Below are positions 1 through 34,204 of a stretch of 34,204 nucleotides of DNA, piece after piece (within the stretch, counting starts at the first letter, position 1; every line of letters begins with the position of its first letter). A program made the position numbers and the translations under genes. The notes under the pieces were generated by a model, which saw nothing but the letters and a program-made list of their open reading frames with translations, was not told the DNA's origin and ran no database searches. The stretch covers positions 1 through 34,204 of the forward strand of contig JAGWRZ010000170.1 of assembly GCA_028876365.1 (NCBI GenBank), written 5' to 3'. This stretch comes from Acidobacteriota bacterium (GTDB lineage: Bacteria > Actinomycetota > Thermoleophilia > Gaiellales > Gaiellaceae).

Positions 1-1076
1 CGCGCCGCCGGCCGCGCCGCGAGCGCGACGGGCCGCCGCGCCCTCCGGGCCCGCCGGCCGGCATCGTCCCGCTCGCCCGTCTCGTCGGGTTGATCGCGAT
101 CGCGATCGCGATCGTCGTCGCGTTCGTCTTCTGGGTCGGCGCGTGCCAGGGCAAGAGCACGCACGACGAGTACGCGTCGTACGCGACGCAGGTCCGCACC
201 GTGGCTGCGAGCTCGGACGCGCTCGGCCGCGAGTTCGCCGGGAAGCTCGTCTCGGGCGGGCTCAAGCAGGCAGCCCTCGAGCAGAGCCTGCAGCGGTACG
301 CACAGCAGGAGCAGCAGGAGTACGACCAGGCGCTTCAGATTCGCGCGCCGGGCCCGTTGCGTCAGATCCACCAGCAGCTCATCGCGTCGATCGAGCTGCG
401 CGCGAAGGGCCTCGCCGCGCTCGGCCAGGTACTCGCGCAGTGGACGCCGAGAAGCACGGCGGCGACGATCGCCTCCCTCGCGGCACAGGCGGAGCTCCTG
501 ACCGCGAGCGACGTCGTCTGGGAGCAGCTCTACCGCGCCCCGGCGACGGCGCAGCTGAAGGCGGAAGGGGTGACGGGAGTCGTCATCCCGCAGTCGTCCT
601 TCGTGCCGAACACGGAGCTCGTCAGCGCCCGCTCGTTCGGCGTCCTCCTGAACAGCATGAAGGGCGGGGGAACGACGACGAGCGGCAAGGCGCCCTCCGG
701 CCTGCACGGATCGCGGCTCGTGTCGGTCGTCGCCAATCCCGGCGGGACGACGCTGTCGGCGTCGACGGCGACGACCGTGAAGGTGTCGGCCGACCTCGCG
801 TTCGCCGCGACGGTGGAGGACTCCGGGAGCTTCCAGGAGAACGGCGTCGTCGTGCATCTGACGATCACCGCAGGGAGCTCGACGATCAAGCGCACGCAGA
901 CGATTCAGACGATCTCCCCGAAGACGCAGCAGACGGTGTCGTTCGGGAACTTCAACCTGCCGACGGCGGCGTTCGGCAACCGGGCGACCGTGAAGGTGGA
1001 CGTGGCGCCGGTGCCCGGTGAGACGAACACCTCGAACAACACCGCGACCTACACGGTGTTCTTCACGCTCGGCTGA
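1..1076 (+). CDS. Membrane-anchored protein with C-terminal CARDB-like domain (5' partial)
   Basis: The frame is open to the left window edge, so the true start is upstream; a TTG at 90 is in frame but falls inside the membrane segment. Visible order: a Pro/Arg-rich presumably cytoplasmic segment, one transmembrane helix (LVGLIAIAIAIVVAFVFWV), a helical extracytoplasmic region rich in Gln/Ala (codons about 170-540), a Gly/Thr linker, and a beta-rich C-terminal domain from about base 720. The ending ETNTSNNTATYTV is the hallmark of CARDB-type Ig-like adhesion domains. Role unknown; an exported, membrane-tethered surface protein is inferred. The stop overlaps the next start by one base (TGATG), so the two genes are probably co-transcribed. 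The IAIAIAI stretch is coded by a short GATCGC tandem repeat at 92-113. Confidence 0.75.
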   Translation, partial: RRRPRRERDGPPRPPGPPAGIVPLARLVGLIAIAIAIVVAFVFWVGACQGKSTHDEYASYATQVRTVAASSDALGREFAGKLVSGGLKQAALEQSLQRYAQQEQQEYDQALQIRAPGPLRQIHQQLIASIELRAKGLAALGQVLAQWTPRSTAATIASLAAQAELLTASDVVWEQLYRAPATAQLKAEGVTGVVIPQSSFVPNTELVSARSFGVLLNSMKGGGTTTSGKAPSGLHGSRLVSVVANPGGTTLSASTATTVKVSADLAFAATVEDSGSFQENGVVVHLTITAGSSTIKRTQTIQTISPKTQQTVSFGNFNLPTAAFGNRATVKVDVAPVPGETNTSNNTATYTVFFTLG

Positions 1077-1558
1077 TGCACGTCGGCGCTTCCGCAACGG
1101 CCTGGATCGCGATCGGCGCAGCCGCGGGTGCCGCCGTCGCGCTCCTCCTTGCGCTCGCGCACGTCGCCTCGCTGCGGCACGTGCGCCGCTCGCAGCAGGT
1201 CCTCCTCGGCGGCGGGAAGAACGACCTCGTCGACTTCGCCGTCTCGCTGCAGAGCCGGATCGACGACCTGCACCGCGCGGTGGACGAGATCGCAGCCGGC
1301 CTCGCCCGCGTCGACCGCCGCGTGGACGAGAGCGTCTCGCGAACCGCGATCGTCCGCTACGACGCCTACGAGGGGAGCGGCGGGCACCAGTCCTCGTCGT
1401 TCGCGCTCCTCGACTCGGCCCGGAGCGGGATCGTCGTCACCGCGATTCAGGGCCGCGACTACGCCCGCATCTACGTGAAGGAGGTCGAGCACGGGCGCGC
1501 CTCCGTCGCCCTCTCGCCGGAGGAGCTGGAGGCGGTCGAGCGGGCCATGGCCTCTTGA
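1076..1558 (+). CDS. DUF4446 family membrane-anchored protein
   Basis: 160 residues. An N-terminal transmembrane helix (about 8-30) is followed by a helical, coiled-coil-like segment (about 45-85: DDLHRAVDEIAAGLARVDRR) and the conserved C-terminal block with SSSFALLDSARSGIVVTAIQGR and RIYVKEVEHG, then LSPEELEAVERAM. These blocks match the DUF4446 family, found in Firmicutes and Actinobacteria, whose function is not established. ATG at 1076 overlaps the upstream stop by one base, suggesting translational coupling. Length agrees with the family. Confidence 0.85.
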   Translation: MHVGASATAWIAIGAAAGAAVALLLALAHVASLRHVRRSQQVLLGGGKNDLVDFAVSLQSRIDDLHRAVDEIAAGLARVDRRVDESVSRTAIVRYDAYEGSGGHQSSSFALLDSARSGIVVTAIQGRDYARIYVKEVEHGRASVALSPEELEAVERAMAS

Positions 1559-1580
1559 TCGGCTGAACGTGCTGCGCGGT

Positions 1581-1672
1581 TCCGGCCGTTGAGGTTCCGC
1601 TTCGCGGAGCGCCCGCGGGCTCGTCCGGCCGTCACGAACGCTTCGCGTTCGCTCCGGCCACGTGGCCTCCGG
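1581..1672. repeat. Intergenic cluster of short hairpins
   Basis: Two imperfect units each begin with TCCGGCCGT (1581-1589 and 1624-1632) and each carry a tight hairpin with a TTC loop: TCCGC-TTC-GCGGA (1596-1608) and GAACGC-TTC-GCGTTC (1636-1650). A perfect palindrome GGCCACGTGGCC follows at 1656-1667. No T-run follows, so this is not a classical intrinsic terminator. It may be a REP-like element or act in 3'-end stabilisation of the upstream mRNA; that is inference. Confidence 0.5.
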
Positions 1673-1715
1673 CTCCCTGGCAGTCGGCCACCGCTGGTAC
1701 TTTTATCGCCAGGAA

Positions 1716-2231
1716 ATGGGGCACGTCCTCGTCCTGAATGCAAGCTACGAGCCGTTGAACGTCTGCACGGTTCGGCGGGCGCACGTGCTCGTCTACAAGG
1801 GCAAGGCGGAGGTGATCGAGCACCTCGACCAGCCGCTCCGCTCGGCCACGGGGAGCTTCATCAGGCCGCACGTGATCCGGCTCGTCCACTACGTGCGCGT
1901 CCCGCGGGCGATCCAGCGGAAGATCTCCCGCCGGGCGCTCTTCGCCCGCGACGGCTGGCGCTGCGTCTACTGCGGCACCTCGGGCGGGCGACTCACGCTC
2001 GACCACGTCGTCCCCCGGTCGAAGGGGGGCGAGTCGGTATGGGAGAACGTCGTCACCGCCTGCGCGCCGTGCAACCTCCGCAAGGGCGACCGGACGCTCG
2101 AGCAGGCGGGGATGGAGCTGCACACGCCGCCGCGCCCGCCGCAGCCCGTCCTCTTCATCAAGCTGGCGGCCCCGCGGATCCCGCACGGATGGACGCAGTA
2201 CCTCGGCGAGCTCGGCACCGCGACCGCCTAG
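1716..2231 (+). CDS. HNH endonuclease
   Basis: 171 residues from the ATG at 1716. The family starts with a block like GHVLVLNASYEPLNVCTVRRA, which places the start here rather than at the upstream GTG at 1662. The C-terminal half carries the HNH fold: CVYCG, then LTLDHVVPRSKGG with the catalytic His, then WENVVTACAPCNLRKG; the two CxxC pairs are a structural zinc site. Widespread in actinobacteria, physiological substrate unknown. A -10-like TACTTT (1698-1703) and AGGA (1711-1714) lie just upstream. It stands alone, with no methylase beside it, so there is no sign of a restriction-modification pair. Confidence 0.88.
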   Translation: MGHVLVLNASYEPLNVCTVRRAHVLVYKGKAEVIEHLDQPLRSATGSFIRPHVIRLVHYVRVPRAIQRKISRRALFARDGWRCVYCGTSGGRLTLDHVVPRSKGGESVWENVVTACAPCNLRKGDRTLEQAGMELHTPPRPPQPVLFIKLAAPRIPHGWTQYLGELGTATA

Positions 2232-2267
2232 TCCGGCCGATGTGACATCCGGGGCGCCCGGCACCGT

Positions 2268-2957
2268 ATGGCGGGCATGAAGGTCCTCGTCACCCTGGCG
2301 ATCGCCGTCGCCCTCCTCGCGGGCGGAGCCGGCGCCGCGACGAGCGCCGGCTCGACCGGGGACACGGTGACGGTCACCGGGAACGGCGCCGTGGACGCGG
2401 TGCCCGACGAGGCATCCTTCTCCTTCAGCGTGCAGACGAAGGCGACGACCGCGACGGCGGCGCTCGCGCGCAACGGCGCAGCGACGAAGGCCGTGATCGC
2501 GGCCGTCGAGGGGGCGGGGGTTCCCGAGGCGAACGTCCAGACCGCGCAGGTCTCGCTCGACCCGGTGCAGTCGAGCGACGGGACGTCGATCGTCGCGTAC
2601 TCCGCATCCGACACGATCACCGTGACGAAGCTCGCGATCGCGCGCGCCGGCTCGGTCGTCGACGCCGCGGTCGGCGCGGGGGCGACCGACGTCTCCGGGC
2701 CCTCGCTCGAGCTCTCCGACCAGGACGCCCTGTACGCGCAGGCGCTGAAGGCTGCGGTGGCGAACGCGAGGTCGAAGGCGCAGGTGCTCGCGGACGCCAC
2801 CGGCCGAAGCCTCGGCGAGGTCGTCTCGATCGTCGAGGGAGGGAACGCGGTCATGCCTCTCCCGGTCGCGGCCGGCGCCGCGCAGAGCAGCACCCCGATC
2901 GAGGCCGGCACGCAGGAGATCGACGCGACCGTCACGGTCGCGTACGCGCTCGGCTGA
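2268..2957 (+). CDS. Secreted SIMPL (DUF541) domain protein
   Basis: 229 residues. Starts with an export signal (hydrophobic core VTLAIAVALLAGGAGA, cleavage probably near residue 25) followed by one SIMPL/DUF541 domain: VTVTGNGAVDAVPDEASFSF at its start, the central region with NVQTAQVSLDPV, and the terminal EIDATVTVAYAL. The family is periplasmic or extracellular and includes oxidative-stress-related proteins such as E. coli YggE; its biochemical role is unclear. An alternative ATG at 2277 gives a more typical signal peptide (MKVLV) and may be the real start; neither has a clear ribosome binding site. Confidence 0.85.
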   Translation: MAGMKVLVTLAIAVALLAGGAGAATSAGSTGDTVTVTGNGAVDAVPDEASFSFSVQTKATTATAALARNGAATKAVIAAVEGAGVPEANVQTAQVSLDPVQSSDGTSIVAYSASDTITVTKLAIARAGSVVDAAVGAGATDVSGPSLELSDQDALYAQALKAAVANARSKAQVLADATGRSLGEVVSIVEGGNAVMPLPVAAGAAQSSTPIEAGTQEIDATVTVAYALG

Positions 2958-2963
2958 CGACTC

Positions 2964-3674
2964 CTAGCTCTTCTCGACCGGCAGCGGGCGCGTCGACCAG
3001 TCGCTCCACGATCCCGGGTACAGCACGCCGGCGCGGCCGCGGAGGGACGCGCGGTGGAGGACGACGCAGGCGGTGATGCCCGAGCCGCAGTAGGCGACGA
3101 GCTCGCCGTCCGGCAGCTCCGGCAGATCCTCGTTCCAGGGCGCGTTGAGCGCGCCGGGGATGCGGCCCGGCGTCGCGTCGGCCGGGTTCGGCTCTCCCCG
3201 CCAGCGCGCCGCCGTGCGCGCGTCGACGAGGACGAGGCGACGGTCGGCGAGCCGCCCCGCGAGCGCGGCCGCGCCGATCGTGTCCCCCTCGCGCGCGCGC
3301 GGGACGAACTCGGCCGCCTCGACCTCCTCGTCGCCGGAGACGAGCGGGCCGGCCCAGGCGTCCATCCCCCCGAGGAGGACGGCGCAGTCCTCGTGCCCGA
3401 AGTGGCGGAGGAGCCACCACAGCCGCTCGGCGCCCCCGAGCAGGCCGTAGGCGACGACGAGCACGCCGGGGCCGATCCCCGCCCGCGACGCGGCGGCGGC
3501 GAAGCGCTCCGCGGAGGGCAGCGGGTGCCGCCCTTCGCCCTCGACCGACGGATCGGAGAGATCCTCGTCGACGTCGAGAAACGCCGCGCCCGGAATGTGA
3601 CCTGCCCGGTAGAGCTCGCGGCCGCGCCCGGGCGACCCGAGCTCCCACCGGCAGTCGACGAACTGGTGGCGCAC
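2964..3674 (-). CDS. Thiosulfate/3-mercaptopyruvate sulfurtransferase (tandem rhodanese)
   Basis: 236 residues from a GTG at 3674. Two rhodanese domains: an inactive N-terminal one (LYRAGHIPGAAFLDVDEDLS, then AYGLLGGAERLWWLLRHFGH, no catalytic Cys) and an active C-terminal one (RIPGALNAPWNEDL, then AYCGSGITAC with the persulfide-forming Cys). CGSGIT resembles the CGSGVT loop of SseA/mercaptopyruvate-type enzymes. It transfers sulfur to cyanide, thiols or proteins. The N-terminus is about 20-30 residues shorter than usual: the first beta-strand is reduced to FVDCRWELG. In-frame sequence upstream of the GTG lies within the divergent cupin region, so I keep this start. Only 27 bases separate it from the divergent cupin gene. 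Confidence 0.85.
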   Translation of the reverse strand: MRHQFVDCRWELGSPGRGRELYRAGHIPGAAFLDVDEDLSDPSVEGEGRHPLPSAERFAAAASRAGIGPGVLVVAYGLLGGAERLWWLLRHFGHEDCAVLLGGMDAWAGPLVSGDEEVEAAEFVPRAREGDTIGAAALAGRLADRRLVLVDARTAARWRGEPNPADATPGRIPGALNAPWNEDLPELPDGELVAYCGSGITACVVLHRASLRGRAGVLYPGSWSDWSTRPLPVEKS

Positions 3675-3701
3675 CGTGGAATTGTTACCGTCACGGGGCT
3701 C

Positions 3702-4088
3702 GTGGCCTACGCACTCGAGAACCTGAAAGAGCTCGACGACGCGGCCGCCTCGTTCGGTCTCTCGCCGCAACTGGAGGCGCGGTTTGCCCGTCGCGCGCTC
3801 GACGCGAAGAAGGTCGGGCTCAGCTACCAGCGCATGCAGCCGAACTTCCGCATCCCCTTCGCGCACAGGCACGCGACGCAGGAGGAGATCTACGTCGTCC
3901 TCAGCGGGAGCGGCCGGGCGAAGATCGAGGACGAGATCGTCGAGCTGCGCCGGTGGGACGCGCTGCGCGTCGACGCGGAGACGATGCGCGGCTTCGAAGC
4001 CGGGCCCGACGGGATGGAGCTGCTCGCGGTCGGCGCGCCCGCGACCGAGCACAGCGACGCGGAGATGGTCAGCGACTGGTGGTCGTAG
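3702..4088 (+). CDS. Single-domain cupin protein
   Basis: 128 residues from GTG 3702. Order: a short N-terminal segment (NLKELDDAAASFGL, LEARFARRAL), then a cupin barrel. Motif 1 is FAHRHATQEEIYVVLSGSGR, with His-x-His and Glu as likely metal ligands; the second motif region is WDALRVDAETMRGFEAGPDG. It ends with DAEMVSDWWS, a conserved tail in actinobacterial relatives. Substrate unknown; a metal-binding cupin of small-molecule or sensing function is inferred. Divergent from the sulfurtransferase gene. Its 3' end overlaps the convergent GNAT gene by 20 bases. Confidence 0.85.
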   Translation: MAYALENLKELDDAAASFGLSPQLEARFARRALDAKKVGLSYQRMQPNFRIPFAHRHATQEEIYVVLSGSGRAKIEDEIVELRRWDALRVDAETMRGFEAGPDGMELLAVGAPATEHSDAEMVSDWWS

Positions 4089-4554
4089 ACCTCCGCTCGA
4101 GCGAGAGCACGTCGCGCCAGACGCCGTCCGACTCGCCGAGCCCGACGTGCGTCCCGACGACGCGGAAGCCGCAGGCCCCGTGGAGCGCGACGCTCGCCTC
4201 GTTCTCGGGGAAGATCCCGGCGAGCAGCGTCCAATAGCCGTCCGCCTCTGCGCGCGCGATCAACGAGTCGAGGAGGAGCCTGCCGACGCCTCGGCCCCGC
4301 GCCGCCTCCGCGACGTAGACGCTCTCCTCGGCGACGCCGCGGTAGCAGCGGCGCGGCGAGTACGGCGAGAGCGCCGCCCAGCCGACGACGCCGTCGTGGT
4401 CGACCGCGACGAGGCGCAGCGAGGGATGCGCCGCGTCCCAGCGCTCCCACGAGGGCACCTCGCTCTCGAATGTCGCGTTCCCGGTCGCGATCCCCTCGGC
4501 GTAGATGGACGCGACCCGTGGCCAGTCCGACTCGTCGAGCGCCCTGATCAGCAT
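4069..4554 (-). CDS. GNAT N-acetyltransferase, phosphinothricin acetyltransferase-like
   Basis: 161 residues from ATG 4554. Typical Pat/Bar/YwnH-type arrangement: IRALDESDWPRVASIYAEGI at the start, a GNATFE segment, ESVYVAEAARGRGVGRLLLD with the acetyl-CoA-binding RxxGxG loop, LLAGIFPENEASVALHGACGF, and GVWRDVLSLERR at the end. Family members acetylate phosphinothricin, methionine sulfoximine or related amino acids. It starts four bases after the stop of a glutamine synthetase gene (TAG-4-ATG), so the two are certainly co-transcribed. Since phosphinothricin and methionine sulfoximine are inhibitors of that enzyme, a protective role is plausible but inferred. The 3' end overlaps the convergent cupin gene. 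Confidence 0.85.
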   Translation of the reverse strand: MLIRALDESDWPRVASIYAEGIATGNATFESEVPSWERWDAAHPSLRLVAVDHDGVVGWAALSPYSPRRCYRGVAEESVYVAEAARGRGVGRLLLDSLIARAEADGYWTLLAGIFPENEASVALHGACGFRVVGTHVGLGESDGVWRDVLSLERRSTTTSR

Positions 4555-4558
4555 GGCG

Positions 4559-5599
4559 CTACGCCGCGACCGCCTCCTCGGCGTAGGCCGGCACCGTCTC
4601 GATCGTCTGCAGGATCCTGCCGGCGATGCGGTACGGATCGCCGAGCGAGTTCGGCCGCCGGTCCTCGAGATAGCCGCGGTAGCCGTCCCCGACGAAGCTG
4701 TGCGGGACACGAATCGACGCTCCGCGGTCGGCGACGCCGTAGGTGAACTTGTCGATCGACTGGGTCTCGTGCAGGCCGGTCAGGCGCAGGTGGTTGTCGG
4801 GCCCGTAGACCTCGATGTGCTCGGACTTGTAGACGTCGAACGCCTTCATCAGCTCGGCGAAGTACTCCTCCCCGCCCACCTCCCGCATGTGCTTCGTCGA
4901 GAAGTTCGTGTGCAGGCCGGAGCCGTTCCAGTCGAGCTCGGCGCCGAGCGGCTTGCAATGCCAGTTGACGTCGACGCCGTAGCGCTCGCACAGGCGCATG
5001 AGCAGATAGCGGGCGACCCAGAGCTCGTCCGCGGCCCGCTTGGAGCCCTTGCCGAAGATCTGGAACTCCCACTGGCCCTTGGCGACCTCCGCGTTGACCC
5101 CCTCGAGGTCGATGCCCGCCGCGAGGCAGAGATCGACGTGCTCGTCGACGATCCGGCGCGCGAGGTCGCCGACGTTCTTGTAGCCGACGCCGGTGTAGTA
5201 CTCGCCCTGCGGGGCGGGGAAGCCTTCCTTGGGGAACCCGAGCGGGGCTCCGTCGCGATAGAGGAAGTACTCCTGCTCGAAGCCGAACCATGCGCCCGGG
5301 TCGTCCGGGATCGTGGCGCGGCGGTTCGACGGATGCGCCGACCCGTCCGGGAGCAGCACCTCGCACATGACGAGCAGGGCGTTCTCGCGCGCCGGGTCGG
5401 GGAAGGCCGCGACCGGCTGCAGGAAGCAGTCCGAGCTCGAGCCCTCGGCCTGCCGCGTCGAGCTGCCGTCGAAGTTCCAGAGCGGCAGGTCCTCGAGCGC
5501 CGGCGTCTCCGCGAACGCGACGATCTTCGTCTTGCTGCGCAGGTTGGGGGTCGGCTCGTAGCCGTCGAGCCAGATGTACTCGAGCTTGAACTTCGTCAT
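4559..5599 (-). CDS. glnII: Glutamine synthetase type II (GSII)
   Basis: 346 residues, the usual size for the eukaryotic-type GSII rather than the ~450-470 of GSI. It makes glutamine from glutamate, ammonia and ATP. Visible blocks: N-terminal beta-grasp domain (YIWLDGYEP, WNFDGSSTRQA, SDCFLQPVAAFPDP), then catalytic-domain motifs WFGFEQEYFL (metal-binding Glu), EVAKGQWEFQIF, NGSGLHTNFSTKHM (ammonium/glutamate site), DNHLRLTG, and RGASIRVPHSF (ATP/phosphate-binding Arg). The ATG at 5599 is preceded by GGAGG nine bases upstream. No adenylylation-loop Tyr is expected for this type. Downstream in the same operon is a phosphinothricin-acetyltransferase-like GNAT. The leader contains an intrinsic terminator (see that entry), suggesting regulation by attenuation. 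Confidence 0.93.
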   Translation of the reverse strand: MTKFKLEYIWLDGYEPTPNLRSKTKIVAFAETPALEDLPLWNFDGSSTRQAEGSSSDCFLQPVAAFPDPARENALLVMCEVLLPDGSAHPSNRRATIPDDPGAWFGFEQEYFLYRDGAPLGFPKEGFPAPQGEYYTGVGYKNVGDLARRIVDEHVDLCLAAGIDLEGVNAEVAKGQWEFQIFGKGSKRAADELWVARYLLMRLCERYGVDVNWHCKPLGAELDWNGSGLHTNFSTKHMREVGGEEYFAELMKAFDVYKSEHIEVYGPDNHLRLTGLHETQSIDKFTYGVADRGASIRVPHSFVGDGYRGYLEDRRPNSLGDPYRIAGRILQTIETVPAYAEEAVAA

Positions 5600-5626
5600 C
5601 GTTCGTCGCCTCCGGGTCGGTCCACG

Positions 5627-5659
5627 AAAAAAGCCCCACGACTCCGAGAGTCGTGAGGC
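5627..5659 (-). terminator. Intrinsic terminator / probable attenuator in the GSII leader
   Basis: On the minus strand a 12-base-pair stem (GCCTCACGACTC / GAGTCGTGGGGC, one G-U pair, loop TCG, 5633-5659) is followed directly by six T residues (5627-5632). It lies 27 bases before the glnII ATG, after the LysE stop. It may end LysE transcription, but a promoter downstream of it would leave almost no room before the Shine-Dalgarno (5609-5613). An attenuator read through under glutamine demand therefore fits better. Confidence 0.8.
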
Positions 5660-5703
5660 CCCATTGCCTCGGCGACCGCCGTCCGCGGCGGGCACCCGGC
5701 CCG

Positions 5704-5709
5704 AATGTA
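5704..5709 (-). promoter_or_regulatory. Candidate extended -10 for glnII
   Basis: The minus strand reads TGATACATT across the LysE stop codon: a TG-n-TANNNT extended -10 (TACATT at 5704-5709). Transcription from here would begin near 5697 and give a leader of about 98 bases. The leader would contain a GC hairpin (CCGCC...GGCGG) and then the terminator at 5627-5659. No convincing -35 was seen, so this is a moderate call. Confidence 0.4.
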
Positions 5710-6348
5710 TCAGTGCGAGCGGCTGGGCGTCCAGACGGCGGCGGCGATCCCGAGCCCGACGAGGACGGAGCCGCCGAACCACCGCTCGAAGCCGGCGATC
5801 CGCCGGGAGCCGCGGAGCCGGTCCGCGACCGTTCCCGCGGCCAAGGCGTAGACGCTGTCGCTGAGGAAGCCGAGGCACCCGAAGCTGACCCCGAGGACGA
5901 GCACCTGCAGCCAGACGTGCCGGGCGGCCGGGTCGACGAACTGCGGGATGAAGGCGAAGACGAAGACGATCGTCTTCGGGTTCGTCAGGTTGACGATCAC
6001 CCCCTGGGTGTAGGCGCGCCGCCGTGTGCGCGGAACGCGCTCCTCGCCGACCGCCTCCTCCCTGCGCGTCAGCAGACGCCGCAGCCCGAGAAAGATCAGG
6101 TACGCCGCGCCGGCGTACCTGACGGCGTCGAACGCGGGCCGCGAGGCGAGGATGAGCGACGAGATGCCCGCGGTCGCGAGCGCGACGTGGACGAACGTGC
6201 CGGTGGTGATGCCGGCGACCGAGGCGATGCCGCCGGCCCGGCCCATCTCGATGCTCCGCGTGACGATGTACAGGACCGCCGGGCCCGGGATGGCGAGGAG
6301 CGCCATCCCGGTGGCGAGGAAGACGAGATACGTCGAGAGCGAGGGCAC
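5710..6348 (-). CDS. LysE/RhtB family amino-acid exporter
   Basis: 212 residues, about six membrane helices. Family features: the N-terminal LVFLATGMALLAIPGPAVLYIV with the GP motif, GITTGTFVHVALATAGIS, VRYAGAAYLIFLGLRRL, VNLTNPKTIVFVFAFIPQFVDP, and a hydrophobic C-terminus. LysE-superfamily proteins export basic or small neutral amino acids and derivatives; the substrate here cannot be told. GTG 6348 directly abuts the stop of the WYL regulator (TGA-GTG), so the two form an operon. glnII lies just downstream beyond a terminator. Confidence 0.9.
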   Translation of the reverse strand: MPSLSTYLVFLATGMALLAIPGPAVLYIVTRSIEMGRAGGIASVAGITTGTFVHVALATAGISSLILASRPAFDAVRYAGAAYLIFLGLRRLLTRREEAVGEERVPRTRRRAYTQGVIVNLTNPKTIVFVFAFIPQFVDPAARHVWLQVLVLGVSFGCLGFLSDSVYALAAGTVADRLRGSRRIAGFERWFGGSVLVGLGIAAAVWTPSRSH

Positions 6349-7227
6349 TCAGCGAGCGTATAGGCCGGCGATCTCACGGGCAGTCGCCGCGATCCGGTCG
6401 CGCAGCTCCACCGGCTCGAGCACCTCGAGGGCGGCGCCGTGGCGGAGGAGCTCTCTCCGCGCCTGGTCCAGGCTCTCGTACACGAGCGTGCGCTCGCCTC
6501 TCGGGCCCCGTGTCTTCACCTCGACGCGCGGCCTCCCCTCCTCGAAGGCGCGGGACCACTCCTGCCAGTAGGCCGAGAGCTCGAATCCCTCCGGCCGCTC
6601 GCACCGCTCCTCGAGCGCGCGCACCGACACCATGCGCGAGACGCGATAGACGCGCATGCCGGCGACGCGGTGCGCCACGAGGTACCAGGCGCCCGCCTTC
6701 AGCACGAGGCCGAGCGGGTCGATCGTCCGCTGCACGACGCGGCTGCCCTCGCGGTAGCGGATGCGGACGCGGCAGCCGCGCCAGACGGCGGAGGCGAGCG
6801 CCGGCAGGTGCGGGACGCTGTCCTCGGCGCGAAACCAGCCCTTCGGGTCGAGGTGGAAGAGCCGCTGGGCGCGGCTCGCGCGCTCCTGGAGCTCGGACGG
6901 GAGCGCGGCGAGAAGCTTCAGCCGCGCCGCGGCGAGCTCGCCGCCGAGCCCGAGCTCCGCGGCCGGCCCGGAGACGCCGGCGGCGAAGAGCGCCTCGGCC
7001 TCGTCGCCCGTCAGACCCGTCAGCCGCGTGCGACAGCCGCCCGCGAGCCGGTAGCCGCCCGCCGGCCCGCGCACCGCCTCGACCGGCACGCCCGCGGCGG
7101 CGAGCGACTCGACGTCCCGGTGCACCGTCCGCACGGATACCTCGAGGCGCTCGGCGATCCCGGCCGCCGTGAGCTGCCCGCGCGTCTGCAGGAGCAGGAG
7201 AAGCGAGACGAGCCGGGTCGCGCGCAT
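6349..7227 (-). CDS. WYL-domain transcriptional regulator (YafY type)
   Basis: 292 residues. N-terminal HTH (about 1-60: SLLLLLQTRGQLTAAGIAERLEVSVRTVHRDVESL) and a wing with GVPVEAVRGPAGGYRLAGG. The WYL domain (about 140-220) holds VRIRYREGSRVVQRTIDPLGLVLKAGAWYLVAHR, and a WCX-like C-terminal extension ends ARRELLRHGAALEVLEP. WYL domains sense small ligands or nucleic acids. It heads an operon with the LysE exporter and is divergent from a cupin gene; a palindrome lies between them. Likely an autoregulator and regulator of the flanking genes (inferred from position). Confidence 0.9.
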   Translation of the reverse strand: MRATRLVSLLLLLQTRGQLTAAGIAERLEVSVRTVHRDVESLAAAGVPVEAVRGPAGGYRLAGGCRTRLTGLTGDEAEALFAAGVSGPAAELGLGGELAAARLKLLAALPSELQERASRAQRLFHLDPKGWFRAEDSVPHLPALASAVWRGCRVRIRYREGSRVVQRTIDPLGLVLKAGAWYLVAHRVAGMRVYRVSRMVSVRALEERCERPEGFELSAYWQEWSRAFEEGRPRVEVKTRGPRGERTLVYESLDQARRELLRHGAALEVLEPVELRDRIAATAREIAGLYAR

Positions 7228-7253
7228 CCGATGCCGACCCTACGGCAAGAACA

Positions 7254-7281
7254 TGACAGAAGATGGCCTCTTTACCTGTCA
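7254..7281. promoter_or_regulatory. Palindromic candidate operator between WYL regulator and cupin
   Basis: TGACAG (7254-7259) and CTGTCA (7276-7281) form a perfect 6+6 inverted repeat with a 16-base spacer in the short divergent region. Its position, 27 bases in front of the regulator start and just before the preferred cupin start, suits a binding site for the WYL regulator. Confidence 0.5.
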
Positions 7282-7292
7282 GTGTCCCCGGC

Positions 7293-7721
7293 ATGAACAT
7301 CTGGGATGACGACTGGGGCGAGCAGGAGGAGGACTGGAGCGGCGGCGGCGCGCTCGCGAAGCGGCTCGTGCCGGGCGGCGGGCCGATGCTCGGCGCGTCG
7401 CTGTACGAGCTCGGCCCCGGCGGCTTCGCCGTCTACCACGCACACCACGGGTCGGAGGAGCTGCTCGTCGTCCTCCGCGGACGGCCGACGCTGCGGACGC
7501 CTACGGGCGAGCGCCGCCTGGACGCGGGCGATGTCGTCCACTTCACCACCGGCCCCGAGGGAGCGCACGGCCTGCGCAACGACACGGATGAGCCCGTCCG
7601 CTACGTCATGGCCGGCATCCGCGTCACGCCCGAGGTCGTCGAGTACCCGGACATGAAGAAGGTCATCGGCCAGTCGCGGCACGGGATCTTCTTCGTCCAC
7701 GACGTCGAGGAGGAGGGATGA
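7293..7721 (+). CDS. Cupin domain protein
   Basis: 142 residues from ATG 7293. An acidic, Trp-rich N-terminus (NIWDDDWGEQEEDW) precedes one cupin domain. Motif 1 is YHAHHGSEELLVVLRGRPTLR and motif 2 is GDVVHFTTGPEGAHGLRN, followed by TDEPVRYVMAG. The His and Glu ligands are present. Substrate unknown. The in-frame ATG at 7263 is disfavoured because the TGACAG/CTGTCA palindrome spans it. Divergent from the WYL regulator and perhaps controlled by it. The stop overlaps the next small gene as ATGA. Confidence 0.85.
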   Translation: MNIWDDDWGEQEEDWSGGGALAKRLVPGGGPMLGASLYELGPGGFAVYHAHHGSEELLVVLRGRPTLRTPTGERRLDAGDVVHFTTGPEGAHGLRNDTDEPVRYVMAGIRVTPEVVEYPDMKKVIGQSRHGIFFVHDVEEEG

Positions 7722-7852
7722 ACGAACGCGAGGAGACGGCGACCGTGGTCGAGCTGTTGCTGCGCGAGCCGGAGATCGTCGCGTGGCTCGAGGATTACCG
7801 TCCTCTGCCGGAAACGGCAGAGGACGACGACGAGCCGCCGCACGCTGCGTGA
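7718..7852 (+). CDS. Small acidic protein, 44 residues
   Basis: An open frame with ATG at 7718, overlapping the cupin stop as ATGA and preceded by a strong purine-rich site (GAGGAGGAGGG). The product begins MNEREETATVVELLLREPEI, continues with an amphipathic stretch containing VAWLEDYRPLP, and ends in an acidic tail (AEDDDEPPHAA). No recognised domain, no membrane segment. Translational coupling to the cupin suggests a real small gene, perhaps a partner of the cupin; function unknown. Confidence 0.55.
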   Translation: MNEREETATVVELLLREPEIVAWLEDYRPLPETAEDDDEPPHAA

Positions 7853-7853
7853 T

Positions 7854-7882
7854 TTGACGTCGTTCGGTCGAGCCTCTATCGT
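7854..7882 (+). promoter_or_regulatory. Vegetative-type promoter
   Basis: TTGACG (7854-7859), a 17-base spacer and TATCGT (7877-7882) form the best -35/-10 pair in the window. Initiation would fall at about 7889-7891, directly before an ATG at 7892, giving a leaderless upstream ORF and a leader of roughly 145 bases for the ABC exporter. Confidence 0.65.
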
Positions 7883-7891
7883 TCGCAGGCC

Positions 7892-7969
7892 ATGTTGCTC
7901 GGTTACGTGATGAACACGCCCACGGTCGGCTGCCTCGGCAGCGCCGTGGTGCAGCGCGGCCACCGCTAG
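7892..7969 (+). CDS. Putative leaderless upstream ORF (25 codons)
   Basis: ATG at 7892 to TAG at 7967-7969. The peptide begins MLLGYVMNTPTVGCLG and ends VVQRGHR. It starts at the predicted 5' end of the transcript from the promoter at 7854-7882. Ten bases after its stop is a perfect GC hairpin (7979-7992), followed by the exporter Shine-Dalgarno at 8025-8030. The arrangement fits a regulatory leader peptide whose translation state sets expression of the ABC exporter, but coding is not proven. Confidence 0.4.
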   Translation: MLLGYVMNTPTVGCLGSAVVQRGHR

Positions 7970-7978
7970 GTCCGCGCG

Positions 7979-7992
7979 CCGCCGGCCGGCGG
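7979..7992 (+). promoter_or_regulatory. GC hairpin in ABC exporter leader
   Basis: CCGCCGGCCGGCGG is a perfect palindrome (5-bp stem with GGCC loop). It sits between the upstream ORF and the ATPase gene. The following pyrimidine-rich bases (TTCTCCCGTTCTCC) are only a weak terminator tail. Confidence 0.4.
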
Positions 7993-8034
7993 TTCTCCCG
8001 TTCTCCGTATCCGTCGCTTTTCACAAGGAGCAGC

Positions 8035-8901
8035 ATGTCCGCCTTCGCAGCACCCACAGCTCTCGGCACGTCCGTCCGCGGCGATGTCCCCGCGGTGGAA
8101 GTCGACAACTTGACGAAGGTCTTCCGCCGGCGCGACCCGAAGGCGGGGCGCTTCACGCGCCGCCGCCTCCCCGCGCTGAAGAAAGTCACGTTCACGATCG
8201 AGCGCGGCGAATGCGTCGCCATCCTCGGTCAGAACGGCTCGGGGAAGTCGACGCTCGTCCGCCTGCTGTCGACGCTTCTCCTCGAGGACGGCGGCGAGGC
8301 GCGCATCTTCGGCCACGACGCGTTCCGCGAAGCCCGCCTCATCCGCCGGCTCGTGAACCGCGTCTCCGTCGAGGCGAGCTTCTTCAAGAAGATGTCCGCG
8401 CAGGAGAACCTCTCCTACGCGGCGCGCTTCTACGGCATGACGCCGGCGCAGACGCGGACCGCAATCCCCGAGATCCTCGCGAAGGTGGGCTTCCCGCCGG
8501 AGCGGCGGACCGAATCGATGATGAACCTCTCGCGCGGAATGCAGCAGAAGGTCGCTCTCGCGCGCGCGCTCCTGACCTCGCCCGTCCTGCTCCTGCTGGA
8601 CGAGCCGACCACGGGTCTCGACCCGCGGTCGAAGCGCGAGGTGCAGGAATTCATCCGCGAGGTGCGGCGCACCCACGACGCGACGATCCTGCTCTGCACG
8701 CACGACATGGCCGAGGCCGAGGCGCTCGCCGAGCGCGTCGGGCTGCTCGACCGCGGCGAGCTCCTGTTCCTCGAGCCGGTGGCCGAGGTGAAGCGCCGCT
8801 ACGGGGTCGAGACCCTCGAGGAGGCGTTCTTCGCGGCAACGGGGCGCAGCTTCGAGGAAGAGCAAGACGAGGACGACGAGCTGAGGGAGGTGTTCGGATG
8901 A
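8035..8901 (+). CDS. ABC-2 type exporter, ATP-binding subunit
   Basis: 288 residues, ATG 8035 with AAGGAG four bases upstream. Complete nucleotide-binding domain: Walker A GQNGSGKST (about residue 64), Q-loop region, signature LSRGMQQKVALARALL, Walker B LLLLDEPTTGLD, and H-loop LLCTHDMAEAEALAERV. An insertion before Walker A (RRRDPKAGRFTRRRLPALKK) and a very acidic C-terminus (EEEQDEDDELREVF) follow the DrrA/CcmA-like exporter pattern. It powers the permease encoded next (ATGA overlap). Substrate unknown; drug, lipid or polysaccharide export are the usual roles. Confidence 0.93.
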   Translation: MSAFAAPTALGTSVRGDVPAVEVDNLTKVFRRRDPKAGRFTRRRLPALKKVTFTIERGECVAILGQNGSGKSTLVRLLSTLLLEDGGEARIFGHDAFREARLIRRLVNRVSVEASFFKKMSAQENLSYAARFYGMTPAQTRTAIPEILAKVGFPPERRTESMMNLSRGMQQKVALARALLTSPVLLLLDEPTTGLDPRSKREVQEFIREVRRTHDATILLCTHDMAEAEALAERVGLLDRGELLFLEPVAEVKRRYGVETLEEAFFAATGRSFEEEQDEDDELREVFG

Positions 8902-9719
8902 CGACCATCGGCGCGACGATGCGCAACGAGCTCATCGGCCTCGGCGGCTTCGTCGAGCGCAACGTCTATCTCACGAAGCGCTACATCCTCTGGGACATCG
9001 CGTTCATGATCTGGACGATCGCGAACACGCTCACGATCGTGTTCATCGCGCGCGTCGAGAACCTTCCGAAGGCGAAGGAGAACGAGCTCGCCACGATCCT
9101 GCTCGTCGGAGCGGTCATCTGGGCGTTCCTCGGGATCATCTTCGAGTTCATGACGGAGACGGTCGCATGGGAGCGCTGGGAGGGCACGATCGAGTACACG
9201 TTCATGGCGCCCGTGTCGCGGACGATGCACCTGTTCGGCCAGGGCGCGTTCGCGGTGCTGTACGGGCTCATCCGGGCGACGATCCTGTTCTTCGCCGTGG
9301 CGGCGTTCATCGGCCTCCACGTCCCGCACGCCAACTACGGCGCCGCGTTCGCTCTCCTCGCGATCGCGTCGGTGTCGTTCATCGGCGTCGGGATGATGAC
9401 CTCGGTGCTGCCTCTCATCTCTCCCGAGAAGGGCGCGCAGCTCGGCTTCGTCGCGCAGGGCGTCATGCTCGTCGTCTCGGGCGTCTACTACCCCGTGTCG
9501 GTGATGCCGCACTGGATGCAGCTGATCGCGAAGATCTCGCCGGCGACCTACGTCCTCCGCGGCGACCGCGCCTCGATCGTCAGCGGCGCCGGGATGCGGT
9601 GGGCCGACGTCTGGCCGCTCGTGGTCATCGCCATCGCCTCGATGCCGATCGGGTTGACGATCTTCCGCATCGGCGAGCGGCACGCGAAGAGGCACGGGAA
9701 GCTCAAGAGATCGGGATGA
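8898..9719 (+). CDS. ABC-2 type exporter, permease subunit
   Basis: 273 residues, six predicted membrane helices (for example YILWDIAFMIWTIANTLTIV, LLVGAVIWAFLGIIFEF, ATILFFAVAAFIGLHV, and a C-terminal VWPLVVIAIASMPIGLTIF). The ABC-2 signature region QGVMLVVSGVYYPVSVMPHW is followed by ISPATYVLRGDR. A basic tail (HAKRHGKLKR) ends the protein. Start ATG 8898 overlaps the ATPase stop. Ends nine bases from the convergent rfbD gene. Confidence 0.92.
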   Translation: MTTIGATMRNELIGLGGFVERNVYLTKRYILWDIAFMIWTIANTLTIVFIARVENLPKAKENELATILLVGAVIWAFLGIIFEFMTETVAWERWEGTIEYTFMAPVSRTMHLFGQGAFAVLYGLIRATILFFAVAAFIGLHVPHANYGAAFALLAIASVSFIGVGMMTSVLPLISPEKGAQLGFVAQGVMLVVSGVYYPVSVMPHWMQLIAKISPATYVLRGDRASIVSGAGMRWADVWPLVVIAIASMPIGLTIFRIGERHAKRHGKLKRSG

Positions 9720-9728
9720 CGGTCGTGC

Positions 9729-10550
9729 TCAGTCCGGGAGAAGACGGGCCAAGCACTCGCGCAGCCCGTCGCGCCAGTGCGGGAGCCGCGGCGCCCCCGG
9801 CCGCTCGCTGCGGAGCACCGAGTACGCGGGACGCGCGGCGGGGCGGCCGAGCTCGGCGGTCGTGATGCGGCGCACACGGCAATCGACGCCCGCCTCCTCG
9901 AAGATCGCCTCGGCGAACTCCGCCCACGTGCAGTCGCCGTCGGCGGCGAGGTGCCAGAGCCCGGCCGGCAGCTCGACGAGGGCCCGCGTCGCCTCCGCGA
10001 GATGGCCGACGTACGTGGGCGATCCGCGCTGGTCGTCGACGACCGCCACCTCGTCGCGCTCGCGGCCGAGCGCGAGCATCGTCCGGACGAAGTTGCGCCC
10101 CGTCCAGCCGAAGAGCCACGACGAGCGGACGATCCAGGCGCCGGCATCGACGGCGGCCGCCTCGCCCTGGAGCTTCGTGCGGCCGTAGACGGACCGCGGG
10201 CCGGGCGCATCCGACTCGACATACGGGTCGCGCTTGCGGCCGTCGAAGACGTAATCGGTCGAGTAGTAGACGAAGGGGATGCCGAGCTCGGCGACGTGCT
10301 GCGTCCCCCCGGCGTTGACGGCGGCAGCGCCCTGCGGGTCCGCCTCCGCCCCGTCGACGTCGGTCCAGGCGGCTGCGTGGAGGACGAGCCCGGCGTCGAG
10401 CGGCGGCGGCGGCATGGAGACGTCCCAGGCGCCGCGCGTCAGCGCGACCGCACCCGGGAACGCCTCGAGCAGCGCGGCGCCGAGCTGGCCGCCCGCGCCT
10501 GTTACGACGACGCGTCGCGTGCCGAGAGGATCGGCGATGACGTGCTCCAC
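9729..10550 (-). CDS. rfbD: dTDP-4-dehydrorhamnose reductase
   Basis: About 273 residues. It performs the last step of dTDP-L-rhamnose synthesis, NADPH reduction of dTDP-4-keto-L-rhamnose. Rossmann glycine motif VVVTGAGGQLGAALLEAF near the N-terminus, then VLHAAAWTDVDGAEADP, VYYSTDYVFDG and YGRTKLQGE with the catalytic Tyr-x-x-x-Lys, RSSWLFG, and DQRGSPTYV. The start is uncertain: GTG 10550 (chosen) and ATG 10577 both overlap the 3' end of rfbC, by 49 and 76 bases, and neither has an obvious ribosome binding site. Last gene of the rfbA-rfbC-rfbD operon. Confidence 0.92.
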   Translation of the reverse strand: MEHVIADPLGTRRVVVTGAGGQLGAALLEAFPGAVALTRGAWDVSMPPPPLDAGLVLHAAAWTDVDGAEADPQGAAAVNAGGTQHVAELGIPFVYYSTDYVFDGRKRDPYVESDAPGPRSVYGRTKLQGEAAAVDAGAWIVRSSWLFGWTGRNFVRTMLALGRERDEVAVVDDQRGSPTYVGHLAEATRALVELPAGLWHLAADGDCTWAEFAEAIFEEAGVDCRVRRITTAELGRPAARPAYSVLRSERPGAPRLPHWRDGLRECLARLLPD

Positions 10551-10963
10551 AGGTGGCGGACGCGCTCGTCGTCCCACGCGACTTCGTTCTCGTCCGGGCG
10601 CTCCCGGTCGTACTCCTCCGTGACGAGGTACATGAACGTGCAGTCGGTGAGCGCCTCGTACCCGTGCGCATGGACGCCAGGGACGTAGATCGCCACGGGG
10701 TTGTCGTCGCCGATGTCCTCGGTGAAGGTCTCGCCGGACGTGCGGTCGAGGACGACGACGCGCACCATTCCCGCGAGGCAGACGAACACGTCGTCCTGTC
10801 CGCGCTCGTGGAAATGCAGTCCGCGAATCACCCCGCGTCGCGAGAACGACATGTTCGCCTGCCTGACCGGCTTCGGCAGCGCGGAGACGCGCACGAGCTC
10901 CGCGAACCAGCCGCGTGCGTCCTCGTGGCGGACGAGCTCGATGCGCCGCAGCCCGTCGATCAC
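10502..10963 (-). CDS. rfbC: dTDP-4-dehydrorhamnose 3,5-epimerase family protein
   Basis: 153 residues, a little shorter than the usual ~180. RmlC cupin fold: ARGWFAELVR, NMSFSRRGVIRGLHFH with the catalytic His, VCLAGMVRVVVLDRTSGETF, YVPGVHAHGYEALTD, and the tail W...PILSARD. It epimerises C3 and C5 of dTDP-4-keto-6-deoxyglucose. GTG 10963 overlaps the rfbA stop as GTGA. The canonical PILSxRD ending supports the long overlap with rfbD. Confidence 0.88.
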   Translation of the reverse strand: MIDGLRRIELVRHEDARGWFAELVRVSALPKPVRQANMSFSRRGVIRGLHFHERGQDDVFVCLAGMVRVVVLDRTSGETFTEDIGDDNPVAIYVPGVHAHGYEALTDCTFMYLVTEEYDRERPDENEVAWDDERVRHLWSTSSPILSARDASS

Positions 10964-11697
10964 CTGTTGACCCCGTTCGACCGGACGAAGTCGTTCACCG
11001 CGTAGTACGCGTCGATCGACTCGCCGGCGTCGCCCCAGAAGCCGTCGGCGACGTCCGCCTCCATCATCCCGCGCGAGACGTACCAGTTGTTCACATCGGT
11101 GATCTCGAGCTCGCCGCGCCCCGACGGCTCGAGCGTCGGGAGGACGTCCCATACCTGGGCGTCGTAGAAGTACGCGCCCGTGACGGCGTACCGGCTCGGC
11201 GGCGAGGCCGGCTTCTCGACGATCTCGACGACGCTGTCCCCGTCCATGCGCGCGACGCCGAGATGGCGAAGGTGCTCGTCCTCGCCCACCTGGGAGAGGA
11301 CGATGCGCGCGCCCGAGCTCTGCCGCGAGAAGTTCTCGACGACCGGACGCAGCGAGCGCTCGAACACGTTGTCGGCGAGAAGGACGCATACCTTGTCACG
11401 GGCGACGAAGCGCTCGGCGAGCCCGAACGCCTCCGCGATGCCGCCCGCCTGGTCCTGGTAGGCGTAGAGAAGACGGTCGAGGCCGTGCTCGTGCCCGTTG
11501 CCGAGCAGGCGGAAGAACTCGCCCGCGTGCGTCCCTCCGGTGACGAGCATCACCTCGTCGATGCCGGCGCCGACGAGGGCCTCGACCGCGTAGGTCACCA
11601 TCGGCCGGTCGTACAAGGGGAGGAGATGCTTGTTCGTGATCCGCGTGAGCGGATGCAGCCGCGACCCGGTGCCGCCTGCGAGGATGACGCCCTTCAT
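10960..11697 (-). CDS. rfbA: Glucose-1-phosphate thymidylyltransferase (short form)
   Basis: 245 residues, shorter than classical RmlA (~290). First step of dTDP-sugar synthesis: dTTP + glucose-1-phosphate to dTDP-glucose. N-terminal nucleotide-binding signature MKGVILAGGTGSRLHPLT, then NKHLLPLYDRPMV (substrate Lys), VCVLLADNVFE, VGEDEHLRHLGVARM, VEKPASPPSRYAVTGAYFYD, and ELEITDVNNWYV. It lacks the C-terminal helical extension used for allosteric inhibition in long forms. First gene of the operon; rfbB (4,6-dehydratase) is not in this window. Confidence 0.92.
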   Translation of the reverse strand: MKGVILAGGTGSRLHPLTRITNKHLLPLYDRPMVTYAVEALVGAGIDEVMLVTGGTHAGEFFRLLGNGHEHGLDRLLYAYQDQAGGIAEAFGLAERFVARDKVCVLLADNVFERSLRPVVENFSRQSSGARIVLSQVGEDEHLRHLGVARMDGDSVVEIVEKPASPPSRYAVTGAYFYDAQVWDVLPTLEPSGRGELEITDVNNWYVSRGMMEADVADGFWGDAGESIDAYYAVNDFVRSNGVNR

Positions 11698-11788
11698 GCC
11701 CGGCGATGCTAGTGCACCTGCCGTTCGCCGCCGCCGAGAGGAACGGGAGGAAGGGAGGAGCCCCTCGGCGGCGCGATCGCGAACGGAG

Positions 11789-11857
11789 TTACGGGTGGGC
11801 CGGAAGGACGAGGAGGAGCACGGTCAAGGCTGCCGTCAGGGTGACGATCAGACGCAT
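11789..11857 (-). CDS. Putative 22-residue hydrophobic peptide
   Basis: ATG at 11857 with GAGGAG six bases upstream, ending TAA at 11789-11791. The peptide is almost one hydrophobic helix (MRLIVTLTAALTVLLLVL, then PAHP). It looks like a small membrane peptide or an isolated signal sequence. It lies alone in the 251-base gap between rfbA and citE, upstream of rfbA on the same strand. Coding status is unproven; support comes from the ribosome binding site and composition only. Confidence 0.35.
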   Translation of the reverse strand: MRLIVTLTAALTVLLLVLPAHP

Positions 11858-11909
11858 GTGCAACTCCTCGTCTCCACGTCATCGACCATAGAGGCGCCCC
11901 GTCAAGGGT

Positions 11910-11941
11910 CCGTTTCGGCTCTGCAAGGAAACGGTTAGGTT
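11910..11941 (+). promoter_or_regulatory. Promoter and inverted repeat ahead of the citE-hsp20-lon operon
   Basis: A perfect inverted repeat CCGTTTC (11910-11916) / GAAACGG (11928-11934) with an 11-base spacer occupies the -35/spacer region of a -10-like TAGGTT (11936-11941). Seven bases later is the citE ATG, which implies a leaderless mRNA. No CIRCE or HAIR heat-shock operator was found, so this repeat is the candidate operator. Confidence 0.45.
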
Positions 11942-11948
11942 TGCGGCG

Positions 11949-12770
11949 ATGGCAACACGCCCTCGCCGCTCGTGTCTGACGGTGCCGGCGTCGAGCCCGC
12001 GCATGCTGGCGAAGGCTGCAGACCTGCCCGCCGACGAGGTCGTCGTCGACCTCGAGGACGGCGTCGCGCCCGCGGAGAAGGCCGCCGCCCGCCGCAACCT
12101 CGGGGCCGCGGCCGCACGGGGCACTCTCGCGATCCGGGTCAACGCCGTCGGCAGTGAATGGCTGCGCGACGATCTCGCCGCCGTGGCCGACCGGAGGCCG
12201 GACGTCGTCGTCGTCCCCAAGGCGGCGTCGGCGGACGACGTCCTCCGCGTCGCCGAGGCCCTGCCGGACGGCGTCGGGCTCGAGGTCCAGATCGAGACCG
12301 CGCGCGGCCTCGTCCAGGTCGAGCGGATCGCCGGGGTCGGATCGCCGCTCGAGGCGCTCGTCTTCGGTCCCGGCGACTTCGCGGCCTCGATGGGCGTCCC
12401 CGTCCTCACGATCGGAGCGGGGGCCTTCGACTATGCGCTCTCGCGCATCGCGGTCGCCGCGCGCGCCTACGGCCTGCAGGCGGTGGACGGGCCCTATGCG
12501 GACCTCGGCGACCTCGACGGCCTCCGCCGTGCCGCCGCTGCGGCGCTCGGGCACGGCTTCGACGGGAAGTGGGTCCTCCATCCGGCCCAGATCGAAGCGG
12601 TGAACGACGTCTTCACGCCCGCGGCGGACGACCTCGCCCGCGCCCGGAGGATCCTCGCCGCCGCCGAGGGCGTCACCCTCGTCGACGGGGAGATGGTCGA
12701 CGAGGCGACGAAGCGCATGGCGGCCGCCGTGCTTGCCCGCGCCGGTGAACGGGTACCAGGCGGGGAGTGA
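11949..12770 (+). CDS. HpcH/HpaI aldolase/citrate lyase family protein (CitE-like)
   Basis: 273 residues, the normal size for CitE-like CoA-ester lyases. TIM-barrel motifs: RSCLTVPASSPRMLAKA at the start, VVVDLEDGVAP (Asp/Glu), LAIRVNAV, VVVPKAAS, GLEVQIETARGL with the metal-binding Glu, LVFGPGDFAASMG with the second metal ligand Asp, and GKWVLHPAQIEAVN. Such proteins cleave malyl-, citramalyl- or citryl-CoA, or hydrolyse malyl-CoA; which one is not clear. No citrate lyase alpha/gamma genes are nearby, so the true citrate lyase complex is unlikely. First gene of an operon with hsp20 and lon (GTGA overlap). Confidence 0.88.
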   Translation: MATRPRRSCLTVPASSPRMLAKAADLPADEVVVDLEDGVAPAEKAAARRNLGAAAARGTLAIRVNAVGSEWLRDDLAAVADRRPDVVVVPKAASADDVLRVAEALPDGVGLEVQIETARGLVQVERIAGVGSPLEALVFGPGDFAASMGVPVLTIGAGAFDYALSRIAVAARAYGLQAVDGPYADLGDLDGLRRAAAAALGHGFDGKWVLHPAQIEAVNDVFTPAADDLARARRILAAAEGVTLVDGEMVDEATKRMAAAVLARAGERVPGGE

Positions 12771-13161
12771 CCGGACGAGCGCGCGACCTCGACGACCTGC
12801 GGGGGGAGATCCAGGAGCTGTTCGCGGACCTGTGGCAGGTGCCGCGGTTCAGCGGCATGCACCGGCGGCACCGTCCGCAGTGCGACTGCTTCCAGCTCGA
12901 CCACCCGCCGGAGCTGCACGTCGTCGTCGAGCTGCCCGGCGTCGATCCCGGATCCGTGCACATCTCCGCGGCTCGCGGCACACTCGTCGTCAGCGGCCGC
13001 CGGGAACGACCGCGGGTCGACGGGGCGCGCTATCGCCACATGGAGATCGAGTACGGGGAGTTCGAGCGCCGCCTCGAGCTCACCGAGAGCGTGAACGCCG
13101 ACGGGGCGAGCGCGACCTACGAGCGCGGGCTTCTCCGCATCGTTCTTCCACTGGAGGAGCC

Positions 13162-13165
<4 letters not shown>
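12767..13165 (+). CDS. Small heat-shock protein, Hsp20/alpha-crystallin
   Basis: 132 residues from GTG 12767, overlapping the citE stop as GTGA. An N-terminal helical segment (DDLRGEIQELFADLWQ) is followed by the alpha-crystallin domain (about 45-130): PPELHVVVELPGVDPGSVHI, GTLVVSGRRERP, IEYGEFERRLELTESVNAD, and the closing ATYERGLLRIVLPL. ATP-independent holdase. It overlaps lon by four bases, so chaperone and protease are made together. CDC near the N-terminus is unusual for the family. Confidence 0.92.
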
Positions 13166-15576
<2,411 letters not shown>

Positions 15577-15578
15577 CG

Positions 15579-16001
15579 ATGCCCAAGACGACGGACAAGG
15601 TCTCGGATGCGGCCTCCACGGTGAAGCCGTACTTCGAGCGTGCGCTGCACGACGCAGAGCTGCGGGACAACGTCCGCAGCGCATACGAGTCGGCGCGCGC
15701 GATCTACGACGAGCTGATCGGCAACCGCGGCGTCGGCGGCGTCGCCAAGCGCGTCGCGACCGATCGCGACATCCAGGACGAGCTCCGCTCCGCGATCGCC
15801 GATCTGCGCACGGCGGCCGACCGCGTGCGCGGCAAGCAAGAGCACGGAAGTCGCCATTCCGGCCTGCTCGTCATCGGCCTCGCGCTCGCCGCGCTGTTCA
15901 ACCCGTTCACCGGCCCGCAGATCCGCAAGTGGGTGTCGGAGCGCCTCTTCGGCGAGTCCGACGGGTTCACCTACCAGGGCGGCAACGGAAGCAACAACTA
16001 G
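15579..16001 (+). CDS. Small membrane protein downstream of lon
   Basis: 140 residues, ATG 15579 two bases after the lon stop with GGAAGG upstream. The N-terminal two thirds are soluble and helical (YFERALHDAELRDNVRSAYESARAIYDELIG), with a basic stretch (ADRVRGKQEHGSRHS). One hydrophobic helix (LLVIGLALAALFNPF) follows, then RKWVSERLFG and a Gly/Asn-rich tail. I do not recognise a named family. The position suggests co-expression with lon. Convergent with the M23 gene, overlapping by four bases. Confidence 0.75.
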   Translation: MPKTTDKVSDAASTVKPYFERALHDAELRDNVRSAYESARAIYDELIGNRGVGGVAKRVATDRDIQDELRSAIADLRTAADRVRGKQEHGSRHSGLLVIGLALAALFNPFTGPQIRKWVSERLFGESDGFTYQGGNGSNN

Positions 16002-16687
16002 CGCAGCGCCGGGTCGAGCTCGGCGCGGACGAGGACCGCTCCCGCCTTCGGCGCGTTCGCGGCGAGGACCGCCGGCTTCCAGTCGGCGCCCGCCTCGAAG
16101 CTGAGGTAGCGCACGTGCCGCCACGTGCGAAGGTACGAGGTCGGATCGACGGCGCCGTCGTAGCCACGGTCGAGCAGACCGACCGGGTGCACCTCGAAGT
16201 GCAGGTGGTACGGCGTCCCGAGCGCGTCGCCCGTGTCGCCGACGAAACCGAGGACGTCGCCGGCGTGCACGATCGCACCGTTCACCGCGAGCGGCGAGTA
16301 CGCGGACAGGTGCGCGTAGTAGAACTCGTTGCCGCGTGCGTCGCGGAGCCAGAGCCGCTTCCCGCCGAGGCGCTCGAGGCCGACCGAGAACACGAGGCCG
16401 TTCGCGACCGCGAGCACCGGCGTGCCGAGCGGCGCGAAGAGATCGTCGCCGTGATGCCAGCCGCCGGAGGTGTCGGAACGGGCGGCGCCGAACGTGTCGC
16501 CCCACGCGACGGGCCCGTACACCGGGAAGACGTAGCCGGCCTCCCCGAGGGCCGGCGTCACCGTCGGCGGCAGGCTCGGGATCGCGCCCACGGGCGCCAC
16601 GACGATCGTCGGGATCGCCCTCGGCGGCGTCTTCGCCGCGACGCCGAGCAGGAGCGCGGCGGCGGCCATCGATGCGGGGCGGAGCAC
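15998..16687 (-). CDS. Secreted M23 family metallopeptidase
   Basis: 229 residues from GTG 16687; an in-frame ATG at 16669 is an alternative. A short hydrophobic export signal (MAAAALLLGVAA) is followed by a Pro/Val-rich linker and an M23/LytM domain. GWHHGDDLFAPLGTPVLA holds the first zinc His and the Asp, and LHFEVHPVG the HxH pair (HLH). M23 enzymes cut peptidoglycan cross-bridges or peptides. A C-terminal beta-rich extension (VRYLSFEAGADWKP) is not part of the peptidase. TAGTG overlap with the upstream gene. Confidence 0.9.
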   Translation of the reverse strand: MLRPASMAAAALLLGVAAKTPPRAIPTIVVAPVGAIPSLPPTVTPALGEAGYVFPVYGPVAWGDTFGAARSDTSGGWHHGDDLFAPLGTPVLAVANGLVFSVGLERLGGKRLWLRDARGNEFYYAHLSAYSPLAVNGAIVHAGDVLGFVGDTGDALGTPYHLHFEVHPVGLLDRGYDGAVDPTSYLRTWRHVRYLSFEAGADWKPAVLAANAPKAGAVLVRAELDPALR

Positions 16688-17079
16688 TACGAGCCGAGAT
16701 GCTCGCGCGCGAACGTCCGGAAACGCGCGCGGGTGTCATCGTCGGGCCCGAGCGGGCCTTCGGCCGCGTAGCGCGGATCGGCCGCGACCTCCTCCGCCAC
16801 GGCGCGAACCTCGGCGGTGAGCGCGGCGCGATGCGCCGGGTCGCGCAGCAGCGCCTCGACCCAGCTCTCGGAGCCGTCGTAGGCGGGGACGTCGTTGTCG
16901 AACAGGAGCTGGCCGAGGAGGATGCCGGTGCGGATGTAGGCGAACGTCCGGAAGGCGAGCAGGCGGTGCGGCGACTGGACGAGCTTCGCGATGTCCTCGT
17001 TTTCGCGCTCGATCCGTTCGACGATGCCGCCGATCGGCTCGTCGACGAGGGGGATCCAGAGGTCGTCGAGCTCAGCCAT
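16687..17079 (-). CDS. Conserved hypothetical protein, helical
   Basis: 130 residues, ATG 17079. Unrecognised. It is mainly helical with no membrane segment: LWIPLVDEPIGGIVERIERE, SPHRLLAFRTFAYIRTGILLGQ, an acidic central part (LLFDNDVPAYDGSESWVEALL), and TARVRxF-like ending (DDDTRARFRTFAREHLG). It overlaps the TauE half-protein gene by eight bases upstream and the M23 gene by one base downstream, so it belongs to this four-gene minus-strand operon. No function assigned. Confidence 0.75.
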   Translation of the reverse strand: MAELDDLWIPLVDEPIGGIVERIERENEDIAKLVQSPHRLLAFRTFAYIRTGILLGQLLFDNDVPAYDGSESWVEALLRDPAHRAALTAEVRAVAEEVAADPRYAAEGPLGPDDDTRARFRTFAREHLGS

Positions 17080-17455
17080 CTGCGGGATTATTGCCGTTTC
17101 CGCGCGCCCGCCACGCGATCTGAGCCGCGGTTGCGATGAGGACGACGGCGAACAGCCTGCGCAGCAGCGACTCCGGCACGAGCTGGGCCACCTGGGCGCC
17201 TCCCACCGCGGCGGCCGCGGCGGCGGCCCCGATGGTCGCGGCGCCGCGCCAGCGGACGTTCCCGTGCCGTTGCTGCCGCCAGACGCCGACGGCGACGGTG
17301 GGGATGATCGCGAGGAGCGACGTCGCCTCCGCGTGCAGCTGCGTGAGGCCGAGCCACGTGAGCGTCGGCACGAACAGGATGCCCCCGCCGATGCCGAAGA
17401 GCCCGGAGAGGACGCCGGCGACGACGCCGAGGAGGACGGCGAGCGCGTACGTCAC
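17072..17455 (-). CDS. Half-length TauE/SafE family permease (second of pair)
   Basis: 127 residues, about four membrane helices, from GTG 17455. It carries one TauE/SafE repeat: LLGVVAGVLSGLFGIGGGILFVP with the conserved G-x-G-GGG motif, then LHAEATSLLAIIPTVAVGVW, and later helices ending LFAVVLIATAAQIAW. A standard TauE/SafE anion exporter (~250 residues) has two such repeats. Here each repeat is a separate gene; the partner ends at 17452 with a GTGA overlap. A heterodimer is likely. Confidence 0.85.
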   Translation of the reverse strand: MTYALAVLLGVVAGVLSGLFGIGGGILFVPTLTWLGLTQLHAEATSLLAIIPTVAVGVWRQQRHGNVRWRGAATIGAAAAAAAVGGAQVAQLVPESLLRRLFAVVLIATAAQIAWRARGNGNNPADG

Positions 17456-17796
17456 TTGATCAGAAGGTCGGCGGCGATGGCGACGAGGACGCAGGCGAAG
17501 GCGTACGAGAGCACGCGCGCGTGCACCCGCTGTTGCAGCGACGCTCCTCCGACCGCGCCGGCCGCAGCGGGTATGCCGAGCATCGCCGCGTAGTCGAGCT
17601 GCACGTCGTGATGGAAGAAGTAGGCGGTCACGCCCGCGATCGCCGTGATACCGATCGCGGCGAGCGAGGTCGCGGCCGCCGAACGGATTCGCCAGCGCGC
17701 GACGATCAGCAGCAAGGGCACGATGATGATGCCGCCGCCGACGCCGAAGAGCGCGCTGAAGAATCCCGCGGCCAGACCGATCAGGACCAGGCGCAC
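17452..17796 (-). CDS. Half-length TauE/SafE family permease (first of pair)
   Basis: 114 residues from GTG 17796, about four helices. Motif LVLIGLAAGFFSALFGVGGGIIIVP is followed by RIRSAAATSLAAIGITAIAGV and the terminal SYAFACVLVAIAADLL. Only one repeat of the usual two is present, and the stop overlaps the next half gene. Longer in-frame upstream sequence has no family resemblance and runs into the divergent otsB gene, which supports GTG 17796. Family members move sulfite, sulfoacetate or other organic anions. Confidence 0.82.
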   Translation of the reverse strand: MRLVLIGLAAGFFSALFGVGGGIIIVPLLLIVARWRIRSAAATSLAAIGITAIAGVTAYFFHHDVQLDYAAMLGIPAAAGAVGGASLQQRVHARVLSYAFACVLVAIAADLLIK

Positions 17797-17802
17797 CCGG
17801 CC

Positions 17803-17808
17803 TATGCT
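17803..17808 (+). promoter_or_regulatory. otsB: -10 element of otsB (leaderless)
   Basis: TATGCT lies six bases before the GTG at 17815, so transcription would begin at or next to the start codon. No -35 was recognisable; no ribosome binding site is present, which fits leaderless translation. Confidence 0.5.
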
Positions 17809-17814
17809 AAGCGT

Positions 17815-18534
17815 GTGGCCGACGGAGCGGCGTTGCTCGAGCGGCTCGCGGCGGAGCCGCAGCTGGCCGGCCTCTTCCTCGACTTCGACGGTGTGCTCGC
17901 GCCGATCGTGGAGCGTCCCGGCGATGCCTACCCGCCGGAGGACGCCCGGCGGGAGCTCGAGCGGCTCGTCGAGCGCTATGCGCTCGTCGCGGTCGTGTCC
18001 GGCCGCGCGGGCGCGGACGTCTCGCGACGGATCGGCGTCGACGGCGTGCGCGTCGTCGGCTCGCACGGGCTCGAGCTCGATCCGGCGGCCGACCTCTGGC
18101 GTTCGCGCATCGACGCGTTCGCGCTCGCGGCGGGGTGGCGGGACACCGAGCGCAAGGGCCTCGCGGTCTCCTTCCACTACCGACGCGCCGGGGACGAGGG
18201 AGCCGCCCGCGCTGCGCTCGAGGAGATCGCCGAGAGCGCGCGCGCGGCCGGGCTCGTCGCGCGGTTCGGGCGCAAGGTGCTCGAAGTGCTGCCGCCGCTC
18301 GATGCGAACAAGGGGACGGCCGTGCGGGCGCTCCTCGCGGACAAGAGGCTGCGACGCGCGCTCGTCGCGGGCGACGACACCACCGATCTGGACGCGTTCC
18401 GGGCGCTCGACGGGCTCGAGCTCGGCGTTCGCGTGGCGGTGGCGGCCGACGAGTCGCCGCCGGAGCTCCGCGCAGCCGCGGACGTCGTCGTCTCCTCCAC
18501 GAACGAGCTGCTCGAGCTCCTGCGATGCATGTAG
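17815..18534 (+). CDS. otsB: Trehalose-6-phosphate phosphatase
   Basis: 239 residues from GTG 17815. HAD-superfamily phosphatase that removes phosphate from trehalose-6-phosphate. Motif I is LFLDFDGVLAPI with nucleophile Asp23 and acid/base Asp25; then AVVSGR, GSHGLE, the cap region with VSFHYRRA, PLDANKGTAVRALL with the catalytic Lys, and motif IV AGDDTTDLDAF. No otsA (synthase) is next to it in this window. The 3' end overlaps the NUDIX gene by ten bases. Confidence 0.93.
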   Translation: MADGAALLERLAAEPQLAGLFLDFDGVLAPIVERPGDAYPPEDARRELERLVERYALVAVVSGRAGADVSRRIGVDGVRVVGSHGLELDPAADLWRSRIDAFALAAGWRDTERKGLAVSFHYRRAGDEGAARAALEEIAESARAAGLVARFGRKVLEVLPPLDANKGTAVRALLADKRLRRALVAGDDTTDLDAFRALDGLELGVRVAVAADESPPELRAAADVVVSSTNELLELLRCM

Positions 18535-19082
18535 ACGAGGCCGTCCTGGCGCCCGTGCGCGCGCGCTTCGGGACCCCTGTGCGGCTCGACTGGAAGGGCG
18601 AGATCAGCGACGCCGAGTGGGCCGTCGCGACGCACAACCCGGCGCGGACCCACGACGTGACGCTCTTCATCCTCGATCCGCGGCGGCGGCTCGCGCTCAT
18701 CCGCAAGCCGCAGTTCGAGGCAGACGTGTGGCGCCCGCCGGGCGGCGGCATCCACGCCGGCGAGGACTTCACCGCCGGGGCGATTCGCGAAGCGCTGGAG
18801 GAGACCGGCCTGCACGTCGAGCTGCGGCGCTACCTCGTCGAGACGCGGGCGTCGTTCACGCACGGGGGCCGCGAGCTGCACTGGCGGACGCACGTGTTCC
18901 TGGCGGAGACGAGCGACGCCGAGATCGCCGCCGCGGACCCGGGCGAGATCGCCGAGGCCCGGTGGGGCACGCTCGAGGAGCTCGCCGGGCCGTTGCGTGA
19001 GCGACTGCTCGCGAGCGGCCGCGCCTTCTGGCGCTACCGCGTGGCGCTCCACGATGCGGCGCTCGCCGCCATGCTCGCGTAG
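18525..19082 (+). CDS. NUDIX hydrolase
   Basis: 185 residues from ATG 18525, which overlaps the otsB stop. The NUDIX box reads GGGIHAGEDFTAGAIREALE followed by ETGL, matching GX5EX7REUXEEXGU with all metal-binding Glu. A short N-terminal helix region (VRARFGTPVRLDWKGEISDAEW) precedes it. Hydrolyses a nucleoside diphosphate linked to another moiety; substrate unknown. Because it overlaps otsB, a sugar-nucleotide substrate is conceivable but only inferred. Confidence 0.92.
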   Translation: MHVDEAVLAPVRARFGTPVRLDWKGEISDAEWAVATHNPARTHDVTLFILDPRRRLALIRKPQFEADVWRPPGGGIHAGEDFTAGAIREALEETGLHVELRRYLVETRASFTHGGRELHWRTHVFLAETSDAEIAAADPGEIAEARWGTLEELAGPLRERLLASGRAFWRYRVALHDAALAAMLA

Positions 19083-19092
19083 CGGCGACGGC

Positions 19093-19129
19093 GTAACGGG
19101 GACCGCGTCGTAACGGGGACTGTCCCCGT
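19093..19129. repeat. REP-like element, copy 1
   Basis: GTAACGGGGAC occurs twice with a 17-base period (19093-19103, 19110-19120). The second copy runs into a palindrome ACGGGGAC-T-GTCCCCGT (19113-19129; eight-base arms). It lies between the convergent NUDIX and YbjQ genes. Confidence 0.65.
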
Positions 19130-19220
19130 ACCGGCGCGGTGCGGCGGTCGAGGCGTTGTCCCGTCCGGCCGCGCCGCGCCGTCGGCTTTTGCATGGCTCC
19201 GCAACCGGCATCACGAGAGC

Positions 19221-19261
19221 GTCACGAGACTCAGGCGGTCTCGTGACGGGGACTGTCCCCG
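19221..19261. repeat. REP-like element, copy 2 with long hairpin
   Basis: A perfect ten-base inverted repeat GTCACGAGAC (19221-19230) / GTCTCGTGAC (19238-19247) with a seven-base loop runs directly into the palindrome CGGGGACTGTCCCCG (19247-19261), which is the same core as copy 1. TCACGAGA also occurs at 19211-19218. No T-run, so it is not a standard terminator, though it could protect both convergent 3' ends. Confidence 0.65.
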
Positions 19262-19277
19262 ATGATGCCCGCTCGGG

Positions 19278-19598
19278 TCAGGCTTTCGTGACGCGGACGG
19301 CGGTGCCGTATGCGCAGATCTCCGTCCAGCCGGTGCCGAGCTCGGAGGTGTCGAAGCGCATGGCGATGATCGCGTTCGCGCCCTTCGCCGTCGCCTCCTC
19401 GACCATCCTGTCCATCACCTGCGCGCGGCTCGCGACGAGCGCCTTCGTCATGCCCTTCAGCTCGCCGCCGACGATCGACTTCAAGCCGGCGCCGATCTGC
19501 GAGCCGATGTTGCGCGAGCGCACCGTCAGCCCCATCACCTCGCCGAACACCTCGTCCACGGTGTACCCGGGAATGTCGTTCATCGTCGTGACGATCAT
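19278..19598 (-). CDS. YbjQ/UPF0145 family protein
   Basis: 106 residues from ATG 19598, overlapping the upstream decarboxylase stop as ATGA. Family blocks: IPGYTVDEVFGEVMGLTVRS, then RNIGSQIGAGLKSIVGGELKG, ASRAQVMDRMVEEATAKGAN, AIIAMRFDTSELG, and TEICAYGTAV. Small widespread proteins that form pentameric rings in known structures; function is unresolved. Confidence 0.92.
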   Translation of the reverse strand: MIVTTMNDIPGYTVDEVFGEVMGLTVRSRNIGSQIGAGLKSIVGGELKGMTKALVASRAQVMDRMVEEATAKGANAIIAMRFDTSELGTGWTEICAYGTAVRVTKA

Positions 19599-20878
19599 GC
19601 GTTCAACACCTCCCACGCGCGGCGTACGTCCGCCTCCGTCGTACGCGCGTTGCCGATTGCGAGCCTGAGCACATAGCGGCCGTCGAGCCGGGTGTGCGAG
19701 AGGAAGATCTCACCGCTGCGATTCGCACGCGCGAGAAGCGCCTCGTTCTCCTCATCCGTCCCGTCCCGCCGAAAGCAGACGAGCGAGAAGCGAAGCGGCG
19801 CGGCGAGCTCCCAGCCGGCGCTCTCCTCGACCCAGCCGGCGAAGAGACGCGCCAGCCGGATGTGCTCGCGATGGATCGCCCGCAGCCCCTCGGCCCCGTA
19901 GCAGCGCAGCACCGCCCACAGCTTGAGCGAGCGGAAGCGACGGCCGAGCGCGGGCCCGTACTCGGAGAGCGCGTACGCATCCTCGGGCGTCCGCAGGTAC
20001 TCCGGCACGAGCGAGAACGCCTCGCGGAACTCGGCCGGCCGCGATGTCCACAGGAGCGAGCAGTCGACGGGGACGAGCAGCCACTTGTGCGGATTGACGA
20101 CGAGCGAGTCCGCGAGCTCGACCCCGTCCTGCGACCAGCGCTCCTCGTCGAGGATCCAGGACGACCCGGCGTACGCAGCGTCGACGTGCACCCACGCGCC
20201 GGCGGCGTGCGCCTGCTCCGCGATCTCGCGCACGGGATCGACGGACGCGAACGACGTCGTCCCGACGGTCGGCACGACGGCGGCGACGCCGGAGAGATCG
20301 CCGGGAACGCGCATGCGCAGCTCACCGTCGACCGGCTGCTTCCGCAGCTCCATTCCGAGCATGCGCGCCGCCTTCTCGACCGACGAATGCGCGTGCTCCG
20401 AGCACACGACCGCGTTGCGGCCGGTCACGTGACGAGCGGCGACGAGCGCCGCGAGCGTACCGGTCGACGCAGTGTCCTCGATGTGCCCGTGCCAGCCCTC
20501 CGGAAGGCCGAGCAGCTGTCGCACCCAGTCGACCGTCCGCAACTCCAGCTCGGTCGACGCGGGCGATGCGCGCCACGTGATCGCGACCTGCTGCATCGCC
20601 GCCGCGAGCAGCTCCGCGAGGATCCCCGGCTCCGACGCGGTGACCGCGAAGTACGCGAAGAAGCGGGGATGCTGCCAGTTCGTCAGCGCCGGGACGATGA
20701 GATCGTCGAGGTCGCGGAGGACATTCGCGAACGGCTCTCCCTGCTCCGGGGGAGACGGCGGCAGCTTCGCCGACAGCTCCCCGGGTCGCACCTGCGCGAG
20801 CACCGGTAGATCGCCGACGCGCGCCAGGTAATCCGCCGCCCAGTCGACCGCCGCGTGGCCGTCCTCCCGGAAGCTCAC
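19595..20878 (-). CDS. Pyridoxal-phosphate-dependent group II decarboxylase
   Basis: 427 residues from GTG 20878 (GTGA overlap with polX). Fold-type I PLP enzyme resembling aromatic-L-amino-acid/tyrosine/tryptophan decarboxylases. Visible: NWQHPRFFAYF, the region with TASTGTLAALVAARH, CSEHAHSSVEKAARMLG containing the His that stacks on PLP, VPTVGTTSFASVDPV, WVHVDAAYAGS with the PLP-pyridine Asp, and NPHKWLLVPVDCS with the Schiff-base Lys. C-terminal small domain ends with YVLRLAIGNARTTEADVRR. Substrate uncertain; the product would be an amine such as tryptamine, tyramine or phenethylamine. Confidence 0.92.
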   Translation of the reverse strand: MSFREDGHAAVDWAADYLARVGDLPVLAQVRPGELSAKLPPSPPEQGEPFANVLRDLDDLIVPALTNWQHPRFFAYFAVTASEPGILAELLAAAMQQVAITWRASPASTELELRTVDWVRQLLGLPEGWHGHIEDTASTGTLAALVAARHVTGRNAVVCSEHAHSSVEKAARMLGMELRKQPVDGELRMRVPGDLSGVAAVVPTVGTTSFASVDPVREIAEQAHAAGAWVHVDAAYAGSSWILDEERWSQDGVELADSLVVNPHKWLLVPVDCSLLWTSRPAEFREAFSLVPEYLRTPEDAYALSEYGPALGRRFRSLKLWAVLRCYGAEGLRAIHREHIRLARLFAGWVEESAGWELAAPLRFSLVCFRRDGTDEENEALLARANRSGEIFLSHTRLDGRYVLRLAIGNARTTEADVRRAWEVLNA

Positions 20879-22590
20879 GGCTTTCTCCGCCGCAGCGCGG
20901 CGAACGTCCGCCACGGCCGCGTGTTGAGCAGATCGTCCTTCGTCAGCCATCCCCGGCGCGCCTGGCCGATCGCGAGCTCGACGTAGTCCTGCGCGCGGAC
21001 CCGGTGCGCGTCCGAGCTGACGACGAGCTTCACGCCCGCCTCCTTCGCCGCGCGCGCGTGCACGTCACGCAGGTCGAGCCGGTCCGGCTGCCCGTTGATC
21101 TCGAGGGCGACCCCCGTCTCGAGCGCCTTCTCGATCACCCGCTCGACGTCGACGTCACGTGGTCCGCGCTTTCCGATCCGCCGGCCGGTGAGGTGCCCGA
21201 TGCAATCGACGTACGGGTTCTCCATCGCCTCGAGCACGCGCTCGGTGGGGCGGTTGAGGGGCGCCTGGTGAACGGACGCGACCACCCAGTCGAGAAGGGC
21301 GAGATCCTGCTCGGCGACGTCGACCTCGCCGTTCGACCGGATGTTCGCCTCGACGCCGGCGAGGATCCGCATGTTCGGGAACCGCTTGCGGACGCGTTCG
21401 ATCTCGTCGAGCTGCGCCGCCAGCCGTCCGTCGCGCAGATAGTGCGAGTGATCGGTGATCGCGTAGTAGGCGTAGCCGCGTGCGGCCGCGGCGGCGACCA
21501 TCTCCTCAAGCGTGTTCTTCCCGTCGGCCGACCAGCTCGTGTGCGTGTGCAGGTCGCCGCGCACGTCGGAGAGCTCCACGAGCGCGGGCAGCTCCCCGCG
21601 ACGCGCGGCCTCCAGCTCGCCGTGGTTCTCGCGCAGCTCCGGCGGGATCGGCTGGTAGCCGAGGAACGCATACAACGCGTCCTCGTCCTCGGTCGCGAAC
21701 ACCTCGCCGGTCTCGGCCGTCGTGACGCCGTACTCCGAGATCGAGAGGCCGCGCTTCACCGCGGCTTCGCGCATCGCGACGTTGTGATCCTTCGACCCTG
21801 TGAAGTGCTGGAGGAGGTTTCCGAACGACTCCGGCGGCACGACGCGCAGATCGAAGCGAAGGCCGGCGCGCGAGACGACCGTCGCCTTCGTGTCTCCGTG
21901 CGCGGCGACGTCGGCAACCCACGGCATCTGCGTGAAGAACGAGGTCAGCTCCCGCGGCTCGGTCGCGGTCGCGATGATGTCCAGGTCGCGGAAGGTCTCC
22001 TTCCGGCGCCGCACGGACCCCGCTTCGGAGACGGCGACCGCGGCCGGGTGCTCGCGCAACTCCGCCACCGCCGCGAGCACCGCGGGGAGCCCGTCGCCGA
22101 GCAGCCGTCGCCCCTCGTCGGGATTCTCCGCCTGGAACGCGAGCGCCTTGAGGATCTTCTCCTCGCTCTTCGCGCCGAGCCCCGTCAGCGCGCGCAGTCG
22201 CTCCTCCTGCGCCGCTGCCTTCAGCTCGGCGAGCGTCGTGATGCCGAGCTCGTGCCAGATGCGCGCGGCCGTCTTCGGGCCGAGGCCGGGCAGGCGCATG
22301 AAGGCGACGACGTCGGGAGGGACGAGCGTCCGCCGTTTCGCGAGCGCATCGATGTCGCCGGTCTCGACGATCTGCACGATCTTCTCCTCGATCGTCTTGC
22401 CGATGCCCTGCAGCTCCTTCGCGCGCCCGTCGAGCGCGAGCTGGGCCACCGACGCCGACGTCTCGCGCATGCGCGTCGCCGCGCGGCGGTAGGCGAGCAC
22501 GCGGAACGATTCCGCGCCCTCCAGCTCGAGCATGTCCGCGAGGAGGTCGAAGCGGTCCGCGACCTCCGTGTTGCCTGGCAGCGGGGCCAT
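20875..22590 (-). CDS. polX: DNA polymerase X with PHP domain
   Basis: 571 residues, the normal length. Base-excision/gap-filling repair polymerase with a 3'-5' exonuclease. N-terminal helix-hairpin-helix region (FRVLAYRRAATRMRE, LQGIGKTIEEKI, LPGLGPKTAARIW). The polymerase palm has GSVRRRKETFRDLDII with the Asp-x-Asp metal pair and RFDLRVV with the third Asp. The PHP domain begins about residue 340: RGDLHTHTSWSADG, AITDHSHYL, GVEANIRSNG, and VVSSDAHRV. All catalytic positions appear present. ATG 22590 sits six bases after a TATGAT -10, so the message is probably leaderless. Confidence 0.95.
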   Translation of the reverse strand: MAPLPGNTEVADRFDLLADMLELEGAESFRVLAYRRAATRMRETSASVAQLALDGRAKELQGIGKTIEEKIVQIVETGDIDALAKRRTLVPPDVVAFMRLPGLGPKTAARIWHELGITTLAELKAAAQEERLRALTGLGAKSEEKILKALAFQAENPDEGRRLLGDGLPAVLAAVAELREHPAAVAVSEAGSVRRRKETFRDLDIIATATEPRELTSFFTQMPWVADVAAHGDTKATVVSRAGLRFDLRVVPPESFGNLLQHFTGSKDHNVAMREAAVKRGLSISEYGVTTAETGEVFATEDEDALYAFLGYQPIPPELRENHGELEAARRGELPALVELSDVRGDLHTHTSWSADGKNTLEEMVAAAAARGYAYYAITDHSHYLRDGRLAAQLDEIERVRKRFPNMRILAGVEANIRSNGEVDVAEQDLALLDWVVASVHQAPLNRPTERVLEAMENPYVDCIGHLTGRRIGKRGPRDVDVERVIEKALETGVALEINGQPDRLDLRDVHARAAKEAGVKLVVSSDAHRVRAQDYVELAIGQARRGWLTKDDLLNTRPWRTFAALRRRKP

Positions 22591-22596
22591 GAGGCG

Positions 22597-22610
22597 ATCA
22601 TATGTAGCCT
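22597..22610. promoter_or_regulatory. Overlapping divergent -10 elements (polX / glycosyltransferase)
   Basis: On the minus strand TATGAT (22597-22602) ends six bases before the polX ATG. On the plus strand TAGCCT (22605-22610) is ten bases before the TTG of the glycosyltransferase. The whole divergent gap is 30 bases, so the promoters must overlap and may exclude each other. Confidence 0.45.
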
Positions 22611-22620
22611 CTTCGACGCA

Positions 22621-23322
22621 TTGCCCGCCGCGATCGTCTGCCTTCCCACCTACAACGAGCGCGCGAACCTCGAGCCGATGATCCACGCGCTCGCACCGCT
22701 CGGTGTGCGCGTCCTCGTGATCGACGACAACTCGCCCGACGGCACCGGCGAGATCGCCGACCGGCTCGCGCAGGAGCTCGACTTCGTCTCCGTCCTCCAC
22801 CGCGAGCGGAAGGAGGGGCTCGGGCCGGCCTATGTCGCCGGTTTCCGCCGCGCGCTCGCGGACGGAGCGGACCTGATCCTCGAGATGGACTCCGACTTCT
22901 CCCACGACCCGAACGACGTCCTGCGCCTCATCGCCGCATGCGAGACGGCCGACGTCGCGCTCGGGTCGCGCTACGTCCCCGGCGGCGGGACGACCGACTG
23001 GGGCCTCGGCCGACGCGTCGTCTCGGTCGGCGGGTCGTGGTATGCGCGCACGGTTCTCGGCGTGAACGTCCGCGACCTCACCGGCGGCTTCAAGTGCTAT
23101 CGCCGCGCGGTCCTCGAGCGCATCGACCTCGATGCGATCGCGTCGAAGGGCTATGCCTTCCAGATCGAGACGACCTACCGCGCGATCCGCGCCGGCTTCA
23201 CGGTCGTCGAGGTGCCGATCCTCTTCTCCGACCGCGCCGCCGGACAGTCGAAGATGAGCCGCGCGATCGTCCTCGAGGCGGTGACGCGGGTCCCGGCGCT
23301 ACGGTTCTCGCGGCTTCGATGA
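22621..23322 (+). CDS. Polyprenol-phosphate mannose synthase-like glycosyltransferase
   Basis: 233 residues from TTG 22621; the family begins just before VCLPTYNERANLEPM and no ATG or GTG is available there. GT2 fold: VLVIDDNSPDGTGEIAD, LILEMDSDFSHDP with the DxD metal motif, ALGSRYVPGG, LTGGFKCYRRAVLE, SKGYAFQIETTYRA, and VPILFSDRAAGQSKMS. It transfers mannose (or another hexose) from GDP/UDP-sugar to polyprenyl phosphate at the membrane, supplying lipid-linked sugar for glycan or lipoglycan assembly. It lacks a C-terminal membrane domain (soluble DPM1 form). ATGA overlap with thioredoxin. Confidence 0.92.
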   Translation: MPAAIVCLPTYNERANLEPMIHALAPLGVRVLVIDDNSPDGTGEIADRLAQELDFVSVLHRERKEGLGPAYVAGFRRALADGADLILEMDSDFSHDPNDVLRLIAACETADVALGSRYVPGGGTTDWGLGRRVVSVGGSWYARTVLGVNVRDLTGGFKCYRRAVLERIDLDAIASKGYAFQIETTYRAIRAGFTVVEVPILFSDRAAGQSKMSRAIVLEAVTRVPALRFSRLR

Positions 23323-23642
23323 GAGAGCTCGACACCGATACCTTCGACGAGGCGATCGGCGGCGACCCCGTCCTCGTCGACTTCTGGGCGCCGTGGTGCA
23401 GGCCGTGCAAGGCGCTCGAGCCGATCCTCGCCGGGCTGGAGGAAACGATCCCCGTCGCCCGCGTGAACATCGACGAGCATCCCGGCATCGGCGCCCGCTA
23501 CGACGTCCTCTCCATCCCGACGGTGGCGCTGTTCGCGGGCGGCGAGCGCATTTCGTCGATCGTCGGGCTGCGCCCGCGCGCGCATTTCGACGAATGGCTA
23601 GGCGAAGTGCTCCCAGCCGCGCAGGCCGACGCTGACGCCTGA
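23319..23642 (+). CDS. Thioredoxin
   Basis: 107 residues, ATG 23319 overlapping the glycosyltransferase stop. Thioredoxin fold with LVDFWAPWCRPCKALEPIL as the active site: WCRPC instead of the classical WCGPC. Then VARVNIDEHPGIGARYDVLS, the cis-proline loop SIPTVALFAGGE, and a C-terminal helix. Cytoplasmic disulfide reductase. The 3' end overlaps convergent thiL by 45 bases, which is long for the region. Confidence 0.93.
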   Translation: MRELDTDTFDEAIGGDPVLVDFWAPWCRPCKALEPILAGLEETIPVARVNIDEHPGIGARYDVLSIPTVALFAGGERISSIVGLRPRAHFDEWLGEVLPAAQADADA

Positions 23643-24368
23643 TCCCTCCTCGCAGCGGCCGATGACGGGGAAGCCGAGCGGGTCCGGCGTCGCCGCCAGC
23701 AGCTCGTAGTCCTCGCCGAACTCGAGATCGTCGCGGGTCGCCCCGTCGGCGAGCGGGACGGCGTCGAGATCGATCGCGAGCCGGCAGCCGGAGCGCTCGG
23801 CCATGTGCGCGGAGTCGGGGCCGAGCCCGTCCGAGATGTCGAGCATCGCGTGCGCGACGCGCGCGAGCCTCCGCCCCTCGTCGAGCCGGATCGGCGGACG
23901 GGCGAGGCTGCCCGCCCGAAACGCGGCGCCGGCGCCGCCGAGGGGCCCGGTGACGACGAGCAGGTCGCCCGGGCGCGCGCCCGCACGGCCGGGAACGCGT
24001 GCGGCGCGCCCGATCGCCGTCACACTCACGACGACCGCATCCGCGCTCGTCGTGTCTCCACCGCGAACGGGCACACCGGTCTCCGCGATCCCCTCGTACA
24101 GCGCGAGCGCGCCGTCGTCGAGGCGGGGGGCGGCGAGACCGACGACGAGGGCGAGCGGCTCGGCTCCCGAGGCGGCGAGGTCGCTCAGGTTGACCGCCGC
24201 GGCGCGGTAGCCGAGCCCGCGCCAGTCGAGGAGGTCGAAGCGGAAGTGAACGCCCTCGACGAGCGTGTCCTGGGTGACGACGAGGCCGTCGATCTGCGCC
24301 GCGTCATGCTCGACGCCGGCGATCAGACCGCGCCGTTCGAGCTCGGCCAGGAAGGCGAACTCCCTCAC
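23598..24368 (-). CDS. thiL: Thiamine-monophosphate kinase (compact form)
   Basis: 256 residues from GTG 24368 (GTGA overlap with thiM); usual ThiL is about 310-330. It phosphorylates thiamine monophosphate to the active diphosphate. Recognisable: EFAFLAELERRGLI, VTQDTLVEGVHFRFDL, GYRAAAVNLSDLAASGAEPLA, VRGGDTTSADAVVVSVTAIG, AHAMLDISDGLGPD, LDAVPLA, and LEFGEDYELLAA. The usual GDDAA metal motif reads EHDAA (first Asp replaced), GGEDYELL reads FGEDYELL, and the segment before it is shortened. Whether it is active is therefore open, but the operon context (thiD-thiM-thiL under a TPP riboswitch) makes the assignment firm. Confidence 0.88.
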   Translation of the reverse strand: MREFAFLAELERRGLIAGVEHDAAQIDGLVVTQDTLVEGVHFRFDLLDWRGLGYRAAAVNLSDLAASGAEPLALVVGLAAPRLDDGALALYEGIAETGVPVRGGDTTSADAVVVSVTAIGRAARVPGRAGARPGDLLVVTGPLGGAGAAFRAGSLARPPIRLDEGRRLARVAHAMLDISDGLGPDSAHMAERSGCRLAIDLDAVPLADGATRDDLEFGEDYELLAATPDPLGFPVIGRCEEGSGVSVGLRGWEHFA

Positions 24369-25156
24369 GCGATGCGCGTCCGCTCGTCGAGCGTCTCCGG
24401 ATCGAGCTGGTAGAGCCCGTCGTACAGCCGCGCGTGGAAGGTTCCCGGGCCGTGCGCGTGGGCGGCCGCCGACTCCGCCGCGACGCCGAACGCGGCGAGC
24501 GCCTCGGCGGCGGACTCGAGGGGCGCATCCGGCTTCGCCGCGAGGAAGCAGCCGGTGAGCGCCGACGAGATGCAGCCGGTGCCGGTGACGGTTGCGAGCA
24601 GCGGATCGCCGTTTCCGACCGCGAGCACCCGCTCGCCGTCGGAGACGTGGTCGACGGCTCCCGTCACCGACGCGACGACGCCGAGGCTCCTCGCGGCCGC
24701 GCGCGCGAGCTCGGCGGGCTCGATGCCCGCGCTCATCGACTCGACGCCGCGCACCTCCGCGGCGGCGCCCACGAGGGTCGCCACCTCGCCCGCGTTGCCA
24801 CGCAGGACGGTGACGTCGACCTCGTCCAGGATCCGCTTCGCCGTCTCCGTCCGGTACGCGGTCGCGCCGGCGCCGACGGGGTCGAGGACGACCGGGATCC
24901 TCCGCCCGCTCGCCACGCGGCCCGCTGCGAGCATCGCCTCGACCCAGTGCGGCGAGAGCGTGCCGATGTTGATGACGAGCGCCGACGCGATCCGCGCCAT
25001 CTCCTCGACCTCCTCGCGCGCGTGCGCCATCACCGGCAGCGCGCCGAGCGCGAGCGTCGCATTCGCCGTCTCGTTCATGACGACGTAGTTCGTGATCTGG
25101 TGGACGAGCGGCTTGCTGTCGCGCACCGCGCGCAGCGTCGTGCCGGCGGAGATCAT
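24365..25156 (-). CDS. thiM: Hydroxyethylthiazole kinase
   Basis: 263 residues, ATG 25156 overlapping the thiD stop as ATGA. Salvage enzyme that phosphorylates 4-methyl-5-hydroxyethylthiazole. Ribokinase-like fold: PLVHQITNYVVMNETANATL, ALVINIGTLSPHWVEAM, PVVLDPVGAGATAYRTETA, VLRGNAGEVATL, and TVTGTGCISSALTGCFLAA with the anion hole and catalytic Cys. Length is typical. Confidence 0.96.
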   Translation of the reverse strand: MISAGTTLRAVRDSKPLVHQITNYVVMNETANATLALGALPVMAHAREEVEEMARIASALVINIGTLSPHWVEAMLAAGRVASGRRIPVVLDPVGAGATAYRTETAKRILDEVDVTVLRGNAGEVATLVGAAAEVRGVESMSAGIEPAELARAAARSLGVVASVTGAVDHVSDGERVLAVGNGDPLLATVTGTGCISSALTGCFLAAKPDAPLESAAEALAAFGVAAESAAAHAHGPGTFHARLYDGLYQLDPETLDERTRIA

Positions 25157-25926
25157 CGTCTTGCCACCTCCAGAACGTCGACGGGGCCTTCTCCGGAACC
25201 GATCTCGACGAGGCCGTGCGCGACCGCGCGGGAGGCCGCCGCCGACGCCGCGCGGGCGGCGTCCGCGAGACTCTCACCGCGGGCGAGACATGCGGCGAGC
25301 GTCGCCGAGTGCGTGCAGCCGGCGCCGTGCGTCGCCGGTACGTCGTGGCGTGCGACGGGAATCTCGATGTGCTCACGCCCGTCGTAGAGATGGTCGACCG
25401 GCGGCTCGCCGTGCCCGCCCGTGACGATCACCGCCGGCGCGCCGAGCGCATGCAGCCGCTCGGCGAGCTCGCGGCGGGGCGCGTCCGTCCCGGTGAGCGC
25501 CTTCGCCTCCATCAGGTTCGGCGTGATCACGGCGGCAAGCGGAAAGAGCAGGCCGACGAGAGCGCCGACGGCGTCGTCCTCGAGCAGCCGGGCGCCAGAG
25601 CTCGCGACCATCACCGGGTCGACGACGAGGGGAACGCGGCGGCGACCGAGGTACTCGGCGACCGTCTCGACGAGCTCGCGCGAGAAGAGCATCCCCGTCT
25701 TCGCCGCGTCGACGCCGATGTCGCCGAACACGGCCTCGAGCTGCTCGCGCACGAATGCGGGAGGCAGCTCGTGGATCGCCGTCACCGCACGCGTGTTCTG
25801 CGCCGTCAGCGCGACGATGACGGAGGCGCCGTGCACGCCGGCCGCCGCGAACGCCTTCAGGTCCGCCTGGATGCCCGCCCCGCCGCCGGAGTCGGACGTC
25901 GCGATCGTCAGTGCTCGAGAAACCAA
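25153..25926 (-). CDS. thiD: Hydroxymethylpyrimidine/phosphomethylpyrimidine kinase
   Basis: 257 residues from TTG 25926, preceded by GGGAG four bases upstream that is part of the riboswitch 3' end; the family start is just before ALTIATSDSGGGAGIQADLK. It phosphorylates HMP and then HMP-P for thiamine synthesis. Other motifs: TAQNTRAV, AAKTGMLFSRE, VVDPVMVASSGARLL, ITPNLMEAKALTG, VIVTGGHGE, and HGAGCTHSATLAACLARGE with the catalytic Cys loop. First gene of the thiD-thiM-thiL operon. No thiC, thiE or thiG in the window. Confidence 0.95.
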   Translation of the reverse strand: MVSRALTIATSDSGGGAGIQADLKAFAAAGVHGASVIVALTAQNTRAVTAIHELPPAFVREQLEAVFGDIGVDAAKTGMLFSRELVETVAEYLGRRRVPLVVDPVMVASSGARLLEDDAVGALVGLLFPLAAVITPNLMEAKALTGTDAPRRELAERLHALGAPAVIVTGGHGEPPVDHLYDGREHIEIPVARHDVPATHGAGCTHSATLAACLARGESLADAARAASAAASRAVAHGLVEIGSGEGPVDVLEVARR

Positions 25927-25929
25927 TGC

Positions 25930-26003
25930 GCTCCCTTCGCCGGCATGACCCGGATCAGGTTCGACGGGTGTGATCTCAGCCGCGTGTGCGGCACCCCGGT
26001 ACG
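25930..26003 (-). ncRNA. TPP riboswitch (THI element)
   Basis: The minus strand shows the conserved TPP aptamer in order: ACCGGGGTGCC, then GGCTGAGATCACACCCGT, then GAACCTGATCCGGGT, and ATGCCGGCGAAGGGAG. The last element holds the Shine-Dalgarno of thiD (GGGAG, four bases before the TTG). Ligand binding would therefore hide the ribosome site, giving translational repression by thiamine diphosphate. No separate terminator is seen between aptamer and start. Confidence 0.95.
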
Positions 26004-26006
26004 CGC

Positions 26007-26016
26007 AGGTTAGCGT
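26007..26016. promoter_or_regulatory. Overlapping divergent -10 boxes (thi operon / Rossmann-helicase genes)
   Basis: Minus strand TAACCT (26007-26012) would start the riboswitch transcript at about 26000. Plus strand TAGCGT (26011-26016) is six bases before GTG 26023. The two boxes share two bases. Weak calls individually, since no -35 was recognised. Confidence 0.35.
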
Positions 26017-26022
26017 GGGAGC

Positions 26023-26331
26023 GTGAGGCTCCCGCCCGCACTGGCCGCAGCGGCGACTCCACGCATCCTGGAGCTGCTGGGCGACCCTCCGGCCCGGGTG
26101 CTCGAGCTCGGCTTCGCCGGGATTCACGCGGTCCCGCTCCTGCTGGCCGGCTTCGACGTGGTCGTCGTGGACGACAGCCCGGCTGCGCGCGAGCGGGCCG
26201 GCGCGGTCTCGCCCGAGCCGCCCGCGGACCGCTTCGACGCGGTCGTCGCCCCGGAGGGCACAGATCTGCGCGGAATCGACGCGGAACGCCGAGTGATCGT
26301 GTACGCCGATGGATCCGTCCTTGTGGAGTGA
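26023..26331 (+). CDS. Truncated Rossmann-fold (SAM-binding-like) small protein
   Basis: 102 residues from GTG 26023 with GGGAG just upstream. It holds one class I methyltransferase-like start: RVLELGFAGIHAVPLLLAGF, then VVVVDDSPAARERAG with the acidic residue at the end of beta-2, and FDAVVAPEG as a beta-4-like strand, ending soon after. The catalytic C-terminal half of methyltransferases is missing. It resembles the UPF0146-type short Rossmann proteins in concept; no function is known. The gene overlaps the start of the helicase gene by 23 bases, so co-expression is likely. Confidence 0.7.
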   Translation: MRLPPALAAAATPRILELLGDPPARVLELGFAGIHAVPLLLAGFDVVVVDDSPAARERAGAVSPEPPADRFDAVVAPEGTDLRGIDAERRVIVYADGSVLVE

Positions 26332-28519
26332 CCTCCTCGAAGCCGAGGAGGTCGCGTACGTGCGAACGGACCCCCCGCGCGAGCCGCGCCTCGCGCAGCT
26401 TCCCGACGGTGTGCCCCGCGTCGGCGTCGATGCGCTCTACGCGCATCAGCGCGAGGCGTGGGACGCAGTCCGGCGGGGCGAGCACGTCATCGTCACGACC
26501 GGCACCGCATCCGGCAAGACGCTCGCCTTCAACCTTCCGGTCCTGGACGCGCTCGCGCGCGACCCGAAGAGCCGGGCGCTCTACCTCTATCCGACGAAGG
26601 CGCTCGCGCAGGACCAGCTGCGCACGCTGACGACGCTGAACGTGCCCAGGGTCCGCGCGGCGATCTACGACGGCGACACGCCGCACGAGCAGCGGTGGCA
26701 GGTGCGCAAGTGGTCGAACCTCGTCCTGACGAACCCCGACATGCTGCACATCGGCGTCCTCCCCCGGCACGACGCGTGGGCTGACGTCCTCCACAACCTC
26801 CGCTTCGTCGTCGTCGACGAGGCGCACGTCTACCGCGGTGTCTTCGGCTCGCACGTCGGCAACGTCCTGCGGCGCCTGCGACGGCTCGCCGGGATCTACG
26901 GGGCGAAGCCGCAGTTCGTGCTCGCGTCGGCGACGATCGCGAACCCGGGCGAGCTCGCGCACCGCCTCCTCGGCCTCGACGCCACGGTGATCTCGGACGA
27001 TGCCGCGCCACGCGCCGAACGGACGATCGCGCTGTGGAACCCGGAGCTGATCGATCCGGAGCTCGGCCTGCGCGCGTCGCCGCTCGGCGATGCGTCGCGC
27101 CTCACGGCGGAGCTCGTGAAGCGCGGCCTGCGCACGATCTGCTTCGCGAAGAGCCGCAAGGCGGCGGAGCTCGTCCACCGCATGACCGTCGACCGCGTCG
27201 ACGCGGAGACCGCCGGGCGTCTGGCGCCGTACCGGGCCGGCTACACGCCGCAGCAGCGGCGCGACATCGAGCGCCGGCTCGTCGAGGGAGAGCTGCTCGG
27301 CGTCTCCGCCACGGATGCGCTCGAGCTCGGCATCGACATCGGCCTCCTCGACTGCGCCATCTCCGTCGGCTTCCCCGGCACGGTCGCGAGCCTGCGGCAG
27401 CAATGGGGACGCGCGGGGCGCCGCGGGCACGGCCTCGCGGTGCTCGTCGCATCGGAGGACGCGCTCGACCAGTACTTCATGCGCGAGCCGGAGACGCTCC
27501 TGCGCCGCCGGGTCGAGGCCGCGATCCTCGACCATGCGAACCCGCGCGTGCTCGACGGCCATGTCGCAGCCGCGGCCTTCGAGGCGCCGGTCGACGAGAG
27601 CGACCGCGCCACGCTCGGCGACGCCGCACTCGCGCGCGCGCCGCATGTCCGCGGCCTGCGGCACACGGCGCGCGGCTGGGTGTACGCGGGCACGGGCTAC
27701 CCGGCCGGTGACGTTCCGCTTCGCTCTGCGAGCGCGGATGCGTTCTCCGTCGTCGATGCGAGCACCGGCGCCGTGCTCGGCATCGTCGAGCACGAGCGCG
27801 CCTACTCGACCATCCACGAGGGCGCCGTCTACCTCCACCTCGGCGAGCAATGGCTCGTCCAGGAGCTCGACCTCCCGGCGCGGCGCGCGATCGTCGAGCC
27901 GTTCGGCGGGGACTGGTACACACAGGTGAGAAAGGAGACCTCGACCCGCGTCGAGGAGCCGCTGCGGGTCGAGTCGAGGCTCGGGCTCGAGCTGACCTTC
28001 GGCCGCGTATCGGTCACCGAGCAGGTCGTCGCCTACCGGCGGAAGGGGATCCGCGACCAGGCGACGATCGACACGGTGCCGCTCGACCTCCCGGCGACGA
28101 CGTTCGACACGGAGGCGGTCTGGTACGTGCCGACCGAGGCCCAGCTCGAGGGGCTGGAGCGGATGCCGACGCTGCTCGCGTCGCTGCACGCCGCCGAGCA
28201 CGCGATGATCGCGATCCTCCCGCTCTGGGCGATGTGCGACCGCTGGGACATCGGCGGTCTCTCGACGAACCACCACGACGACACCGGCGCGCCGACCGTC
28301 TTCGTCTACGACGGGCACACCGGCGGCGTGGGGCTCACCGAGCGCGGCTTCGCAGAGTTCGAGGGCTGGGTGGCGGACACCGTCCGCCTGCTCGAGGGCT
28401 GCCCGTGCCCGCACGGTTGCCCCTCCTGCGTGCAGAGCCCCAAGTGCGGCAACCTGAACGAGCACCTGGACAAGGCCGGGGCGTCGACCCTGCTCCGCCG
28501 GATGTCGAATTCCGCCTAG
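26309..28519 (+). CDS. DEAD/DEAH-box helicase with DUF1998 zinc domain (MrfA/YprA type)
   Basis: 736 residues. SF2 helicase: Walker A TGTASGKT (about 63-70), YPTKALAQDQLR, DEAH at about 170-173, motif III SATIANP, then helicase C with TDALELGIDIGLLDCAIS and motif VI QQWGRAGRRG. The C-terminal DUF1998 region ends in a five-Cys cluster at about 698-713 (CPCPHGCPSCVQSPKC), a Zn site. Relatives include Bacillus MrfA, a 3'-5' DNA helicase in mitomycin-type crosslink repair that works with exonuclease MrfB; no mrfB is seen here. The start ATG 26309 lies within the preceding gene. Confidence 0.93.
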   Translation: MDPSLWSDLLEAEEVAYVRTDPPREPRLAQLPDGVPRVGVDALYAHQREAWDAVRRGEHVIVTTGTASGKTLAFNLPVLDALARDPKSRALYLYPTKALAQDQLRTLTTLNVPRVRAAIYDGDTPHEQRWQVRKWSNLVLTNPDMLHIGVLPRHDAWADVLHNLRFVVVDEAHVYRGVFGSHVGNVLRRLRRLAGIYGAKPQFVLASATIANPGELAHRLLGLDATVISDDAAPRAERTIALWNPELIDPELGLRASPLGDASRLTAELVKRGLRTICFAKSRKAAELVHRMTVDRVDAETAGRLAPYRAGYTPQQRRDIERRLVEGELLGVSATDALELGIDIGLLDCAISVGFPGTVASLRQQWGRAGRRGHGLAVLVASEDALDQYFMREPETLLRRRVEAAILDHANPRVLDGHVAAAAFEAPVDESDRATLGDAALARAPHVRGLRHTARGWVYAGTGYPAGDVPLRSASADAFSVVDASTGAVLGIVEHERAYSTIHEGAVYLHLGEQWLVQELDLPARRAIVEPFGGDWYTQVRKETSTRVEEPLRVESRLGLELTFGRVSVTEQVVAYRRKGIRDQATIDTVPLDLPATTFDTEAVWYVPTEAQLEGLERMPTLLASLHAAEHAMIAILPLWAMCDRWDIGGLSTNHHDDTGAPTVFVYDGHTGGVGLTERGFAEFEGWVADTVRLLEGCPCPHGCPSCVQSPKCGNLNEHLDKAGASTLLRRMSNSA

Positions 28520-28562
28520 CTCGTTCGTCGTCCTCACGTCACCGATCCCCAAGGAGGCACGC

Positions 28563-28907
28563 ATGCACTACCTGCTCCTCATCCACGACGACGAGTCCGC
28601 CGACAACGGCGACCTCATGCCCGAGTACACGGCGTACACGCAGGAGCTCCAGGCGTCCGGCGCCCTCGTCGGCGCGAACCAGCTCCAGCCGAGCGACACC
28701 GCCACGACCGTTCGCGTCCGAAACGGCGAACAGGTCGTCACCGACGGCCCGTTCGCGGAGGCGAAGGAGGTCCTCGGCGGCTACTACCTCATCGACGTCG
28801 ACTCGCTCGACGAGGCTCTCGAGTGGGCGGCGAAGATCCCGTCGGCGCGCTACGGGGGGATCGAGGTCCGGCCGGTCGTCATGCGCCGGGCGGAGGTCGG
28901 CGCCTGA
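28563..28907 (+). CDS. YCII/DGPF domain protein
   Basis: 114 residues, ATG 28563 with AAGGAGG six bases upstream. Ferredoxin-like YCII fold with the defining block VVTDGPFAEAKEVLGGYYLIDVDSLDEAL, an N-terminal HYLLLIHDDE, and a C-terminal IEVRPVV strand. DGPF genes are typically linked to ECF42 sigma factors, exactly as here: the next gene encodes one and overlaps the stop. The DGPF proteins are believed to be part of the output of that sigma factor; their biochemical activity is not known. Confidence 0.94.
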   Translation: MHYLLLIHDDESADNGDLMPEYTAYTQELQASGALVGANQLQPSDTATTVRVRNGEQVVTDGPFAEAKEVLGGYYLIDVDSLDEALEWAAKIPSARYGGIEVRPVVMRRAEVGA

Positions 28908-30073
28908 CGCCGCTCGAGCAGCTCTTCCGCGAGGAGCACGGCCGCGTCCTCGCCACCCTGATCGGCGTCCTCGGCGACTTCGACCTCGCCGAGGACGCTC
29001 TCCAGGACGCGACCGCGGTCGCGCTCGAGCGCTGGCCGCAGGACGGCGTGCCGGCGAACCCCGCGGCGTGGCTCGTGACCGTCGCGCGCAACCGCGCCAT
29101 CGACCGGATGCGGCGGGACGCCACGCTGCGACGGAAGACGGAGCTGCTCGTGCCCGCCGAGGCGGAGCCGGTGGACGAGGACGACGCGATCCCGGACGAG
29201 CGGCTCAACCTCGTCTTCGCGTGCTGCCACCCGGCGCTCGCCCTGGAGGCGCAGATCGCCCTCACGCTTCGGGCCCTCGGCGGGCTCGAGACCGGAGAGA
29301 TCGCGCGCGCGTTCCTCGTCCCCGAGCCGACGATGGCGCAGCGGCTCGTGCGGGCGAAGCGGAAGATCCGGGACGCCGGAATCCCCTTCCGCATCCCGGC
29401 GGACACGATCCTCACAGACCGCCTGCGGGCGGTCCTCCGCGTCGTCTACCTGATCTTCAACGCCGGCTACGGGCCGCCGGTGCGCCGCGAGCTCTGCAAC
29501 GAGGCGATCCGGCTCGGAGCGATGCTCGCGCTGCTCATGCCCGACGAGTCGGAGGTGCACGGCCTGCACGCATTGCTCCTCTACCAGGACGCGAGACGCG
29601 ACGCGCGCGTCGCCGACGGCTCGCTCGTCCTGCTCGAGGACCAGGACCGCGACCTCTGGGACGAGGCCGAGATCGCCGCCGGGCACCGGGCGCTGGAGCG
29701 GGCGCTCGCGCTGCCGTCGGGCGGGACGTACGTCCTGCAGGCGTCCATCGCCGCCGCCCATGGCGCGGACGGCTCCGACTGGCCGCGCATCGCCGGGCTG
29801 TACGCCCGCCTTGCGGAGGTGGAGCCCTCCCCGGTCGTCGAGCTGAACCGGGCGGTGGCGGTGGCGATGGCGCGCGGCCCCGAGGCCGGCCTCGATCTGC
29901 TCGAGCGTATCGAGGGCCTCGACGGCTTCTATCTCTTCCACTCGGCGCGGGCCGACCTCCTGCGCCGGCTCGACCGCCCGGCCGCCGGAGCGTATGCGCG
30001 CGCGATCGCCCTCGCGCCCTCGGAGCTCGAGCGCGCGTTCCTGGAGAGAAGGCTGAGCGAGCTGCGGCGTTAG
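28904..30073 (+). CDS. ECF42-type sigma factor with C-terminal TPR extension
   Basis: 389 residues if started at CTG 28904. The sigma-2 region reads LFREEHGRVLATLIG, GDFDLAEDALQDATAVALER, WLVTVARNRAIDRMRRD; sigma-4 has IALTLRALGGLETGEIARAF and MAQRLVRAKRKI. A long C-terminal part (about 170-389; VYLIFNAGYGPP, LLLYQDARRDARV, YVLQASIAAAHG, VELNRAVAVAMARG) forms the TPR-like extension typical of ECF42, which takes the place of an anti-sigma factor. No ATG/GTG/TTG lies between 28823 and the conserved start. CTG 28904 overlaps the DGPF stop as CTGA and has GGAGG seven bases upstream. Confidence 0.93.
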   Translation: MTPLEQLFREEHGRVLATLIGVLGDFDLAEDALQDATAVALERWPQDGVPANPAAWLVTVARNRAIDRMRRDATLRRKTELLVPAEAEPVDEDDAIPDERLNLVFACCHPALALEAQIALTLRALGGLETGEIARAFLVPEPTMAQRLVRAKRKIRDAGIPFRIPADTILTDRLRAVLRVVYLIFNAGYGPPVRRELCNEAIRLGAMLALLMPDESEVHGLHALLLYQDARRDARVADGSLVLLEDQDRDLWDEAEIAAGHRALERALALPSGGTYVLQASIAAAHGADGSDWPRIAGLYARLAEVEPSPVVELNRAVAVAMARGPEAGLDLLERIEGLDGFYLFHSARADLLRRLDRPAAGAYARAIALAPSELERAFLERRLSELRR

Positions 30074-30118
30074 GCCTCGAGCCGGGCGCCGGCGGCCTCT
30101 GCAGACCGGCCCTCGCCG

Positions 30119-30124
30119 TATAGT
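30119..30124 (+). promoter_or_regulatory. -10 element of the 30132 gene (leaderless)
   Basis: TATAGT ends seven bases before ATG 30132, with no ribosome binding site between, consistent with a leaderless transcript. It follows the sigma-factor stop by 45 bases. No -35 match was recognised. Confidence 0.5.
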
Positions 30125-30131
30125 CGCGCCC

Positions 30132-30722
30132 ATGGCAGTCGCCGTGGCGAGCGAGCAGGCCGTTGCGGTCCCCGCGGCGGGCCCCATCGTCCCCGTTCGG
30201 GGGCTCGTCCCCGCCGGCGCGGTCGTCGCCGCCCTCGTCGCCACCATCGCGACGAACTGGACGTGGGGGCTCGACTTCTTCCACGTCGTCGGCGGCGGGA
30301 TGTGGACCGCGCTCGACCTCTTCATGGGGTTCGTCATCGGCCCGATCATGCGCTCGCTGTCGGTGCCCGCGCGCATCGAGCTGACGAAGAAGCTCATGCC
30401 GAAGATGCTGCTGATCATGCCGACGCTCGTGACGATGACGCTCGCCGCGGGCTTCCAGCTCGCGCGGCACAACGGGATGCTGAACACCGCGTACGCCCTC
30501 CACGGCTGGGTCGTCGCCTCGATGATCGTCGTCGCGGTGATGGCCGCCGTCGCGCTCGCGCTGCTCCAGCCGGCCAACATCGCCGTCCTCTTCGAGCTGC
30601 GCAAGCCTCAGCCGAGGCCGGACGTCATCCAGGGGCTCATGCGCCGGTTCATCTACGCCGCGGCGATCACCGGCGCGATGCAGGTCGCGACGCTCGTGAT
30701 CATGACGAGGCTCGCCTCGTGA
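30132..30722 (+). CDS. Multi-pass membrane protein, CopD/DUF2269-like in layout
   Basis: 196 residues, about five membrane helices: LVPAGAVVAALVATIATNW, FFHVVGGGMWTALDLFMGFVIGP, LMPKMLLIMPTLVTMTLAAGF, VVASMIVVAVMAAVALALL and a C-terminal YAAAITGAMQVATLVIM. The block HVVGGGMWTALDLFMGFVIGPIMR resembles the His-GG-W pattern of CopD/DUF2269-like proteins, and further His and Met residues could bind metal or haem, but I cannot name the family with certainty. GTGA overlap with the next membrane gene suggests a two-subunit complex. Confidence 0.75.
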   Translation: MAVAVASEQAVAVPAAGPIVPVRGLVPAGAVVAALVATIATNWTWGLDFFHVVGGGMWTALDLFMGFVIGPIMRSLSVPARIELTKKLMPKMLLIMPTLVTMTLAAGFQLARHNGMLNTAYALHGWVVASMIVVAVMAAVALALLQPANIAVLFELRKPQPRPDVIQGLMRRFIYAAAITGAMQVATLVIMTRLAS

Positions 30723-31096
30723 CGCGGCCGCGCGTGACCGAGCTCGGGATGGTCTCCATCGGCTTCGTCGCCGCGGGCGTCATCTACCTCGCCGCATATC
30801 TGCCGCGGCAGGCGCCGCTCGCGCCTGCGATCGTGTTCCTCTCTCTGGCCGCGGCGGTCTTCGCGGCGAACGCGTTCTCGCTCACACGACAGCCCGGCTT
30901 CGCCTGGTGGCGGTTCAGGCAGGTCGCAGGCTGGATGGTGCTCGTCTACCTCGTCGTCGCGGGCATGCTCGAGTTCACCTTCCTGTACGACCACACGCGC
31001 GGCCCGGTGCTGGCGATCATGACGCTCCTGCTCGCGATCTTCACCGTGAACGTCCCGCTGCTCAGCGGCTGGACGGTCGCGCACTTCGAGAACTGA
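30719..31096 (+). CDS. Four-helix membrane protein
   Basis: 125 residues from GTG 30719, overlapping the previous stop. Four predicted helices (VSIGFVAAGVIYLAAYL, LAPAIVFLSLAAAVFAANAF, VAGWMVLVYLVVAGMLEFTF, VLAIMTLLLAIFTVNVPLL). Family not recognised. Probably works with the preceding membrane protein. The 3' end overlaps convergent ligD by 35 bases. Confidence 0.75.
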   Translation: MTRPRVTELGMVSIGFVAAGVIYLAAYLPRQAPLAPAIVFLSLAAAVFAANAFSLTRQPGFAWWRFRQVAGWMVLVYLVVAGMLEFTFLYDHTRGPVLAIMTLLLAIFTVNVPLLSGWTVAHFEN

Positions 31097-33347
31097 GGGA
31101 CGAGGGCATCTTCAGGCGCTGCTTCGTCGTCAGCACGCCGGCGAAGAGATCGCCCAGCTCGCGCACGCGCTCGAGCACGACGTCCATCGTGAAGGCGAGC
31201 GGGTCGAGAGTCTCGTCCATCTCGTCCCAGCGCAGCGGCGTCGACACGGGCGCACCGGGGCGCGGCCGCACCGAGTAGACCGACGCGATCGTCTTCCCGA
31301 CGCCGTTCTGGTTCGCGTCGATGAGGACGCCGCGCCGCTTCGCCTTCGTCCACTCGGTCGTCGCGAGGCCCCGGTGCGTGCGCGCGATCGCGCCGGCGAC
31401 GATCTCGGAGAACTCGCGCGTGTCGTCGTAGCCGTAGCGGCGCTCGACCGGGACGAGCACGTGGATGCCGTCCGCGCTCGAGGTCTTCGGGAACGAGACG
31501 AGCCCGAGCCCGTCGAGCGCCTGCTTGACCACGAGCGCGACCTCGACCGCCTCCTTGAAGCCGACGTCCGGAGACGGATCGAGATCGAAGAGCACGACGT
31601 CGGGGCGCTCGGCCCTGTCCGTCCGCGAGATCCAGGTGTTCATGTCGATGCACCCCATGTTCACCATCCAGAGAAGCGCGTCCTCGTCGTCGACGACCGG
31701 CGCGTCGAACTCGCCGGTGTGGAAGCGCGGGATCCACTGCGGCATGTGCGCGGGCGCTTTCTTCTGGAAGAACGCCTTGCCGAACGCGCCGTCCGGATAG
31801 CGTCGCATCGTGAACGGCCGGTCGCGCAGATGGGGGAGGATGAAGGGCGCGATCGCGCGGTAGTACTCGATCAGGTCGCCCTTCGTGATCCCCTCGTCCG
31901 GCCAGAACACCTTGTCGAGGTTCGAGAGCTTCACGCGGGAAGGCTTCTCGGCGCGCACCTCGGGCGCCGTCCTGTCGTCGCGCAGGCCGAGATACACGGG
32001 CGCGCGCAGATGGCCGTCGTGCGTCCACTCGGCGAACTTCACCTCGGCGACGAGCTTCGGCGCCACCCAGACGACGTCGGCCCCGCGTACCTTCGGCATC
32101 TTCGGGACGACGGCGAGCGGAGACGTCTCGACGCGGAGCGGCTCGAGCGCGGCCAGCAGCTCCTCGATCGCCTTCTCGGTGAAGCCCGTCCCCGCGTTCC
32201 CGACCCAGCGCAGCGTGCCGGCCTCGTTGACGGCGAGGACGAGCGAGCCGAAGCTGCGCGCGCGACGGCCCTCCCCTTTCGTGTACCCGACGACGACGAA
32301 CTCCTGCTCCCCGTGCGTCTTGATCTTCAACCAGTCGCGCGTGCGCCTGCCCTCGGCGTAGCGCGAGGAGAGCCTCTTCGCCATCACGCCCTCGAGATGC
32401 TGCTCCTCCGCTGCGGCGAAGAGCGCGTCGCCGTCGTCGAACCCTGCCGAGATCCGGATGGTCGTGTCGCCGGCGCCGAACAGCGCGGCGAGGAGCTCGC
32501 GACGCTCGGAGAGCGGACGGTCGGTCACGCCCTGCCCATCGAGCTCGAGGATGTCGAAGACCGCGTACACGACCGGCGTCCCCGGCTTCCCCTGCTGCAT
32601 GAGGGAGAAGTTCGGCCGTCCCCGCTCGTCGAGGGCGCACACCTCGCCGTCGACGACGCAGCTCGGGCTGCGGGCGGCATGCTCGAGCGCCCGCGCGACG
32701 CCGGCGAACCGCTCGGTCAGGTCGTTCCCGTTCCGGCTCAGGAGCTTCGCCGTCCCGTTGCGGACGTAGCCGAGTGCGCGATAGCCGTCCCACTTCACCT
32801 CGAACGTCCAGCCGTCGCCGTGCGGCAGCGCGTCGGTCAGCGTCGCGAGCATGGGCCGGTAGTCGTTGCGCGCAGCCGGCGCGGCTGCGTCGTCGCGCTT
32901 CCGGACGAGAAGCCAGTTCTGCTCCTTGCCGTCGAGGTGCGCCGGGATGAGCGTCCACGTCCCGTCGAGGCGCTCGCCGCGGAGCCGCACGGTGAGGCCC
33001 CCGTCCTTCTTCTCCTCCAGGAGGTCGTACGTGCCACGGTCCCAGATCTCGACGGTGCCCGCGCCGTACTGGCCCTTCGGGATCTCGCCCTCGAAGCTCC
33101 CGTAGTCGAGCGGGTGGTCCTCGACGTGCACGGCGAGCGCACGCACGCCCGGCTCGAGCGGGATGCCCTTCGGCACCGCCCACGATGCGAGGACGCCGTC
33201 TCGCTCGAGGCGGAAGTCGTAGTGGAGCCGGCGCGCGTCGTGCCGCTGGACGACGAAGGTGAGCCCGCTCGGCCGCGATTTCGTGTCGGCGAAGGGCTCG
33301 GAGGTCCTCCCGGGATCGCGCCTGCGCCGATACTCGTCCAGGCTCAC
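31062..33347 (-). CDS. ligD: Multifunctional DNA ligase D (PE-LIG-POL)
   Basis: 761 residues from GTG 33347. Non-homologous end joining enzyme that works with Ku. Domain order: 3'-phosphoesterase (about 20-150: RRLHYDFRLERDG, HPLDYGSFEGEIPKG), ATP-dependent ligase (about 165-460) with adenylated Lys185 in FEVKWDGYRAL, then VVDGEVCALD, and EGVMAKRL. The primase/polymerase domain from about 470 has KVFWPDEGITKGDLIEYY, VLFDLDPSPDVGF with the metal Asp pair, DGIHVLVPV and RGVLIDANQN. The PE-LIG-POL order matches Pseudomonas LigD rather than the POL-PE-LIG order of mycobacteria. No ku gene is in the window. accA lies upstream on the same strand. Confidence 0.95.
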   Translation of the reverse strand: MSLDEYRRRRDPGRTSEPFADTKSRPSGLTFVVQRHDARRLHYDFRLERDGVLASWAVPKGIPLEPGVRALAVHVEDHPLDYGSFEGEIPKGQYGAGTVEIWDRGTYDLLEEKKDGGLTVRLRGERLDGTWTLIPAHLDGKEQNWLLVRKRDDAAAPAARNDYRPMLATLTDALPHGDGWTFEVKWDGYRALGYVRNGTAKLLSRNGNDLTERFAGVARALEHAARSPSCVVDGEVCALDERGRPNFSLMQQGKPGTPVVYAVFDILELDGQGVTDRPLSERRELLAALFGAGDTTIRISAGFDDGDALFAAAEEQHLEGVMAKRLSSRYAEGRRTRDWLKIKTHGEQEFVVVGYTKGEGRRARSFGSLVLAVNEAGTLRWVGNAGTGFTEKAIEELLAALEPLRVETSPLAVVPKMPKVRGADVVWVAPKLVAEVKFAEWTHDGHLRAPVYLGLRDDRTAPEVRAEKPSRVKLSNLDKVFWPDEGITKGDLIEYYRAIAPFILPHLRDRPFTMRRYPDGAFGKAFFQKKAPAHMPQWIPRFHTGEFDAPVVDDEDALLWMVNMGCIDMNTWISRTDRAERPDVVLFDLDPSPDVGFKEAVEVALVVKQALDGLGLVSFPKTSSADGIHVLVPVERRYGYDDTREFSEIVAGAIARTHRGLATTEWTKAKRRGVLIDANQNGVGKTIASVYSVRPRPGAPVSTPLRWDEMDETLDPLAFTMDVVLERVRELGDLFAGVLTTKQRLKMPSSLSSRSARPSSR

Positions 33348-33381
33348 GAGGCTCTTCTAGCAGCGGAGGTCATGTGCCCGA

Positions 33382-33443
33382 GGGTCGGTTTTATCGCCCG
33401 GAAGGCGTATCCCGACCCGTTTCGTCCCGCATCGAGAGACGGG
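33382..33443. other. Structured spacer between accA and ligD with alternative hairpins
   Basis: The 149-base gene-free gap (33348-33496) holds a nested hairpin: outer GGGTCGG (33382-33388) / CCGACCC (33412-33418), inner CGCC (33395-33398) / GGCG (33404-33407). A second hairpin, CCCGTTTC (33416-33423) / GAGACGGG (33436-33443), reuses 33416-33418, so the two cannot form together. Two TGTGGA motifs follow at 33452 and 33461. It may end accA transcription or control ligD. No T-run. Confidence 0.4.
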
Positions 33444-33496
33444 GATAAGCCTGTGGACGCTGTGGAAAGGACCCGCGCGAACCTACCGAAACCTGC

Positions 33497-34204
33497 TCAG
33501 GCGAAGACGCCAAGTGAGCGAAACTTCGCCCGGCGACGCCGCCGGAGCTCGTCCCCGGGAACCTCGGAGAGATCGTCCAGGGCCTCCCGCAGAGCCTCGC
33601 CGAGGAGCCGCGCGGAGGCGCGAGGGTCGGTGTGGGCGCCGCCCGCGGGCTCCGGCACGATCCCGTCGATCACCCCGAGCTCGAGGCAGTGGGCTGCGTC
33701 CGGCTTGAACGCGGCCGCCGCCTTCTTCGCCTCGCCGGCGTCGCGCCAAAGGATGGCCGCGCAGCCCTCCGGCGAGATGACGGAGTAGATCGCGTTCTCC
33801 TGCATGAGGACGCGGTCGGCGAGGGCGATGGCGATCGCGCCGCCCGACCCGCCTTCGCCGATGACGCACGCGACCGTCGGCACGCCCAGGCGGGCCATCG
33901 CAGCCTGGGACATGGCGATCGCGCCGCCCTGCCCGTGCTGCTCGGCGGCGACGCCCGGGTACGCACCGGGGGTGTCGACGAGCGAGACGACCGGGAAACC
34001 GAACCGGTCGGCGAGCTCGAAGGCGCGGATCGCCTTGCGGTAGCCCTCCGGATAGGGCATGCCGAACTGCCGCCGCGTCCGCTCCTGGATGTCCCGGCCT
34101 TTCTGCTGGCCGACGAGAAGGACGGTCCGCCCGTCGAGCTTCCCGAGCCCGGTGACCATGGCGCCGTCGTCTCCACCGCCGCGGTCTCCGTGCAGCTCGA
34201 ACCA
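33497..34204 (-). CDS. accA: Acetyl-CoA carboxylase carboxyltransferase subunit alpha (5' partial)
   Basis: The 5' end lies beyond the right window edge; 235 codons plus the stop are visible. Crotonase-fold carboxyltransferase: FELHGDRGGGDDGA, VLLVGQQKGRDIQERTRRQF, GMPYPEGYRKAIRAFELADR, VVSLVDTPGAYPGVAAEQHG, CVIGEGGSGGAIAIALADRV with the oxyanion-hole glycines, and YSVISPEGCAAILW. It moves the carboxyl group from biotin to acetyl-CoA for fatty-acid synthesis. The internal ATG at 34159 is not the start because conserved sequence continues upstream. Ends with a basic, Arg-rich tail (LRRRRRAKFRSLG). Confidence 0.95.
   Translation of the reverse strand, partial: WFELHGDRGGGDDGAMVTGLGKLDGRTVLLVGQQKGRDIQERTRRQFGMPYPEGYRKAIRAFELADRFGFPVVSLVDTPGAYPGVAAEQHGQGGAIAMSQAAMARLGVPTVACVIGEGGSGGAIAIALADRVLMQENAIYSVISPEGCAAILWRDAGEAKKAAAAFKPDAAHCLELGVIDGIVPEPAGGAHTDPRASARLLGEALREALDDLSEVPGDELRRRRRAKFRSLGVFA

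What the first reader, a model, noticed from the sequence alone, without database searches (positions are those of the whole stretch)
7854..8034. Leaderless upstream ORF plus hairpin in front of an ABC-2 exporter
The strongest promoter in the window (TTGACG-17-TATCGT) fires right at an ATG that opens a 25-codon ORF. Ten bases after its stop is a perfect GC hairpin, then the exporter Shine-Dalgarno. This is the layout of translation-sensing leader control, as known for antibiotic-resistance ABC genes, but I know of no described case with this peptide. If real, exporter expression would respond to ribosome stalling.
Basis: partly seen in the sequence, partly recalled or inferred. Interest (0 to 1): 0.6.

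Follow-up and report, generated by a model that had tools for sequence, protein, structure and literature searches.

The report
Leaderless mini-ORF hides exporter start site
In front of a drug-efflux-type pump in soil actinobacteria, a tiny reading frame at the very start of the messenger RNA is base-paired to the pump's ribosome-binding site, so a ribosome held up on the tiny frame should switch the pump on; the same arrangement recurs across the phylum and appears to be an undescribed kind of built-in ribosome-stress sensor.

Summary
In detail: promoter TTGACG-17-TATCGT, ATG 9 nt after the -10 box, 25-codon ORF (7892-7969), GC hairpin, then the SD of a DrrA-like ABC exporter. The first codons of the uORF (CATGTTGCTC, 7891-7900) are complementary to the exporter's SD and start codon (GAGCAGCATG, 8028-8037), and a second helix joins uORF codons 4-8 to bases just upstream of the SD. 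Orthologous leaders (73 analysed, 36 groups, several families of Actinomycetota) keep this pairing through compensatory change: cognate arms pair at -22.8 kcal/mol, swapped arms at -17.4 (sd 0.57). Elsewhere the uORF mostly has 4-7 codons (often M-L-L/F-x-G-stop); the stop is confined to the uORF frame (32 of 36 groups, against 3 and 1 in the other frames). A pattern for it in about 760 genomes hits only this leader (11 of 11). Operon partners, and in one genome the gene directly behind the leader, are TetA(P)-like efflux pumps. Best reading: leaderless translation attenuation, relieved by ribosomes held on the first codons. Peptide sequence is not conserved in the window's genus. Structure and frame are well supported; the inducer is inferred. 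New variant of a known kind.

The parts
7854..7882 (+). sigma-70-type promoter TTGACG-17-TATCGT
   Evidence: in relatives a -10 box (TANNNT) sits 6-12 nt before the uORF start, most often 9
7892..7969 (+). (near-)leaderless uORF, 25 codons plus TAG, MLLGYVMNTPTVGCLGSAVVQRGHR
   Evidence: start NTG in all 73 leaders analysed and frame-specific stop
7891..7900 (+). helix H1, 5' arm CATGTTGCTC (uORF start codon to codon 3), acts as anti-SD
8028..8037 (+). helix H1, 3' arm GAGCAGCATG: exporter SD core and start codon
7901..7915 (+). helix H2, 5' arm (uORF codons 4-8)
   Evidence: MFE fold; H2 swap test
8000..8012 (+). helix H2, 3' arm GTTCTCCGTATCC upstream of the SD
   Evidence: MFE fold; H2 swap test
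7979..7992 (+). GC hairpin CCGCC-GGCC-GGCGG after the uORF stop (apical part of the leader)
   Evidence: similar CGCC...GGCG hairpins with differing loops in most genus members
8025..8030 (+). Shine-Dalgarno AAGGAG of the exporter gene
8035..8901 (+). DrrA-like ABC exporter ATPase, 288 aa (regulated gene)
8898..9719 (+). ABC-2 type permease, overlapping the ATPase stop (same operon)

Best explanation
The leader is a translation attenuator for a drug-efflux-type operon. Transcription starts at or within about 3 nt of the uORF ATG, so ribosomes load on a leaderless start codon. When the 5' end is free, the uORF's first codons (H1) and the following codons (H2) pair with the exporter SD, its start codon and the bases before it, and hide them. 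A ribosome held on about the first seven codons, for example by an antibiotic that arrests initiating or early-elongating ribosomes, keeps both 5' arms covered, so the SD opens and the exporter is made. A normally moving ribosome leaves or terminates quickly and the stem re-forms. Shown here by sequence: the promoter-to-ATG spacing, the conserved frame and stop, the covarying H1 and H2, and the efflux-type genes. Inferred: the transcription start, translation of the uORF, repression by the stem, and antibiotics as the inducer.
For: (1) In 73 orthologous leaders an NTG start (67 ATG, 5 GTG, 1 TTG) lies 6-12 nt after a -10 box. (2) A stop within codons 2-8 occurs in the uORF frame in 32 of 36 groups, in the other frames in 3 and 1. 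(3) Swap test over 36 groups: cognate 5'/3' arms -22.8 kcal/mol, swapped -17.4, sd 0.57, best of 5000 swaps -19.3; an untranscribed control segment shows no difference, -15.26 vs -15.32. H1 alone -12.5 vs -10.3 (sd 0.39), H2 alone -13.6 vs -10.5 (sd 0.43), both beyond all 4000 swaps. (4) Examples of compensation: TGTTGCTCC/GGAGCAACA, GATGATGCTC/GAGCATCAG, AAGCTC/GAGCTT, GCATGTTCC/GGAGCATGC, GGGCTCC/GGAGTCC. (5) Computed cost of opening the exporter start site falls from 14.8 to about 6.2 kcal/mol with a ribosome on codons 1-6 (window's genus) and returns to 15.0 at codon 10; 10.9 to 6.0 in the other leaders; window itself 10.3 to 5.8. (6) Pattern ATGYTGYTCNTCGGYTGA in 396 plus 399 genomes: 11 hits, all 11 directly before this exporter (positions compared). 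(7) TetA(P)/Tet(40)-like MFS genes lie downstream of the ABC genes on the same contig in about 17 of the 22 family genomes that carry such an MFS, a Tet(V)-like MFS follows in another, and in L210 the leader directly precedes a TetA(P)-like MFS. (8) E. coli toiL, a uORF paired to its target's ribosome-binding site, is relieved by tetracycline and retapamulin stalling at the uORF start codon (PMC12121999).
Against: No transcript, ribosome-profiling or induction data. The mRNA 5' end is inferred from the -10 spacing (6-12 nt, mostly 9). The substrate of the exporter is unknown; NCBIfam scores for drrA and tet pumps are below their curated cut-offs. By SD base-pair probability alone, masking the start codon does not free the SD in the window's own sequence (0.13 free, 0.07 masked); only the opening cost does. 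Some leaders (g20, L033, L039) leave the SD in an internal loop of the stem. Orthologs in family f2 of the same order (4 of 4) and in Rubrobacter-type genomes lack the layout. uORF starts were located by eye from the -10 box and ATG.
Confidence: 0.66

Rival explanations
1. Constitutive coupling: leaderless initiation on the uORF keeps opening the stem, so exporter expression simply tracks how well 70S ribosomes start on leaderless mRNA; no antibiotic is needed.
For: Uses the same structure and frame; conserved NTG at the 5' end and lowered opening cost with a ribosome at codon 1.
Against: Transient passage over 4-7 codons opens the stem only briefly; the stem is strong (10.9-14.8 kcal/mol); efflux-type target genes suggest an inducible function.
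Confidence: 0.17
2. Nascent-peptide-specific stalling as in ermC-type leaders: the encoded peptide (M-L-L...; M-L-L/F-x-G) is what senses the drug.
For: M-L-L/F-x-G recurs in distant families; Gly precedes the stop most often (27 of 60 leaders outside the window's genus).
Against: In the window's genus differences fall equally on all codon positions; genera with MMLARS, MFRIA, MRPRS or MSGITNADV peptides keep the pairing. Leu/Phe codons follow from CUC/UUC pairing to GGAG.
Confidence: 0.1
3. A ligand-binding riboswitch or other purely RNA-based switch in which the uORF is incidental.
For: Covarying stem and apical hairpins.
Against: Start and in-frame stop are kept although pairing partners change; no conserved aptamer-like core was seen; no Rfam match.
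Confidence: 0.05

Closest known systems
E. coli toiL uORF upstream of topAI (PMC12121999)
   Same: A short uORF pairs along its length with the ribosome-binding site of the next gene; a ribosome stalled in it, including at its start codon under tetracycline or retapamulin, frees the site.
   Different: toiL has its own SD, controls a toxin-antitoxin transcript with Rho termination, and is in E. coli; here the uORF is (near-)leaderless, often only 5-6 codons, and precedes efflux-type genes in several families of Actinomycetota.
Mini-uORFs of ARE-ABCF genes (CplR MRI, VmlR MIN, LsaA MAGN; PMC10201436)
   Same: Three- to four-codon uORFs thought to be stalled just after initiation by pleuromutilins, lincosamides and related drugs; control a resistance gene.
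   Different: They act through premature transcription termination and control ribosome-protection ABCF proteins; here no terminator was found and the target is a membrane exporter.
Leaderless polycysteine sORF attenuators of mycobacteria (Canestrari 2020; cited in PMC9031893 and PMC13236596)
   Same: Leaderless small ORF in an actinobacterium whose translation controls the operon behind it by attenuation.
   Different: They respond to cysteine through Cys codons; here there is no amino-acid-rich run and the uORF start itself is the anti-SD. Read only through citing papers.
cat/erm-type translation attenuators (own knowledge)
   Same: Stem hiding the resistance gene SD, opened by a ribosome stalled in the leader ORF.
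   Different: Leader ORFs have their own SD and, for erm, drug- and peptide-specific arrest sites.
whiB7/wblC leader (cited in PMC12121999)
   Same: Actinobacterial uORF that responds to many ribosome-targeting antibiotics.
   Different: Controls transcription of a regulator, not translation of an exporter through SD pairing.

Membership tests
Translation attenuator of a resistance or efflux gene | Short ORF between promoter and target gene with conserved frame | tested here: met
Translation attenuator of a resistance or efflux gene | Target SD sequestered by a conserved RNA helix | tested here: met
   (by computation and covariation)
Translation attenuator of a resistance or efflux gene | A ribosome on the leader ORF opens the helix | tested here: inconclusive
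   computed only: opening cost 14.8 to about 6.2 kcal/mol with ribosome on codons 1-6; weaker by SD pairing probability
Translation attenuator of a resistance or efflux gene | Induction by the drug that the target gene handles | not testable with these tools
   no expression data; TetA(P)-like partners are circumstantial
Leaderless mRNA | Transcription start at or within a few nt of the start codon | tested here: inconclusive
   start codon 6-12 nt, mostly 9, after the -10 box in 73 leaders; no 5'-end data
ErmC-type peptide-specific arrest | Conserved arrest peptide | tested here: not met
   codon-position differences 239/258/200 in the genus; peptide differs between genera
Transcription attenuator (ARE-ABCF type) | Intrinsic terminator in the leader | tested here: not met
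   no terminator-like site on the + strand in 7000-9400
Known Rfam regulatory RNA | Match to a curated covariance model | tested here: not met

The most novel reading that the evidence does not exclude
An ancient class of ribosome-state sensor, spread over the phylum, in which the leaderless start codon is itself the anti-Shine-Dalgarno arm, so the switch reads directly whether a ribosome sits at the mRNA 5' end, independent of the peptide, and serves interchangeable drug pumps (ABC and TetA(P)-like MFS).
Probability: 0.4. Interest if true: 0.72.

Novelty: new variant of a known kind. Interest (0 to 1): 0.62.

Why it matters
It would show that leaderless translation, common in actinobacteria, can serve as a built-in detector of ribosome-arresting drugs with a minimal part: five or six codons that are both the reading frame and the lock on the next gene. 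It gives a precise, testable prediction of which pumps in uncultured soil actinobacteria are induced by translation inhibitors, and a compact design for reporters of ribosome stress.

Tried and rejected
RNAalifold on a MAFFT alignment (A2) gave no consensus structure: the leaders vary in length and MAFFT places the arms badly (also A3), so anchored swap tests were used instead; no covariance model was built. A first strict pattern in the own genome had too short a gap to include the known site. Peptide-specific arrest was tested by codon positions and not supported. Known Rfam elements were excluded. Orthologs in Rubrobacter-type genomes, Chloroflexi and other phyla were inspected and lack the leader; family f2 has another leader. 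L213 was a chance pattern hit inside a gene. L189 and L194 could not be interpreted; L065 has a similar mini-ORF (MFRRD) but its gene start could not be placed.

Full report
What is in the window. The sequence holds a single sigma-70-like promoter in 7000-9400 (TTGACG 7854-7859, TATCGT 7877-7882; 0.1 expected), an ATG at 7892 that is 9 nt after the -10 box, a 25-codon frame ending in TAG 7967-7969, a GC hairpin at 7979-7992, an SD (AAGGAG 8025-8030) and the ATG (8035) of a 288-aa ABC ATPase followed by an overlapping ABC-2 permease (closest NCBIfam models drrA and drrB, both below cut-off).

The start of the uORF, CATGTTGCTC (7891-7900), is complementary to GAGCAGCATG (8028-8037), the SD core plus start codon of the exporter (one G-U). 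uORF bases 7901-7915 pair with 8000-8012 just upstream of the SD. The minimum-energy fold of the leader contains both helices.

Relatives. Orthologs were found in 64 of 103 genomes of the same family and in other families of the class and phylum; named records among the relatives are Thermoleophilia, Gaiellaceae, Solirubrobacterales and Nitriliruptorales MAGs. Upstream regions were read. In the family, 56 leaders with a readable upstream region and gene start all have a frame beginning 7-12 nt (mostly 9) after a -10 box, and one more (L055) fits. Seventeen further leaders come from other families of the class (f10) and of the phylum (f13, f44, f46, f50), plus L210. In the window's genus the uORF has 17-25 codons; in most others 4-7 codons (MLLLG, MLLRFG, MKLFFG, MMLARS, MFRIA, MFLG, MLFLG), in two genera 13-14, in one 28.

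Is the frame real? All 73 starts are ATG (67), GTG (5) or TTG (1). A stop within codons 2-8 is present in the uORF frame in 32 of 36 groups but in only 3 and 1 groups in the other two frames. Where the pairing partner of the uORF's T or G at positions 2-3 changes, the TG stays. Within the window's genus the lengths 17, 23, 24 and 25 codons all keep the stop in frame at the same place. Differences there fall on codon positions 1, 2 and 3 as 239, 258 and 200, so translation seems conserved but the amino-acid sequence does not.

Is the structure real? The 5' arm (uORF -3 to +24) of one genome was paired with the 3' arm (-32 to +3 of the exporter) of its own or of another group. One representative per group, 36 groups: own -22.8, swapped -17.4, sd 0.57, best of 5000 swaps -19.3; a control segment upstream of the promoter gave -15.26 and -15.32. 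H1 and H2 each pass alone. In 46 of 73 leaders the first G of GGAG faces uORF base +10, in 15 base +7, one codon earlier. The groups still share ancestry, so the permutation spread is a guide and not a strict probability; the changes on both sides of the stem (listed under evidence) are the stronger argument. I located the uORF starts by eye from the -10 box and ATG, so the unbiased check is the pattern search: ATGYTGYTCNTCGGYTGA gave 7 hits in 396 phylum genomes and 4 in 399 class genomes, all 11 directly before this exporter; the reversed control gave 0 and 1.

How it may work. With ViennaRNA, opening the exporter start site costs 14.8 kcal/mol in the window's genus and 10.9 elsewhere; with a ribosome on codons 1-6 it costs about 6.0-6.8, and in the window's genus the cost is back to 15.0 when the ribosome is at codon 10. 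For the window itself the figures are 10.3 free, 5.8 at codon 1 and 10.7 at codon 10. Base-pair probabilities of the SD alone give a weaker picture, notably no gain in the window itself. A ribosome held on the first codons should therefore turn the exporter on. In E. coli toiL this is reported: tetracycline and retapamulin hold ribosomes at the uORF start codon and free the next ribosome-binding site (PMC12121999). Very short uORFs of ABCF resistance genes (MRI, MIN, MAGN) are read the same way, as sensors of drugs that arrest just after initiation (PMC10201436).

What is regulated. In about 17 of 22 family genomes that have a TetA(P)/Tet(40)-like MFS gene, it lies downstream of the ABC genes on the same strand and contig (positions compared); in one genome (G105) a Tet(V)-like MFS follows. 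In G098, where no ABC ortholog was found at the threshold used, the same leader (MLLHL) stands directly before a TetA(P)-like MFS (L210). These scores are below the curated cut-offs, so the proteins are relatives of tetracycline pumps, not proven ones. In the window the ABC pair is followed by genes on the other strand (rmlD-like), so here the operon is the ABC pair alone.

Where it is absent. Orthologs in Rubrobacter-type genomes (f23), Chloroflexi and other phyla lack it, and four orthologs of family f2 in the same order have a different leader.

Literature. Searches for leaderless uORFs, antibiotic attenuation and ABC transporters found related mechanisms but not this leader. The library is partial, so an existing description cannot be excluded. 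Canestrari 2020 could not be read and is known here through papers that cite it.

Verdict. The anatomy is a conserved (near-)leaderless uORF whose first codons lock the SD of an efflux-type operon. Mechanistically it belongs with translation attenuators; it differs in being leaderless, in using the start codon region as anti-SD, in its minimal size and in its target genes. The inducing drug, the transcription start and actual regulation remain to be shown.

Noticed in passing
window 7719-7853: A 44-codon ORF directly after the cupin gene ends (TGA 7851-7853) exactly where the -35 box begins; a similar small ORF ends upstream of the promoter in L005.
   Followed up: no
L210 1595-2821: TetA(P)/Tet(40)-like MFS gene with the same mini-uORF leader (MLLHL) directly in front, in a genome without an ABC ortholog at the threshold used.
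   Followed up: yes
L023, L025, L028, L030: Family f2 of the same order has another GC-rich leader before the orthologous exporter, with two subtypes (GTGGCCTGTTGCGCCGG and GGTGGTCGCGCCGAG near the predicted 5' end) and no ATG there.
   Followed up: partly
L195-L206: In Rubrobacter-type genomes the exporter gene is often preceded by a conserved small protein ending about ...EETWRVVWERLEARGRL, with no uORF leader.
   Followed up: no
L252 2367-3065: A SAM-dependent methyltransferase-like gene (daptide_MTase 5.9e-21) lies between the ABC permease and the TetA(P)-like MFS in this operon.
   Followed up: partly
L035, L040, L041, L042: Genus g20 has a 14-codon uORF with a recognisable peptide (M[ST]GI[AT]NAD...) and leaves part of the SD in an internal loop of the stem.
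   Followed up: no
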